A stretch of DNA of 64,000 nucleotides from positions 64,001 to 128,000 of the forward strand of contig PKEX01000037.1 of NCBI GenBank assembly GCA_002919235.1, in the 5' to 3' direction. Positions within the stretch are counted from its first letter, which is position 1. Every line of letters begins with the position of its first letter. Origin of the DNA: Clostridia bacterium. Lineage in GTDB: Bacteria > Bacillota > Limnochordia > DTU080 > RSA5. The notes beneath the pieces are model-generated. The model was given only the letters and a program-made list of their open reading frames with translations. It ran no database searches and was not told where the DNA came from. Shown here piece by piece: positions 1 to 64,000 of the stretch. Both the position numbers and the translations under genes were made by a program.

Positions 1-21
1 AGCACGGCGGTGGATGGGTGA
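1..21 (+). CDS. 3' end of an upstream gene (possibly comEC)
   Basis: Reading frame 1 runs from the window edge through S-T-A-V-D-G to a TGA at 19-21. The holA GTG start at 18 overlaps this stop as GTGA, the coupling style used by many gene pairs in this window. In many Bacillota the gene before holA is comEC, so that is the likely identity. Six residues cannot prove it, and the call rests on context only. Confidence 0.4.
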   Translation, partial: STAVDG

Positions 22-1034
22 TGGAGATCAGCCGGTTGAAGGCGGAGCTCAATCAAGGGCATGTGTCCGGCACCTACTTGATCACCGGCGGCGATGCGCT
101 GCGGCGTGAGGAGGCGGTGCGGGTCCTGGAGGAGGCGCTTTGTCCCGACGAAGCCCTGCGCCAGTGGTGCCTCGTCAAGGTGGACGCCGAGGAGTCCAGC
201 GGAGACCAGGTGCTGGACCTGGTCTCCACTCCGCCCATCCTCGGTGAGCGGCGGGTCGTGGTGGTGAAAGGGGCGGACCGGCTTTCGGGGGATGAGGCCC
301 TCCTGGCCCACGTGAGCGATCCTCCCGGGTTTTCCACGCTGGTGCTGGTCGCGGAGAGCTACGACCGCCGGCGCAAGCTGTTTCAGGAGATCCAGCGGCG
401 CGGCCGGGTGCTCGCCTACGAAGCGCCCGCCGGAGAGCGGGACCGGATGCAGCGGCTGGAGGAGATGGCGAGGGGATTCGGGCTTTCCCTGGACCGGGCC
501 GCGCTCTCCGCCTTGCTGAACCGGGTGGGGGGAGATCTTCCCCGGGCTGAGCAAGAGCTGGCCAAGCTGGCGGCGTACGTCGCCGCCGGCCAGCCGGTGG
601 GAGAGGACGCCGTGGCGGCCGTGGTCGCCGACGGCCCCCCGGAGCTGGACCAGTGGGCGGTGTTCCAGTACGTCGACGCCCTGACCGAAGGGCGAAGCGC
701 CGCCGCCCTGGAGCACCTGGCCCTGCTGCTCGAGGCAGGGGAGCACCCCCTGAGGGTGCTAGGAATGATCGCCCGGCAGTTTCGCTTGCTCCTGGCCGGG
801 CTGGCATGGCAGGGCCAGCGGCCCGAGGTGCTGGCCCGGACGCTGGCGCTCAAGTCGACGTATCCTGCCAAGAAGGCACTGGCGCAAGCTAGGGGCTGGA
901 CGCTGGAGCAAGCGGCGTCGGCCCTCGAGGCCTGCGCCCAGTGTGACGCCCAACTCAAACGGGGAGCCGACGGGCGCCTGGCCCTGGAGCTGCTCACGGT
1001 GAAGCTGGCGGCGATCCGGCGGGCGCCGGCATAA
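18..1034 (+). CDS. holA: DNA polymerase III subunit delta
   Basis: This is the delta subunit of the clamp-loader complex, which opens the beta sliding clamp and loads it onto primed DNA. The product is 338 residues, normal for HolA/YqeN. The N-terminal strand-helix with TYLITGGDALRREEAV (about residues 19-34) and the C-terminal helical part ending in KRGADGRLALELLTVKLA are typical of the family. Translation starts at GTG 18, overlapping the upstream stop. The neighbour is rpsT on the opposite strand, as in Bacillus (yqeN-rpsT-gpr). The gene ends just before the rpsT terminator, which it may share from the other side, although no T-run follows on the plus strand. Confidence 0.93.
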   Translation: MMEISRLKAELNQGHVSGTYLITGGDALRREEAVRVLEEALCPDEALRQWCLVKVDAEESSGDQVLDLVSTPPILGERRVVVVKGADRLSGDEALLAHVSDPPGFSTLVLVAESYDRRRKLFQEIQRRGRVLAYEAPAGERDRMQRLEEMARGFGLSLDRAALSALLNRVGGDLPRAEQELAKLAAYVAAGQPVGEDAVAAVVADGPPELDQWAVFQYVDALTEGRSAAALEHLALLLEAGEHPLRVLGMIARQFRLLLAGLAWQGQRPEVLARTLALKSTYPAKKALAQARGWTLEQAASALEACAQCDAQLKRGADGRLALELLTVKLAAIRRAPA

Positions 1035-1040
1035 ACCGGA

Positions 1041-1073
1041 ATAAAAAAGAGCCGCGGGCTTCCGCTGCGGCTC
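1041..1073 (-). terminator. Rho-independent terminator of rpsT
   Basis: The inverted repeat GAGCCGC (1049-1055) and GCGGCTC (1067-1073) has an 11-base interior. On the minus strand it is followed by a run of T (plus-strand A at 1043-1048). This polarity ends the rpsT transcript, whose stop codon lies about 70 bases upstream on that strand. Confidence 0.8.
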
Positions 1074-1144
1074 TCAACGCTCCTCTCAAAATGCCCCTCT
1101 GAACGACACCGCTTTCAGGAGGGGGCCCGACGCAGGCGGTCCGG

Positions 1145-1408
1145 CTACGCCAGGCTTGCCAGCTTGGTGGCCATCCGGGACTTCTTGCGGGCGGCCAGGT
1201 TCTTGTGGACGACGCCCTTGGCGGCAGCCTTGTCCAGCGCGCTGGCGGCGGCGCGGTAGCGCTCGACGGCCAACTCCTTCTCGCCGCTCTGTACTGCCTG
1301 CTCAAACTTCTTGACCAGAGTCCGGACCCGGGATTTGATGGACCGGTTGTAGAGGCGGCGAGCCTGGGACGAGCGGACCCGCTTCGCGGCCGACCTGGTG
1401 TTTGGCAT
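1145..1408 (-). CDS. rpsT: 30S ribosomal protein S20
   Basis: This is a primary binder of 16S rRNA in the small ribosomal subunit. The product is 87 residues, begins MPNTRSAAKRVRSSQ, is very rich in Arg, Lys and Ala, and follows the three-helix S20 pattern. The frame stays open upstream to 1468, but ATG at 1408 is preceded by AGGAGGTGAGAAGG and gives the family N-terminus. A sigma-A promoter lies at 1440-1468, so an upstream start would begin at or before the transcript. The gene is monocistronic, with its own promoter and terminator, inverted between holA and gpr as in Bacillus. Confidence 0.95.
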   Translation of the reverse strand: MPNTRSAAKRVRSSQARRLYNRSIKSRVRTLVKKFEQAVQSGEKELAVERYRAAASALDKAAAKGVVHKNLAARKKSRMATKLASLA

Positions 1409-1439
1409 GCTCCTTCTCACCTCCTGAAAGACAGGCTGT

Positions 1440-1468
1440 ATTGTACCACGGCATCCGGTTTTTTTCAA
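1440..1468 (-). promoter_or_regulatory. Sigma-A promoter of rpsT
   Basis: Read on the minus strand, TTGAAA (1468-1463) is followed by exactly 17 bases and then TACAAT (1445-1440). This is close to the vegetative consensus. It lies 32 bases before the S20 start codon. Confidence 0.85.
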
Positions 1469-1536
1469 GGGACGCCCCTGCGCCGCCGGACCGTCTTTTC
1501 ACTTGTTAACCTTATGTTAAAGGTGACCGGGATCGG

Positions 1537-1564
1537 TTGATTCTTGACACGGATGCGATATACT
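1537..1564 (+). promoter_or_regulatory. Probable promoter of the zinc-ribbon gene
   Basis: TTGATT (1537-1542), a 16-base spacer and TATACT (1559-1564) resemble a sigma-A promoter. A better -35 hexamer, TTGACA at 1544-1549, is only 9 bases from the -10 and cannot pair with it. The predicted transcript starts near 1571, giving a leader of about 85 bases. Confidence 0.5.
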
Positions 1565-1589
1565 GAAATCGGGACAGGAAATGAAACAG

Positions 1590-1625
1590 CCGGGACAAAA
1601 ATCGTCCCGGAGGATCCCGTCCCGG
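1590..1625 (+). promoter_or_regulatory. Leader with alternative hairpins before the zinc-ribbon gene
   Basis: CCGGGAC (1590-1596) can pair with GTCCCGG at 1604-1610 across a 7-base loop, or with a second identical GTCCCGG at 1619-1625. The two pairings exclude each other. The ribosome binding site AAGGAGG lies just downstream (1640-1646). A regulatory role is inferred from this geometry only. Confidence 0.4.
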
Positions 1626-1655
1626 AAATCTGCATCCGCAAGGAGGAATGAAGCG

Positions 1656-1796
1656 ATGATCATCTGCAAGGACTGCGGCAAGCGCAACCTCGGCAACCTG
1701 TACTGCGAGCGCTGCGGCGGCGACCTGTATGCCAGGAACCGGCGGCCTGAACGGACCCGCGAAGGGATCTTCGATCGACCCCTGGTGCTCCGGTAA
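1656..1796 (+). CDS. Small zinc-ribbon protein of unknown function
   Basis: This is a 46-residue protein starting MIICKDCGKRNLGN. Two CxxC pairs (CKDC near residues 4-7 and CERC near 17-20) form a treble-clef or zinc-ribbon type metal site. The remainder is basic and ends in DRPLVLR. ATG at 1656 has AAGGAGGAATGAAGCG in front of it. The upstream in-frame ATG at 1581 has no such site and lies in a structured leader. The gene has its own promoter and a strong terminator, so it is expressed alone between rpsT and gpr. Nothing visible gives a function; nucleic-acid binding or a partner-protein zinc knuckle are possible. Confidence 0.75.
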   Translation: MIICKDCGKRNLGNLYCERCGGDLYARNRRPERTREGIFDRPLVLR

Positions 1797-1878
1797 CCGG
1801 CCATGCCATCGTCGTCGCATGCAAGCCTGCCTGGTTGTGGCAACGGGTCGAGCACGCACGCAGCCGACAAGGGGAAAC

Positions 1879-1934
1879 GACGATAAAGGGACCGTCCCGG
1901 CGTGAAGCGGTGAGCGGTCCCTTTGTCGTCTTTT
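1879..1934 (+). terminator. Rho-independent terminator after the zinc-ribbon gene
   Basis: A 16-base stem, 1879-1894 (starting GACGATAAAGGG) against 1915-1930 (ending CTTTGTCGTC), is followed by TTTT. Because the mirror image has A-rich flanking it may work in both directions. The rest of the 1797-2100 interval shows only the possible sigma-G promoter near 2041-2069. Confidence 0.9.
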
Positions 1935-2040
1935 CCCCGGTTCCATCTCCCTTTCCCGCCTCCTTGCCCGCGTTTCGCCATCCTCGCTGCGTCGTCCTGT
2001 TCCCGTGCACTGCTCCTTCCTAAAGCCCGTCTTCCGCCCG

Positions 2041-2069
2041 GGATAGCGCTTCGCCCTCTGGGGATGCTA
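2041..2069 (+). promoter_or_regulatory. Possible sigma-G/F promoter of gpr
   Basis: GGATA (2041-2045), 17 bases, then GATGCTA (2063-2069) matches the forespore pattern GnATA-N17/18-CATnnTA at all but one or two positions. Known gpr genes are transcribed by sigma-F and sigma-G. A start of transcription near 2076 would exclude the ATG at 2071 and favour the GTG at 2101. Confidence 0.4.
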
Positions 2070-2100
2070 GATGCAGCCGGCACGACGAGGAGGGCGACAG

Positions 2101-3285
2101 GTGCCATCATTTGTCGAACTCAAAGGATTGCGGCTCTCCCGCCTTCGCCCGGAGAGCCTTGAACCGGGCTCTCTCGAACAGGACGGCTTTTTCGCGGAGC
2201 ACGGGGTCCGTACGGACCTCGCGTTCGAGGCCCACCAGGTGGTCCGGCAGGCGGGAGTCGAGCAGGTCCCGGGCGTCTCGACGGAGACGGAGGAGCACGG
2301 GTTTGGAACCATCACCCGCATCCACGTGGAGGATGAGGCCGGAGCCGCCGTCATCGGGAAGGCGAAGGGGCGCTACATCACCATTCAAGCCCCGGGGCTC
2401 CGGCGCAAGGACCGCGCCCAGGAGCGCCAGGTCAGCGAGGCCCTGGCGAAAGAGCTGGAATCGCTCTTGCGCGCGTGGGGGATCGGGCCGGAGCAGCTGG
2501 TCCTGGTGGTCGGGCTGGGCAACTGGAACGCCACTCCCGACAACGTCGGGCCCCTCACGGTCTCAAAGCTCTTGGTCACCCGGCATCTCTACGAGTACCG
2601 GGCGCTGGAGGAGGAAGTGTTGGGCCGGATGAGGCCGGTGGCGGCGCTGTCGCCGGGCGTGCTGGGCCTCACCGGGATCGAGACCGCCGAAATCGTGCAC
2701 GCCGTGGTCGAGAAGGTGCGACCCGCCGCGGTGCTCTGCGTCGACGCGTTGGCCTCCATGAGCGTGGAGCGGCTCGGCACCACGCTGCAGCTCTCCGACG
2801 CCGGGATCCGGCCCGGGTCGGGCGTGGGCAACACCCGGAGGAGCTTGAGTTATGAAACCCTGGGCGTTCCGGTCTTTGCCCTCGGAGTGCCGACGGTCAT
2901 CTACGCCACTACCATCGTCTCCGAGGCCGTGGACGCGCTGTGGGAAAGAGTCACCCAGCCCGCGGCGGCTTTTGGGCCGCCGGGACCTGCGCCGGGGAGC
3001 GGAGCGCTCCTCGATCCCAGCCGGATCGTCGTCACGGCGAAGGACCCGGCGCCGGCCGCTTCCGCCCCGGCAGCCGCGCCCGGGACCGCAAGCCTTCCCC
3101 GCTTGGACCCGCACAGCCGCCGCCAGCTGATCCAGGAGGTGCTGGGCCCGTCCATGGGCTCGCTGGTGGTGACGCCCAAGGAGATCGACGTGCTGGTCGA
3201 CACCCTCTCCGATGTCCTGGCGGACGGGCTCAACGAGGCGCTCCATCCGGGCATCAGCGCCGCCGAAGCGGCGGCCATCCGCTAG
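2101..3285 (+). CDS. gpr: Germination protease GPR
   Basis: This endopeptidase starts degradation of small acid-soluble spore proteins when spores germinate. It is an aspartic-type protease made as a zymogen in the forespore. The conserved RTDLAFEAH segment (about residue 38), VVGLGNWNATPDNVGP (about 137-152) and VDALASM (about 213) identify the family. The product is 394 residues from GTG 2101, which has GGAGG seven bases upstream; an ATG at 2071 is open but has no such site. A proline/alanine-rich linker near residues 300-340 is longer than in Bacillus. Position next to rpsT and spoIIP matches Bacillus, but here two minus-strand genes intervene before spoIIP. Confidence 0.93.
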   Translation: MPSFVELKGLRLSRLRPESLEPGSLEQDGFFAEHGVRTDLAFEAHQVVRQAGVEQVPGVSTETEEHGFGTITRIHVEDEAGAAVIGKAKGRYITIQAPGLRRKDRAQERQVSEALAKELESLLRAWGIGPEQLVLVVGLGNWNATPDNVGPLTVSKLLVTRHLYEYRALEEEVLGRMRPVAALSPGVLGLTGIETAEIVHAVVEKVRPAAVLCVDALASMSVERLGTTLQLSDAGIRPGSGVGNTRRSLSYETLGVPVFALGVPTVIYATTIVSEAVDALWERVTQPAAAFGPPGPAPGSGALLDPSRIVVTAKDPAPAASAPAAAPGTASLPRLDPHSRRQLIQEVLGPSMGSLVVTPKEIDVLVDTLSDVLADGLNEALHPGISAAEAAAIR

Positions 3286-3294
3286 CGCCGCCCG

Positions 3295-4704
3295 CTAATA
3301 GGGCTGCTTCACCATGGCCCGCAGGCCGTCGACGCCGGCGGCGATCTCCCGGGCCAGGGCCTCGGGGTCGGCGCCGTCCCAGAGCTTGACGAACTGCGGA
3401 GCCAGGACCGTCTCGATGGCCTTCTCCTGCACGTTGGCAAAGGCGTCGGCCAGGGGAGGGGCCACGGCAAGGCGCGCCCACTCCACCAAGAGGTCCAGCT
3501 CCTTGCGGGGAAGCCCGGCCTCCGCTCGCCAGCCGTCCCACGCGGACGGGTGCGCGGGGACGGCGAAGAGGCGGGCCGCCTCCCAGGGACCCATCCGGCG
3601 GCTCAGGTGTTCCGCCAGGGCCATGGCCGCCCGGGTGTGGTCGTCCCCTCGGTACTCCTGCTGGCGGAAGACGGCGTAACCGGAGACCACGGCAGGGTGC
3701 CGGCCGGGGCCGCGGCCGGTCGAGAGCGACGGCGGGGGAACGGCCAGGGCCAGGTGGCCGGGTTCCTCCTCCTCGCCCTGCCCCGAGCCGGTGACGCCTC
3801 CCCGGGTCAAGAGGTGCCGGAGGAGCCACGGGTTGACGGGGGCGACCACCGCCGCCCGCCGGGTCCAAAACCAGGCCAGGCGGCTGCGGGCCATCCGGTC
3901 GGGGTCGCTGTCCACCAGTCCCCTGCGGATCAGCTCCCGGAAGAACTCGAGCCCCCGGGCCAGCTCCTCGACGCTCCAGGCGCGGGTCCCGTCGTCGCCG
4001 ATGAGGTTCTTCCCCGTGGTGGCCACCATGAGCTCCACGAAAGCGCTGGGGTCGAAGGGGTTGAGCGCCAGGCCGTACGCCCCGGACCCGGTCTTGACGG
4101 CCGCCACCGCGGCGGCGAACTCCTCCCCCGACCAGCGGGGCCTGGCCCGGGCCAGCTCCGGTGAGAGGTCTTCCCGGGCCACCCACACCCGGGGCTGCAC
4201 CCAGCGGGGCCATGCCCAAAGCCCGTCGGCGTCGCTGAGCGCCCGGACGGCGCTGGGCAAGAGGTCGTCCCTGGCCTCTTTGCTCAGGTAGGGCCCCACC
4301 GGCACCTGCCACTGGGCGTCGACCTTGCGGGCGCCCAGCGGCATGCCGTAGACGTCCGGGGGCGTCCCCTTGGCCAGCGCTTCTCTCAGCCGGGCGTGAC
4401 CCTCCTGCCAGGGAAGCACCTCCAGCGTGACCTCGATGTTGGGCCAGGCGCGCCGGAACTCGGCGATGGCTTCCTCCAGCGCTTTCCGGTGGGCGCCCGC
4501 GTCCCAGGGGAGGGGGACTTCGTGCTCCCAGACCACCAGGTGATACCCCCGGCGGGGATCGATCTCGGCCCGCGGGTCGATCCTGCGGTCTCCCACGGGA
4601 ACGAGGCGGTGGTAGTAGCGATACGCCTGGTAACCTCCCACGGCCAGGAGGACGGCGGCGACGGCGGCCGCCAGCCGGCGGAAGATGGATGCCACGGGAC
4701 TCAC
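3295..4704 (-). CDS. Orphan extracellular solute-binding protein (family 1 type)
   Basis: This 469-residue protein has an N-terminal hydrophobic segment (about residues 10-27) and then a periplasmic-binding-protein-like body. Typical elements are LVVWEHEVPLP, AIAEFRRAWPNIEVTLEVLPW and GTPPDVYGM, as in sugar-type ABC binding proteins. There is no lipobox cysteine after the hydrophobic stretch, so it should stay membrane-anchored by the helix or be released. No permease or ATPase gene lies nearby. It starts with GTG 28 bases after the L,D-transpeptidase stop, so the two are probably one operon read from the sigma-E-like promoter at 5732-5762. The ligand is unknown. Confidence 0.8.
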   Translation of the reverse strand: MSPVASIFRRLAAAVAAVLLAVGGYQAYRYYHRLVPVGDRRIDPRAEIDPRRGYHLVVWEHEVPLPWDAGAHRKALEEAIAEFRRAWPNIEVTLEVLPWQEGHARLREALAKGTPPDVYGMPLGARKVDAQWQVPVGPYLSKEARDDLLPSAVRALSDADGLWAWPRWVQPRVWVAREDLSPELARARPRWSGEEFAAAVAAVKTGSGAYGLALNPFDPSAFVELMVATTGKNLIGDDGTRAWSVEELARGLEFFRELIRRGLVDSDPDRMARSRLAWFWTRRAAVVAPVNPWLLRHLLTRGGVTGSGQGEEEEPGHLALAVPPPSLSTGRGPGRHPAVVSGYAVFRQQEYRGDDHTRAAMALAEHLSRRMGPWEAARLFAVPAHPSAWDGWRAEAGLPRKELDLLVEWARLAVAPPLADAFANVQEKAIETVLAPQFVKLWDGADPEALAREIAAGVDGLRAMVKQPY

Positions 4705-4732
4705 CTGCCGCTTTCCATGTGGGCTCTCGCCC

Positions 4733-5689
4733 TCATTTGAGGCCGAGGACGTAGTAGACGTCCTCGTAGACGACGCCGTCGACGGGAAGGCCGTAGAGCC
4801 GCTGCAGCTCCTTCACCGCCGCAGCGCTGTTGGGGCCGAAGCGGCCGTCGGCGCCTTGCGCGTCGAAGCCCAGCTCCTGAAGGCGAAGCTGGACGAGGAC
4901 CACGTCCCGGCCGGTCGCGCCTTGGACGATCTGCCGGTCGAAGGAGACGCCGGGGAGGTCGCCGATGATCTTCACCCGGGTGCCGGTGGGAACCCACTCG
5001 TACAGCTCCTCGACGTCGCGGTTGAACATGCGGATGCAGCCGGCGCTGGCCCGGGTGCCGATGGACCAGGGCTTGTTGGTGCCGTGGATGCCGTAGATGC
5101 CCCAGGGGACGTTCAGTCCCATCCAGCGGGTGCCGAAGCCACCGCCCCAGTTGCGGGCCTTATGGACGATCTTCCATTCGCCCACCGGCGACAGGGTGAA
5201 CTGGTTGGGCCGGCCGACCGCCACCGGATAGGTCTTGTACGGCTCGCCGTTTACGTAGAGGGTCAGCTGCAGCTTGTGAGTGTCGACGACGATCATCATC
5301 TCGCCTTCCGGCTTCTCCCGGGGCGGGCTCGCCGCGGGCAAGGTCAGGTCGGGTCCCAGGGCGGCCCAGGTGGCGGGCCCCACGACGCCGTCGGGCTCCA
5401 GCCCCGCGGCGGCTTGGAAGCGGCGCACCGCCGCCTCGGTCTCGGGGCCGTACACGCCGTCGATCGCGGGAGGTCCAAATCCCAGGGTCTTGAGGCGCTC
5501 CTGGAGCTCCACCACGTCGATCCCGGTCAGGGGCGGCGTGTGCAGGGAGAGCGCCCGCTCCGGCCCGCAGCCCGCAGCCGGATCCGTCTGGGCCGGGACG
5601 GTCTCGGCCCGGACGGGCGCGCGGCAGAGAAGGGACAGCAGGACGGCCACCACCGCCCCGATCCGGACCCAAGGCCAAAGACGAGACAT
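4733..5689 (-). CDS. L,D-transpeptidase with two peptidoglycan-binding domains
   Basis: This is a 318-residue exported enzyme of the YkuD family, which makes 3-3 peptide cross-links or remodels peptidoglycan. A signal peptide (residues 1-28, ending APVRA) is followed by a peptidoglycan-binding repeat (about 55-110), the YkuD catalytic domain (about 128-240) and a second peptidoglycan-binding repeat (about 255-318). The catalytic signature is HGTNKPWSIG plus SAGCIRM, with the nucleophilic cysteine near residue 218. It is divergent from spoIIP and precedes the solute-binding-protein gene. The upstream sigma-E-like promoter suggests expression in the mother cell during sporulation. Confidence 0.92.
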   Translation of the reverse strand: MSRLWPWVRIGAVVAVLLSLLCRAPVRAETVPAQTDPAAGCGPERALSLHTPPLTGIDVVELQERLKTLGFGPPAIDGVYGPETEAAVRRFQAAAGLEPDGVVGPATWAALGPDLTLPAASPPREKPEGEMMIVVDTHKLQLTLYVNGEPYKTYPVAVGRPNQFTLSPVGEWKIVHKARNWGGGFGTRWMGLNVPWGIYGIHGTNKPWSIGTRASAGCIRMFNRDVEELYEWVPTGTRVKIIGDLPGVSFDRQIVQGATGRDVVLVQLRLQELGFDAQGADGRFGPNSAAAVKELQRLYGLPVDGVVYEDVYYVLGLK

Positions 5690-5731
5690 GACTGGCGATC
5701 ACTCCTGCGTGCTGTGGTCTCTCCGTCACGG

Positions 5732-5762
5732 TACGCGTATGGCTTGGGCGGGCCTGTTATGA
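5732..5762 (-). promoter_or_regulatory. Sigma-E-like promoter of the L,D-transpeptidase operon
   Basis: On the minus strand TCATAAC (5762-5756), 14 bases, then CATACGCGT (5741-5733) resembles the sigma-E pattern TCATATT-N14-CATACAAT. The coding start is 43 bases downstream. The -10 also partly fits sigma-K (CATAnnnTA with one extra base). Confidence 0.5.
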
Positions 5763-5770
5763 CAGGCCCG
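5749..5770. repeat. Inverted repeat between divergent sporulation promoters
   Basis: CGGGCCTGT (5749-5757) and ACAGGCCCG (5762-5770) form a perfect 9-base dyad with a 4-base centre. No T-run follows on either side, so it is not a normal terminator. It overlaps the -35 of the minus-strand promoter and lies just upstream of the plus-strand one, the position of an operator. Confidence 0.55.
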
Positions 5771-5779
5771 GACAAACCT

Positions 5780-5809
5780 TCATACCGGGAGGACGGCCCC
5801 CATATACAT
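5780..5809 (+). promoter_or_regulatory. Sigma-E-like promoter of spoIIP
   Basis: TCATACC (5780-5786), 14 bases, then CATATACAT (5801-5809) matches the sigma-E pattern. spoIIP is a known sigma-E gene in Bacillus. The ATG at 5834 lies 25 bases downstream with GAGGGGGCGG as ribosome binding site. Confidence 0.6.
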
Positions 5810-5833
5810 GGCCCGTGAGGGGGCGGTCCATCG

Positions 5834-7228
5834 ATGGGTTTCAGAGCGCACCCGGCGGCACACCGGGACGGTTCCAGCTTCACCCGGTCTTGGGCGCGGA
5901 CGAGCCTGGTCTCCGCAGTGCGGGCCGCCGCCGTCCTGGTCTTGCTGGTGCTCTTGGCCGCCTCCGGATGGTGGATCGGGGCGGGGATGACGTCGGGCGT
6001 CCTCTGGGAGCAGCTGGGCGCGGGGTGGCACCTGGCGGCCGCCGCCTGGCGGCGGGCTGCGGCCCGCGCGGCGACCGTGGACGGGGAGACGGCAAAGAGG
6101 CTGGTCCAGAGTGTCCTGCCGGCGGCGAAAGCAGGAGAGGACGGGGTAGGGGACGGAGAGAGACCGCTCTTGGCCTGGGTCCGGGCGGCGACGGGATATG
6201 ACTTCACCTCGCCCCGCAGCTTCCTGGAGGCAGAGGTCGCGGGCCGCAGGTCTCCGGTCCGGCTCAACGCGGGCGCTTTCGGGCAGGCATTCCGGGCCGC
6301 CCCGGGCCGCGAGAGCCGGCGAGAAGGGGAAAGCGGGAGCGGCACCGCGGGCGGCGGCGCCGGCGGGGACGGCCGGCCCGAGGCGGGCCCCGCGGCGCTG
6401 GCCCGGAGCACGGAGGCGCCTTCGGCCGAAGTCCTTTCCCGGCAGGAAAGAGAGCCGGTGCCCGCCCGGTTGGCGCCGGTCCTCGCCATGGACTGGGGAA
6501 ACGAGCCCCGGGTCCTCATCGTCCACAGCCATACGTCCGAGTCGTACGTCACCGTGCCGCCCGACCCCCGGGCCGATGCCCGCAACCACGTCTACAACGA
6601 TTCCGACACCGGGATTACCCGTGTCGGCCGGGCATTGGCGGAAAAGCTCCGGAACGTGTACGGCATCGGCGTCATCCACTCGACCCGGGTGCACAACTGG
6701 CCCCATCACTGGGAGGCTTACGTCAATTCCCGGGAGACGGTCAAGGAGTACCTCGAGGCGTACCCGTCCATCCAGATCGTGTTGGACGTGCACCGCCAGG
6801 GGATCGAAAACGCGGTGTGGGCCACGGCGGTGAGCGGGGTGCAAGCGGTGAGCGTCGAGGTGATCTACACCACCTCGCAGGAGTTCCCGTACGCTTCCCA
6901 CCCCAACTGGAGGTGGAACGCGGCCTTTGCCGAGGTGCTGGCCCGGGCCATGGAAGAGCTTCACCCGGGGCTGCTCCACCGGGTGACGGCGGTGCGGGAC
7001 CGCCGCTACAACCAGGACTTGCACCCCCATATGGTCCTCCTCGAGGTGGGCAACTACCTCGACCGGGAGGAACACGCCCTGGCGGCGGCCGAGCTCTTGG
7101 CGGACGCGGTGGCTTTGGCCCTGTACGAGGTGGACCGGGGAACCGTGGAGGCGCTGGCGGCCCCCCGCGCGGTGACCCCGCCTCAGCCCCCGAGGCCCGC
7201 GCCTTCCTCCCCGCCCCCGCGCCGCTGA
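5834..7228 (+). CDS. spoIIP: Stage II sporulation protein P
   Basis: SpoIIP is a peptidoglycan amidase and endopeptidase that works with SpoIID and SpoIIM to thin septal wall and drive engulfment. The product is 464 residues, with one N-terminal membrane helix (about 34-54), a low-complexity Gly/Ala/Arg region (about 145-205) and the catalytic domain (about 215-430). Metal-site and catalytic motifs are HSHTSESY (about 233), DVHRQG (about 318) and LLEVGNYLDREEHA (about 401). The proline-rich tail is encoded over the 3' end of convergent murJ. The sigma-E-like promoter at 5780-5809 supports mother-cell expression. Confidence 0.95.
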   Translation: MGFRAHPAAHRDGSSFTRSWARTSLVSAVRAAAVLVLLVLLAASGWWIGAGMTSGVLWEQLGAGWHLAAAAWRRAAARAATVDGETAKRLVQSVLPAAKAGEDGVGDGERPLLAWVRAATGYDFTSPRSFLEAEVAGRRSPVRLNAGAFGQAFRAAPGRESRREGESGSGTAGGGAGGDGRPEAGPAALARSTEAPSAEVLSRQEREPVPARLAPVLAMDWGNEPRVLIVHSHTSESYVTVPPDPRADARNHVYNDSDTGITRVGRALAEKLRNVYGIGVIHSTRVHNWPHHWEAYVNSRETVKEYLEAYPSIQIVLDVHRQGIENAVWATAVSGVQAVSVEVIYTTSQEFPYASHPNWRWNAAFAEVLARAMEELHPGLLHRVTAVRDRRYNQDLHPHMVLLEVGNYLDREEHALAAAELLADAVALALYEVDRGTVEALAAPRAVTPPQPPRPAPSSPPPRR

Positions 7229-8787
7229 GAAGGCCGGCGCCGGCGGGAGAGCGTCTCGAGGACCAGCCGCAGTTCGGGGGCCCTCAGCATCCAGGCGGCG
7301 AGGCCGTACACCGCGACGCCGGTCGCGATGCAGAGGAGCACGTGCCAAAGGTCGCCCGCGGGCAGCGTCTGGAACCAGGCGGCCGTCGCCCCGGCCGTCC
7401 AGTGGACGGCGGCGCCCATCACCAGGGAGGCCAGCGCGGCGACCAGGAGCGAGCGGGCGATGCGGGTGCCGTCGATCCTGCCGATCTTCTTGCGGAGGAT
7501 CAAGAGGTAGCTGAAGAGGTTCACGATGACGGTGATGGAAGAAGCCAGGGCCAGGCCGCCGTGGCCCAAGGGCGTAAAGCGGATGAAGAACAGCGAGAGC
7601 AGGGTGTTGAGCACCAGGGCCGTCGCGCTCACCCGCACCAGGGTGCGGGTCTCCTGCATCGCGTAATACACCTGCGTCAGCACCTGCACGCCCGCTTGCG
7701 CCCACACGCCCACGGTGAAATAGAGGAGGGCGTGGGCCGCCATCCGGGTGTCGGCGGCATCGAACGCGCCCGTCTCGAACAGGAGGCGGACCACGGGGGT
7801 GCGCAGCACGGCCAGGCCCACGGCGGAGGGGATCATGATGAAGAAGACGGTGCGGATCCCCTGGGAGAACATCTCCCGCAGGGCGGCCCGCTCCCCCCGG
7901 GCCGCCAGGCCTGATAGGCTGGGCAGGATCACCATGCCGATCCCCATGGCGAAGACCCCCAAGGGGAGCTGGACGATGGTCTGGGCCACTCTCAGGGCCG
8001 TGGGGCTTCCCTCCGCCAGGCCCGACGCCAGGTTCGAACTGATGATGAAGTTCACCTGATAGATGGACAGGCTCACCACGGCCGGGCCCATCAGCCGGAG
8101 CACCTGGCGGAAACCCGGGTGGAACAGGTCGATCGCAAGGCTCCTTCCCCGGCTTTTCCGCAGGACGAAGGGGAGCTGCAGGGAGAAGTTGGCGAAGGCG
8201 CCGGCTACGGTGCCGTAGGCCATCCCCACCACGCCCAGCCGCCGGCCCAAGAGGTATGTCGAGGCGATGATCGCCGCGTTGTAGAGGATCGGTCCCCACA
8301 TAGGCGGGACGAAGTTCTTGTACGAGCGGTGGATGCCCATCCCCGCGCCGGCCAGGGCGGTGAAAAAGACGGCGGGGAACATGAGCCGCATCAACCGGAC
8401 CAGGAGGGCCCGCTCTTCGCCCCGGTAGCTGTAGGCCACCAAGGGGCTGAGCTGGGGTGCGAACAGGACGCCCAGGACCACCATGAGCGCGAGCAGCGCG
8501 ACGACGACGCTGAAAAACGTGGCGGCCACCCGCCAGCCTTCGTCCTCCTCTCCCCGGGCCAGGTACCCGGTGAAGACGGGGATGAACGCGGCGTTGAGCC
8601 CGCCGGCGATCAGGAGGAAATACATCAGGTCCGGGATGTTGAAAGCGAGGCGAAAGATGTCGGTCTCGATGCTGAGGCCGAAGACGTCGGCGATGGCCCG
8701 CTCGCGCACGTACCCCAAGAGCCGGCTCGCGAGGATGAGGAGCATCACCATGCCGGCGTCTCGCGCCATCCTTCCTCCGCTGCTCAC
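7183..8787 (-). CDS. murJ: Lipid II flippase MurJ (MVF family)
   Basis: This polytopic membrane protein moves lipid-linked peptidoglycan precursor to the outer face of the membrane. It has 534 residues from GTG 8787. Many hydrophobic segments and the family's first helix region [22 protein letters not shown] are present, with [11 protein letters not shown] (about residues 60-70) typical of MurJ. The GTG at 8787 has GGAGG eight bases upstream; a GTG at 8802 and the ATG at 8769 are alternatives. The last 46 bases overlap the 3' end of spoIIP in opposite orientation. It could instead serve spore-cortex precursor export given its neighbours, which is inference. Confidence 0.9.
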
Positions 8788-8915
8788 GTCGGACGCCTCC
8801 ACCCGGGGCCGCTGGCCGCCCCGCGCTCACCCCGCAACGCTTCTCCCGAAGGCCCGGCCGTTCCTACCTCAAGGGGCGCCGGATCCCCGCTCCGCTTTCG
8901 CCCCATCCTGTCCAA

Positions 8916-8924
8916 TGCTATAAT
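8916..8924 (+). promoter_or_regulatory. Extended -10 promoter of lepA
   Basis: TGCTATAAT contains a consensus TATAAT with the extended-minus-10 TG one base upstream. The -35 region (TTTCGC at 8896-8901) is poor, as is usual for this promoter class. The lepA start is 44 bases downstream. Confidence 0.7.
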
Positions 8925-8967
8925 GAAATCTGTCTCTAGGTGCATCTCGTCTTGGAGGCAGCCGCCC

Positions 8968-10764
8968 TTGGACCGTTCGAGGATCCGCAACTTCTGTATT
9001 ATCGCCCACATCGACCACGGCAAGTCCACCCTGGCGGACCGGCTGCTGGAGCTCACGGGGACCGTCTCGCCCCGGGAGATGACCTCCCAGCTCCTCGACC
9101 AGATGGAGCTGGAACGGGAGCGGGGCATCACCATCAAGCTCACCGCGGTCCGCCTCGCGTACACGCCGCCGGGGGAGAGCGAGCCCTACGTCCTGAACCT
9201 GATCGACACCCCGGGCCACGTGGACTTTTCCTATGAAGTTTCCCGGAGCCTGGCGGCGTGCGAAGGCGCGCTGCTGGTGGTGGACGCGTCCCAGGGCATT
9301 GAGGCGCAGACCCTGGCCAACCTTTATCTTGCGCTGGAGCACGACCTCGAGATCATCCCGGTGATCAACAAGATCGACCTGCCCAGCGCCGATCCGGAGG
9401 GCGTCAAGCGGCAGCTGGAGGAGATCGGGCTGGATCCCTCCGAGGCCATCCTCGCGAGCGCCAAGACGGGCTACGGCTGCGACCGCATCCTCCAAGCCGT
9501 CGTCGAAAGGATTCCGCCTCCCGGAGGCGATCCGGGCGCGCCGCTGCGGGCGCTGATTTTCGACTCTCACTTTGACCCGTACAAGGGTGCGGTGGCCTAC
9601 GTCCGGGTGGTGGACGGCACCGTGCGGGTGGGCAGCAAGATCAAGATGATGTCCACCGGCGCCACCTATGAAGTGACGGAGCTGGGGGTGTTCCGGCCTC
9701 ACATGGTGCCCGCCTCCGAGCTGGGCCCGGGAGAGGTGGGCTGCGTCATCGCCCAGATGAAGAACATTAAGGACACCCGGGTCGGCGACACCATCACCGA
9801 CGCCGAGCGGCCGGCGGACCGGCCCCTGCCGGGCTACCGCAAGGCGGTGCCCATGGTGTTCTGCGGTCTGTATCCCGTCGACAGCGACCAGTATCCCGAC
9901 CTGCGGGACGCCCTGGAAAAGCTCCAGCTCAACGACGCCAGCCTGGTCTTCGAGCCGGAAACGTCGACGGCCCTGGGCTTCGGTTTTCGCTGCGGCTTTC
10001 TAGGGCTTCTTCACATGGAGATCGTCCAAGAGCGGCTGGAGCGGGAGTTCGGCCTCAACCTGATCACCACCGCGCCCAGCGTCGTCTACCGGGTGACCCG
10101 GACCGACGGGAGCGTCCAGTTGATCGACAACCCGTCCAAGTACCCTGAGCCCTCGGTGATTCGCCAGGTGGAGGAGCCGTACGTCCGCGCGAGCATCCTG
10201 GTGCCCGAGGAATTCGTCGGGGCCGTGATGGAGCTCTGCCAAGACAAGCGCGGCGAGTTCAAGAACATGGAGTACTTGACGCCGCAGCGGGTGCGCATCG
10301 AGTACGATCTTCCCCTGGCCGAGATCCTTCTGGACTTCTTCGACAAGCTGAAGTCGCGGACCAAGGGGTACGCCTCCCTGGATTACGAGCCGATAGGGCA
10401 CCGGGCCACCGACTTGGTCAAGATGGACATCCTGCTCAACGGCGAGCCGGTGGACGCCTTGTCGTGCATCGTCTACCGGGATAAAGCGTACGAGCGGGGC
10501 CGTCAGCTCACCGAACGGCTCAAAGAAGTGATCCCGCGCCAGCTCTTTGAGGTGCCCATCCAGGCGGCCATCGGCAACAAGGTGATCGCCCGGGAGACGG
10601 TGAAGGCCCTGCGCAAGGACGTCTTGGCCAAGTGCTACGGCGGCGACGTGACCCGCAAGCGCAAGCTGCTGGAGAAGCAGAAAGAGGGCAAGAAGCGCAT
10701 GAAGCAGCTGGGCAAGGTGGAGGTGCCCCAAGAGGCGTTCATGGCGGTGCTCTCCATTGACTGA
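8968..10764 (+). CDS. lepA: Elongation factor 4 (LepA)
   Basis: This is a translational GTPase that acts on stalled or mistranslocated ribosomes and on ribosome assembly. It has 598 residues, the normal LepA length. The G domain shows AHIDHGKST (G1), RERGITIK (G2), DTPGHVDF (G3) and NKIDLP (G4). The C-terminal LepA-specific domain ends [20 protein letters not shown]. The TTG at 8968 is chosen because GGAGG lies nine bases upstream and the protein then begins directly at the G domain ([13 protein letters not shown]). It overlaps hemW by 8 bases and is likely co-transcribed with it. Confidence 0.96.
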
Positions 10765-11908
10765 GCGGCGCGGCGTCTACGTGCACGTCCCCTTCTGCGT
10801 GCGCAAGTGCTACTACTGCGACTTCAATTCCTACTCGCTGGACCGGGCGGCCGTCGAAGCCTACCTCGAGGGGATCGAGCGGGAGATCCGCCTCTACGAG
10901 CGGATCGTGGCGTCCGAAGTGGGAGCGGCTTTCGACTCGCTTTACATCGGCGGCGGCACGCCCACTTGCCTTTCGGGCAAGGACCTTGCCGGGCTGGTCC
11001 GCCGGCTCCTCTCGGCCTTCCCGTTCAAACCCGGGGCCGAAGTCACCTGCGAGGCCAACCCGGGAAGCTCCAACGCCGACAAGTTCGCTGCCATCCGCGC
11101 CGCGGGCGTGAACCGGCTGAGCCTGGGCGTGCAGAGCCTGGACGACGCCTTGCTTCTGCTCCTGGGCCGGCAGCACACGGCGGAGGACGTGTACGAGAGC
11201 TATCGCGCGGCGCGGCAAGGGGGGTTCGACAACGTGAACCTCGACTTGATGTTCGCCCTTCCCGGCCAGACCGCCCGGCAGTGGGAAGAGAGCCTTGCCG
11301 CCGCGGTGGCACTCCGGCCGGAGCACCTCTCTTGTTACAGCTTGATCATCGAAGAGGGCACGCCCTTCGGGGACGCGCACCAGAGGGGCCGGCTCAGCCT
11401 GCCGGACGAGGACGAGGAGGCGTCCATGTACCAGCAGGCCATCGACACCCTGGTCCAGGCGGGGTACGAGCACTACGAGATCTCCAACTTCGCCCTCCCC
11501 GGCAAGCGGAGCGTGCACAACCTCATCTACTGGGAGAACGGGGAGTGGCTCGGGCTCGGGCCCGGGGCGCACGGATACTGGAACGGCCGGCGCTACGCCA
11601 ACGTGCGCGGGCCGGCGGAGTGGGCCGCCCGGCTGGAGCGGGGCGAACTCCCCTACGAGTGGACCCGCGAGGTGGGGCGGGACGAGGCGATGGACGACAC
11701 CATGATCTTCGGGCTCCGCCTGCTGGAGGGCGTCTCGGTGCCCTCCTTTGCCCGCCGGTTCGGCGCCGATCCGCGCGAGGTATACCGGGAAGGCGTCCAG
11801 CGGCTCACCGCGCTGGGCCTCTTGGAGGCGGGCCCTGACCGGATCCGGCTCACCCGGAAAGGGCTTCCGGTGGCCAACCGGGTCTTCGTGGAATTCTTGA
11901 GGGCGTGA
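10757..11908 (+). CDS. hemW: Radical SAM heme chaperone HemW
   Basis: HemW binds heme and an iron-sulfur cluster and delivers heme to target proteins; it was long annotated as anaerobic coproporphyrinogen oxidase. The product has 383 residues. The radical SAM cluster motif CxxxCxxC is CVRKCYYC (residues 14-21), the SAM-binding GGGTPT follows near residue 67, and the HemW-specific HNLIYW lies near residue 253. The last is absent from true HemN. The start is TTG 10757, overlapping the lepA stop by 8 bases. The lepA-hemW-hrcA order matches Bacillus. Confidence 0.93.
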
Positions 11909-11962
11909 TCCGCGGCGCCCCGGAAAGAGGCTTCCCATGCCGTTTTCCAGCAGGCCTTCCGC

Positions 11963-11992
11963 TTGACAACGGGCCGAGGCGGATGGTATTTT
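11963..11992 (+). promoter_or_regulatory. Sigma-A promoter of hrcA
   Basis: A perfect TTGACA (11963-11968), an 18-base spacer and TATTTT (11987-11992) sit directly upstream of the CIRCE operator. Transcription would begin near 11999, placing the operator at the very start of the transcript. Confidence 0.85.
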
Positions 11993-12002
11993 TGTGGTGA
12001 AC

Positions 12003-12033
12003 GGTTAGCACTCTTTCCCGGTGAGTGCTAACC
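12003..12033 (+). promoter_or_regulatory. CIRCE operator
   Basis: TTAGCACTC (12005-12013), exactly nine bases, then GAGTGCTAA (12023-12031) is the perfect CIRCE element, extended here by GG and CC on the two sides. HrcA binds it and represses transcription until heat shock titrates GroEL. It therefore places hrcA and any read-through genes under negative autoregulation. Confidence 0.98.
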
Positions 12034-12078
12034 GCTGCCCCGTCGCCAAATCGCCCCAAGTGTGGTGAGCCCGGGTTG

Positions 12079-13113
12079 ATGGATCCAAGAAAGATGAGGA
12101 TCCTGCAGGCGGTGACGGACGACTACATCAGCACGGCCGAGCCGGTGGGATCGCGCACCATCGCCAGGAAGTACGGGCTGGGCGTGAGTCCGGCCACCAT
12201 CCGCAACGAGATGTCCGATCTTGAGGAGCTCGGCTACCTGGAGCAGCCTCATACTTCGGCCGGCAGGGTCCCCTCGGACAAAGGGTATCGCTTTTACGTG
12301 GACGTCCTGATGGATCCGGTGGAGCTCTCTCCCGCCGAGCGGGAGCATCTCCGGGAGGAGCTCTTGAGCAAACAGCGGGCGATGGAGCACACCATCCACC
12401 GGGCCGCTCGCCTGCTCTCCGCGCTGACGCACTACGCGGCCGTGGTGGTGGCGCCGCGCCCTGCGGAGACGGCGGTCCGGGGCCTGCATCTCACGCCGCT
12501 GGACGAGTGTCACGTCCTGGCGGTGCTGGTGACGGAGCCCGGGTTCGTGGAGAACCATGTGATCGAGCTTCCGGCGCCCATGAGCGACGAGGAGCTGGAC
12601 CGGCTGGCGGCCAGGCTCAACGAGTTCCTGCGGGGCAAGACGCTGCGGCAGGTGACGCGCGGCTTTCTTTCGCGCCTCAGGGAGGAGATCGACTCCCGTT
12701 CGGTGTACGATGAGACCGTCGAGCTGCTCATGAACAGCCTCGGTTCCGGGAGCGAGGAGAGGGTCTACCTGGAAGGGGCTCTCAACCTTTTCGAGCAGCC
12801 GGAGTTCCGCGACGTGGAGCGGGCCAAGCCGGTCCTGGGCTTCCTGGAGCAGGAGGAGGCCGTCGCCTCGATGCTGTCGGGGCTGTGCAGCCGCGCCGGG
12901 ACCCGGGTGGTCATCGGGCAAGAGCACAGCCGGGCCGAGATGAAGGAGTGCAGCATGGTGACGGCCGCGTACCGGATCGGCGACTCGGTGGTCGGTGCCG
13001 TGGGTGTGGTGGGACCGACCCGGATGGACTACGCCCGGGCCGTCTCGGTGGTGGAAGCCCTGGCCGAGTCGCTCAGCGAGGCGTTGAGCCACGTCCCTCG
13101 CCGCCCGGCGTAA
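12079..13113 (+). CDS. hrcA: Heat-inducible transcription repressor HrcA
   Basis: HrcA binds CIRCE and represses the class I heat-shock genes; GroEL assists its folding. The product has 344 residues, with an N-terminal winged helix (about 1-75) including EPVGSRTIARKYGLGVSPATIRNEMSDLEELGYL and HTSAGRVPSDKGYRFYVD, followed by GAF-like and dimerisation parts. Start ATG 12079 (TTG 12076 is an alternative) is used because the longer open frame would begin inside the CIRCE element. It stands first in hrcA-grpE-dnaK-dnaJ, as in Bacillus, but a terminator-like hairpin separates it from grpE. Confidence 0.96.
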   Translation: MDPRKMRILQAVTDDYISTAEPVGSRTIARKYGLGVSPATIRNEMSDLEELGYLEQPHTSAGRVPSDKGYRFYVDVLMDPVELSPAEREHLREELLSKQRAMEHTIHRAARLLSALTHYAAVVVAPRPAETAVRGLHLTPLDECHVLAVLVTEPGFVENHVIELPAPMSDEELDRLAARLNEFLRGKTLRQVTRGFLSRLREEIDSRSVYDETVELLMNSLGSGSEERVYLEGALNLFEQPEFRDVERAKPVLGFLEQEEAVASMLSGLCSRAGTRVVIGQEHSRAEMKECSMVTAAYRIGDSVVGAVGVVGPTRMDYARAVSVVEALAESLSEALSHVPRRPA

Positions 13114-13211
13114 GGCCGGGCCGGCGGCGCCGCGCGTACCAGGTCGATAACGGGCGGCCGCGTGCGCCGTAGGCCACGCGGTTCTTCATGTTTCAGAGCG
13201 GCGAAGGATCT

Positions 13212-13241
13212 CCCCCCGGCCTTCGGGTGGGGGGTTCTTTT
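13212..13241 (+). terminator. Terminator-like hairpin between hrcA and grpE
   Basis: Six C (13212-13217) pair with six G (13229-13234) across an 11-base loop and are followed by TTCTTTT (13235-13241). It would end or reduce the hrcA transcript before grpE. No good sigma-A promoter or second CIRCE is visible between it and grpE. Confidence 0.65.
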
Positions 13242-13310
13242 GTGAACGGTCGTCGCCGGCATGGGCCGGCGGCCGTGGACCAACGGTAGCTGCCGGGAGG
13301 TTTGAGTGCA

Positions 13311-13997
13311 GTGACGTTCGAGCACGAACCGGAGAAGGAGACGCCTACGGACCAGGAGCCAGGCGGCGCGCCCGGCGCTGGCGGCGACGGCCCCCGAGCC
13401 CGCGGGGAAGGCGAAAAGCCGGAGGGAGCCGCCGACGCCCCGGCCGGCGGCGAGGAGGCGGCGGAGGCGGGCGCCCAAGGGGAGCCTTCCGTCACCGAGC
13501 TCAAGGCGCGGCTGGCGGAGGAACAGGCGGCCAGAGAGGCCGCCCAGCGCGAGCGGGAGGAGCTTTACGACCGGCTGCTCAGGCTGCAGGCGGAGTTTGA
13601 CAACTATCGCAAGCGGACCCGCCGCGAGCTGGAGGAGAGCAAGGCCAAGGGCGCCGAGGAGCTGGTGGTGCAGCTTCTTCCCGTCATCGACAACCTGGAG
13701 CGGGCCATCCAAGCCGCCGAAGCCGGGGCGGCCAGCGGCATGGTCGAAGGCGTAAAGATGATTCACAAGCAGTTTCTCTCGGTCCTGGAAGGGATCGGCG
13801 TCGTCCCCATCGCCGCCGTAGGTGCGCCCTTCGATCCCGCGCTGCACGAGGCGGTGGCGTACGAGGAGTCGGACGCCTACCCCGACGGGGTTGTGATGGA
13901 AGAGATCGTCAAAGGATACGCTCTTGGCGGCAGGGCGCTCCGGCCCAGCGTCGTGAAAGTGGCCCGGGGCGGCGGCCAGCAAGGAGGAGAAGAGTAA
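13311..13997 (+). CDS. grpE: Nucleotide exchange factor GrpE
   Basis: GrpE releases ADP from DnaK and so resets the chaperone cycle. The product has 228 residues. The first 65 or so are acidic and low-complexity, followed by a long coiled coil (about 65-125) and the C-terminal beta-wing with [21 protein letters not shown] and [20 protein letters not shown] 13311 is preferred, with GGGAGG ten bases upstream; TTG 13302 lies only one base from that site. The gene is followed immediately by dnaK. Confidence 0.94.
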
Positions 13998-13998
13998 G

Positions 13999-15834
13999 AT
14001 GAGCAAAGTGATCGGCATCGATCTCGGAACGACCAACTCCGTGGTCGCGGTGATGGAAGGCGGCGAGCCGGTGGTGATCCCCAACGCGGAAGGCTCCCGC
14101 ACCACGCCTTCCGTGGTCGCGCTCTCCAAGGACGGGGAGTGGCTCGTCGGCCAGATCGCCAAGCGGCAGGCCATCACCAACCCGGACCGCACCGTGGTCT
14201 CCATCAAGCGGAAGATGGGGACCGACTACAAGGTGGAACTGGGCGGCAAGCACTACACCCCCCAGGAGATTTCCGCCAAGATCCTGCAGAAGCTGAAGGC
14301 GGACGCCGAGGCGTATCTGGGCACCACCGTCACCAAGGCGGTGATCACTGTTCCCGCTTACTTCACGGACGCCCAGCGCCAGGCCACCAAAGACGCCGGC
14401 CGCATCGCAGGCCTGGAGGTGCTGCGGATCATCAACGAGCCGACGGCGGCCAGCCTGGCCTACGGTCTCGACAAGGAGGACGACCAGACCATCCTCGTCT
14501 TTGACCTGGGCGGCGGCACCTTCGACGTCAGCATCCTGGAGCTGGGCGACGGCGTCTTCGAGGTGAAGGCGACCAGCGGCAACAACCACCTGGGCGGCGA
14601 CGACTTCGACCAGCGGATCGTCGACTACCTGGTGGCCGAATTCAAGAAGGAGCACGGCATCGACCTTTCCAAGGACCGCACCGCGATGCAGCGGCTGCGG
14701 GACGCGGCGGAAAAGGCCAAGATCGAGCTGTCGGGTGTGCTCAACACCAACATCAACCTTCCCTTCATTTCGCAGGGGCCCGACGGGCCGCTGCACTTGG
14801 ATATCGACCTGTCCAGGGCCAAGTTCAACGAGCTCACGGCGGACCTGGTGGAGGCCACCATGGGCCCCACCAAGCAGGCGCTGGAGGACGCGGGGCTCAC
14901 TCCCGAGCAGATCGACAAGGTGATCCTGGTGGGCGGCTCCACCCGGATTCCGGCGGTCCAGGAAGCCATCAAGCGGCTCTTGGGCAAGGAGCCCTCCAAG
15001 AGCGTGAACCCGGACGAAGTGGTCGCGGTGGGCGCCGCGATCCAGGCGGCGGTCTTAGCCGGCGAGGTGAAGGACATCGTCCTCCTGGACGTCACGCCCC
15101 TTTCCCTGGGCATTGAGACCCTGGGCGGCGTCTTCACCAAGCTGATCGAGCGGAACACCACCATTCCCACCAGCAAGAAGCAGATCTTCACCACGGCGGC
15201 GGACAACCAGACCGCGGTGGAGATCCACGTCCTCCAGGGCGAGCGGCCGATGGCGGCGGACAACATCACCCTGGGCCGCTTCCAGCTGACCGGCATCCCG
15301 CCGGCGCCCCGCGGCGTGCCGCAGATCGAAGTCACCTTTGACATCGACGTCAACGGCATCGTCAAGGTGTCCGCGAAGGATCTGGGCACCGGCAAGGAGC
15401 AGGCCATCACCATCACGGGCAACAGCGGGCTGTCGGAAGAGGACATCCAGCGGATGATCCGGGAGGCCGAAGCCCACGCGGAAGAGGACAAGAAGCGCAA
15501 GGAGGCGGCCGAGGCCCGCAACGAGGCGGACAGCCTGGTCTACACCGTCGAGAAGACCCTCAAGGACCTGGGGGACAAGATGACGGACGACCAGAAGCGG
15601 CGGGTGGAGGAGGCCAAGGACGCGCTCAAGAAGGCGCTGGAGGGCCAGGACACGGCTGAGATCAAGGCCAAGACCGAAGCCCTCAACAAGGTGCTTCACG
15701 AGGTCTCCACCGCCATTTACCAGCAGCAGGCGCAGAGCGCCGGAGCCCAGGGAAGCGGCGGCCAGTCCGGCGGGGAGAAGAAGGGCGGCGACAACGTCGT
15801 CGACGCCGATTACACTGTGTCCGACGAGTCGTAA
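13999..15834 (+). CDS. dnaK: Chaperone protein DnaK (Hsp70)
   Basis: This ATP-dependent chaperone works with DnaJ and GrpE. It has 611 residues, the usual Gram-positive length. The actin-like ATPase domain begins [18 protein letters not shown] (about residues 5-22) and contains [12 protein letters not shown] (about 170). The interdomain linker [19 protein letters not shown] (about 360) is intact. The tail is Gly/Gln-rich, then [15 protein letters not shown]. The ribosome binding site is AAGGAGGAGAAG, overlapping the end of grpE. Confidence 0.98.
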
Positions 15835-15898
15835 GGCGCGGGGCGCGGGCGTGAGCGGCCGCTCAGCCGGTGCGCCGCGGAGATTAGGGGTGTAGCGG

Positions 15899-17062
15899 GT
15901 GGCGAAGCGAGACTACTACGAGGTGCTCGGCGTCTCCAGGGACGCCTCCGAGGAAGAAATCAAAAAGGCGTACCGCCGCCTCGCCCGGAAGTACCACCCG
16001 GACGTCAACAAGGACGACCCCGAGGCGGAGGCCAAGTTCAAGGAGATCAGCGAGGCGTACCGGATCCTTTCCGACCCTCAAACCCGGGCGCAGTACGATC
16101 GCTTCGGACACGCCGCCTTCGACGGGGCGCAGGGGGCCGGCCCCGGACCCGGCCAAGGGGGATTCGATCCCTTCGGCGGCTTCGGGGGCTTCGGCGGTTT
16201 CGGCGATTTCGACGACATCTTCGACATGTTTTTCGGCGGCGGGACGCAGCGCCGCCGAAGCAGCGGTCCCAAACCGGGGGCGGATCTCCGCTACGACCTG
16301 GAGCTCAGCTTTGAAGAGGCCGCGTTCGGCCTGGAGACCGAGATCGAAGTGCCCCGGACGGAGCGGTGCGGGCGCTGCCAAGGGCGGGGGGCGGAGCCGG
16401 GCACCCTGATCCGCGACTGCCCGCAGTGCGGCGGCAGGGGCGAGATCCGGGACGTGCGGCAGACGCCCTTCGGCCGCTTCGTGAACGTGCATCCCTGCCC
16501 GCGCTGCCGCGGCGAGGGAAAGGTGATCGACGAGCCGTGCCGGGAGTGCCGGGGCGCCGGCGTCGTCACCCGGCGGCGCAAGATCAAGGTGAAGGTGCCC
16601 GCCGGCGTCGACACGGGCTTTCGGCTCCGGCTGGCGGGCGAAGGGGAGGCGGGCGAACGGGGCGGGCCTCCGGGCGACCTGTACGTGTTCATCACCGTCC
16701 GCCCCCACGAGTTCTTCCAGCGGAAGGGGACGGACGTCTACTGCGAGGTGCCCATCAGCTTCGCCCAGGCCGCCCTGGGCGACGAAATCGAGGTGCCTAC
16801 CCTGAACGGGAAGGTGAAGCTCAAGGTGCCCGAAGGGACCCAGACGGGCACCCAGTTCCGGCTCCGGGGGCACGGCGTGCCCGACCCGCGCGGGTACGGC
16901 CGGGGCGACCAGTACGTGACGGTGCGGGTGGTGACCCCCACCCGGCTGACGCCCAGGCAAAAGGAGCTGCTGCGGGAGTTCGCCCGGGCAGGAGGGGACG
17001 AAGCTCCCGACGGGAAAGGATTTTTCGGGCGCATGAAGGACGCGTTGAAGGGTCACGCGTGA
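15899..17062 (+). CDS. dnaJ: Chaperone protein DnaJ (Hsp40)
   Basis: This co-chaperone stimulates DnaK ATPase and presents substrates. It is a full type I DnaJ of 387 residues. The J domain has the HPD motif in [10 protein letters not shown] (about residue 32). A Gly/Phe region follows (about 75-110). Four zinc-binding CxxCxGxG-type repeats ([32 protein letters not shown]) lie at about 155-220, and then come the C-terminal substrate domains. Start GTG 15899. The 64-base dnaK-dnaJ gap holds a 14-base palindrome but no promoter that I recognise. Confidence 0.97.
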
Positions 17063-17102
17063 CGGCGGGCCGCCCGGCGGCCCTGCGGAAAGAGGCGGGC
17101 AC

Positions 17103-17972
17103 ATGGATTGGATCGAGGTGCGGGTGACGGTGTCGGCCGAGGCCAGCGAGGCCGTGGCCCACCTGTTGATCGAAGAAGGAGCCGGCGGCGTCGTGGAGGA
17201 AGCCCCGGCGACGCTGGCCGCATACTTTCCGGACCAAGGCGATGTCGAGGCTCGCCTCGACCGGATCCGCCGGTCGGTGGCGGGCCTTTCCCGATTTGGC
17301 CTGGATCCCGGCCCGGCCCGGGTGGAGTGGCGCCGGGTCGCCGAGGAATCCTGGGCCGATGCCTGGAAGGAGCACTTCCACCCTCTGAAGGTGGGACGGC
17401 GAATCGTCGTCCGTCCCACGTGGCGGGAGTATCGCCCGGCCGAGGGCGAAGTGGTCATCGACCTCGATCCCGGCATGGCCTTCGGCACCGGGTCGCACCC
17501 CACCACCGCCTTGTGCCTGCGGGCGCTGGAGGACCGGGTGACGCCCGGCTGCGTGGTCTACGACGTGGGGACGGGCTCGGGAATCCTGGCCATCGCCGCG
17601 GTGAAGCTGGGGGCAAGCCGGGTAGAGGCGTGCGACGTCGACCCGGTGGCCGTGCGCGTGGCCCAGGCCAATGCGGCGCAAAACGGCGTAGGCGCTCGGG
17701 TCCGGATCACGCGGGGCGACTGGACGAGCCTGCCGCCCGGCGAGGCGGACCTGGTGGTGGCCAACATCATCGCCGACGTGGTGATCGAGCTGGCAGCCGG
17801 CGTCCACCGGCTGGGCCGGCCGGGCGCTCTCTTCATCGCCTCCGGGGTCATCGCCCACCGGGTGGACGACGTGGTGGGGGCGTTCCGCGAGGCCGGGCTT
17901 TCGGCGATCGAGATCGAGCGGGAGGGCGAGTGGGCGGCCATCATCGCCCGGCTGCGGGGGGCGGCGACGTGA
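17103..17972 (+). CDS. prmA: Ribosomal protein L11 methyltransferase
   Basis: PrmA trimethylates ribosomal protein L11 using S-adenosylmethionine. The product is 289 residues. The N-terminal substrate domain (about 1-95) precedes a class I methyltransferase with DPGMAFGTGSHPTT (about 121-134), VYDVGTGSGILAI (about 153) and the catalytic-loop LVVANIIADV (about 218). ATG 17103 follows GAAAGAGGCGGGC. The stop overlaps the rsmE start as GTGA, so the two RNA/ribosome methyltransferases are coupled, as in Bacillus yqeT-yqeU after dnaJ. Confidence 0.95.
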   Translation: MDWIEVRVTVSAEASEAVAHLLIEEGAGGVVEEAPATLAAYFPDQGDVEARLDRIRRSVAGLSRFGLDPGPARVEWRRVAEESWADAWKEHFHPLKVGRRIVVRPTWREYRPAEGEVVIDLDPGMAFGTGSHPTTALCLRALEDRVTPGCVVYDVGTGSGILAIAAVKLGASRVEACDVDPVAVRVAQANAAQNGVGARVRITRGDWTSLPPGEADLVVANIIADVVIELAAGVHRLGRPGALFIASGVIAHRVDDVVGAFREAGLSAIEIEREGEWAAIIARLRGAAT

Positions 17973-18745
17973 GCGAGGCGCCCCGCTTTTTCGCCGGGAC
18001 GGTGCAGCGGGCGGGCCCGGGCTTCGTCGCGTGGCTCCCCGAGGACGAGGCGCACCACGCGGCGCGGGTGCTGCGGCTGAGACCGGGTGATGCCGCCATC
18101 GTGCTGGACGATTCGGGCTATGAGCACGTGGGTGCCGTCGCCGCCGTCGAACTGAGCCGAGGGCGGGTCTCGGTGCGGGTCGAAGGGAGCGTGGTGCGGC
18201 CGGCGGCCGGTGAGCCACGGGTGGCGGTCACCCTCATCCAGGCTCTCCCCAAGGGAGACAAGATGGACACCATCGTTCAAAAAGGGACGGAGACGGGAGT
18301 GGCGCGCTTTGTGCCCGCCCGCTCCGAGCGGGTCGTGGTGGAGTACACCGGCGCCAAAGCGGAGCAGCGAAGAGCCCGCTGGCAGAAGATCGCGAACGAG
18401 GCGGCCAAACAGGCGCGCCGGGGCCGCCGGCCGGTGGTGGAACCCGTGGCGGAGCTCTTGGACGCGGTGGCGGCTCGTCGCGGGGAGGAGGTGCTCGTCC
18501 TCTGGGAGCAGGCGGAGACGCCGCTCAAGAGCGTCCTCCGGGAGCTCGGATCCCGCGGCAGCCGGCGGGTAGCGCTGGTGGTGGGGGCGGAAGGCGGCTT
18601 CAGTCCCCGGGAGGCGGCGGAGATGGAGCGGCTGGGAGGCCGCCTGGTCTCCCTGGGCCCCCGGATCCTGAGGACCGAGACGGCGGGGCCCGTGGCCTGT
18701 GCGCTTGTCCTGTACGAGCTGGATGGGGGCGAGGCCGCGCCGTGA
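17969..18745 (+). CDS. rsmE: 16S rRNA (uracil-1498-N3)-methyltransferase
   Basis: RsmE methylates U1498 of 16S rRNA. It is a SPOUT-class enzyme of 258 residues with an N-terminal PUA-like domain. Diagnostic elements are QALPKGDKMDTIVQKGTE (about residues 91-108), the cofactor knot GAEGGFSPRE (about 206) and LGPRILRTETA (about 228). The frame is open far upstream through prmA, but GTG 17969, overlapping the prmA stop, gives the family N-terminus (SEAPRFFAG). Confidence 0.95.
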   Translation: MSEAPRFFAGTVQRAGPGFVAWLPEDEAHHAARVLRLRPGDAAIVLDDSGYEHVGAVAAVELSRGRVSVRVEGSVVRPAAGEPRVAVTLIQALPKGDKMDTIVQKGTETGVARFVPARSERVVVEYTGAKAEQRRARWQKIANEAAKQARRGRRPVVEPVAELLDAVAARRGEEVLVLWEQAETPLKSVLRELGSRGSRRVALVVGAEGGFSPREAAEMERLGGRLVSLGPRILRTETAGPVACALVLYELDGGEAAP

Positions 18746-18846
18746 ACGGCTCGCTCCCGCCGCCCGGCGGGCCGGGGCCGCTCCGGCGCCCGCCGGAGCC
18801 GCAAGACGCCCGGGCAACCTGAGGGAAAAGAAAGGAGGACGGCGGC

Positions 18847-19341
18847 GTGGACCAGCCTGTGCGCATCGGGGTCATCTCGGACACCCATATCCCCCAGCGG
18901 GCCAAGACGATCCCTCCCATCGTGTACCAGCTCTTTTCCGGGGTGGCGCTGATCCTCCATGCGGGCGATCTCACCACCGACGACGTCATCGTCCAGCTGG
19001 AAGCCATCGCCCCCGTCTACGCGGTCCACGGCAACGTCGACCCTCCGGATCTGGTCCGCAGGCTGCCGAAGAAGAGGGAGATTCACGTCGGCGGGGTCCG
19101 GATCGGGCTGATCCACGGCGACGGGCCCGGAAGGTCCACGCCCGAGCGGGCGCTGGCCGCCTTCCCCGGCGCGGACTGCGTGGTCTTCGGCCACTCGCAC
19201 ATCCCGGTGTGCCGCCGGGAAGGCAAGACGCTTTTGTTCAACCCCGGTTCGGCTACCGACAAGCGGCGGGAGGAGCGCTGCTCGGTGGGGATCCTCACGG
19301 TGGCGGGCGGGGTGGTCGACGGGGAGATCATCCGGTTTTGA
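18847..19341 (+). CDS. Metallophosphoesterase (YfcE/MJ0936 type)
   Basis: This is a 164-residue small phosphodiesterase-fold protein. Metal-ligand motifs appear in order: GVISDTHIP (about residue 9), HAGDLT (about 38), VHGNVDPP (about 60), IHGDG (about 90) and GHSHIP (about 117). Family members cleave phosphodiesters with manganese, but the natural substrate is generally unknown. GTG 18847 has AAAGGAGGACGGC in front. It is followed 21 bases later by a second, unrelated-subfamily phosphoesterase. The pair could be one transcript with rsmE, although a GC-rich hairpin lies in the 100-base gap before it. Confidence 0.88.
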   Translation: MDQPVRIGVISDTHIPQRAKTIPPIVYQLFSGVALILHAGDLTTDDVIVQLEAIAPVYAVHGNVDPPDLVRRLPKKREIHVGGVRIGLIHGDGPGRSTPERALAAFPGADCVVFGHSHIPVCRREGKTLLFNPGSATDKRREERCSVGILTVAGGVVDGEIIRF

Positions 19342-19362
19342 CGGGTCTTAGGAGGGGCTAGG

Positions 19363-20103
19363 TTGGACGCTGCCGTGCGGATCTTCGCCATCGGCGACCT
19401 CCATCTCCCGGGCGGGCAGGAAAAGCCCATGGACATCTTCGGGGGACGGTGGGCCGATCATCCCCGGCGCATCGCGGCGAACTGGCGGGAGCGGGTGGGG
19501 CCCGGCGACGTGGTGCTGGTCCCGGGGGACCTCTCGTGGGCGATGACGCTGGAGGAGGCCGCGGAGGATCTGGCCTACCTGGGCGAGCTGCCGGGCGAGA
19601 CCGTGTTGATCCGGGGAAACCACGACTACTGGTGGAGCGCCATCGGCAAGGTGCGCAAAGCGCTGCCCCCGGGGGTGCGGGCCATCCAAAACGATTACGT
19701 CGCGGTGGACGGGGTCGCGGTCTGCGGCGCGCGGGGATGGGTGCTCCCCGGGTCCGAAGGCTTTTCGGAGCACGATGAAAAGGTGTACCGCCGCGAGGTG
19801 GAGCGGCTGAGGCTCTCCTTGGAGTCGGCGGTGAAGGCGGGACTCGCGCCGGCCATCGTGATGATGCACTACCCGCCGGCGCCCAAAAGCCAGGCGCCGA
19901 CGGGATTTACCCAGCTGCTGGAGGCGTATGGAGTCAAGCTTTGCGTCTACGGGCACCTGCACGGCGACGCCCAGCACGGAGCGCTGAAAGGCTGGGTCCG
20001 GGGCGTCTACTACCGCCTGGTGGCGTGCGACGCCGTAGGGTTCGCTCCCGTCCTGGTGGCGCAGGTGGAAGGCGGAGACGTCCAGGTGGTTGAGCCTGCG
20101 TGA
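19363..20103 (+). CDS. Metallophosphoesterase (COG1768-like)
   Basis: This 246-residue protein has a complete calcineurin-like metal site: IGDLHLP (about residue 8), GDLSWAM (about 50), GNHDYWW (about 85), HYPP (about 167) and GHLHGDAQHGA (about 192). The GDLSWAM and GNHDYWWS variants point to the predicted phosphohydrolases of COG1768, whose substrate is unknown. Start TTG 19363 has TAGGAGGGGC upstream. It converges on the PhoU-fusion gene with 6 bases between stops and no terminator that I can see. Confidence 0.85.
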   Translation: MDAAVRIFAIGDLHLPGGQEKPMDIFGGRWADHPRRIAANWRERVGPGDVVLVPGDLSWAMTLEEAAEDLAYLGELPGETVLIRGNHDYWWSAIGKVRKALPPGVRAIQNDYVAVDGVAVCGARGWVLPGSEGFSEHDEKVYRREVERLRLSLESAVKAGLAPAIVMMHYPPAPKSQAPTGFTQLLEAYGVKLCVYGHLHGDAQHGALKGWVRGVYYRLVACDAVGFAPVLVAQVEGGDVQVVEPA

Positions 20104-20109
20104 GAGGCG

Positions 20110-21516
20110 TCAGCCGGGCAAGAAGGGATGGGGCAGTCCGTCGTCGTCGCACTTGAGCCGGAGCTGCTCCCTGCGGCCGTCGACCATGAAGATGACGTGC
20201 TCCGCGATGTTGCTCGCGTGGTCGGCGACCCGTTCGAGGTAGCGGGCGACGAAGAGCAGGTAGAGGGCTTGTCCGGCCCGGTAGGCGTCGCCCCCGTCGG
20301 TGATGAAGCCCAGCAGTTCTTCGAAGAGCTCACGGTAGAGGGCGTCGACCCCTTTGTCCGCCTCGCACACCTTTCGCGCCAGCTCTACGTCGCGCCGGAC
20401 CATGGCGTCGAGGCTGTGGCGCACCATTTCCTGGGCCTTTTCCGCCATCCTCGGGATGTCGATGAGCGGCTTGATCAGGGGATCTTCGCCGATGGCCAGC
20501 GTCACTTCGCTGATGTTGATGGCGTGGTCGGCGATGCGGCCCAGATCGGTCGCGGCTTCGATCACCGTGGTGAGCACTCTGAGGTCGCGGCTGACGGGAG
20601 CGGTCCGGGCGATGAGGCCCAGAGCCCGCTGGTGAATCTCCAGCTTCCTTTGATAGATGTCGAACCGCCCGTCGATCACTTCCCGGGCGATGGTGAGGTT
20701 CTGCCCGGTGAGCGACTGGACCGCCATGTGGATGGCCCGCTCGGCCTTGCTGCCCAAGGTGAGGAGATCGTGGTAGAGGCTTTCCAGGGCCATGCCGGCG
20801 CTGCTGCCGGTGGCGGCCGCCAGGGTGTCCTGGGCTTCCTGGGGCGGGGAGACGGCGACGTGATCCGCCGCGCCGTCGGCCAGCACCTTCCCGCCGGAGA
20901 GGACGATGAGGCGCTTGGCCGTAGGCGCCACCCGGCGGAAAGCCCGGGAGACCCAGAAGACGGGGATCTCTTCACCGATGGCGGTGATCACCTGCCGGAA
21001 GCGGTCGGCCTCGTCCGGATCGAGATCCACGGTGGCGTCGTCGATGAGGAGGTAGGGAGCCCGCCGCACCAAGGCGCGACAGGCGAGGAGCATCCGCCGC
21101 TCGGCTTCCGTGAGCTCGGAGACGGGGTGGGAAAGGCGGCCTTGAAACTCCTCCCACAGGCCCGAGATCCGCAGCGCGTCGTTCACCCGCCGCTCGACTT
21201 CGGTTCCCACGGGACCGGGGTGCGTGAGGACTCGAAGGAGGGTGCCCCGAAGCGGTGGGGCGCCGGGACCCAAGGGGGGTTCCACCCGCTCCTTCGGCAG
21301 GGGTCCGCCCGCCACCTGGAGGGTGCCCGATGCCGTGACGCCCCGGGGGAGCCGTCCTGCCAGCGCGGCCAGCAGGAGGCTCTTGCCCGCGCCCTGGGGT
21401 CCGACGATGCCGACGACTCCTGGTTCCGTCACCGCCAGCGACAGCGAGAGCAGCGTCCGCTGGCGGGCATCCTGCAGGGTATACTGGTCAAAAGCGATCA
21501 TCGATGACGCGGACAA
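20110..21516 (-). CDS. Degenerate ABC ATPase (PstB-like) fused to PhoU
   Basis: This 468-residue protein joins two domains. Residues about 6-215 follow the PstB fold, with an intact Walker A (GPQGAGKS, 39-46). The Q-loop glutamine is not recognisable, the LSGGQ signature is replaced by SELTEAE, Walker B ends LLIDDAT (Asp in place of the catalytic Glu), and the H-loop histidine is replaced (WVSRAF). Residues about 240-460 carry PhoU three-helix repeats, with LGRIADHAINI and LERVADHASNIAEHV as the two metal-binding motifs. TTG 21516 has GGAGG eight bases upstream; ATG 21501 is an alternative. It follows phoR by 19 bases. The likely role is nucleotide-sensing PhoU control of PhoR, not transport. 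Confidence 0.85.
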   Translation of the reverse strand: MSASSMIAFDQYTLQDARQRTLLSLSLAVTEPGVVGIVGPQGAGKSLLLAALAGRLPRGVTASGTLQVAGGPLPKERVEPPLGPGAPPLRGTLLRVLTHPGPVGTEVERRVNDALRISGLWEEFQGRLSHPVSELTEAERRMLLACRALVRRAPYLLIDDATVDLDPDEADRFRQVITAIGEEIPVFWVSRAFRRVAPTAKRLIVLSGGKVLADGAADHVAVSPPQEAQDTLAAATGSSAGMALESLYHDLLTLGSKAERAIHMAVQSLTGQNLTIAREVIDGRFDIYQRKLEIHQRALGLIARTAPVSRDLRVLTTVIEAATDLGRIADHAINISEVTLAIGEDPLIKPLIDIPRMAEKAQEMVRHSLDAMVRRDVELARKVCEADKGVDALYRELFEELLGFITDGGDAYRAGQALYLLFVARYLERVADHASNIAEHVIFMVDGRREQLRLKCDDDGLPHPFLPG

Positions 21517-21535
21517 ACGTATCGCCTCCGCGAAA

Positions 21536-22942
21536 CTACCCTTCCCATTCGGGGAGCGGGGTTTCTTCAGGGTGCAGCGGGAGCGTGATGATAAACCGGC
21601 TGCCCTTGCCGAGACGGCTCTCCACCCGGACGGAGCCCTGGTGCCGCTGGACGATGTGCCGCACGATGGCGAGCCCCAGGCCGGTGCCGCCTTCCGCCCG
21701 GGAGCGGGCCTTGTCGACGCGATAGAAGCGCTCGAAAATGCGGGGCACGTGCTCCGACGGGATTCCGGGACCATCGTCGGCTACCGAGATCTCGATGTAG
21801 TCTGCGGCCACCTTGCGAGCCTCTACCCAGACGTGGCCGCCGCTGGGCGTATACTTGATGGCGTTGTCTAACAGGTTCATCAGCGCCTGCCCGAACATGT
21901 CGCGGTCGACCGGAACGGCGGGCAGGCCCGGGGGAATCCGGATCTCCGGGACGATGGCCTTCTTGTCGGCTTGCGGGCGAAGCCGTTCGACGACGTCGGA
22001 GACCAACTCCAAAAGATCGACGTCCTGGCGGGCCAGGGGCGCGGTGTCCGACTCGAGCCGCGAGAGGTCCAGCAGGTCCCCGATGAGTGCTTCGAGCCGG
22101 TCGGCCTCGTCCTTGACGATCCGCAGAAAGCGCCGCTTCGTCTCCTCGGGCAGTTCATCTTCGAGGAGCGTTTCGACAAACCCTTTTATCGACGTGATGG
22201 GCGTCCGCAGTTCGTGGGAGACGTTGGCGACGAACTCGCTTCGGACTTTTTCGAGATATCGCAGGCGGGTGACGTCGAAGAGGAGCACCGCGGCGCCCAG
22301 CAGCGGTCCGTCGCCGTGGGCGAAAATGGGCTCGATGCGCACCCGGTAGCGGGCCGGGCGGGTGGTGGCGATGACGTCGACGTCCAGCGCGGCGCCGGTC
22401 CCCTGTTTCAGGGTGACCATGAGGGCTTCTTCGATCTGGTGGTCCCGCAGCACCTGGAGGAACGGCCGGCCCACCGCCTCCTCCTCGGCGATCTGCAGCG
22501 CTTTCACGGCCGAGCGGTTGATGCGGCGGACCTTGCCCGAAGCGTCGACCAGGATGGCCGGGCCGTAGAGGGCCTGGAAGACCGCGCGCAGCGCTTCCTC
22601 CGACTCCATCCCTCGCCAGAGCGCCTGGACCAGGTGGTCGTGGCGGCGAGCCAGGGCGGCCGCGACGCCGTCGAAGCCCCGGCCGGCCACGGTGAGGATC
22701 GGGCGGACGAAGGCGGGATCTCCCACCCGTGAGGCCGCCTCCCCCAGGCGGGCCAGGGCGTCCGCCTCGGCGAGGCTTCGAAGCCGCGAGGCGGCGAGGG
22801 CCAGAGCGACGAGGGCCAACCCTACGGCGATCCCCGGCCACGCACCTCGCGCGAGGCTCGAGCCCAGCAGCGCGGCGCCGGCGAGAGCGGCCAGCGGCGC
22901 CGCCCACGGCATGTCCACGGCGCGGCGGACCCCGGGGTTCAC
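21536..22942 (-). CDS. phoR: Phosphate-type sensor histidine kinase PhoR
   Basis: This is a membrane histidine kinase of 468 residues. Two N-terminal membrane helices (about 12-30 and 34-52) have almost no external loop. A linker and PAS domain (about 115-225) follow, then the dimerisation helix with NVSHELRTPITSIKGF (His near 243) and the ATPase domain with NLLDNAIKYT, DDGPGIP and GGTGLGLAIV. The absence of an extracellular sensor fits PhoR-type kinases that receive input through PhoU. GTG 22942 overlaps the phoP stop by four bases. The family also includes WalK/ResE-like kinases, so the phosphate assignment leans on the PhoU gene that follows. Confidence 0.88.
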   Translation of the reverse strand: MNPGVRRAVDMPWAAPLAALAGAALLGSSLARGAWPGIAVGLALVALALAASRLRSLAEADALARLGEAASRVGDPAFVRPILTVAGRGFDGVAAALARRHDHLVQALWRGMESEEALRAVFQALYGPAILVDASGKVRRINRSAVKALQIAEEEAVGRPFLQVLRDHQIEEALMVTLKQGTGAALDVDVIATTRPARYRVRIEPIFAHGDGPLLGAAVLLFDVTRLRYLEKVRSEFVANVSHELRTPITSIKGFVETLLEDELPEETKRRFLRIVKDEADRLEALIGDLLDLSRLESDTAPLARQDVDLLELVSDVVERLRPQADKKAIVPEIRIPPGLPAVPVDRDMFGQALMNLLDNAIKYTPSGGHVWVEARKVAADYIEISVADDGPGIPSEHVPRIFERFYRVDKARSRAEGGTGLGLAIVRHIVQRHQGSVRVESRLGKGSRFIITLPLHPEETPLPEWEG

Positions 22943-23673
22943 CGGGCTTCCCCTCGGGAAGGCGCGCCGCCGGGCTCGCCGGGTTCCGCGGGCACGTCAT
23001 CCTTGAACCGGTAGCCCACGCCGTGCACCGTCTCAATGTACGTGGGATGCTGCGGGTCGTCGCCGATCTTTTGCCGGAGCCGCCGGATGTGGACGTCCAA
23101 GGTGCGCGTGCCGCCGGCGAACTGGTAGCCCCACACCTCTTCCAGCAGGGTGTCGCGGGAGACAGGCTGGCCCCGGCGGGCCATCAACAGCGCGAGAAGA
23201 TCGAATTCCTTGGGCGTCAGCTCGATCTCCCGGCCACCCACCACGAGCCGCCGGCGCTTGAGGTCCAGGTGGAGCTCGCCGGCGATGAGGTTGTCGGCCC
23301 CTTCCTCGTAGTGGGAGCGGCGCAGGACGGCCCGGATGCGGGCCACCAGCTCCTTGGGGCTGAAAGGCTTGGTGACGTAGTCGTCGGCGCCCAGTTCAAA
23401 GCCGCGTACCCGGTCGTCCTCCTGGCCTTTGGCCGTCAGAATAATGATAGGCACGTCGGAAGCTTGCCGCACGCGCCGGCACACCTCGAAACCGTCGAGG
23501 CCGGGCAGCATCAAGTCGAGGAGGAGCAGGTCCGGGTGGTTGGCGTTGAAGATGGCCAGGGCCTCGCGCCCGTCCGCCGCCGTCAGCACCTGCATCCCCT
23601 CGCGGGTCAAGTGGTACGTGATGAGCTCGGAGATGGCCGGGTCGTCCTCGATCACCAAGATCCTGGGGGCCAT
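22939..23673 (-). CDS. phoP: OmpR-family response regulator PhoP/PhoB
   Basis: This 244-residue regulator has a receiver domain (1-120; acidic pocket D10/D11, phospho-acceptor D53, Lys near 103) and a winged-helix DNA-binding domain (about 135-230), including LTPKEFDLLALL and RTLDVHIRRLRQKIG. ATG 23673 has AAGGGAG ten bases upstream. It is the first gene of the minus-strand phoP-phoR-PhoU-fusion operon and is divergent from mtaB. Its assignment to phosphate control comes from the linked kinase and PhoU. Confidence 0.9.
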   Translation of the reverse strand: MAPRILVIEDDPAISELITYHLTREGMQVLTAADGREALAIFNANHPDLLLLDLMLPGLDGFEVCRRVRQASDVPIIILTAKGQEDDRVRGFELGADDYVTKPFSPKELVARIRAVLRRSHYEEGADNLIAGELHLDLKRRRLVVGGREIELTPKEFDLLALLMARRGQPVSRDTLLEEVWGYQFAGGTRTLDVHIRRLRQKIGDDPQHPTYIETVHGVGYRFKDDVPAEPGEPGGAPSRGEAR

Positions 23674-23773
23674 GGCGGCACGACTCCCTTCGAGACACGT
23701 TCCCGCTACCGACGCAGATTCTGCGCCTGCCCGCCGGGCTCCTACCCGAGGGGCCCCTGCCGTTTCCCGGCGG

Positions 23774-23803
23774 TTGACCCGGCGGCGAGGCCGGAGGTAA
23801 ACT
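23774..23803 (+). promoter_or_regulatory. Sigma-A promoter of mtaB
   Basis: TTGACC (23774-23779), an 18-base spacer and TAAACT (23798-23803) lie 40 bases before the mtaB start, in the divergent region with phoP. Confidence 0.65.
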
Positions 23804-23843
23804 GGACGGTGCCGGTGGCATCGCATTCGGGAGGAGCGGATCC

Positions 23844-25262
23844 GTGGCGTACACTCTCCAGCGGGAAATCGAGACCCGCGACGCGTCCCCGGGCGGGCCG
23901 GAGCGCGGCCCGGAAGGGGTGCGCCGGGTCGCGTTCACGACCTTGGGCTGCAAGGTAAACTTCCACGACACCGAGGGCGTGGCCTCCCTCTTCCGGCGTC
24001 GCGGGTACCAGGTGGTCGATTTCGACGAGACCGCGGACGTGTACGTGATCAACACCTGCAGCGTCACCGATCAGGCGGCGAAGAAGTCCAGGCAGGTGAT
24101 CCGCCGGGCCATCAGCAGGAATCCCCGGGCCGTGGTGGTCGCGATGGGGTGCTACGTACAGTACGCGCCCGACGAGGTCTCCGCCATCCCCGGCGTCGAC
24201 GTGGTGGTGGGCTCCCACCGGCGCGCGGAGCTGGTGGACATGGTGGAGGAGGTCTTTAGGACCCGCCGGCCGGTTCGTGCCGTCGAAAAGATCTTTAAGG
24301 TCCGGGAGTTCGAGGAGCTGCCGGCGCTGGACTTCGAAGGCCGCACCCGCGCCGTGGTGAAGATCCAGGACGGCTGCAACGAGTTCTGCTCGTTTTGCCA
24401 GATCCCGTGGGCCCGCGGCCGGAGCCGCAGCCGCCGGCCCGAGCGGGTGGAGGAGCTGGTGTGGCGCTTGGCCGAGCAGGGCTTTAAAGAAGTGGTGCTC
24501 ACCGGCGTGCACCTGGGGGACTACGGCGACGACCTGGATCCTCCCGTCTCGCTGGCCCGGATCCTCCAGCGGATTCACGAGATCCCCGGGATCGAGCGGA
24601 TCCGCCTGAGTTCCATCTACCCCAACGAGATCGACGACCAGCTCTTCGAGGCCGTGACCGGCCTTCCCAAGATCTGCCGCCACCTGCACATCCCGGCCCA
24701 GTCGGGCGACGACGACATCCTTCTCCTCATGCGTCGGCGGCACAGCGTCGATCAGTTCCGGCGGATGGTGGAGCGCCTGCGCCGGGCGCAGCCGGAGATG
24801 GCCATCACCACCGACGTCATCGTGGGCTTTCCCGGAGAGACGGAGGAGCGCTTTGCCAATACCTATGCGTTCTGCCGGGAGATGGAATTCAGCAAGATCC
24901 ACGTCTTCCCGTACTCGGCCCGGTCCGGCACGGCGGCGGTGCGCCTCCCCGGCCACGTGGACAAAGAAGAGAAGCACCGCAGGGCCCGGCGGTTGATCGC
25001 CCTCTCGGACGAGCTGGCCTACGCCTATCACCGGCGGATGGTGGGCCGGCGCTGGCGGGTGCTGGTGGAGCGCTCCGGCGAGCCTCTCTTGCGGGGCCTG
25101 ACCGACACGTACGTGCGGGTGCACTTCGAACCGGGGCGCGCACCCGTCCGGGAAGGCGACTTGGTCGATGTAGAGGTGGAGCGGGCCGGGCACGACGGGG
25201 TGTACGGGCGCGTCCCGGCCGGAACCCGGGAAGGAGTCCCGCCGGGGCCTGGCGAAGTCTGA
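23844..25262 (+). CDS. mtaB: tRNA t6A37 methylthiotransferase MtaB
   Basis: MtaB converts N6-threonylcarbamoyladenosine-37 to its 2-methylthio form in tRNA. The product has 472 residues. The N-terminal cluster-binding domain has TLGCKVN (C36), NTCSVTD (about C72) and MGCYVQ. The radical SAM motif is CNEFCSFC (about residues 178-185), and a TRAM domain follows at the C-terminus. TLGCKVN separates it from MiaB and RimO. GTG 23844 has GGGAGGAGC upstream. The frame carries a 25-residue extra N-terminus rich in Gly/Pro/Glu. Confidence 0.94.
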   Translation: MAYTLQREIETRDASPGGPERGPEGVRRVAFTTLGCKVNFHDTEGVASLFRRRGYQVVDFDETADVYVINTCSVTDQAAKKSRQVIRRAISRNPRAVVVAMGCYVQYAPDEVSAIPGVDVVVGSHRRAELVDMVEEVFRTRRPVRAVEKIFKVREFEELPALDFEGRTRAVVKIQDGCNEFCSFCQIPWARGRSRSRRPERVEELVWRLAEQGFKEVVLTGVHLGDYGDDLDPPVSLARILQRIHEIPGIERIRLSSIYPNEIDDQLFEAVTGLPKICRHLHIPAQSGDDDILLLMRRRHSVDQFRRMVERLRRAQPEMAITTDVIVGFPGETEERFANTYAFCREMEFSKIHVFPYSARSGTAAVRLPGHVDKEEKHRRARRLIALSDELAYAYHRRMVGRRWRVLVERSGEPLLRGLTDTYVRVHFEPGRAPVREGDLVDVEVERAGHDGVYGRVPAGTREGVPPGPGEV

Positions 25263-25284
25263 CACGCACCGGGAGGCGGAGCGG

Positions 25285-25635
25285 ATGTCCCAGAGTGATT
25301 GCCTTTTCTGCCGCATCGTCGCAGGAGAAATCCCCAGCGAGAAGGTGTACGAAGACGACCTGGTCACGGCCTTCAAGGACATCAACCCTGCGGCGCCGGT
25401 CCACGTCCTCGTAGTGCCGAAGAAGCACATCACCAGCCTCGCCCACGTGGAGGAGGAGGATCGAGCGCTCCTCGGACACGTGGTGCTCACGTTGAGCAGG
25501 ATCGCCGCTTCCCAGGGGCTCGACGGCCGGGGCTACCGGCTGGTCGTCAACACGGGCGACGAAGGCGGGCAGACGGTAGGGCACATCCACTTTCACCTTT
25601 TGGGCGGAAGGCGCATGGGTTGGCCCCCCGGTTGA
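25285..25635 (+). CDS. HIT family nucleotide-binding protein
   Basis: This 116-residue HinT-like protein hydrolyses purine nucleoside phosphoramidates and related adenylates in characterised members. CLFCRIVAGEIP at residues 6-17 carries a CxxC pair and HIHFHLLGG (about 98-106) is the catalytic histidine triad. ATG 25285 follows GGGAGGCGGAGCGG. It lies between mtaB and rpsU, the same position as in many Bacillota. Confidence 0.95.
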   Translation: MSQSDCLFCRIVAGEIPSEKVYEDDLVTAFKDINPAAPVHVLVVPKKHITSLAHVEEEDRALLGHVVLTLSRIAASQGLDGRGYRLVVNTGDEGGQTVGHIHFHLLGGRRMGWPPG

Positions 25636-25683
25636 TCCCCGCCGGCCGGCCCGGGATCACGCTGAGAGGGGGGAGACCTTCCC

Positions 25684-25857
25684 GTGGCACAGGTCAGAGT
25701 CGAAAAAGGCGAGTCCCTCGAACGCGCCCTGCGCCGGTTCAACCAGTCGCTTCGCAAGGCGGGTGTGCTTTCCGAGGTCAAGAAGCGTGCGCACTATGAG
25801 AAGCCCAGCGTCCGCCGGAAAAAGAAATCCAGCGCGGCGCGCAAGCGCCATCGTTAA
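25684..25857 (+). CDS. rpsU: 30S ribosomal protein S21
   Basis: This 57-residue basic protein starts [19 protein letters not shown] and ends in [12 protein letters not shown], the S21 pattern. It binds the 3' domain of 16S rRNA near the anti-Shine-Dalgarno. GTG 25684 is preceded by GAGAGGGGGGAG. A strong terminator follows within 35 bases, so the mtaB-HIT-rpsU transcript probably ends here. Confidence 0.97.
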
Positions 25858-25889
25858 ACGGAGCGGACACCGGCAGAGCCGGTCATCGA

Positions 25890-25913
25890 GGCGGGGTGTT
25901 CCCCGCCTTTTTT
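25890..25913 (+). terminator. Rho-independent terminator after rpsU
   Basis: GGCGGGG (25890-25896), loop TGTT, CCCCGCC (25901-25907), then six T. It has a textbook shape. Confidence 0.95.
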
Positions 25914-25955
25914 GCGGCGCGCCCATGGTAAAATATGGCTTGGGAGGTGCGGCGT

Positions 25956-27284
25956 GTGAAGCCGTGGCGGCTCGGCCTGCGGCGGATCCTGGCAGGCGTG
26001 GCGCTGGGCGCCGTCCTCGCAGGGGGCGCAGGTCTTTCCGCGCCTTCGAGCGGGACCGCCCCCGGGGAGGCGCCGGTGTGGGTGATCCCGGTCCACGGCA
26101 CCATCGACCTGGGCCTTGCGGTCTACGTGGAGCGGGAAGCGGCCAAGGCCTTGGAGGCCGGCGCGCAGCTGATCCTGATCGAGCTCAACACCTTCGGCGG
26201 GCGGGTCGACGCGGCCACCGAGATCCGCGACACCCTGCTGCGCAGCCCCATCCCGGCGGCGGCCTTCATCGGGGAGCGGGCCTGGTCCGCGGGGGCCCTG
26301 ATCGCCCTGGCGGCGGACTGGATCTACATGGCGCCCGGCTCGAGCATCGGCGCGGCGCAGCCGGTGCCCGCCGACGAAAAGACCGTGTCGGCGCTGCGGG
26401 CCGAGTTTGAGGCGACCGCCGAACGGACGGGGCGGGATCCGCGCATCGCCGCGGCGATGGTGGACGCGAGCGTCGCCATCGACGGGTTGGTGGCGGAGGG
26501 ACAGATCCTCACGCTCACCGCAGTTCGGGCGGTTGAGGTGGGCTACGCAGACGGCATCGCCTCCAGCCGGGAGGAGGTCTTGGCGGCCCTGGGTTTCGCT
26601 GGCCGCCAGACGGTGGTGGCCCGGCTCTCGTGGGCTGAAAGGGCGGCGCGCTTTTTGAGCGAGCCCACGGTGAGCCAGCTGCTCTTGACGTTAGGGTTCT
26701 TGGGGCTCATCGCGGAGGCCACGTCGCCGGGGCTGGGCGTTCCGGGCGCCGTGGGCGTCATCTCCCTGCTTCTGTTTTACGGTTCCCGGATGATCGCAGG
26801 CCTGGTGGGCTGGGAGGCCGCGCTGCTTCTCCTCGCGGGCCTCGTCCTCCTCGCGCTGGAGATCTTTGTGATTCCGGGCTTCGGGGTGGCGGGTCTCGCC
26901 GGGATCGGCGCCACCCTGGCCAGTCTCGTCATCTCCTTTGGAGGAGTGGAAGAAGCGCTGCGCTCCGTGGGCATTTCCCTGGCCCTGACGCTGGCCGGGG
27001 CCGTGGTGATCTGGCGCTACGGCCGCCGGCGGGGGCTGTGGCGCCGGGTGGTGCTCGAGACCCGCTTGGCGGGGAAAGACCGCACGGTGGATGAGGGCCC
27101 GCGGCCGGCTGTGGGCCAGCAGGGCGTGGCGCTGACGGCGCTCCGCCCGTCGGGCATCGTGGAGATCGAAGGCGAGCGGGTCGACGCTCTGTCCGAGGGA
27201 GGATACATCGCGGCGGGAACGCCCGTCGAAGTGAGAGCGGTCGAAGGACGGCGGGTCGTGGTGCGGGAGATCAAAGGAGGTTGA
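25956..27284 (+). CDS. nfeD: NfeD-family membrane serine protease
   Basis: This is a 442-residue membrane protein of the long NfeD type that partners with flotillin/stomatin proteins. A signal-like helix (about 8-25) leads to a ClpP-class protease domain. [12 protein letters not shown] (about 75) and [19 protein letters not shown] (about 107-125) contain the catalytic Ser, and a Lys lies near 140. Several membrane helices (about 240-350) and a C-terminal OB-like NfeD domain (about 375-442) follow. GTG 25956 is chosen because GGGAGG lies eight bases upstream; ATG 25935 has no such site. It is followed by floA after 4 bases, the standard pair. Confidence 0.92.
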
Positions 27285-27288
27285 CGGC

Positions 27289-28287
27289 ATGGTGATCGAG
27301 CTTTCCATTGTGCTGCTGGTCCTGGTCGCCTTTCTCGTTGTCGTGCTCAGCTTCGTCCCCGTCGGGCTGTGGATCTCGGCGGTGGCCGCCGGCGTTCGGG
27401 TGAGCATCGTGACGCTCATCGGCATGCGGCTGCGGCGGGTGCCGCCGGCCCAGATCATCCTGCCGCTCATCAAGGCGGAGAAAGCGGGCCTGGACGTCTC
27501 CATCGACAAGCTGGAAGCGCACTACTTGGCCGGCGGCAACGTCGACCGGGTGGTGGACGCGCTCATCGCCGCCCACCGGGCCCAGATCAACCTCACCTTC
27601 GAGCGGGCCGCGGCCATCGACCTCGCCGGGCGGGACGTGCTGGAGGCCGTGCAGATGAGCGTGAACCCCAAGGTGATCGAAACCCCGGTGATCTCCGCGG
27701 TGGCCAAAGACGGGATCGAACTGAAGGTCAAGGCCCGGGTGACGGTGCGGGCCAACATCGACCGCCTGGTGGGCGGCGCCGGGGAACCCACGGTCATCGC
27801 CCGGGTCGGGGAAGGCATCGTCACCACGGTGGGTTCTTCGGACAGCCACAAGGACGTGCTGGAGAATCCCGACAAGATCTCCGCGACCGTCCTGGCCAAA
27901 GGCCTCGACGCGGGAACGGCGTTCGAGATTCTCTCCATCGACATCGCCGACGTGGACGTGGGCCGCAACATCGGGGCGCAGCTCCAGATGGACCAAGCCG
28001 AGGCGGACAAGAACATCGCCCAGGCCAAGGCGGCCGAAAGGCAGTTCGCCGCCCAGGCGCGCGAGCAGGAGATGCGGGCGCAGGTGGAAGAGATGCGGGC
28101 CCGGGTGGTGGAGGCCGAAGCGGAGGTGCCCAAGGCCATTGCCCAGGCCCTGCGGGAAGGCCGCATCGGCGCCCTCGACTACTTCATGCTCCGGAACCTG
28201 ATGGCAGACACGGAGATGCGGGAGTCGGTGGCCCGGGAGGGTAAGCAAGACGAGGAAGAGCCCGGCAAGACGGGCGGCGGGTCGTGA
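27289..28287 (+). CDS. floA: Flotillin-like protein FloA
   Basis: FloA is a membrane-microdomain scaffold (YqfA family) that affects membrane fluidity and signalling or protease complexes. It has 332 residues: an N-terminal hydrophobic hairpin (about 3-40), the PHB/SPFH domain (about 70-230) with [21 protein letters not shown], then an Ala/Glu/Lys-rich coiled coil (about 230-300). ATG 27289 follows AAAGGAGGTTGACGGC. The gene overlaps the following small membrane protein by four bases. Confidence 0.95.
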
Positions 28288-28748
28288 TGGACGAGCTCAT
28301 CGCCACGCTTTTCGGCATTTACTTTGTGCTGGCGGTGCTCTCGGCCGTCATCCAGCGCCTGCGGGGCGGGCCCGGCCGGAGCCTGCCGCCGGCGGCAGGA
28401 CCTCTGGAGGAAGCGACGGCGACCTGGCCGTCCCCGGAGCCGCCGGCGCGGCCGGAGCGGCGGGAGCCTCTGCCGCTGGAGCGCCCCCAGCCGCAGCCGG
28501 CGGAGCGCGGGGAAACGCCCGGACCGGAAACGCTTCGTCCCCCTGCGGCGGAGCCTCCGGACCGGCGCTGGCAGGATCTTCCGTCTCCCGCAGCGCCCCG
28601 CCGCGAGGCGCCGGGCCAGCGGCACCGCCGGGCCATGCGGCTGAGCGCCCGCTCGCTCCGGGAGGCGGTGATCGTCTCCGAACTGCTGGCCCCGCCCCGG
28701 GCCCTGCGCCCGTACACGCCCTTTCCGCAGCGCCGGGCTGGAAAGTGA
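28284..28748 (+). CDS. Small proline-rich membrane protein of unknown function
   Basis: This 154-residue protein starts at GTG 28284, overlapping the floA stop (ATG 28287 also fits). One membrane helix (about residues 5-22) is followed by a long Pro/Glu/Arg-rich segment that looks disordered (about 25-115). A short C-terminal helix with [17 protein letters not shown] then ends in LRPYTPF. I do not recognise a domain. The tight coupling to nfeD-floA suggests an accessory or adaptor of the flotillin assembly, with the C-terminal segment as a possible docking motif. That is inference from position. Confidence 0.7.
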
Positions 28749-28815
28749 CGGGGTACTCCGTGCGCTCGCCCTCGCATAGGTTTTGACAGAGCGCAGCTCG
28801 AGGGTGGGAGAGCGC

Positions 28816-29142
28816 ATGGCGAGAGGTTCGCCGCCCGCGCGCGCCGCGAGGCTCCTGGGCAGGCTCGCCGGTTCCATGGAAATGCCGCGCGATGTCATGC
28901 TGGACGCGCCCCGGGTGACCGTGATCGGCGCGCTGCAGGCCTACGTCGAAAACCACAAGGGAATTTTGGAGTACACCCCCTCGCGGGTGCGGGTCCGCAC
29001 CCGGGACGGGCTGGTCACCGTCACCGGCAGCCGGCTGAAGATCGGACGGCTGTTCCGGGAGGAACTGGTCATCGACGGGCGGGTCGACCGGGTCGAGCTG
29101 GAACCGGCCGAGGCGCCGGGAAGCGGGGAGCCCCGGTCGTGA
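28816..29142 (+). CDS. yqfC: Sporulation protein YqfC
   Basis: This 108-residue protein of the YabP/YqfC family is made in the mother cell under sigma-E in Bacillus. The core VMLDAPRVTVIGALQAYVEN, then ILEYTPSRVRVRTRDG and VTVTGSRLKI (about residues 28-78), is diagnostic. The frame is open from TTG 28783, but ATG 28816 has GGTGGGAG just upstream. The stop overlaps the yqfD start (GTGA), so the two are coupled as in other spore formers. Confidence 0.9.
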   Translation: MARGSPPARAARLLGRLAGSMEMPRDVMLDAPRVTVIGALQAYVENHKGILEYTPSRVRVRTRDGLVTVTGSRLKIGRLFREELVIDGRVDRVELEPAEAPGSGEPRS

Positions 29143-30344
29143 TCGAACATCTGTGGCGTTTTCTCCAGGGCTACGTGGTGCTCAAGATCCGGGGGGCGAG
29201 CCTGGAGCGCTTCCTCAACCGGGCGGCCCGGGCCGGCGTGGGCCTTTGGGACGTGGAGCGGCTCAGTTCCGGCATGTTGGTGGCCCGCATCCCGGCCGGG
29301 AGCTTTCGCACCGTCCGCGCGTTGAGCCGGGCCCAGGGCTGGCGGATCTCCATCGCCGAGAAGGTGGGCCTGCCCTTCTGGGCCGCGGCCCTGGCCCGGC
29401 GGAAAGGCCTGGCGCTCGGCGCGCTGCTAGCTCTTGCGGCGCTCTACGTCGCGTCGGGCCACGTCTGGTTCGTCGAGGTGCAAGGAGACGAAGGGATCCC
29501 CGCCGCGCGCGTGCGGGAGGTGGCCGCCGCCGCGGGGCTTCGCCCCGGCGTGCGGCGGGACGGAGTGGTCCGCGAGGAGATTCAAAAAGCCCTGCTGCTG
29601 GAGTTTGACGAGCTCTCCTGGGCCTCGGTGCACGTCCGCGGGACCCGGGCTGTCATCGAGGCCAGGCTCCGCAGCGGCCTCGATCCTGTGCCCCGCCCGG
29701 GCGATCTGGTCGCAGCCCGGGACGGCATCGTGGAGCAGGTGATGGCCACCCGTGGGCACCCGCGGGTCAAGAAGGGAGACACCGTCCGGAGAGGCGACGT
29801 GTTGATCAGCGGGTTTATCCCTCCCGGCGAACCGCTGCACCGGGAGCTCTTGGACGCCGGCCAGCCTCCTTACGTGCGGGCCGAAGGCATCGTGACCGCT
29901 CGGGTCTGGTACGAGGGGAAAGCGTCGGTCCCGCTGCTCCAGCGCCGCGAAGCGCCGACGGGCGCCCGGGCCTGGGGCATCGAGATCGAGCTGGGCCGGG
30001 CGCGGGTTCGCTTGGGCGGGCCTCCCCGGTCGTACCAGGCGCACCGGCAGGCGCGGCGCAGCTGGCGCGGGACCCTGGGCTCTTGGACCGCAGGCGTCCA
30101 CTGGATCACCTACGAAGAGGTGGAACTGGAGCTGGTGGAACTGCCCGCGGCCCTCGCCGAGGAGCAGGCTCGCGCCGCCGCCGCGGCCCAGCTGGAAGCG
30201 GAGATGCCCCCCGGCGTGTCGCCGGTGGAAGGACCGTACGAGACGGTGGAGATCACGCTGGAGGATGGAACGCCGGCCGTGGTGGTGACGGTGCGGGCGG
30301 AGGCGATCGCCGACATCGCGACGTTCAGGGAAATACAGTTTTGA
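29139..30344 (+). CDS. yqfD: Sporulation protein YqfD
   Basis: YqfD is a membrane protein of the sigma-E regulon whose molecular role is not settled. It has 401 residues with a cytoplasmic N-terminal part (about 1-85), one membrane helix (about 90-112) and an extracytoplasmic domain with VEVQGDEGIPAARV, SWASVHVRGTRAVIEAR and VKKGDTVRRGDVLISG. GTG 29139 overlaps yqfC. The next gene, phoH, has its own vegetative promoter, so yqfCD may form a separate sporulation unit inside the cluster. Confidence 0.92.
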   Translation: MIEHLWRFLQGYVVLKIRGASLERFLNRAARAGVGLWDVERLSSGMLVARIPAGSFRTVRALSRAQGWRISIAEKVGLPFWAAALARRKGLALGALLALAALYVASGHVWFVEVQGDEGIPAARVREVAAAAGLRPGVRRDGVVREEIQKALLLEFDELSWASVHVRGTRAVIEARLRSGLDPVPRPGDLVAARDGIVEQVMATRGHPRVKKGDTVRRGDVLISGFIPPGEPLHRELLDAGQPPYVRAEGIVTARVWYEGKASVPLLQRREAPTGARAWGIEIELGRARVRLGGPPRSYQAHRQARRSWRGTLGSWTAGVHWITYEEVELELVELPAALAEEQARAAAAAQLEAEMPPGVSPVEGPYETVEITLEDGTPAVVVTVRAEAIADIATFREIQF

Positions 30345-30357
30345 CGGGTGTTTCAGC

Positions 30358-30386
30358 TTGTCACACTCAGAGGTTTCTGGTATAGT
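30358..30386 (+). promoter_or_regulatory. Sigma-A promoter of the phoH-pgpH-ybeY-dgkA-cdd-era run
   Basis: TTGTCA (30358-30363), exactly 17 bases, then TATAGT (30381-30386) is a good vegetative promoter. It lies just after yqfD, 91 bases before the chosen phoH start, and probably serves the whole downstream run. Confidence 0.85.
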
Positions 30387-30476
30387 CTGCACATAGCGAG
30401 GCTCCGTGCGACCCGCTCCTTACCGTGCCGTGCAGCCCGATGGGGAGGAGACAAGGGCGGAGGCGATGGACGAGCT

Positions 30477-31558
<1,082 letters not shown>

Positions 31559-31562
<4 letters not shown>

Positions 31563-33757
31563 AGCGACTGCAAGCCGCCCGGACGAACCTGGGGCGGTGG
31601 GCGATAGAGACGTTCAAAAAGACCGGGGTCCGCCAGTGGCTCTTGGCGGCTCTGGTTTTTCTTGCGCTTGGGGGCATTCTCCTGGCCAACGTGGTGACGG
31701 ACCGCATCGACCTTGCGGTCGGCCAGGTCTCCCCCAAGGACATCCAGGCGCCTCAGCGAGTGATCAACCGCTACCAGACGGAGCTCCTGCGGGCCGCCGC
31801 GGCCGATCGGGCCGTCAACCTGGCGGTGCAGGACGACGCCAACTACGTGATCAACCAGGCGGTGGCGGTCCAGGCCCGGGAGCGGGTGGCGGCGGTCTTC
31901 AACGTGCTGGTGGAACGGGCGCCGGCTCCGGCCCTCTCCGATGCGGCGGGAGACGGCCGCGAGGCTCCCCCGCGCGCGCCGGAGCTGGACGAGCGGTACA
32001 TCCAGCAAGTGGCGGGGCAGGTGCGGTCCACCTCCCGGCTGGACGTGCCGGCGCCGCTGGTGGCGTCGGGGCTGGCCATGGGTGCCGAGAGGCTCCGGGA
32101 GCTTTCGCAGCTGGCGACGGCCCTGGTGGTCGAGGTCCTGGAAAACCAGCGGATCACCGAGGAAAACGTGCAGGAGGTCCGGTTGAGCCTGGAGGAGAGG
32201 CTGGGGGCCATCGCCCGCGCCGCGGGCACCGGCGAGCTGGAACCGGGCGAGGCCGAGCTCATCTTGGGCGTGGTCGGTCCGGTGATCCAGCCGAACCTCG
32301 TCCTCGACCTGCAAAAGGTGAACCGGATCAAAGAAGAGGCCATGCGCGAGGTGCAGCCGGTGTACGTGGAGCGGGGGCAGATGATCGTCCGCCGCTTCGA
32401 CCCGGTCACCGAAGAACACGTGCAGATTCTCCAGGACCTGGGGCTCCTCAAGGAGACGTCCAACTTCTGGTCGGCGGCGGGGCTCCTCCTCCTGCTGGCC
32501 GTGATGATGGCCCTCTTCGGCGTCTATCTTTACGAGCAAAAGCCGGAGTTCCTCGCCAACGAGCGGCACTTGGCCCTCCTGGGGCTTATCTTGATCCTGG
32601 TGACGGGGATTGCCAAGGTGCTGGGGATGATCCCGTGGGAAGGGGCGGGCTACCTCGCGCCCGTCGCGCTGGCGACGATGCTCATCGCCATCCTGCTGGA
32701 CGCCCACATCGCCCTGATGACCGCGGCGTTTCTCGCGGTGATCGTGGGCATGGCGGCCGGGCAGGAACTGAAATTCTCCTTCGTGGCCCTGGCCAACGGG
32801 CTGGCCGGGGTGCTCAGCGTCCGCAAGGTGAGCGACCGCTCGGACCTTACCCGGGCGGGGTTCGTGGTCGGGGCAGTGACGTTCATCACCATGCTGGCGC
32901 TGGGCCTTTTCCGCGCCGAGCGGTTCCTGGTCACCTACTCGTTCCTCGGCCTGGTGAACGGCCTGGCATCGGCCATCGGGACCATCGGCCTCTTTCCCTA
33001 CTTGGAGTCCGCTTTCGGCATCACGTCCCAGCTCAGGCTCCTTGAGCTCTCCAACCCGAACCAGCCTCTCCTTCGCAAGCTCTTGATGGAGGCGCCGGGG
33101 ACGTACCACCACAGCATGATCGTGGGGAACCTGGCCGAAGCGGCGGCGGAAGCGGTGGGCGGGGACAGCCTCCTCACCCGGGTGGGCGCGATGTACCACG
33201 ACATCGGCAAGACCAAGCGGCCCTACTTCTTCATTGAAAATCAATACGGCGGCGAGAATCCCCATGACAAGCTGGCGCCTACGTTGAGCACTTTGATCGT
33301 CACCAGCCACGTCAAGGACGGGGTGGAGCTGGCCAAACAGCACCGCCTGCCGGAAGTGGTGATCGACTTCATCCGCCAGCACCACGGCACCACCTTGGTG
33401 AAGTACTTCTACCAGAAAGCCAAGGAGATGGGGCGGGAGGACGACTGCGACGAGAAGGACTTCCGCTATCCCGGTCCCAAGCCCCAGTCGAAGGAGGCGG
33501 CCATCGTCTTGCTGGCCGACAGCGTGGAAGCGGCCGCCCGCACCCTGAGCCGCCCGACGCCGGGCCGCATCGAAGGGCTGGTGCGAAAGATCGTCAAGGA
33601 CCACCTGGCCGACGGCCAGCTGGACGAGAGCGACATCACCCTGCGGGACCTGGACAAGATCTGCGACGCGTTCGTCCGGGTGCTGACCGGGATCTACCAC
33701 AAGAGGATCGAGTACCCGGAGACGGTGATCAGCGAAATGGAGGCGAAGCAAGCGTAA
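31559..33757 (+). CDS. pgpH: 7TM-HD phosphodiesterase PgpH (YqfF), probably c-di-AMP specific
   Basis: Characterised members degrade cyclic di-AMP to pApA. The product has 732 residues: a membrane helix (about 28-48), a large extracytoplasmic domain (about 50-300), seven membrane helices (about 305-490) and a cytoplasmic HD domain. Catalytic motifs are GTYHHSMIVGNLAE (about 514), MYHDIGK (about 545) and DFIRQHHGTTL (about 602). ATG 31559 overlaps the phoH stop. The phoH-pgpH-ybeY-dgkA-cdd-era order is as in Bacillus. Confidence 0.93.
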
Positions 33758-33758
33758 C

Positions 33759-34265
33759 GTGAGCATCGAAGTGGATGTGGAAATCCGGTGCGAACTGGAT
33801 CCCACGGGTGCGGCGGAGATCCGCGGGCTTCTTTCCGCCGCTTGCCGGCGGGCCCTGGAATGCGAAGGGTGGTCCGACGCCGAGGTGAGCATCGTGCTCA
33901 CCACGGACGAGGAGATCCGCGAGCTCAACCGGACGTACCGGGGGATCGACAGCCCCACCGACGTCCTTTCGTTTCCGCTGCTAGAGCCGGACGCGGCGGG
34001 CGAGCCCATCGACCCGGAGCGCGGAGCGCACGGCGCGCCGGCGCCCGGCGAGCCGGTGGCCTTGGGGGACATCGTCATTTCGCTGCCGCGCGCCGTGGCG
34101 CAGGCCGAAGAGTACGGGCACGGGCTGCGGCGGGAGCTCGCGTTCCTGACGGTCCACGGCACGCTTCACCTCCTCGGCTACGACCACGTGACGCCGGAGA
34201 TGGAGAAGGCCATGCGGGCCAGGGAAGAGGAGGTCCTGGCCTCTTTGGACCTGCGGAGGGTGTGA
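33759..34265 (+). CDS. ybeY: Endoribonuclease YbeY, rRNA maturation factor
   Basis: This zinc-dependent single-strand RNase takes part in 16S rRNA 3'-end maturation and ribosome quality control. It has 168 residues. TDEEIRELNRTYRGIDSPTDVLSFPL (about 48-73) and the metal motif HGTLHLLGYDH (about 133-143) are diagnostic. An insertion rich in Ala/Gly/Pro (about 75-100) is somewhat longer than usual. Start GTG 33759. Its final codons contain the GGAGGG that appears to serve as ribosome binding site for the next gene. Confidence 0.95.
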   Translation: MSIEVDVEIRCELDPTGAAEIRGLLSAACRRALECEGWSDAEVSIVLTTDEEIRELNRTYRGIDSPTDVLSFPLLEPDAAGEPIDPERGAHGAPAPGEPVALGDIVISLPRAVAQAEEYGHGLRRELAFLTVHGTLHLLGYDHVTPEMEKAMRAREEEVLASLDLRRV

Positions 34266-34268
34266 TCC

Positions 34269-34967
34269 CTGAGCCAGCGGAGCTTTATCCAGAGGTTCAA
34301 CGACGCCCTGGAGGGCATCATCGACGCGGTGCGGACCCAGACTACCATGCGGGCGCACCTGCTCATCGCGATCCTGGTGCTCTTGGCCGCGACCGTGCTG
34401 GGCGTCAGCCGGGTGGAGCTGGGAATCGTGGTCCTCACCATCGCCCTGGTGATGGTGGCGGAGATGGTGAACACGGCGCTGGAGGCGGTCGTCGACCTCA
34501 TCACGGAGGAGTACCGGCCCCTGGCCCGCACGGCGAAGCACGTGGCCGCCGGCGCCGTGCTGCTGGCCGCGGCGGCCTCGGTGGTCGTGGGGTACCTGGT
34601 GTTCTTCTACCGGGTCGCCGCGGTGGTCCACGGCTCGCTGGGCAGGGCCGTCGCGGCGCCGCCCATGGTCACCCTGGCCGCACTGGTGGCGGTCACCGTG
34701 CTGGTGGTGCTGATCAAGGCGGGCGTCACGCCCTTTCGCATTCAAGGGGGCTTTCCCAGCTTCCACGCGGCGGTGGCGTTCGCCCTGGCAACCGCCATCT
34801 ACCTCATGGGCGGGAGCCCCGCGGTGACGCTCCTGGCGCTGGGCCTTGCGGTCCTGGTGGGCCAGGCCAGGGTCGAAGGCGGGATTCACTCGTGGTACGA
34901 AGTGATGGCCGGGGCGGCCCTGGGCACGCTGGTCACCGTCGCGGTGTTCCAGGCGCTGGCCTCGTGA
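34269..34967 (+). CDS. Undecaprenol/diacylglycerol kinase fused to a PAP2-like domain
   Basis: This is a 232-residue membrane protein. Residues about 1-120 match DgkA, with FNDALEGIIDAVRTQTTMRAH and VMVAEMVNTALEAVVDLIT (the catalytic Glu-Asn region). Residues about 125-232 resemble a PAP2 phosphatase core with all three motifs in altered form: KAGVTPFRI for KX6RP, PSFH for PSGH, and ARVEGGIHSWYE for SRX5HX3D. The pair could phosphorylate undecaprenol and dephosphorylate its (pyro)phosphate. No ATG, GTG or TTG lies in frame before 34329, which would delete the conserved amphipathic helix. CTG 34269 with GGAGGG eight bases upstream restores it. Confidence 0.82.
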   Translation: MSQRSFIQRFNDALEGIIDAVRTQTTMRAHLLIAILVLLAATVLGVSRVELGIVVLTIALVMVAEMVNTALEAVVDLITEEYRPLARTAKHVAAGAVLLAAAASVVVGYLVFFYRVAAVVHGSLGRAVAAPPMVTLAALVAVTVLVVLIKAGVTPFRIQGGFPSFHAAVAFALATAIYLMGGSPAVTLLALGLAVLVGQARVEGGIHSWYEVMAGAALGTLVTVAVFQALAS

Positions 34968-34995
34968 CGGCCGGAGAAAGGAGACTGGGCCGGGC

Positions 34996-35427
34996 GTGAA
35001 CGCGGAGTGGCGGCGGCTGGTCGAAGCGGCGAAAGAGGCCCGGGAGCGGGCGTACGCGCCGTACTCCCGCTTCAAAGTGGGCGCGGCGCTGCTGGGCGCG
35101 AGCGGCCGGATCTACACCGGCTGCAACGTGGAGAACGCGTCGTACGGCGCCACCTGGTGCGCCGAGCGGACGGCGGTCGGCGCCGCGATCGCCGGCGGCG
35201 AGCGGAGCTTCACGGCCATCGCGGTGGTGGCGGACACGGGAGGGCCGTGTGCGCCCTGCGGCATCTGCCGGCAGGTGCTGGCCGAATTCGGCCAGGAGAT
35301 CGCGGTGATCATGGCCAATCTCCGCGGCGATGTCGAGGTGAGACGGGTGCGCGAGCTCTTGCCTTTCGGATTTGGGAAGGAGGCGCTCGCGCCGGAGGGA
35401 GTTTCCGAACGGGATGCCGACGGGTAA
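34996..35427 (+). CDS. cdd: Cytidine deaminase
   Basis: This tetramer-type enzyme converts cytidine and deoxycytidine to uridine forms for pyrimidine salvage. It has 143 residues. CNVENASYGATWCAERTAV (about 43-61) supplies a zinc Cys and the catalytic Glu, and PCAPCGICRQ (about 85-94) supplies the other two Cys. GTG 34996 lies after GGAGAAAGGAGAC. The end overlaps the era start by 14 bases. Confidence 0.96.
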   Translation: MNAEWRRLVEAAKEARERAYAPYSRFKVGAALLGASGRIYTGCNVENASYGATWCAERTAVGAAIAGGERSFTAIAVVADTGGPCAPCGICRQVLAEFGQEIAVIMANLRGDVEVRRVRELLPFGFGKEALAPEGVSERDADG

Positions 35428-36324
35428 AGGCAGCGAGGAAAAGGCTTTTCACTCGGGGTTCTGCGCGGTGGTGGGCCGGCCCAACGTGGGCAAGTCCACG
35501 TTTCTCAACCGCGTCATCGGGCAGAAGGTGACCATTGTCTCCGACAAGCCGCAGACCACCCGCAACAAGATCCAGTGCGTGTGGACTACGGAGAACGCTC
35601 AGATCATCTTTCTGGATACGCCGGGCATCCACAAGCCCTACGACCGGCTGGGCGAGTGGATGGTGGAGAAGGCCCTGGAAGCGCTGGACGAGGTGGACGC
35701 GGTCCTGTTCATGGTGGACGGAGAGGCCGGGCCCGGACGGGGCGACCGGGAGGTGGCCGCCATCCTGGCGCGGGTCTCGTCCCCGGTGCTGCTGGTCGTC
35801 AACAAGATGGACCTGGTGCGGCGGGGCGAGCGGGAGCTGGCGGTAGAACGCTTTTCGGAGCTGGGTTCCTACGCGGGCATGTTTCCCATTTCGGCCGCGA
35901 CGGGCGAGGGGATGGCGGAGCTGCTCGAAGCGCTCATCCAGCGGCTGCCCGAGGGGCCCAAGTACTATCCGGACGACTGGATCAGCGATCATCCGGAGCA
36001 GTTCGTCGTCGCTGAGCTGATCCGGGAGAAGGCGCTGATGTTCACCCGGGAAGAGGTGCCGTACGCCATCGCCGTGGCCGTGGAAGGGATGGCCAAGCGG
36101 CCGGACCGGGACCTCATCGACATTTCAGCGACCATCTACGTTGAGCGGGAGTCGCAGAAGGGGATCGTCATCGGCAAAGGCGGCTCCCGGCTCAAAGAGA
36201 TCGGCACTCTGGCCCGCCAGGAGATCGAGGCGCTCTTGGGAAGCCCTGTTAACCTTAAGCTCTGGGTCAAGGTGAATCCGGACTGGCGGGACAAGGAGCG
36301 GGCGCTGCGCGCGCTGGGGTACTC

Positions 36325-36328
<4 letters not shown>
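35414..36328 (+). CDS. era: GTPase Era
   Basis: Era binds the 3' end of 16S rRNA and checks small-subunit assembly. It has 304 residues with G1 GRPNVGKST (about 20), G3 DTPGIHKP (about 67), G4 NKMD (about 129) and a C-terminal KH domain with [13 protein letters not shown] (about 252). ATG 35414 lies inside the end of cdd after GGAGGGAG; the longer frame from 35372 adds only an Arg-rich stretch read through cdd. The stop overlaps the queA start as GTGA. Confidence 0.96.
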
Positions 36329-38521
<2,193 letters not shown>

Positions 38522-38596
38522 CGTCGGGGGCCGTCGAAACCCGGTATTTGTTTGCGGCCTGGAAAGGGCTTCCGGGCCGGTAAAGGAGGAATCGCT

Positions 38597-38890
38597 GTGA
38601 CGTTCTTGCAAGCCGAAGGGGCGGTCGTCTCCCCCTGGGCATCGTTTATCCCGTTCATCGTCGTGCTGGTGGTGTTCTACTTTGTCCTCATCCGTCCCCA
38701 GCAGCAGCAGCAAAAGAGGCGGCAGGAGATGCTTTCCCAGCTCAAGAAGGGGGACAAGGTGGTCACCATCGGCGGGATCCACGGCGAGATCACCGCGGTG
38801 TACGACGACGAGGTGCAGCTGCGCATCGCCGACAAGGTGGAGATCCGCCTCTCCCGCTCGGGCGTGGGCCGGGTCAAGGGCAAGGAATGA
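38597..38890 (+). CDS. yajC: Preprotein translocase subunit YajC
   Basis: This is the accessory subunit of the SecDF-YajC complex. It has 97 residues. One membrane helix (about 14-34) is followed by RPQQQQQKRRQEMLSQL and KKGDKVVTIGGIHGEITAV, the family core. GTG 38597 has AAAGGAGG six bases upstream. The two other translocase subunits lie 750 bases downstream after an HD-domain gene. Confidence 0.95.
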   Translation: MTFLQAEGAVVSPWASFIPFIVVLVVFYFVLIRPQQQQQKRRQEMLSQLKKGDKVVTIGGIHGEITAVYDDEVQLRIADKVEIRLSRSGVGRVKGKE

Positions 38891-38899
38891 CGGCGCACC

Positions 38900-39562
38900 A
38901 TGAAGGTGACGCTGGCCGAGGTCAAGGCGCATCCCCTCATCGACGCCTACGTCCGCAAGGCCGATGAACACCTGGCGGCCATAGGCTTTACCGAGCACGG
39001 GTACCGCCACGTGGAGCTGGTGGCCCGGGTGGCGAAAGAGCTCCTGCTCAAACTGGGCTATCCCGAGAGGGAGGCGGAGCTGGCGGAGATCGCCGGGTAC
39101 ACCCACGACATCGGCAACGCGGTCAACCGGAACGCGCACGAGATCGCGGGGGCGGTGCTGCTCACGTCTCTCCTGGCGGACCTCGGCATGGACCCGGACG
39201 AGGTGGCCGTTGTGGCGGGCGCCGTGGGAAACCACGGGGAAGAGACGGGGAGCCCCGTCAACCACGTGGCGGCCGCCCTGATCCTCGCGGACAAGTCGGA
39301 CGTGCACCGCACCCGGGTGCGAAACCCCGACGCTGCCACCTTCGACATCCACGACCGGGTGAACTACGCGGCGGTCCGCTCGTTCTTGAACGTGGAGCCA
39401 GCGGGCCGCACCATCACGCTGGAGCTCACCATTGAGACCGAGATCTGCCCCGTCATGGAGTACTTTGAGATCTTTCTCACGCGGATGCTCATGTGCCGCC
39501 GGGCAGCGGAGTTTTTGGGCTGCACGTTTCACCTGAACATCAACGGGGCCGCGCTGCTCTAG
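38900..39562 (+). CDS. HD-domain phosphohydrolase of unknown substrate
   Basis: This 220-residue protein has an HD metal site: His in TEHGYRHVELVARVAKELL (about 34), GYTHDIGNAVNRNAHEIAG (about 65-83) and GNHGEETGSPVNHVAAAL (about 113), then ADKSDVHR (about 132). HD enzymes hydrolyse phosphomonoesters or phosphodiesters, often nucleotides. ATG 38900 lies 9 bases after yajC. It sits between yajC and secDF in one probable transcript, but nothing ties it to secretion by sequence. Confidence 0.85.
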   Translation: MKVTLAEVKAHPLIDAYVRKADEHLAAIGFTEHGYRHVELVARVAKELLLKLGYPEREAELAEIAGYTHDIGNAVNRNAHEIAGAVLLTSLLADLGMDPDEVAVVAGAVGNHGEETGSPVNHVAAALILADKSDVHRTRVRNPDAATFDIHDRVNYAAVRSFLNVEPAGRTITLELTIETEICPVMEYFEIFLTRMLMCRRAAEFLGCTFHLNINGAALL

Positions 39563-39627
39563 CCGGCTCCGGCTTTCCGGGACGCGGGCGGACGGGCCCG
39601 CCGGACGGGTGACGGGAAAGGGGAGTC

Positions 39628-40851
39628 ATGGAGTTGCGACGCGGTAAGGGATGGAGATTGCTGGCGATCCTGCTGGTGGCCGCCGCCGCCGTGGCCGTGC
39701 TGTACACGACGCCGATCCGCTGGGGCCTCGACCTCCAGGGCGGCGTCCAGGTGGTCCTGGAGGCCCAGGACGTGCAGGGCGTCCAGGTGACTGAAAGCCT
39801 CATCGACCGGGCCCAGGCAGTGATCGAGCGGCGCGTCAACGGGCTCGGCGTCGCCGAGCCGGTCATCCAGCGCCAGGGAGACCGGCGCATCATCGTGGAG
39901 CTTCCCGGGGTGCACGACCACGAGCAGGCCATCCAGGTCATCGGCAAGACGGCGCTGCTGGAGTTCAAGGACCCGGCGGGCAACACGGTGTTCACCGGTT
40001 CCGAGCTGAGGAGCGCCACCCTCACCACCGACGAGTACGGCCGGCCGGCCGTCAGCATCGAGCTGTCCCGGGAAGGCGCGGCCCGCTTCGCCGAGCTGAC
40101 CGCCCGGTACCTGCACACCAGCCCGCTGCCCATCGTGCTGGACGGCGAGGTGCTGGTGGCTCCGGTGCCGCAGAGCGTCATCAACGACGGGCGCGCGGTC
40201 ATCACGGGCAACTTCACGCTGGAAGAAGCCCGCAACCTCGCGATCCTCCTCCAGTCGGGCGCCCTGCCGGTGCCGCTGGAAGTGATGGAGGTGCGCAACG
40301 TCGGGCCGGTGCTCGGGCGGGAGTCGGTGCAAAAGAGCCTGGTCGCGGGCATCGTGGGCGTCGCCCTCATCGCGGCGTACATGGTCCTCTATTACCGTCT
40401 TCCGGGCGGCGTGGCCGACGTGGCCCTGGCCCTGTACGTGGTGGTCCTCCTGGGGCTCCTGGTGGGCCTGCGGGCCACCCTGACGCTGCCGGGGCTGGCC
40501 GGCTTCGTTCTCTCCCTGGGGATGGCGGTGGACGCCAACGTGATCATCTTCGAGCGGGTGAGGGAAGAGCTGCGGGCCGGAAAGCGCCTGCGGGCGGCGA
40601 TGGACGCCGGGTGGAAGCGGGCCTTCGTCGCCATCTTCGACGCGAACGTCACCACGCTGATCTCCGCCGTGATCTTGATGTACTTCGGCACCGGGCCGGT
40701 CCGGGGCTTTGCGGTGACGCTGTCCTTGGGAATCCTCGTCAGCATGTTCACTGCCGTCGTGGTGACCCGCACGCTCCTGGCGCTGCTGGTCGACCGTGAT
40801 CCCGACCGCTTCGCCCGGTACTTCGGCGTGAAGGAGGTCGCGGCCCGATGA
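39628..40851 (+). CDS. secD: Protein translocase subunit SecD
   Basis: SecD uses the proton-motive force to pull exported proteins through SecYEG. It has 407 residues: one helix at about 8-24, an extracytoplasmic P1 domain (about 30-230), including RWGLDLQGGVQVVLEA and RVNGLGVAEPVIQ, then five helices (about 235-395) with VDANVIIFERVREELRAG. ATG 39628 follows GAAAGGGGAGTC. It overlaps secF by four bases (ATGA). Confidence 0.96.
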   Translation: MELRRGKGWRLLAILLVAAAAVAVLYTTPIRWGLDLQGGVQVVLEAQDVQGVQVTESLIDRAQAVIERRVNGLGVAEPVIQRQGDRRIIVELPGVHDHEQAIQVIGKTALLEFKDPAGNTVFTGSELRSATLTTDEYGRPAVSIELSREGAARFAELTARYLHTSPLPIVLDGEVLVAPVPQSVINDGRAVITGNFTLEEARNLAILLQSGALPVPLEVMEVRNVGPVLGRESVQKSLVAGIVGVALIAAYMVLYYRLPGGVADVALALYVVVLLGLLVGLRATLTLPGLAGFVLSLGMAVDANVIIFERVREELRAGKRLRAAMDAGWKRAFVAIFDANVTTLISAVILMYFGTGPVRGFAVTLSLGILVSMFTAVVVTRTLLALLVDRDPDRFARYFGVKEVAAR

Positions 40852-41741
40852 ACTACGTGGCAGCGCGCAAGGTGAGCTTCGCGGTCTCCGCGGCGCTGGT
40901 CCTCATCTCTATCCTCCTGCTCATTTTCAAGGGGCTCAACCTGGGGATCGACTTTCGCGGCGGGACGCTCCTGGAGCGGGGCCTTCCCCTCGGGACCACG
41001 GCGGCCCAGGTACAGGAGGCGCTGGCCTCGCTGGACGGGTTCGACCTGGGCTCCAGCTACGTCCAGCCCGTGGACGAAGCGGTGGAAGGGCAGACGGTGG
41101 TGCTGATCCGCACGCGCGCCGCGGCGGAGACGTCCGCCGTGGAAGCGGTGGACCGGGCGCTGGAGGAGGCGTTCGGCGAGGTGACCGTGCGGCGTACTGA
41201 AGTGGTAGGCCCGGTGATCGGGCGGGAGCTGGTGCGCAAGGCGGTCTACGCCGTGGTCCTGGCTTCCTTAGGGATCTTGGTCTACATGTCGATCCGGTTC
41301 GAGCTTCGCTTTGGGATCGCGGCCATCCTGGCGCTGCTCCAGGACGTCTTCATCGTCCTGGGGGTGCTGGCCCTCTCGGGGCAAGAGCTGAACACGCCGT
41401 TCATCGCCGCGATGCTGACGGTGGTGGGTTACTCCATCAACAACACCATCGTGGTGTTTGACCGCATCCGCGAAAACCTCCAGCTCCGCCGGGCAAGGTC
41501 CCTGGACGAGCTGGTGAACGCCAGCGTCGGCCAGACGCTGATGCGGCAGATCAACACCAGTTTGACCACGTTTTTCGCCGCGGGCGCTTTGTACTTCCTG
41601 GGCGGCAGCACCATCCGGGACTTCACCCTCCCCCTGGTGGCCGGAATCCTGGCAGGCACCTATTCGTCGATCTTCTTGGCGGGACCGCTCTGGTTCGTCT
41701 TGACGCAGCGGGTCCCGGGGAGAGCGGCCAAAACGGCTTAG
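40848..41741 (+). CDS. secF: Protein translocase subunit SecF
   Basis: SecF is the partner of SecD in the six-plus-six helix RND-type module. It has 297 residues. A first helix (about 10-30) is followed by LNLGIDFRGGTLLE, a periplasmic domain (about 35-125) and five more helices with GYSINNTIVVFDRIRENLQ (about 190). ATG 40848 overlaps secD. secD and secF are separate genes here, whereas Bacillus has a fused SecDF. Confidence 0.96.
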   Translation: MNYVAARKVSFAVSAALVLISILLLIFKGLNLGIDFRGGTLLERGLPLGTTAAQVQEALASLDGFDLGSSYVQPVDEAVEGQTVVLIRTRAAAETSAVEAVDRALEEAFGEVTVRRTEVVGPVIGRELVRKAVYAVVLASLGILVYMSIRFELRFGIAAILALLQDVFIVLGVLALSGQELNTPFIAAMLTVVGYSINNTIVVFDRIRENLQLRRARSLDELVNASVGQTLMRQINTSLTTFFAAGALYFLGGSTIRDFTLPLVAGILAGTYSSIFLAGPLWFVLTQRVPGRAAKTA

Positions 41742-41792
41742 CCCGGCCATCCGGGGGACTTCCGGGCGGCGGGACGACAGGAGGTGGCTCGA

Positions 41793-43469
41793 GTGCGCGG
41801 GTTTTGGCTCAACCGCCGCATCCAGCACTACCGGCGCTACCGGCAGATCGCGGAGAGCCTGATCCGCCACGGCTTCGGCTACCTCGTGGAACAGCTGGAG
41901 CTGAGCCCGGTGATCCCGGCGCCCCGGCGGATCTTCTGGCGCCGCCGGGCGGAAGAGGCGCTCTCCTTGGGCGCCCGCGTGCGCCTGATGCTGGAGTCCT
42001 TGGGCCCCACCTTCGTAAAGCTGGGCCAGCTCCTTTCGACCCGCAGCGACATCCTTCCCCCTGAGGTCGTCGACGAGCTCAAGCGGCTCCAGGACGACGT
42101 GCCGCCTTTTCCGGTGGACGAGGCCATCGCGGTGATCGAGCAGGAGACCGGGCGGCCTCTTTCCGAGTCCTTCATCGCCTTTGACCGGCAGCCTCTGGCG
42201 GCGGCTTCCATCGCCCAGGTTCACCGGGCGGTCCTGCCCGGCGGCGAGCAGGTGGTGGTGAAGGTGCGCCGGCCCGGCATCGAGCAGGTCATTGAGACCG
42301 ACGTGGAGATCCTCTTCGGCTTGGCGCACCTGGTGGCCGAGCGCCTGCGGCCCGATCTTTTCGACCCGGTGGAGATCGTCCAGGAGTTCGCCCGGGGCGT
42401 CCGGCGGGAGCTGGACTTCACCATTGAGGGCAGCCACGCCCGCCGGTTCGGGGAGAACTTCAAAGGGTACCCGGGGATCAAGATCCCCAAGGTGCACTGG
42501 GAGTTTACGACGCCCCGCCTCTTGGTGCTGGAGTACATCGAAGGCGTGAAGGTGGACCGCCTGGACGCCCTGGAGGCCATGGGGGTGGACCGCAGGGAGT
42601 TGGCCCGCCGCGGGGCGGAGGCCTTTCTCAAGCAGGTGATGCTGGACGGGTATTTTCACGGAGACCCACATCCCGGCAACCTCCTGGTCCTGCCCGACGG
42701 GACCCTGGCGCTGTTGGACTTCGGCATCGTGGGCCGGCTGGACGATGCGGCCATGGCCCAGCTGGCCGAGATGTACCTCGGGGTCGTCCGGGGAGACGTG
42801 GACCGGATCATCAAAGCCATGGGGCGGGCGGGAGCGCTCGCGCCGGGCAGCGACCTCCTCGCGTTGAGAGAAGACCTGAAGGACCTCCTCGAGCGCTACT
42901 ACGGCAAGGCGCTGGGCGACGTCTCGCTCGCCCGCTTTCTCAGCGAAGGGCTGGCGGTGGCCCGCCGCCACGGGGTGAAATTCCCGCCCGACCTGCTCCT
43001 TTTGGCCCGGGCCTTCATGACCATGGAAGGCGTGGGCAAGCTCCTGGATCCCCGCTTTGACGTGCTCCAGGTGGCAGAGCCCTTTGCCCAGCAGCTGGTC
43101 CGCGCCCGGCTGGACCCGGAGCGGCTGGCGAGGCGGGCGGCAGGGGCTCTCGCGGATTACGCCGAGCTCCTGGCCCGGCTGCCCGTGGCGGTGGATCGGG
43201 CGTTGGACCGGCTGAACCGGGGAGAGCTGGAGGTGAACTTCCGCCACCGGGGGCTCGACCGGCTCATTCACCGGATCGACATCGTGAGCAACCGCATCGC
43301 CTTCTCCGTGATCATCGGCGCCCTGATCGTCGGCTCGTCGCTGATCATCCAGGCGCAGCGAGGGCCGCTCGTCTTCGACATGCCGGTCCTCGGAGCGCTG
43401 GGCTACGTGATCGCCGGCATCTTCGGCATCGGCCTGATCCTTTCCATCTGGCGTTCGGGCCGCCTCTGA
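41793..43469 (+). CDS. UbiB/AarF/ABC1-family atypical kinase
   Basis: This 558-residue protein belongs to the ABC1 kinase-like ATPases. Family hallmarks are LGPTFVKLGQLLSTRSD (about 70, KxGQ motif), PLAAASIAQVHRA (Ala-rich loop, about 132), VVVKVRRPGI (about 150), HGDPHPGNLLVLPDGTLALLDFG (about 290). Two membrane helices close the chain (about 505-550). Members support isoprenoid-lipid or quinone metabolism in other bacteria; the client here is unknown. GTG 41793 has AGGAGG eight bases upstream; the GTG at 41784 lies inside that site. Confidence 0.9.
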   Translation: MRGFWLNRRIQHYRRYRQIAESLIRHGFGYLVEQLELSPVIPAPRRIFWRRRAEEALSLGARVRLMLESLGPTFVKLGQLLSTRSDILPPEVVDELKRLQDDVPPFPVDEAIAVIEQETGRPLSESFIAFDRQPLAAASIAQVHRAVLPGGEQVVVKVRRPGIEQVIETDVEILFGLAHLVAERLRPDLFDPVEIVQEFARGVRRELDFTIEGSHARRFGENFKGYPGIKIPKVHWEFTTPRLLVLEYIEGVKVDRLDALEAMGVDRRELARRGAEAFLKQVMLDGYFHGDPHPGNLLVLPDGTLALLDFGIVGRLDDAAMAQLAEMYLGVVRGDVDRIIKAMGRAGALAPGSDLLALREDLKDLLERYYGKALGDVSLARFLSEGLAVARRHGVKFPPDLLLLARAFMTMEGVGKLLDPRFDVLQVAEPFAQQLVRARLDPERLARRAAGALADYAELLARLPVAVDRALDRLNRGELEVNFRHRGLDRLIHRIDIVSNRIAFSVIIGALIVGSSLIIQAQRGPLVFDMPVLGALGYVIAGIFGIGLILSIWRSGRL

Positions 43470-43515
43470 AAGAGGTGAGGACCGCGTCCGGCTCGAATAC
43501 CGCAGTGAGGGGGCG

Positions 43516-43935
43516 ATGGCCATGCAGCTTCTCCTGGTCGCGGCCTTGGCGTTTGCCACCGTCGTCGCAGTCTTCGCTTTGCAAAATGCCCAGATGGTGC
43601 CCATCCGCTTTTTCGGCTGGGAGCGGGAGACCTCCGTCGCGGTGATTTCGCTGGTGGCCGCGGCGTTGGGAGCGGCCTGCGCGCTGCTGGCCGGCCTCGT
43701 GCGGCAGCTGGGCGCCGGCCTCAAGAACCGCCAGCTCCGCCTGGAGGTGGGGCGGCTCCAGCGGGAACTCGAAGAGGAGCGCAGTGCCAAGGAGGCCCTG
43801 GTCAACGAGCTGGAACAGGCCAAGGCGGCGCTCGCGGCGGTGCAGGCGGCCATGGCCTCCCCGGCGCCGGAGGGAGGGCGCGAAGAGGCGGAGGAGGCCC
43901 CCGGGGGCCGCGCCTTCGCGCCGGACCAGGCGTAG
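43516..43935 (+). CDS. LapA-domain membrane protein
   Basis: This 139-residue protein with two membrane helices (about 4-22 and 42-65) contains the LapA/DUF1049 feature FALQNAQMVPIRFFGWE (about 22-38). A Glu/Arg/Lys coiled coil (about 72-115) and a disordered acidic tail follow. In other bacteria LapA proteins organise lipopolysaccharide assembly factors; the role in monoderm organisms is not known. ATG 43516 (or 43522) follows GAGGGGGCG. It lies between the ABC1 kinase and recJ. Confidence 0.8.
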   Translation: MAMQLLLVAALAFATVVAVFALQNAQMVPIRFFGWERETSVAVISLVAAALGAACALLAGLVRQLGAGLKNRQLRLEVGRLQRELEEERSAKEALVNELEQAKAALAAVQAAMASPAPEGGREEAEEAPGGRAFAPDQA

Positions 43936-43962
43936 GCGCCGCCCGCTCAACATACTCCTTGG

Positions 43963-46716
43963 ATGAAGGATCACTCGGATCTCATGGATGACGCTGCGTT
44001 GGATGCTTCCTTGTCGTACCTGGGACAGCGCTGGCACGAGCGCCCGCTCAGGGGCGACCCGCGCCTTCTCGCCGAAGGAGGCTGCGATCCCCGGATCGCG
44101 AGGCTGCTCGCGCGCCGGGGCTTTTCCGCGCCGGAGGAGGTCGCAGCCTTTCTCGATGCCGGTTTGCACCGGCTCCACCCGCCCCGTTCGCTCAAAGGTG
44201 TGGAGACCGCTGCCCTGAGGATACGCGAGGCAGTGGCGCGCGGGGAGACCATCGGCGTCTACGGCGACTACGACGTGGACGGGCAGACCAGCACGGCCCT
44301 GCTGGCCTTGGTCCTGGGCAGGCTGGGCGCCCGGGTGGTGACGTACATCCCGCACCGGACCAAAGAGGGGTACGGGGTGAACCGCCGGGCCCTCGAGTGG
44401 CTGAAAGAGCAGGGGTGCACGCTGGTGGTCACGGTGGACTGCGGCATCACCAGCGTGGACGAGGCCCGGTGGGCGGCCCAGAACGGGCTGGACCTCATCA
44501 TCACGGACCACCACCAGCCGCAGGAGGCGCTCCCCGACGCGCTGGCCATCGTCAATCCTCACCTGGATCCGGCCTACCCGTTTCCCCACCTGGCGGGGTG
44601 CGGCGTCGCCTTCAAGCTGGCGGAGGCGGTGTCGGAGGAGTTCACGGGCGGCCGGGAGCTGGCCCACGAATACGTCGAGCTGGCCGCCCTGGGCACCGTG
44701 GCGGACGTGGTGCCGCTCTTGGGCGAAAACCGCGCGCTGGTCAAAGCCGGCCTCGAACGGATCAACGGGAAGGGAGCGATCCCGGGGATCCAGGCCCTGC
44801 GGGCAGTGGCCGGCGTCCACGGCCCGGTGACGGCGGGCCACATCGCGTTTGTCCTCGCACCCCGGCTCAACGCCGTGGGCAGGGTGGCCGATGCGCGAAT
44901 CGGCCTCAAGCTCTTGCTCGCACCGACGTACGACGATGCCCTGCCTTACGCTCGCAAGCTGGAAGAGGAGAACGCCCTCCGGCGCCGGCTGGAAGAAGAG
45001 GTGCTGGAGCAAGCCCACGGGGCGGTGCGCCGCCGGCACGATCCGGATGCCGACTTCGGCCTGGTGGTGGACGGCCCCGGCTGGCATCCGGGGGTGATCG
45101 GCATCGTCGCCTCCCGGCTGGTGGAGGCGTACTACCGTCCCACCGTGGTGCTTTCGGTGGACGGGGACGAAGCGCGGGGGTCGGCCCGGAGCATTCCGGG
45201 CTTTGACCTCTTCGCCGCGCTGTCGGAGTGCGCGGACCTCTTCACCGCCTTCGGCGGCCACGAAGCAGCGGCCGGCCTCTCGCTTCCGGTCTCGCGCATC
45301 GAGGAGTTTCGCGAGCGCTTCCGGTCGGTGACCAAGGCGCGGCTGACCGCGGACGACTTGATCCCGGTGCTGGTGTACGATGGCGATGTGGGAGCCGGCG
45401 ACCTCGACCTGGAGTTCATCGAGGCGCTGGAGAAGCTCGAGCCCTTCGGCGTGGGCAATCCCGCGCCGGTGCTGGTCCTGCGGGACTGCCGGGTGGAGGC
45501 GGGCGCGGTGGGCAAGGACAAGGCTCATCTGAAGCTGGCGGTGAGCGACGCCGCCCGCGGCCGTACGCTGGAGGGGATCGGGTTTCACCTGGCCTCGCAG
45601 GTGCTGCCGCACCTTTCCCGCCGGGCCCTGGTGGACATCGCCTTCGTCCCCGCCGTCAACGAGTGGAACGGGGAGCGCCGGCCCGAGCTGCGGATCCGGG
45701 ACGTGCGGAAGGCCACGACGCTGGCCAGCCCTGCAGCCCGGGCGCTCTGGACGTTGGAAGAAGAGATCGCCGCCGCGGGCGAGTCGCCGGCCTTGTCTAC
45801 GGCGGTGGCCGGCCGGACAGCGGGGAGCGGCGCGCCGCCCGCCCTCGACGAGGTGCGGCGGACCCTGCGGGAGCGGGAGGTGGTCGATGCCCGCGGCGCC
45901 GCTCTCGGACCGCTGGTGGAGGAGCTGCTGGCCGGCGGGCACTCGGTCCTGGCCTTCCCCGCGGGACCTGGATTGAGCCTGGACCTGGCCCGCCGCTTGG
46001 CGGAGCATTCGCCCCGGGTGCGGGAGAGGACTTTCCTGTGGTCGGTAGCGCTTTCCCCGTCCCTGCGGGAGCTGGTCTGCGCGGCCGCGGAGGCGCCGCC
46101 CTGGGTGGCCGTGGTGGGCTCCTGGGAGGAGCTGGAACCCGGCGGCCACGCCTTCTGGCACTCCGTGGTGGAGCGCGCCCGGCCGGTGATCCTCCTCTGT
46201 CACGTGCCCGCTGCCCCCCGCACGGGCCTGATCGGCCTTTACCGGCTGGCCCGGCTGGCGCCCCGGGCCCCGCTGTACCTGGCGTGGAGTGGGGAGGAAG
46301 GCCGCGCGCTGAGCGAGGCCCTCAAGCGCATCTACCCCGACCGGGAGGCGCTGAGCCGGGTTTACGTGGCTCTGAGAGAGGTCGCAAGAGGTTCGGGCCG
46401 GGCGGAGCCGGGGGCGGTCCTCGAGCGGCTGGGCGCCCGCTGGCCCCGGCTGGAGCTGGGCGACGCTTTGGCCGAGGCCGTGGCCATCTTCGAGGAGACG
46501 GGCCTGGTCCAGGCCGCGGGAGGAGGCTGGACGCTGGTGGAAACCCGGTCCAAAGTGGACTTAACCCGGTCGCTCCGGTATAATGAAAGTATCGCGATCC
46601 GCGAGCATTACCTGGCCTTTGTCGAGGAGATGGCCTCGCTTCCGCCGGAGCGCGCCGTGGATCGCCTGATCGAAAGGGGAGCTCCGTGGTGGCCGCAGCC
46701 GACCTCAAAGCGTTGA
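43963..46716 (+). CDS. recJ: Single-stranded-DNA-specific exonuclease RecJ
   Basis: RecJ is a 5'-to-3' exonuclease for recombination and mismatch repair. It has 917 residues, longer than the Bacillus enzyme (786). The DHH domain has [17 protein letters not shown] (about 98-114), VDCGITS and [12 protein letters not shown] (about 179). DHHA1 has [14 protein letters not shown] (about 373) and [11 protein letters not shown] (about 427). The OB-type region follows (about 460-585), then a large C-terminal domain (about 610-917). ATG 43963 lacks a clear ribosome binding site; ATG 43984 is possible. A vegetative promoter for apt lies inside its 3' end. Confidence 0.95.
46556..46584 (+). promoter_or_regulatory. 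Internal promoter for apt-rel inside recJ
   Basis: TGGACT (46556-46561), exactly 17 bases, then a perfect TATAAT (46579-46584) lie within recJ codons, about 100 bases before the apt start. This allows apt, rel and dtd to be expressed independently of recJ. Confidence 0.65.
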
Positions 46717-47219
46717 TCCGCGAGATCCCCGATTTTCCCAAGCCGGGAATCGGGTTTAAGGATATCACCACCGTGCTGAAGGACGCCGGCGCGTTCCGGC
46801 AGACGGTCCAGCTGATGGCAGATCCCTTCCGGGACGACAAGGTCGACGCCGTGGTGGGCGTCGAATCGCGAGGGTTCATCCTCGGCGCTCCCATCGCCTA
46901 CGAGCTGGGGTGCGGGTTCGTGCTGGTGCGCAAGGCGGGCAAGCTCCCGTCGGACACCATCAGCACCACGTACCAGCTGGAGTACGGCACGGACACGCTG
47001 GAAATCCACACCGACGCGATCTCCCCGGGACAGCGGGTGCTGATCGTCGACGACCTGCTCGCGACGGGCGGCACCATCTCCGCCGCCGCCGACTTGGTCC
47101 GCAAGCTCTCGGGCGAGATCGTCGGCTTCAGCTTCTTCGTGGAGCTCAAGTTCTTGAAAGGCAGAGAGCGGCTGAAGGGATACCGGGTGCATTCCCTGGT
47201 CGTCTACGATTCGGAATGA
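46686..47219 (+). CDS. apt: Adenine phosphoribosyltransferase
   Basis: Apt makes AMP from adenine and PRPP for purine salvage. It has 177 residues. [16 protein letters not shown] near the N-terminus, [16 protein letters not shown] (about 57-72) and the PRPP loop [13 protein letters not shown] (about 118-130) are diagnostic. GTG 46686 (or 46689) lies inside the end of recJ after GAAAGGGGAGCTCC. Order recJ-apt-rel-dtd is as in Bacillus. Confidence 0.96.
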
Positions 47220-47265
47220 CGCGCTCGCCCACGGGGGGCCGGCCTCAGAGCGGGGGGCGTCAGCG

Positions 47266-49410
47266 GTGAGTCTCAGCGTCCTCATCGACAAGATCAAAGC
47301 GTACAAGGAAGACGCCGACTTCCAGCTGATCGAAAAGGCGTACCACTTCGCGCGGCGGGCCCACGAGGGACAGTTCCGAGACTCGGGCGACGTCTACTTC
47401 CGGCACCCCTACGAAGTTGCCAAGATCCTGGCCGACCTGGAGCTGGACGTGACCACCATCGCGGCCGGGCTCCTGCACGACGTCCTCGAAGACACCGAGG
47501 TCACCCGCGAGCAGCTGGAGGAGGAGTTCGGCCCCGAGATCGTCCACCTGGTGGACGGGGTGACCAAGCTCTCCAAGATCCCCTTCCAGACCAAAGAAGA
47601 GCACCAGGCGCAGTCGCTGCGCAAGATGTTCCTGGCCATGGCGGAGGACCTGCGGGTGGTCCTCATCAAGCTGGCCGACCGCCTTCACAACATGCGCACG
47701 CTCCGCCATCTCCCGCGCGAGCGCCAGCTGAAGGTGGCCAAGGAGACGCTGGAGATCTACACGCCCTTGGCGCACCGGCTGGGAATGTGGAGCCTGAAAT
47801 GGGAGATGGAGGATCTGGCTCTCCGCTACCTGGATCCCGAAGGCTATTACGACCTGGTCCGCCGGATCGCCAAGAAGCGCCAAGAGCGCGAAGGCGAGCT
47901 GGAGGAGATCATGAAGGCGCTGCGGGAGCGCCTGAACGAGGTGGGCATCCCCGCGGAGATCCAGGGCCGTCCCAAGCACTTCTACTCCATCTACCAAAAG
48001 ATGAAGCGGCAGGGCAAGGACCTGTCGGAGATCTACGACCTGGTGGCGGTCAGGGTCATCGTCGATTCGATCAAGGACTGCTACGGCGTGCTGGGCCTGG
48101 TCCACACCATGTGGAAGCCCATCCCCGGCCGCTTCAAGGACTACATCGCCATGCCCAAGTCCAATATGTACCAGTCGCTGCACACCACGGTGATCGGCCC
48201 CCGGGGCGAGCCGGTGGAGATCCAGATCCGCACGTGGGAGATGCACCGGATCGCGGAGAAGGGCATCGCGGCCCACTGGCTCTACAAAGAAGGCGGCAAG
48301 TCGGGCGACTTCGAGGAGAAGGTGGCCTGGCTCCGGCAGGTGATGGAGTGGCTCAAGGAGATGAGGGATCCCCAGGAGTTCATGGAGACCCTCAAGATCG
48401 ATCTGTTCGAAGACGAGGTCTTCGTCTTCACGCCCAAGGGCGACGTGAAGTCGCTTCCTGCGGGAGCCACCCCGGTGGACTTCGCCTTCGCCGTGCACAC
48501 CGACATCGGCCTTCACTGCGCCGGGGCCAAGGTGAACGGGCGGCTGGTGCCGCTGGATTACCGCCTTTCCAACGGCGAGTTCGTCGAGATCCTCACGTCG
48601 AAAAACGCGACGCCCAGCAAGGACTGGCTCAAGTTCGTCAAGACCTCCCGCGCCCGCAGCAAGATCCGCTCGTGGCTCAAGGAGCAGGAGCGGGAGGACA
48701 TCGTCGAACGGGGCCGGCAGATGCTGGAGAAGGAGCTGAAGCGCCTGGGCATCGAGGTGAAGGAGACGCTGAAGCCCGACCGCATGGCGGAGGTGCTCAA
48801 GCGCTACGGCTACGGCGCCGTGGACGACCTCTACGCGGCCGTGGGCTACGGTAAGACCTCGGTCAACCAGGTCCTGGACAAGCTCTTGGGCCGGGAGGAG
48901 CTGGAGGCCCGCAAGGCCTCCGCCAAGAAGCCCGCCGGCCAGAAGAAGAAGGCCAGTTCGGCCCGGGGCGTGCTGGTGAAGGGAATGGACGACATGCTGG
49001 TCCGCTTCTCCAAGTGCTGCAGCCCCGTGCCCGGCGACGCGATCGTCGGCTACATCACCCGGGGGCGGGGCGTGTCGATCCACCGGGTGGACTGCCCCAA
49101 CGTGGCCGCCTTGTCCGGCTTTGAAGAGCGCAAGATCGAAGTGGAGTGGCAGGCCGGGGAGACGGGCACGTTCCCGGTGGAGATCGAGGTGGAGGCGGTG
49201 GACCGGGTCAACCTCCTCTCCAACATCATGAGCACCATCTCCGAGGGGCGGACCAACATCGAGTCGGTGAACGCTCGCACCACCAAGAACAAGATGGCCA
49301 TCATCAACCTGGTGGTGGACATCCAGGACATCGAGCACATGGAGAGCGTCATGAACCGGATCAAGCAAGTGAGCGGGGTCCTCGCGGTCACCCGCGCCCA
49401 TCCTACGTAA
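47266..49410 (+). CDS. rel: Bifunctional (p)ppGpp synthetase/hydrolase Rel
   Basis: Rel makes and degrades the stringent-response alarmones. It has 714 residues. The hydrolase domain keeps [10 protein letters not shown] and LLHDVLEDT (about 45-82), so it should be active. The synthetase has DLVAVRVIV (about 258) and [21 protein letters not shown]. Its RFKD is the RxKD type of bifunctional enzymes rather than the ExDD of RelA. A TGS domain (about 382-445), a conserved Cys/zinc-finger-like part with CCSPVPGD (about 583) and a C-terminal ACT domain (about 640-714) follow. GTG 47266. Confidence 0.96.
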
Positions 49411-49465
49411 AGCGCCCGCCGGGATCCCTTCCCGCCGACGAGCAAGAGATCGAGGTGAACGGAGA

Positions 49466-49912
49466 TTGCGAGCAGTTGTGCAGCGGGTGAGCCGCGCCCA
49501 CGTGGAAGTGGACGGTGAAATCGCCGGCGCCATCGGCCGGGGCCTCTTGGTCCTCTTGGGCGTGGCGGTGGACGATACGGAGGACGACGCGCACTACGTG
49601 GCCGAAAAGGTGGCGCACCTTCGCATCTTTCCCGACGAGAGCGGCAAGATGAACCGTTCGGTGCTGGAGGCCGGCGGCGAGGTGCTGGCCGTCTCCCAGT
49701 TCACCCTCTACGGGGATACGAGGAGAGGAAGGCGGCCCAGCTTCACCCGCTCCGCGCCCGCGGAGGCGGCGCTACCCCTCTACCGCCGGTTCGTCGAGGC
49801 GCTGCGGGCGACGGGGCTCACCGTGCGGGAAGGGGTTTTCGGCGCGATGATGGCGGTCTCGCTGGTGAACGACGGCCCCGTGACCCTGATCGTCGACAGC
49901 CGGCCAGATTGA
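49466..49912 (+). CDS. dtd: D-aminoacyl-tRNA deacylase
   Basis: Dtd removes D-amino acids (and Gly from tRNA-Ala) from mischarged tRNA. It has 148 residues. The catalytic motifs are [17 protein letters not shown] (about 78-94) and VNDGPVTLI (the N-x-G-P motif, about 133). Start TTG 49466 gives the family start [12 protein letters not shown] and has GGTGAACGGAGA upstream. The gene ends just before the promoter at 49909-49938. Confidence 0.96.
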
Positions 49913-49938
49913 CACTGTTTTCGCTCATCGGGTAAAAT
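49909..49938 (+). promoter_or_regulatory. Sigma-A promoter after dtd
   Basis: A perfect TTGACA (49909-49914), an 18-base spacer and TAAAAT (49933-49938). The -35 overlaps the dtd stop codon. Transcription should start near 49945, reading into the hairpin array and the foldase-hisS-aspS genes. Confidence 0.8.
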
Positions 49939-49960
49939 GAAGCGAGGCCCTCAGGGGCGC

Positions 49961-49985
49961 AGAGGGTGTGGGTGCCCTCTTTTTT
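49961..49985 (+). terminator. Terminator/attenuator hairpin close to a promoter
   Basis: AGAGGG (49961-49966), 8-base loop, CCCTCT (49975-49980), then a run of T to 49985. It begins only about 16 bases after the predicted transcription start. CCCTC at 49948-49952 could pair with the GAGGG half instead, so an alternative antiterminator fold is possible. Confidence 0.7.
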
Positions 49986-50004
49986 GTTGTGGAGTGTGAA
50001 CTTT

Positions 50005-50061
50005 CGGCTTGCAGGAAGCAAGTGCCGCTGCGCGCGGCCTCTTTTCGAGGCCGCGTCTTTT
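50005..50061 (+). terminator. Second hairpin pair with terminator in the foldase leader
   Basis: A bulged stem CGGCTTGC/GCAA-GT-GCCG (50005-50027) with loop AGGAA precedes a stronger stem. This is CGCGGCCTC (50033-50041) with GAGGCCGCG (50047-50055), followed by TCTTTT (50056-50061). The second is terminator-shaped, the second one within 120 bases of the promoter. Confidence 0.65.
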
Positions 50062-50065
50062 GAAT

Positions 50066-50087
50066 GGGCTCGCCCCGAGGCGAGCCC
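50066..50087 (+). repeat. Third hairpin in the foldase leader
   Basis: GGGCTCGCC (50066-50074) and GGCGAGCCC (50079-50087) form a perfect 9-base stem with loop CCGA. No T-run follows. About 80 bases remain to the next start codon. Confidence 0.6.
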
Positions 50088-50165
50088 CACGCTCGCCGCA
50101 CCGCAGGGACGGGGTGGACGGGCCGCCTTTGTGGCGTGAGAATCGTCGGGGGGAGCGATGGTCTC

Positions 50166-51680
50166 TTGTTCTTCGACTGGCTGCGCAAACAAATGAAAGC
50201 CATCATCATCGTCGTCGCGGTCGCGTTCGCCTTGACCCTCCTTTACGTGGGCGGGGATTTCCTCACCGGGCAGATGGGCGCCGTCCCGGCGGTGGCCGAG
50301 GTGAACGGGACCCCCATTTCCGCCTTGGAGCTGGACCGGGCGTACGTCAGCCTCGCGAGCTTCGCGGCCCAGCTGGGCCAGCCGGTCACCCGGGCCCAGG
50401 AGATCTCCCTGCGGTACACGGCCCTGGAGGAGCTGGTGAACCAGCGCCTCATGCTTGAAGCGGCCCGGCGGGAGCGCATCCAGGTGGACAGCCGCCGGGT
50501 CAACGAGGAGTTCAACGCGATCAAGGAGCAGTTCGGCGAGAACTTCAACGCGGTCCTGCGCCAGCAGGGCCTCAACCAGGCCTCGCTCCGGGAGCTCATC
50601 CGGGAGAGCCTTCTCATCGAGGAAGTACGGGCGCAAAAGTCCCGGGTGACGGTGACCGACCAGGAAGTGCGGGAGGCCTTCGACCGGGAACGGGAGCAGG
50701 TGGAAGTCCGCCACATCCTCATCGACCCGTACAGCGCGGAGTTGGGCGGGGACTGGGACGCGGCGCGGGCCAAGGCGGAAGAGCTCAAGGCCCGGATCGA
50801 GGCGGGTGAGGACTTCGCCGCCTTGGCCGCGGCCCATTCGGCCGATCCCGGCACCCGGGATGCCGGCGGCAGCCTGGGCTACATCCGCCGGTCCGACCCG
50901 TACGTGAAGGAGTTTCTCGACGCGGCGTTCGCCTTGGAGGTGGGCCAGGTCAGCGAGCCTGTCCGCAGCGTCTTCGGCTATCACCTCATCCAGGTGACCG
51001 ACCGCCGCTTTGAGGAGCCGGAGGTGCCTTTCGAAGAAGCGGCGCCCGCGTACCGGGCCCGCCTGGAGCAGGAGCGAGCCCAGGAGCAGTTCGCCGCCTG
51101 GCTGGCCGGCGAGCGGGAAGGGGCCCAGGTGGTGATTCACGATCCGGCGCTCAGGGCGTACCAGCTGGCGCAGGCGGGCCGCCTCGACCAGGCCATTGCC
51201 GCCTACCGGGAGGCCATCGAGCTGAACCCGTACGACGGTTACCTCTATTATCAATTGGCCCAGCTGCTGGAAGAGGTGGGCGCCGGCGACGAGGCGCTCG
51301 CGGCCTACGCCGAGGCTGCCGAGGTCCAGGTGGCCGACGCCTTCCTCTGGTACGTTCTGGGCGCGGCGTACCAGGAGCGGGGAGCGTACGAGGAGGCCAA
51401 GGAGGCGTACGTCAAGGCTTCGGAGCTGTCGCCCACCAACCTCCAGCTCCACCAGGTGCTGGCCGAGGAGTTCCGGACCATGGGCTTCGAAGACCTGGCC
51501 CAGGCGGAGCAGGCCAAGGTCGACGAGATCCAGCAGCGGCTGGTGGAGGAGTTCATCCGCCAGCAGGAGGCGCTCCGGCGCCAGCAGGAGCTGGAGCGGC
51601 AGATTGAAGAGGCGCTCCGCAAGGAGAACGGGGAGGCCGGCGGCACCGGCGAGCCCGGCGGCGCCCCGGGCGAGGAGTAG
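50166..51680 (+). CDS. SurA-like parvulin peptidyl-prolyl isomerase with TPR domain
   Basis: This is a 504-residue membrane-anchored foldase. One N-terminal helix (about 12-32) starts FFDWLRKQMKAIIIVV. A SurA-N chaperone domain follows (about 45-165), then a parvulin domain (about 172-275) with EVRHILID and LGYIRRSDPYVKEF. Two or three TPR repeats (about 325-440) and a Gln/Glu/Arg coiled-coil tail close the chain. It should help exported proteins fold outside the membrane. TTG 50166 has GGGGGGAGCG ten bases upstream and gives the family N-terminus; the frame stays open to 50064 inside the hairpin array. hisS follows after 20 bases. Confidence 0.9.
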   Translation: MFFDWLRKQMKAIIIVVAVAFALTLLYVGGDFLTGQMGAVPAVAEVNGTPISALELDRAYVSLASFAAQLGQPVTRAQEISLRYTALEELVNQRLMLEAARRERIQVDSRRVNEEFNAIKEQFGENFNAVLRQQGLNQASLRELIRESLLIEEVRAQKSRVTVTDQEVREAFDREREQVEVRHILIDPYSAELGGDWDAARAKAEELKARIEAGEDFAALAAAHSADPGTRDAGGSLGYIRRSDPYVKEFLDAAFALEVGQVSEPVRSVFGYHLIQVTDRRFEEPEVPFEEAAPAYRARLEQERAQEQFAAWLAGEREGAQVVIHDPALRAYQLAQAGRLDQAIAAYREAIELNPYDGYLYYQLAQLLEEVGAGDEALAAYAEAAEVQVADAFLWYVLGAAYQERGAYEEAKEAYVKASELSPTNLQLHQVLAEEFRTMGFEDLAQAEQAKVDEIQQRLVEEFIRQQEALRRQQELERQIEEALRKENGEAGGTGEPGGAPGEE

Positions 51681-51700
51681 GCCGGAGGGGAGATCGCGGC

Positions 51701-52999
51701 ATGGAGGCGAGAGCGCCTCGAGGCACCAGCGACATCCTGCCGGGCGAGGCCCGGCTTTGGCAAGAGATCGAAGCGACGGTGCGGGATGTGATGCGGGTCT
51801 ACGGGTATGGCGAGATCCGCACGCCCGTCTTTGAGTATACCGAGCTCTTTGCGCGCGGCGTGGGCGAGACCACGGACATCGTGGAAAAACAGATGTACAC
51901 CTTCGAGGACCGGGGCGGGCGGAGCTTGACGCTCCGCCCCGAGGGGACCGCGCCGGTGGTGCGGGCCTTCGTGCAGCACCGGCTGCACGGCGAAGGGCTG
52001 CCGCAGAAGCTCTGGTACTGCCAGCCCATGTTCCGCTACGAGCGGCCGCAGGCCGGCAGGGCCCGGCAGTTCCACCAGTTCGGCGCCGAGGCCATCGGCA
52101 GCCTCGATCCGGCGCTGGACGTGGAGATGATCGCGATTCCCATCGAGGTTTACAAGAGGCTGGGGATCCGCGGGTTTGAGGTGCTGGTGAACAGCATCGG
52201 CTGCCCAGTCTGCCGTCCGGCCTACCGGGAGCGGCTCAAGGCCTACCTGGCCCAGCGGATCGACCGGCTCTGCCCGACCTGCCGCGCCCGTTTCGAGCGG
52301 AATCCCCTGCGGGTGCTGGACTGCAAAGAGGAGGGCTGCCGCGAGGCCACGGCCGGCGCGCCCGCGGCCTGGGATTACCTGTGCGACGAATGCGGGTTGC
52401 ACTTTGAGAGCGTGCAGCGCGTGCTGGCGGTGCTGGGGATCGCCTACCGCCTCGACGGGCGGCTGGTGCGGGGGCTCGACTACTACACCAAGACCGTGTT
52501 CGAGATCGTCACCGACGGGCTGGGAGCCCAAGGGACCCTGGCCGCGGGCGGGCGGTACGACGGGCTCGCCGCGGAGCTGGGCGGCGGCGATTACCCGGCC
52601 GTCGGCTTCGCCGGGGGGATGGAGCGGGCGGTCCTCGCCCTCAAGGCCGCAGGCCGGGAAGAGGGGAAAGCCCAGGGACGGCCGGACGTGTTCGTGGTCC
52701 GCCTCGGCGAGCGGGCTTGGAACGAGGGGATCGCGCTGGCGCAGCGCCTCAGAGAGCATGGGGTCGCCGCGCAGATCGAATACGCAGCCGAACTCGGCAA
52801 AGCGCGTTCGATGAAGGCGCAGATGAAGGTGGCAGGCCGGTCGGGAGCCCGGCTGGCCGTCATCGCGGGCGACGACGAGCTCTCCCGCGGGACGGTGGCC
52901 TTGCGGCGGATGGACGACGGGACGCAGTGGGAGGTTCCCGTGGAGCGCTTGGTCGACGCGGTAAAGGAGCAACTGGGAGGTGGAGGAAGGCTCGCGTGA
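51701..52999 (+). CDS. hisS: Histidyl-tRNA synthetase
   Basis: This class II synthetase charges tRNA-His. It has 432 residues. The start [30 protein letters not shown] (motif 2 region, about 72-86), [18 protein letters not shown] (about 108-125) and the histidine A motif [14 protein letters not shown] (about 255-268) are clear. The C-terminal anticodon domain follows. ATG 51701. The aspS gene begins close to its end, the usual hisS-aspS pairing. Confidence 0.97.
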
Positions 53000-53015
53000 G
53001 GCGGGCCTTCGCGCC

Positions 53016-54815
53016 ATGGCGGAAACGATGAAGACGCACGCTTGCGGAGCGCTCCGCACGAAGGACGTGGGCCTTACGGTCCGGCTGGCGGGGTGGGTTC
53101 AGCGCCGGAGGGACCACGGCGGGCTGATCTTTGTCGACTTGCGGGACCGCGAGGGGATCGTCCAGGTGGTCATCAACCCCGAAACCGTGGGCCCGGAGCA
53201 GTTCAAGGTGGCGGAGAGCCTGCGGAACGAGTACGTCGTCACCGTTCTCGGGGAGGTGGTGCGCCGCCTGCCGGGGATGGAGAACCCCAACCTGGCCACC
53301 GGGGAGATCGAAGTGGTGGCCAAGGAGCTGGAGATCCTCAACACGTCGGCGCCGCCGCCGTTCCCCATCGATGCCCGGGTGGACGTCGACGAAAGCCTCC
53401 GGCTGCGCTATCGCTACCTGGATCTGCGCCGGCCGGAGCTCCAGCGAAACCTCGCCCTGCGCCACCGGGTGGCGCAGACCATCCGGAAGGTCCTGGACGA
53501 AATGGGCTTTTACGAGATCGAAACGCCCATGCTCACCCGGAGCACCCCGGAGGGTGCCCGGGACTACCTGGTGCCCAGCCGGGTGCATCCCGGCTCGTTC
53601 TACGCCCTGCCCCAGTCGCCGCAGCTCTTCAAGCAGATTTTGATGGTCGCCGGCTACGAGCGCTACTTTCAGATCGCCCGGTGCTTCCGGGACGAGGACC
53701 TGCGGGCCGACCGGCAGCCTGAGTTCACCCAGTTGGACCTGGAGATGTCCTTCGTCGACGAGGAGGACGTCATGGCCGTCATCGAGGAGGTGGTGGCCCG
53801 GGTCTTCCGGGAGGCGAAGGGCGTCGACGTGCCTCGCCCCTTCCCGCGCCTTACGTACGACGAGGCCGTAAACCGCTACGGCAGCGACAAGCCGGATCTC
53901 CGCTACGGGCTGCCGCTGGTGGACGTCTCTGACGTCGTGAAAGGCTCGGGCTTTCGGGTCTTCTCCGCCGCGGTGGAGGCGGGCGGCGTCGTCAAAGGGA
54001 TCAACGCCGGGCAGGGGAGCGGCGGCTGGCCCCGGCGGGAGATCGACCAGCTGGGCGAGGCCGCCCAGCGGGAAGGGGCCAAGGGCCTCGCGTGGATCGT
54101 CTACGGCCGCGGGGAACCCCGCTCGCCCATCGCCAAGTTCCTGACGCCCGAAGAGCTGGAGGCCGTCGGCCGGGCCATGGAGGCGAAGGAGGGGGACCTG
54201 CTCCTGTTCGTGGCCGACCGGCGGGAAGTGGCCAACGAGGTGCTGGGACGGCTCCGCCGGCTTCTCGCCGCCAAGCTGGGACTGGTCGACCCCGAGGCGT
54301 ACGCCTTCTGCTGGGTGGTGGACTGGCCTCTCCTGGAGTGGGACGAGGAGCGCCGGCGCTACGTCGCCATGCACCATCCCTTCACGTCGCCCAAGCCGGA
54401 AGACCTGGACCGGCTCGAATCGGATCCGGCTTCGGTGCGGGCCCGCGCCTACGACCTGGTGCTCAACGGGTATGAGCTGGGCGGGGGCAGCATCCGGATC
54501 CACCGGCGGGACGTGCAGGAGCGCCTTTTCCGGGCCCTGGGGATCGGCGCCGAAGAGGCGCAGGAGAAGTTCGGCTTTCTCCTGGAGGCCTTCTCCTACG
54601 GGGCACCCCCCCACGGGGGGATCGCCCTGGGCCTTGACCGCCTGGTGATGCTCCTTGCAGGCGGCGATTCCCTGCGGGACGTCATCGCGTTCCCCAAGAC
54701 GCAGCGGGCCCAGTGCCTGATGACCGACGCGCCCGCGCCCGTAGAGCCGGCGCAGCTCAGGGAGCTGAGCCTCAGGGTGGATCCGGAGGCAGCTGCTGCC
54801 GTTCGCCGGCCGTAG
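53016..54815 (+). CDS. aspS: Aspartyl-tRNA synthetase
   Basis: This is a bacterial-type class II AspRS of 599 residues. An N-terminal OB anticodon domain (about 5-115), class II core with [16 protein letters not shown] and FLEIETP-like [21 protein letters not shown] (about 167), a GAD insertion (about 300-400) and the [15 protein letters not shown] motif 3 (about 531) are present. ATG 53016 gives a normal start. GTG 52980, overlapping hisS and with AAAGGAG ten bases upstream, is a real alternative that adds 12 residues. Whether it also charges tRNA-Asn depends on gatCAB elsewhere. Confidence 0.95.
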
Positions 54816-54847
54816 CAAAGGCCGGAAGGAATGGGCCCGTCCGGGTC

Positions 54848-54877
54848 TTGATCCTCCCGGCGGGGGCGTGGTATGAT
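54848..54877 (+). promoter_or_regulatory. Promoter of 6S RNA
   Basis: TTGATC (54848-54853), 18 bases, TATGAT (54872-54877) lie between aspS and the predicted 5' end of the 6S RNA near 54882. Confidence 0.65.
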
Positions 54878-54881
54878 CGCG

Positions 54882-55080
54882 GTGCGGAAAAAGTGAAGAC
54901 GCTTCCCCTGCTGTGTGCGTGGTGAAGCTGGCCATTGTTATGAGCCAACACCCCAACACGAGGGAGCCCGGACTCTGCTTCCCGATGCACATGCCCCCCG
55001 CTTGAGGGGGACGTCGCTGACGGACAGGAGGGCACCCACCTGCGAGAGAGCAGGTTCATTAACGGGCCAGCACCAGCGGC
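54882..55080 (+). ncRNA. ssrS: 6S RNA (RNA polymerase-binding regulator)
   Basis: This roughly 200-base interval between aspS and rarA is where Bacillus encodes 6S-1 RNA (bsrA). It has its own promoter and a rod-like pairing. GGTGC (54881-54885) pairs with GCACC (55070-55074), and CCTGCT (54907-54912) with AGCAGG (55049-55054); the conserved-looking GAGCCAACA (54942-54950) lies inward. CCCCCCGCTTGAGGGGG near 54990 forms a further hairpin. A T-rich stretch (55090-55099) may end transcription. The identity rests on synteny, size and pairing, not on a covariance search. Confidence 0.75.
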
Positions 55081-55116
55081 ATGGCGGGGTTTTCTTTTTG
55101 CCGGGAGGTGGCGGGC

Positions 55117-56439
55117 GTGGACCTCTTTGAAGCGGCGAGGCGGGAGGAGGCGCTCTCCAAGGCGCCCTTGGCGGCGCGCATGCGCCCCCGCACCTTGGAC
55201 GAGTTTGTCGGGCAGGAACCGGTGGTGGGCCCCGGATCGCTCCTGCGGCGGATGGCCGAGTCCGGGCGGCTCACCTCTTTGATCCTCTACGGTCCTCCCG
55301 GGACCGGCAAGACCACCCTGGCCCGCATCCTGGCGGAGGCCGCCTCAGCCCACTTCGAAACAGTGAACGCCGTGACGGCGGGAGTGGCCGAGATCCGCAA
55401 GGCCATCCAGGAGGCGAAGGAGCGAGCGACGCTCTACGGTCAGGGGACCGTGGTCTTCATCGACGAGATCCACCGCTTCAACAAGGCGCAGCAGGACGCG
55501 CTCCTCCCGGCGGTGGAAGACGGCACCATCGTCCTCATCGGGGCGACGACGGAAAACCCCTACTTTGAAGTGAACGCTCCTCTCCTCTCCCGGGCGCGGG
55601 TGGTTCGGCTCGAACCGCTGAAAGACCACGAGATCGCCCAGTTGATCCGGCGGGCCCTCGCCGACGAACAGCGGGGGCTGGGCGGGTGGCGGCTCTCCAT
55701 CCACCCGGACGCCGAGGCGCACCTGATCCGGGTGGCCAGCGGCGACGCCCGGGTCGCGCTGAACACCCTGGAGCTGGCCGCCCTGGGGGCCAGGGAACGG
55801 GAGGACCGCACCGTCACCGTCGAGCTGGTGGAAGAGGCGGCGCAGCGCAGGTTTCTCCGGTACGACAAGGCCGGGGACAACCACTACGACACGATCTCGG
55901 CCTTCATCAAGAGCATGAGGGGATCCGACCCGGACGCCACCCTCTATTGGCTGGCCCGGATGCTGGAAAGCGGTGAGGACCCCCGCTTCATCGCCCGGCG
56001 GATCCTGATCCACGCGAGCGAGGACGTGGGCAACGCGGACCCGCAGGCCCTGGTGGTGGCTGCCGCGGCGGCGTACGCGGTGCACTGGGTCGGGCTTCCC
56101 GAAGCGGAACTGGCGCTGGCCCAGGCCGCGCTCTACATCGCCACCGCCCCCAAGAGCAACGCGGTCATCGCGGCCCTGGCCCGGGCCAAAGAGGCGGTGC
56201 GGTCGGGACGGGGCGGGGAGGTGCCGCCTCACCTCCGCGACGCCCACTACCGCGGCGCGGCGGAGCTGGGCCACGGGAAAGGCTACCTTTACCCCCACGA
56301 TTTTCCCGGGGGCTTTGTACCCCAGCAGTACCTGCCGGACGGGCTTGAAGGGGCCCGCTTCTACGAGCCGGCGGGGTACGGCTACGAGCGGGTGATCCTG
56401 GAGCGCCTGGAAAAGTGGCGCGGCCAGCAGCAGCGTTGA
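55117..56439 (+). CDS. rarA: Replication-associated recombination ATPase RarA (MgsA)
   Basis: This AAA+ ATPase of the clamp-loader-like family acts at stalled replication forks. It has 440 residues. [20 protein letters not shown] (about 24-43), Walker [12 protein letters not shown] (about 58), [16 protein letters not shown] (about 115) and [20 protein letters not shown] (sensor 1 and arginine finger, about 140-159) are intact. The frame is open to ATG 55081, but GTG 55117 has GGGAGG eight bases upstream and gives the usual start DLFEAA. The stop overlaps the next promoter. Confidence 0.95.
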
Positions 56440-56464
56440 CACGGCTCCTCCCTCGTGCTAAGAT
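56436..56464 (+). promoter_or_regulatory. Sigma-A promoter of the cymR-iscS-mnmA genes
   Basis: A perfect TTGACA (56436-56441), exactly 17 bases, then TAAGAT (56459-56464) with an extended TG at 56456-56457. The -35 overlaps the rarA stop codon. Confidence 0.9.
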
Positions 56465-56472
56465 GGGCGCGA

Positions 56473-56497
56473 AATCTCGATTGATTTACTCGGGATT
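56473..56497 (+). promoter_or_regulatory. Possible Rrf2-type operator
   Basis: AATCTCGAT (56473-56481), 7 bases, CTCGGGATT (56489-56497) is an imperfect dyad with 7 of 9 matching positions. Its AT-rich centre and 25-base span are like IscR/CymR sites. It sits right at the predicted transcription start of the Rrf2 regulator gene, suggesting autoregulation. Confidence 0.5.
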
Positions 56498-56568
56498 CGG
56501 CGGTCCGCCGCACGGGCGGCCGCGCTGCGGCGCGGCCGGTCCGGCCCGAGGCAGGAAGGAGCCGAGCC

Positions 56569-57027
56569 ATGCGCATTTCGTCACGAGGCGAGTACGGCGT
56601 GCGGGCCATGTTCGACCTGGCCCAGCGCTACGGGGAGGGACCGATCCCGCTGAAGCTCATCGCCGAGCGACAGGAGATCTCCGAGCACTATTTGGAGCAG
56701 CTCATGGGCGCGCTCCGCAAAGCCGAGCTGGTGGTGTCGGTCCGCGGCGCGCAAGGGGGCTACGAGCTCTCCCGCCCGCCGGCCTCCATCACCCTGGGGG
56801 ACGTGATCCGGGCCCTGGAGGGTCCGGTGCTCACGGTGCACGGCACCGAGGGAGAAAAAGAGGTAGAGATCCCCGCCGACGCCGTGGAGCGGCTGATCCT
56901 GGCGGACGTCTGGAAGCGGCTGGCCGAGCGGGTCAACGAAGCGCTGGACTCCGTCACCTTGGCCGACCTGTGTGACGAGGCGGCCCGGCGGCGAGCCCGG
57001 GACGATTCCTTTATGTATCATATCTGA
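56569..57027 (+). CDS. cymR: Rrf2-family transcriptional regulator (CymR type)
   Basis: This 152-residue winged-helix regulator is likely to control cysteine or iron-sulfur metabolism. MRISSRGEYGVRAMFDLA, LKLIAERQEISEHYLEQLM and VRGAQGGYELSRPP (about residues 1-70) are the Rrf2 DNA-binding part. The three cysteines that hold the [2Fe-2S] cluster in IscR (about 90-106) are absent; the only Cys is in LADLCDEA (about 139). This is the CymR situation, where the partner is a cysteine enzyme. ATG 56569 follows AGGAAGGAGCC. The rarA-cymR-iscS-mnmA order is as in Bacillus. Confidence 0.88.
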   Translation: MRISSRGEYGVRAMFDLAQRYGEGPIPLKLIAERQEISEHYLEQLMGALRKAELVVSVRGAQGGYELSRPPASITLGDVIRALEGPVLTVHGTEGEKEVEIPADAVERLILADVWKRLAERVNEALDSVTLADLCDEAARRRARDDSFMYHI

Positions 57028-57041
57028 CGCGGTGAACCGGA

Positions 57042-58193
57042 TTGGAGACGGCCAGGATTTACCTGGATCACGCCGCGACCACGCCCCTGGACCCGGACGC
57101 GTTGCAGGCGATGCTCCCCTTTCTGCACGGCGGCTTTGGCAATCCCTCCTCGATCTACCAGAGGGGGCGGGAGGCCCGCAGGGCGCTGGACGAGGCCCGG
57201 GACACCGTCGCGGCCGCCATCGGCGCCCGCTCTCCCCGGGAGATCATCTTTACCAGCGGGGGAGCGGAAGCGGACAACCTGGCGCTCAAGGGTGCGGCAT
57301 GGGCCCTGCGGGACCGGGGAAGACACATCGTCACTTCGGCCATCGAGCACCACGCGGTGCTGCGGGCCGCCCGCTTCCTGGAAAAGCACGGGTTTGAGGT
57401 GACGTACGTCCCGCCGGACGAGGAGGGTATCGTCCAGGTCGACGCCGTGGCCGGGGCGCTGCGGGACGACACGATCCTGATCTCGGTGATGCACGCCAAC
57501 AACGAGCTGGGCACGGTGCAGCCGGTGCGGGAGATCGCCGCCCTGGCCCGGGAGCGGGAGATCCTGTTTCACACCGACGCGGTGCAGACCGTAGGCCAGA
57601 TCCCCGTGTCGGTGGAAGAGATCGGCTGCGACATGCTTTCGCTTTCGGCGCACAAGTTCTACGGCCCCAAAGGTGTGGGCGCGCTCTACGTGCGGCGGGG
57701 CGTGCACCTTGAGCCTCTGATCCACGGGGGCGGGCAGGAGCAGGAGCGGCGGGCCGGCACGGAAAACGTGGCGGGCATCGTGGGCATGGCCAGAGCCCTG
57801 GAGAACAGCTGCCGCACCATGCAGGCGCGCGCCGCGCGGGTGAAGGAGCTGCGGGACCGGCTCGAAAAAGGGCTCCTCGAAAGGGTTCCCGGAGCCCGGC
57901 GCAACGGCCATCCCCACCTGCGGCTTCCGGGACACCTCAACATCGCCTTTGAAGGGGTGGACGGCGAGTCGCTCCTGCTCAACCTGGACATGCGCGGGAT
58001 CGAGGCGTCTACCGGCTCGGCTTGCGCCTCCGGCTCCATCGAGCCCTCCCACGTGCTCCTCGCCATGGGGCAGTCCCGGGAGGAGGCGCTGAGTGCCATC
58101 CGGTTTTCGCTGGGCGCGAGCAATACTCTAGACGAAGTGGACCGCGTCCTCGACGTGGTGCCGCCGCTGGTGGAGAGGCTGCGGCGGCGGTGA
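57042..58193 (+). CDS. iscS: Cysteine desulfurase (NifS/IscS type)
   Basis: This PLP enzyme mobilises sulfur from cysteine, here most likely for tRNA 2-thiouridine. It has 383 residues. YLDHAATTPLD (about 6-16), ATENVAG-like GTENVAGIVGMA (about 240), the PLP lysine in LSAHKFYGPKG (about 204) and the catalytic Cys in STGSACASGS (about 327) are visible. TTG 57042 starts 14 bases after cymR with a weak ribosome binding site. mnmA, the sulfur acceptor enzyme, follows after 29 bases, like Bacillus yrvO-trmU. Confidence 0.95.
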   Translation: METARIYLDHAATTPLDPDALQAMLPFLHGGFGNPSSIYQRGREARRALDEARDTVAAAIGARSPREIIFTSGGAEADNLALKGAAWALRDRGRHIVTSAIEHHAVLRAARFLEKHGFEVTYVPPDEEGIVQVDAVAGALRDDTILISVMHANNELGTVQPVREIAALAREREILFHTDAVQTVGQIPVSVEEIGCDMLSLSAHKFYGPKGVGALYVRRGVHLEPLIHGGGQEQERRAGTENVAGIVGMARALENSCRTMQARAARVKELRDRLEKGLLERVPGARRNGHPHLRLPGHLNIAFEGVDGESLLLNLDMRGIEASTGSACASGSIEPSHVLLAMGQSREEALSAIRFSLGASNTLDEVDRVLDVVPPLVERLRRR

Positions 58194-58222
58194 AGGGCGC
58201 GGGAGAAAGGACGTGACGAAAG

Positions 58223-59377
58223 ATGGCGCGAGGAACCAAGGGCCGGGTGATGGTGGCGATGAGCGGCGGCGTGGACAGCTCCGTGGCCGCCGCCCTGCTC
58301 CTCGAAGAAGGCTATGCGTGCATCGGGGTCACCATGCAGCTCTGGCCGGAGGACCTGCCGCGCGAGCACGAGAGCGGCTGCTGCTCCATCTCGGCGGTGG
58401 AAGACGCGCGCCGCGTCGCCAACAAGCTGGGCATTCCCTACTACGTGCTCAACTTCGCCGACATCTTCGTGGAGGAAGTGATCGACCGCTTCGCCGACGA
58501 GTACCTGCGGGGCCGCACGCCCAACCCGTGCATCGTCTGCAATGAAAAGGTGAAGTTCGGCGCCTTCCTTGAAAAGGCGCTGGAGCTTGAGTGCGACTAC
58601 GTGGCGACCGGGCACTACGCCATCGTGGAGCGGGACGAGGCCAGCGGCCGCTACCTCCTGAAGCGGGGGAGAGACCGGCAAAAGGACCAGAGCTACACGC
58701 TGTACGGGCTCACCCAGGAGCAGCTCTCCCGGACCCTCTTCCCGTTGGGACCCTACCTTAAAGAAGAAACCCGCCGGATCGCCCGGGAACTGGGGCTCAT
58801 CACTGCCGCCAAGCCCGACAGCCAGGAGATCTGTTTCGTGCCGGAAGGGGACTACCGGGCGTTCATGGAGCGGTACCGGCCGGAGAGCAAGCGGCCCGGG
58901 CCCATCGTCGACCTGCAAGGGAACGTCTTGGGCCAGCACCAGGGCATTGCGTTCTACACCGTGGGCCAGCGAAAGGGCCTGGGCATCCCTCATCCCACGC
59001 CGCTCTACGTGGTGGCCATCGACGAAGTGAACAACGCCCTGGTGGTGGGCCCCCGGGAGGCGGTGGAGGGATGGTCGCTCCTGGCCGATCCGGTGAACTT
59101 CATCGCCGTCCCGCAGCTTGACGGTGCGCGGCGGGTCACGTGCAAGATCCGCTACCGGGTGCAGGACGCGCCCGCCACCATTGAGCCGGCGCCGGAGGGC
59201 GGGGTCATCACTCGCTTCGACGAGCCGCAGGCGGCCATCACTCCCGGGCAGTCGGTGGTCTGGTACGACGGCGACGTGGTGGTGGGCGGCGGCATCATCC
59301 AGAAGGATCTCAAGCTCGACGGGATTTCCTTCCCTGCGCCGGGAGCCGCCGCAGGCCAGCCTCTCCTTTCGCGCTAG
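58223..59377 (+). CDS. mnmA: tRNA-specific 2-thiouridylase MnmA
   Basis: MnmA thiolates U34 of tRNA-Lys, -Glu and -Gln. It has 384 residues. The PP-loop is MSGGVDSSVAAALL (about 13-26). The two catalytic cysteines are in RTPNPCIVCNEKVKFG (about 98-113) and DSQEICFVPEGDY (about 199-211). The C-terminal beta-barrel domain follows. An extra Cys pair lies near residue 52 (CCSISAVEDA), as is usual. ATG 58223. It receives sulfur from the adjacent desulfurase. Confidence 0.96.
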   Translation: MARGTKGRVMVAMSGGVDSSVAAALLLEEGYACIGVTMQLWPEDLPREHESGCCSISAVEDARRVANKLGIPYYVLNFADIFVEEVIDRFADEYLRGRTPNPCIVCNEKVKFGAFLEKALELECDYVATGHYAIVERDEASGRYLLKRGRDRQKDQSYTLYGLTQEQLSRTLFPLGPYLKEETRRIARELGLITAAKPDSQEICFVPEGDYRAFMERYRPESKRPGPIVDLQGNVLGQHQGIAFYTVGQRKGLGIPHPTPLYVVAIDEVNNALVVGPREAVEGWSLLADPVNFIAVPQLDGARRVTCKIRYRVQDAPATIEPAPEGGVITRFDEPQAAITPGQSVVWYDGDVVVGGGIIQKDLKLDGISFPAPGAAAGQPLLSR

Positions 59378-59428
59378 AGCGGCCCGGAGGCGGGCAGACT
59401 AACCCCGCGCGAAGGAGGGGGGTCGCCC

Positions 59429-59947
59429 GTGCCTTTGGGAAGAGAGCTCATCGGCATCCCCGTCCGCGCCGCCGGCCTTCGCGAACCCCTGGGCGAAGTG
59501 GTCGACCTCTGCTTCGACCGCCGGGGGCGGCTGAGGGCCCTGGCGGTGCTCCCCCGCACCGGGTTCTTCCGCAAGGAACGGCCAATCCCCATCCAGCGCT
59601 TCCTTCAGGTGAACGGCGAAGGTGCCGTGCTGGCCTCCCGCGACGACATGGCGAGGGCAGAGGACGGCTGCGAGAGACTGGTGCGCCTGCGCACGGGCGA
59701 GCGGGCTTTGCGGGGCCTCTTGCTGTTCGGACCAGACGGCCGCGAGCTGGGATGGCTGGGCGATGTGGCCCTGGAGCCCGGGACGCTGGAAATTTGGGGC
59801 TTTGAAGTCTCAGGCGGCGCGCTGATGGACCTTCTGGACGGGCGGTCCATCGTAGGCGCCCAAGGCGCCCGGGCGGTGGAAGGCGGCCTCGCGCTGACGG
59901 ATCTTCCCCACATGAACCTTGAGCCGGAAGGTGAAGCTAACCCTTGA
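59429..59947 (+). CDS. PRC-barrel domain protein
   Basis: This 172-residue protein has a first PRC-barrel at about residues 1-65 (GRELIGIPVRAAGLREPLGEVVDLCFD, then RGRLRALAVL). A probable second, more divergent half lies at about 85-145 (LLFGPDGRELGWLGDVALEPGTLEIWGFEV). Such proteins are small beta-barrel adaptors, sometimes RNA- or membrane-associated; Bacillus has yrrD in the same neighbourhood. GTG 59429 has GAAGGAGGGGGG upstream. Function unknown. Confidence 0.85.
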   Translation: MPLGRELIGIPVRAAGLREPLGEVVDLCFDRRGRLRALAVLPRTGFFRKERPIPIQRFLQVNGEGAVLASRDDMARAEDGCERLVRLRTGERALRGLLLFGPDGRELGWLGDVALEPGTLEIWGFEVSGGALMDLLDGRSIVGAQGARAVEGGLALTDLPHMNLEPEGEANP

Positions 59948-59962
59948 GGAGTTGATCCACTC

Positions 59963-60145
59963 ATGCTGCGAAGCCGCTTGTTTTGGGGCATTGCCGGCGC
60001 GCTGCTCGCGATGGCGGTCGCCGCCCGCCGGAGAACCTGGAGGAGAACGGCCGGGATGGAGCGGGCCGTAAGCAGCCTGCGATCGCTGGCCGAAGCGGGC
60101 ATCGCCGCGGCCGGCTCCACGATTCGCGCCGCGCTGCGGCGCTGA
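59963..60145 (+). CDS. Small basic membrane protein of unknown function
   Basis: This 60-residue protein has one N-terminal membrane helix (about 4-21, WGIAGALLAMAVAA), then a strongly basic segment (ARRRTWRRTAG) and an amphipathic Ala/Arg/Leu helix. The positive-inside charge suggests the long part is cytoplasmic. ATG 59963 has TGAGGAG about 12 bases upstream and lies 15 bases after the PRC-barrel gene. The short length makes the call less sure, but the spacing, charge pattern and ribosome site support a real gene. Confidence 0.6.
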   Translation: MLRSRLFWGIAGALLAMAVAARRRTWRRTAGMERAVSSLRSLAEAGIAAAGSTIRAALRR

Positions 60146-60172
60146 CGGGCGAAGGAGCGCCTCCCGTCCACG

Positions 60173-61201
60173 ATGTCGCGGCGCGGCAAGATCCTGATCC
60201 TTGCGGGTTTTGCGCTGCTCATCGGGCTCTTCCTCTACCGGGTGCGGGAGGCGCTCACCCCGTTTTTTCTGGCCCTCGCCGTCGCCTATCTGGGCTACCC
60301 GCTGGTGAAAGCGCTGGAACGGCGGGAGGTCCCCCGGGTGGTCGCGATCCTGCTCATGTACGCGATGTTCGCCGCCGCGGCCGTCCTGCTGGTCTACGCC
60401 GTGCTCCCCAGCCTCGAGCGGGAACTCCAGCTCATGATGGAGCTCTTGCCGGGACAGATGCGGCGGCTTGAAGCGCTCTTCCGGGACGTGCTGCGGGGCG
60501 TGCGCCGGATCCCGCTGCCCAGCGGCCTTGAGGCGCTGGCCGGCCTCGCCGTCCAGAGGGTGGAAGCCCTGCTGCACGGGGTGGCGGCCCGGGCGGCGGA
60601 GGCTCTGGTCGCCGCCTTCTCCCACTTGTTCAACCTGATCCTGGCGCCGTTCCTGGCGTACTACATCCTTCGGGACCTGGACGACCTGGCCAAGACCGCC
60701 GTCTCGTGGCTGCCCGCGGGCGCCCGCCGGGACGTGCTGGAGCTGGCTTCCCGCGTCCACCGGGCGGTGGGCGGTTTCGTGCGGGGCCAGCTCATCGTCT
60801 CCCTGGCGGTAGGCCTCCTGATCGCCCTGGGCCTTTCGCTCCTAGGGGTGCGGTACGCCCTGATCCTGGGCCTCCTCGCCGGTCTCTTCGACATCATCCC
60901 GTACTTCGGTCCGATCCTCGGCGCCGTGCCGGCCGTCGCCTTCGCGCTGCTGCGTTCGCCGCTGACGGCCCTGTGGACGCTGCTTCTCTTCGTCGCGGTG
61001 CAACAGCTGGAGGGGAGCTTGCTCAGCCCCAAGGTGGTGGGAGAGCAGGTGGGCTTGCACCCGCTGACGGTGATCTTCTCGGTCCTTGCCGGCGGCGAGC
61101 TCTTGGGGGTGGCCGGAATGCTGCTGGCGGTGCCTTTCGCAGCCGCCGTGAAGGTGACGGCGGGCTTCGTCGGCGAAAAGCTCATGGGGGAGAGCGGGTG
61201 A
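60173..61201 (+). CDS. AI-2E/PerM family membrane protein
   Basis: This 342-residue polytopic membrane protein of the AI-2E family includes possible exporters of small molecules or ions; the substrate is not predictable. The N-terminal helix pair (about 8-75), an amphipathic region (about 85-160) and a C-terminal helix bundle are visible. The latter carries FDIIPYFGPILGAVPA (about 241-256) and LSPKVVGEQVGLHPLTVI (about 284-301), both family signatures. ATG 60173. It immediately precedes the alaS promoter, as yrrI-type genes do in Bacillus. Confidence 0.9.
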   Translation: MSRRGKILILAGFALLIGLFLYRVREALTPFFLALAVAYLGYPLVKALERREVPRVVAILLMYAMFAAAAVLLVYAVLPSLERELQLMMELLPGQMRRLEALFRDVLRGVRRIPLPSGLEALAGLAVQRVEALLHGVAARAAEALVAAFSHLFNLILAPFLAYYILRDLDDLAKTAVSWLPAGARRDVLELASRVHRAVGGFVRGQLIVSLAVGLLIALGLSLLGVRYALILGLLAGLFDIIPYFGPILGAVPAVAFALLRSPLTALWTLLLFVAVQQLEGSLLSPKVVGEQVGLHPLTVIFSVLAGGELLGVAGMLLAVPFAAAVKVTAGFVGEKLMGESG

Positions 61202-61224
61202 AAAGGCCAGCGCGGTGGGTTTGA

Positions 61225-61253
61225 TTGACAAAGGATAACCCCTCTTGTAACAT
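61225..61253 (+). promoter_or_regulatory. Sigma-A promoter of alaS
   Basis: A perfect TTGACA (61225-61230), exactly 17 bases, then TAACAT (61248-61253). The leader to the alaS GTG is only about 25 bases, so there is no room for a T-box. Confidence 0.85.
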
Positions 61254-61284
61254 TAACAGTGCATTTCGCGAGGAGGCGACCGGC

Positions 61285-63954
61285 GTGAGGCAGATGAGCG
61301 CCAACCAGCTGCGGCAGGCTTTTCTCAATTTTTTCGCTGAAAAGGGTCACCGGATTCTGCCCGGCGCGTCGCTGGTGCCGGCGAAGGATCCCACGCTCCT
61401 TTTGACCAGCGCCGGCATGGTCCCCTTCAAACCGTACTTTTTGGGCCTTGAGACGCCTGAGCACCGGCGGGTGACCACGTGCCAGAGGTGCCTGCGCACG
61501 GGAGACATCGACCACGTGGGCAAGACCGACCGGCACCACACGTTCTTTGAAATGCTGGGCAACTTCTCGTTCGGCGACTATTTCAAGCGAGAAGCCATCA
61601 CCTGGGCCTGGGAGTTCGTCACCGAACGCCTGGAGCTGGAGAAGGACCGGCTTTGGGTTTCGATTTATATTGAAGACGACGAGGCTTTCGACATCTGGCA
61701 CCGTGAAGTGGGCCTGCCCGAAGAGCGCATCGTCCGCCTCGGAAAGAAGGATAACTTCTGGGAGATCGGCGTCGGGCCGTGCGGCCCGTGCTCGGAAATC
61801 TACTACGACCGGGGCGAAGCGTTCGGCTGCGGCGAACCGGACTGCCGGCCCGCGTGCGACCGCTGCGAGCGGTACCTCGAGATTTGGAACCTGGTGTTCA
61901 TCCAGTACCATCAAGACGAAAAAGGCCAGCTCACCCCGCTCAAGAGCAAGGGTATCGACACCGGAATGGGCCTTGAGCGGACGGCCTCGCTCCTGCAAGG
62001 CGTGGCCAGCAACTTCGAGATCGACATTATCCGCCCCGTCGTCGATCACATCGCCTCCGTCGCAGGGATTCCTTACAAGAGCGATCCTGACGCCGACGTC
62101 AGCATGCGGGTGATCACCGACCACATGCGGGGCGTCACGTTCATGATCTTCGACGGCATCCTTCCCGGGAACGAGGGGCGAGGCTATGTGCTGCGCCGGC
62201 TGCTCCGGCGCTCCGTGCGCCACGCCAAGCTCCTCGGCATCGAGGGCAGCTTCCTGGCGGGAGTGGCGGACCGGGTGATCGACGTGATGCGGGACGCCTA
62301 TCCCGAGCTGGAGGGGGCGCGGGAGTACATCCGCCGGGTGGTGGCACAGGAGGAGGCCCGCTTTCACGAGACCCTCGATCAAGGGATGGAGATCCTCGAG
62401 CGCCTGGCGGCGGAGGTCTCCCGCTCCGGCGGGACGGTGCTGCCCGGCGAAGACGCTTTCCGCCTCTACGATACCTACGGGTTTCCGCTGGAGCTCACCG
62501 AAGAGATCCTGGCGGCGCGCGGCCTGACGCTGGACCGGGCAGGCTTTGAACGGGCCATGGAAGCGCAGCGGCAGAGGGCCCGGGCCGCCCGGGGCGAGAT
62601 GGGTTACCTGGGAGACAAAGGCCAGGTGGCCTATCACGAGCTGGACCTGGAAGTGGTGGAGACGCCGTTCCTGGGTTATGAGACGCTGGAGGCCGACGGC
62701 CGCGTGGTGGCCCTCATCGCCCGGGGCGAAAAGGTGGGCCGGGTGGAAGAGGGCGAGGCCGTCGAAGTGATCCTCGACCGGACGCCGTTCTATCCCGAAG
62801 GCGGCGGCCAGGTGGCCGACACGGGGGTAATCGTCTCCGACGGCGGCCGCATGGTGGTGGAGAGCGTGATGCGGGTCGCCGGGGGGCTGATCGTCCACCG
62901 CGGCCGGGTGGTCTCCGGTGTCCTCCGGGTGGGCGACGAGATCCGGGCCCAGGTGGACGCCGAGACGCGCCTTGCGACGGCGCGCAACCACACCGCGACG
63001 CACCTCCTGCACAAGGCGCTCCAGGAGGTGCTGGGAGAGCACGCGAAGCAGGCGGGTTCGCTGGTTGCGCCCGACCGCCTGCGCTTCGACTTCACCCACT
63101 TCAAGCCGCTGACCCGGGACGAATTGGCCGAGATCGAGCGGCGGGTGAACGCCGCGATCCTGGAAGACCTGCCGGTGACCACGATCATCACCTCGCTGGC
63201 CGAGGCGCAGGCCATGGGGGCGATGGCCCTTTTCGGCGAGAAGTACGGCGAGCGGGTGCGGGTGGTGAAGATCGGCGAGTGGAGCATCGAGCTCTGCGGG
63301 GGCACCCACGTCTCGTCCAGCGCCAGCCTGGGGATGTTCAAGGTGGTCGAGGAGACGGGCGTCGCCGCGGGCGTGCGGCGGGTCGAGGCGGTGACCGGCA
63401 AGGGAGCGCTCCAGTTTGTGCGGGCGCAGGAGGAGACGCTGGCCGACGCCTCCCGCAAGCTCCAGGTGGCCCCGGAGCAGCTGCCGCAGCAGATTGACAA
63501 GCTCCTGGGCACCGTGAAGGAGCTCGAGCGGGAGGTGAACCGGCTGAAGGCCCGGCTTGCCGGGGCGTTCGTCGATTCCCTGGTGTCCCGGGCGCAGGAC
63601 GCCGGAGGCGTCAAGGTGGTGGCGGAGAGCGTCGACGGCCTCGACCGGGAGGGGCTGCGGGCGCTCGGCGACCGCCTCAAGGAGGCGCTGGGACCGGCCG
63701 TGATCGTCCTCGGCTCGGCCACCGGCGGCTCGGTGCAGATGGTGGCCATGGCCACCCCGGACGCGGTCGCCCGGGGGATCGACGCCCGCTCGGTGATCCG
63801 CAAGGCGGCGGCCGTGGTGGGCGGCGGCGGGGGCGGCAGCGAGCAGATGGCGCAGGCCGGCGGGAAAGACCCGTCCCGGCTGGGAGAAGCCCTGGCGGAG
63901 GCCAGGGCGGAGATCCTGGAACGGCTCCAGAGCCAGGAGGCGCGCCAGGTTTGA
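61285..63954 (+). CDS. alaS: Alanyl-tRNA synthetase
   Basis: This class II synthetase has 889 residues: aminoacylation domain (about 1-440) with RRVTTCQRCLRTGDID and HHTFFEMLGNFSFGDYF, editing domain with HTATHLLHKAL (about 569) and CGGTHVSSSASLG (about 671), and the DHHA1 C-terminal domain (about 740-889). The Cys-rich stretch CGEPDCRPACDRC (about 190) is a zinc-knuckle-like insertion seen in many AlaRS. GTG 61285 is chosen because it has GAGGAGG eight bases upstream and lies downstream of the promoter; the frame is open to 61225, inside the -35. Confidence 0.97.
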   Translation: MRQMSANQLRQAFLNFFAEKGHRILPGASLVPAKDPTLLLTSAGMVPFKPYFLGLETPEHRRVTTCQRCLRTGDIDHVGKTDRHHTFFEMLGNFSFGDYFKREAITWAWEFVTERLELEKDRLWVSIYIEDDEAFDIWHREVGLPEERIVRLGKKDNFWEIGVGPCGPCSEIYYDRGEAFGCGEPDCRPACDRCERYLEIWNLVFIQYHQDEKGQLTPLKSKGIDTGMGLERTASLLQGVASNFEIDIIRPVVDHIASVAGIPYKSDPDADVSMRVITDHMRGVTFMIFDGILPGNEGRGYVLRRLLRRSVRHAKLLGIEGSFLAGVADRVIDVMRDAYPELEGAREYIRRVVAQEEARFHETLDQGMEILERLAAEVSRSGGTVLPGEDAFRLYDTYGFPLELTEEILAARGLTLDRAGFERAMEAQRQRARAARGEMGYLGDKGQVAYHELDLEVVETPFLGYETLEADGRVVALIARGEKVGRVEEGEAVEVILDRTPFYPEGGGQVADTGVIVSDGGRMVVESVMRVAGGLIVHRGRVVSGVLRVGDEIRAQVDAETRLATARNHTATHLLHKALQEVLGEHAKQAGSLVAPDRLRFDFTHFKPLTRDELAEIERRVNAAILEDLPVTTIITSLAEAQAMGAMALFGEKYGERVRVVKIGEWSIELCGGTHVSSSASLGMFKVVEETGVAAGVRRVEAVTGKGALQFVRAQEETLADASRKLQVAPEQLPQQIDKLLGTVKELEREVNRLKARLAGAFVDSLVSRAQDAGGVKVVAESVDGLDREGLRALGDRLKEALGPAVIVLGSATGGSVQMVAMATPDAVARGIDARSVIRKAAAVVGGGGGGSEQMAQAGGKDPSRLGEALAEARAEILERLQSQEARQV

Positions 63955-63973
63955 TCGCCGAGGGGGTGACGAA

Positions 63974-64000
63974 GTGGACACACCCCAAAGCGATGCCACG
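63974..64000 (+). CDS. 5' end of a probable ireB (UPF0297) gene
   Basis: GTG 63974, preceded by GAGGGGGTGACGAA, opens a frame reading M-D-T-P-Q-S-D-A-T that is cut by the window end. In Bacillota the gene after alaS is usually the small UPF0297 protein (ireB/yrzL), whose N-terminus has this kind of short polar start before a conserved Met-Lys-Phe. Nine codons cannot prove it. Confidence 0.55.

Follow-up and report, generated by a model that had tools for sequence, protein, structure and literature searches.

The window analysed here (a stretch of 64,000 nucleotides from a contig of a Clostridia bacterium) encodes, in one intact gene, a protein in which a degenerate PstB-type ABC domain is joined to PhoU. 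We read this protein, with a probability of about 0.6, as what remains, reduced and fused, of a Pst-like complex that did not transport: a signalling-only module that would set the balance between kinase and phosphatase activity in its own PhoR. What was part of a transporter seems to have become a component of signalling alone. The module is a variant within the Pst–PhoU–PhoR kind of signalling, which is already known. The reading builds on the PstB ancestry of the ABC half, lesions shared with relatives, colinear operons in which the genes are unfused, the selection acting on the gene, and an intact kinase and regulator. Coordinates are collected in Table 1.

Table 1. Features of the fusion gene and its operon, in positions of the window
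Feature	Position	Strand	Details
phoB, PhoB/PhoP-type response regulator	22939..23673	-	4-nt overlap with phoR
phoR, PhoR/PnpS-type histidine kinase	21536..22942	-	PAS, HisKA, HATPase_c; catalytic boxes intact
Pseudo-PstB/PhoU fusion gene, 468 aa	20110..21516	-	single open frame; last gene of the phoB-phoR-fusion operon
Degenerate PstB-type ABC domain, residues 6-237	20806..21501	-	hhalign to PstB alignment; fold model
Walker A GPQGAGKS, residues 39-46, intact	21379..21402	-
ABC signature position, SELTE vs SGGQQ (VSELT in place of LSGGQ)	21106..21120	-	alignment
Walker B LLIDD, residues 156-160, catalytic Glu to Asp	21037..21051	-	also in G001, G002, G004 and G005
H-loop His to Arg (FWVSR, R191)	20944..20946	-	Arg in all five relatives
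PhoU domain, two repeats	20110..20805	-	TIGR02135, 166 bits (cut-off 130)
PhoU repeat 1 metal motif DLGRIAD, Glu lost (Gly)	20527..20547	-
PhoU repeat 2 metal motif YLERVAD, intact	20221..20241	-

An earlier note on this DNA had described one 468-residue frame, a fusion to PhoU encoded together with the regulator and kinase, and both descriptions hold: the minus-strand frame runs uninterrupted from 21516 to 20110 and closes a three-gene operon that spans 20110-23673. The fusion gene starts 19 nt past phoR, most likely at the TTG at 21516, judging by a GGAGG 8 nt upstream (the layout of GGAGG and TTG-TCC is also seen in the sister genus, G001), and ends 6 nt from a convergent metallophosphatase gene. 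PhoU is accompanied in the operon by PhoB and a cognate PhoR (PAS, HisKA and HATPase domains) with the catalytic residues intact. No gene for PstS, PstC or PstA is found at the fusion locus.

The ABC half keeps an intact Walker A (GxxGxGK[ST]) and is damaged at the four other positions expected of a functional PstB: the Q-loop Gln is missing in the alignment, the LSGGQ signature is gone, and the catalytic Glu and the H-loop His are replaced, all as the earlier note had listed them. In addition, ~19 residues directly after the Q-loop are deleted. In ABC importers such as PstB this segment faces the coupling helices and contacts the membrane subunits. Nor is the domain encoded with the permeases PstC and PstA at this locus. 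That the N-terminal part is an ABC domain, which the earlier note had left open to refutation, is indicated by Pfam (ABC_tran, 41.8 bits against a cut-off of 25, residues 24-162 of the fusion), by profile and by fold comparison. Its score with the PstB family TIGR00972 is only 49 bits, below the cut-off of 343.2, and single-sequence HMM scores of the fusion by itself do not clearly single out PstB as the nearest family. When the ABC half and its relatives are compared as an alignment with that of canonical PstB, hhalign gives a probability of 100 and E 4.5e-46. The AlphaFold model of the ABC half has a mean pLDDT of 73.7, with residues 67-99 unreliable, and a fold search with it places the E. 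coli PstB structures 9k3x and 9k3s nearest, a ranking that leans towards PstB because PstB rows were present in the model's input alignment. Taken from sequence profiles and the model, the ABC half is best assigned to PstB by descent, above other ABC ATPases, and the earlier proposal of a degenerate ABC domain with no transport role is supported.

The lesions are shared. Five pseudo-PstB domains from the same order (in the window's genome, G000, and in G001, G002, G004 and G005) have in common the Glu to Asp and His to Arg replacements, the missing LSGGQ and the missing Q-loop Gln, and they also have in common Walker A and the Walker B Asp; all 30 canonical PstB sequences tabulated from the class keep the motifs that these five have lost. 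The Walker A Lys/Ser, the Walker B Asp and the LD of the D-loop are invariant across the five at a domain identity of only ~25%.

The PhoU half follows the ABC domain with almost no linker, contains two PhoU domains by Pfam (PF01895, 130.5 bits) and is 88% identical to that of the sister ortholog. The claim that both metal motifs are present stands for one repeat only: an E(D)xxxD motif is found in repeat 2 (ERVAD), but repeat 1 has GRIAD at this position, and where other PhoU proteins read DLERxxD both fusion orthologs read DLGRIAD. Because this motif is broken in repeat 1, the biochemistry of this PhoU may differ.

That the gene is an error of sequencing or assembly, or a pseudogene in decay, is extremely improbable, and we found nothing in favour of it. 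In the independently assembled genome of the sister genus we found an ortholog, 76% identical, with the same join, the same lesions and the same neighbours, which refutes an artefact and disposes of two conditions under which the earlier note would have been wrong (a frameshift or assembly error joining two genes, and close homologues with a normal LSGGQ and catalytic Glu). Comparison of the two genomes gives dN/dS values, approximate since dS is near 1, of 0.27 for the ABC half, 0.09 for the PhoU half, 0.25 for prmA and 0.27 for yfcE; this purifying selection speaks against a pseudogene. As the value for the ABC half resembles those of the neighbours prmA and yfcE, this half is, by the substitution pattern, under ordinary purifying selection and not decaying.

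Only two fused sequences, those of G000 and G001, were found among the genomes compared; the order is represented by six genomes (G000-G005). In the sister family (G002, G004 and G005) the same syntenic site holds the operon phoB-phoR-X-pseudo-pstB-phoU as separate genes, with pseudo-pstB and phoU overlapping by ATGA in G002. The synteny extends through five genomes of two families: dnaK-dnaJ-prmA-rsmE-yfcE-metallophosphatase, the convergent operon, and then mtaB (where the locus reaches that far). The unfused pseudo-PstB proteins score best with TIGR00972, at 128-150 bits (cut-off 343), and still end in a PstB tail (FERPEDPRTESFLTG in G002). In the kinase tree the five locus kinases group together as a clade (98/93) that is separate from the kinases associated with canonical Pst. 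The PhoU tree does not resolve the fused and unfused pseudo loci as one clade, and the PstB tree joins the fused and unfused pseudo-PstB on long branches, so the common origin of the loci is carried by synteny and the kinase tree. G003, the remaining genome of the order, contains no pseudo module and no canonical PstB.

At 460-480 aa and with 7-13 hydrophobic segments, X is a membrane protein; it matched no Pfam or NCBIfam family. Its N-terminal half aligns weakly to PstC (E 1e-4, against 0.03 or worse for reversed decoys), with an RALGLS loop of X falling on the EAA-type loop of PstC. We also considered X as a fused PstC-PstA and rejected this, as the N-terminal half alone aligns, to PstC, and the C-terminal half matches nothing. 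No homologue of X was found in 399 genomes of the phylum, in a search with no positive control among them, and X is absent from the fused lineage, including the window's own genome.

Since the same four lesions are present in the unfused, syntenic genes, a non-transporting Pst-like complex would have lost its membrane partner and then become fused. The simplest history, whose direction of change we infer, is that a duplicated Pst lost PstS and catalysis and kept a membrane part, PhoU and its own PhoBR, and that the window's family then lost X, together with the segment that would hold X, and fused the ABC domain to PhoU.

The earlier note had spoken of a locus with no Pst transporter, and had asked for separate pstSCAB and phoU genes to be looked for. 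Its statement is right for the locus and wrong for the genome: a canonical pstS-pstC-pstA-pstB operon with its own two-component pair is found on contig C8, and its PstB scores 385 bits, above the curated cut-off. A separate Pst-type phoU was not found in the genome. In the canonical operon (L043, G000:C8:8000-20000; 5089-7152) pstB is followed after 171 nt by the response regulator and kinase, phoU having been lost; in the sister genus, which also keeps the fusion, phoU lies between the canonical pstB and the regulator. Inspection of the 171-nt gap by eye in three frames gave no relic of phoU. The only other PhoU domains in the window's genome are in an NptA-like Na/Pi cotransporter, so the fusion is the organism's only Pst-type PhoU, which speaks for a working PhoU half. 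The recognition helices of the operon's PhoB (GTRTLDVHIRRLRQK) and of the Pst-linked regulator (GTRTVDVHIRRLRQK) are nearly identical, and both regulator–kinase pairs may therefore act on the same sites; a simple scan for direct repeats at 11-bp spacing found no Pho-box-like repeats upstream of phoB or pstS. The pseudo module is also present in G002 and G004, which have a PiT transporter instead of a canonical PstB, so the module does not need Pst. Within the order, PiT (PF01384) occurs exactly in the genomes with no canonical PstB (G002, G003 and G004, as against G000, G001 and G005). The PstC and PstA frames of the canonical operon (L043 1060-5282) are 850 aa and 665 aa, far above the usual length, perhaps through large insertions or extensions.

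In the mechanism we propose, the ABC half, derived from PstB, would be unable to hydrolyse ATP by the normal mechanism and would have lost its grip on a membrane subunit, but would probably still bind ATP and Mg with no transport being powered. The PhoU half would act on the PAS domain of the PhoR of the same operon, presumably by direct contact, and would push PhoR to its phosphatase state, so that PhoB would stay off until the signal changes. That signal would be intracellular: phosphate sensed through PhoU, nucleotide occupancy of the ABC half, or both. Separate steps of this scheme have precedents. The Q160 of E. coli PstB is presumably, by our reading of the numbering, the Gln of LSGGQ. 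Transport-dead variants of E. coli PstB still signal, Q160K towards sufficiency and E179Q (the Walker B Glu) towards starvation (PMC5775613). In mycobacteria PhoU alone, with no Pst, shifts the PhoR-like SenX3 to its phosphatase state when Pi is present, and the PAS domain of SenX3 is essential (PMC12301784). In Salmonella, PhoR is controlled by an intracellular signal (PMC10055408). The fusion would bring these features together, with a PstB-type domain that could not close and fire in the normal manner, PhoU attached to it, and a PhoR that carries a PAS domain.

The earlier suggestion that the fusion might report nucleotide or energy state to PhoR fits the retained Walker A and Walker B Asp. 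In its strongest form, which we offer tentatively, the dead Pst would be an energy sensor: a site locked by Glu to Asp and His to Arg would read ATP/ADP, PhoU would relay the reading to PhoR, and the response would follow nucleotide state and not phosphate import. Walker A also persists in proteins in which bound nucleotide has only a stabilising role. The ABC half could even be a passive scaffold or dimerisation domain with no nucleotide-dependent function, the PhoU half alone being what matters; the stronger constraint on PhoU (0.09 against 0.27) and the loss of the hydrolysis motifs and signature would suit this, but we consider it improbable given that the nucleotide-site residues named above stay invariant in five domains otherwise so diverged. 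That it is an unusual but active ATPase driving transport with an unlinked permease is very unlikely: the retained Walker A and Walker B Asp speak for it, but four catalytic or coupling motifs are lost, the segment after the Q-loop is deleted, no permease is encoded at the locus and X is absent from the genome.

The fusion might also serve as the substitute PhoU of the canonical Pst, with the ABC half pairing with canonical PstB and docking PhoU on PstSCAB. In favour of this, phoU is missing from the canonical pst operon at the place it occupies in the sister genus, and the genome has no further PhoU of the Pst type. Against it, the fusion has lost both LSGGQ and the segment contacting membrane subunits, the sister genus keeps a normal phoU as well as the fusion, and the unfused module persists in G002 and G004, which have no canonical PstB at all. 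We regard the substitution as unlikely, and a signalling-only module as the better reading.

It has long been asked whether Pst–PhoU–PhoR systems signal through the flux of transport, the conformation of the transporter or a pool inside the cell. Here transport has been removed and the PstB–PhoU–PhoR line kept, in one chain with no membrane subunit. If the fusion regulates PhoR, PstB-type signalling needs neither transport flux nor membrane subunits. The fusion is also a stoichiometric PstB–PhoU pair for structural work, and the series from unfused with X to fused with no X illustrates how a transporter can become a receptor.

The fusion resembles PstB (TIGR00972) in ancestry and fold and differs by the lost Q-loop Gln, LSGGQ, catalytic Glu, switch His and post-Q-loop segment; it resembles PhoU (TIGR02135) in its two repeats and a score above the curated cut-off, and differs by the joined ABC domain and the Gly for the metal Glu in repeat 1. 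With PstSCAB-PhoU-PhoR/PhoB of E. coli it shares a PstB-type ABC domain, PhoU, PhoR and PhoB, here in one operon, but PstS, PstC and PstA are missing at the locus and ABC and PhoU are one chain. In NptA-type Na/Pi cotransporters a C-terminal PhoU domain is likewise joined to a transporter part and controls PhoPR (PMC13170248); NptA is a working secondary transporter, however, whereas the partner of PhoU here is a dead ABC ATPase. In mycobacterial PhoU1/PhoU2-SenX3-RegX3, PhoU also acts on a kinase with no Pst (PMC12301784), but is stand-alone. Enterococcus faecalis has tandem pstB1/pstB2, paralogous PstB with separate duties (PMC12096839), both similar to verified PstB ATPases and, unlike the fusion, neither fused to PhoU. 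In PubMed Central, whose coverage excludes most subscription papers, we found no PstB–PhoU fusion and no transport-free PstB signalling. A 2026 survey of PhoU proteins deliberately built its gene tree without multi-domain architectures (PMC13170248), so PstB–PhoU fusions would not appear there.

Searches of 73 genomes of the class and 399 of the phylum gave no further relatives of the degenerate ABC family, viral contigs gave none, and no place in plasmids covered 80% of the fusion. Fusion-like matches in G005, G018, G021, G042, G060 and a Nitrospinaceae genome (L047) proved to be adjacent, separate pstB and phoU genes, and most of the phylum matches that scored 172-190 bits (L157-L169) are ordinary PstB. 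Similar dead Pst systems may have arisen more than once in the class, in G018 and in a family of loci, f8. In G018, which also has a canonical Pst, a locus (L071, G018:C36, 7118-12353) reads phoB-phoR-PstC'-PstA'-PstB'-phoU; its PstB' lacks Walker A (GDRNSGIL) and the switch His, and it is probably an independent dead Pst beside PhoBR. The placement of this pseudo-PstB in the tree was discarded, its branch being too long. Family f8 (L050, L052, L056, L063, L064, L065, L069, L070, L072 and L074) consists of PstC-PstA-PstB-PhoU operons in which the single PstB carries LSPGQ (LSPGE in one), Glu to Asp and no Q-loop Gln, with His kept or lost. The three f8 loci looked at have no recognisable pstS adjoining, and the family, which forms one clade, is a second, partly degenerate type of Pst. 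Elsewhere in the phylum we observed PstB variants in which the Q-loop or the signature is altered, at L160 (G287:C87) and L163 (G299:C16): one with IIFPRP and LTAGQ, the other a tandem PstB with LSLGN and VFALP.
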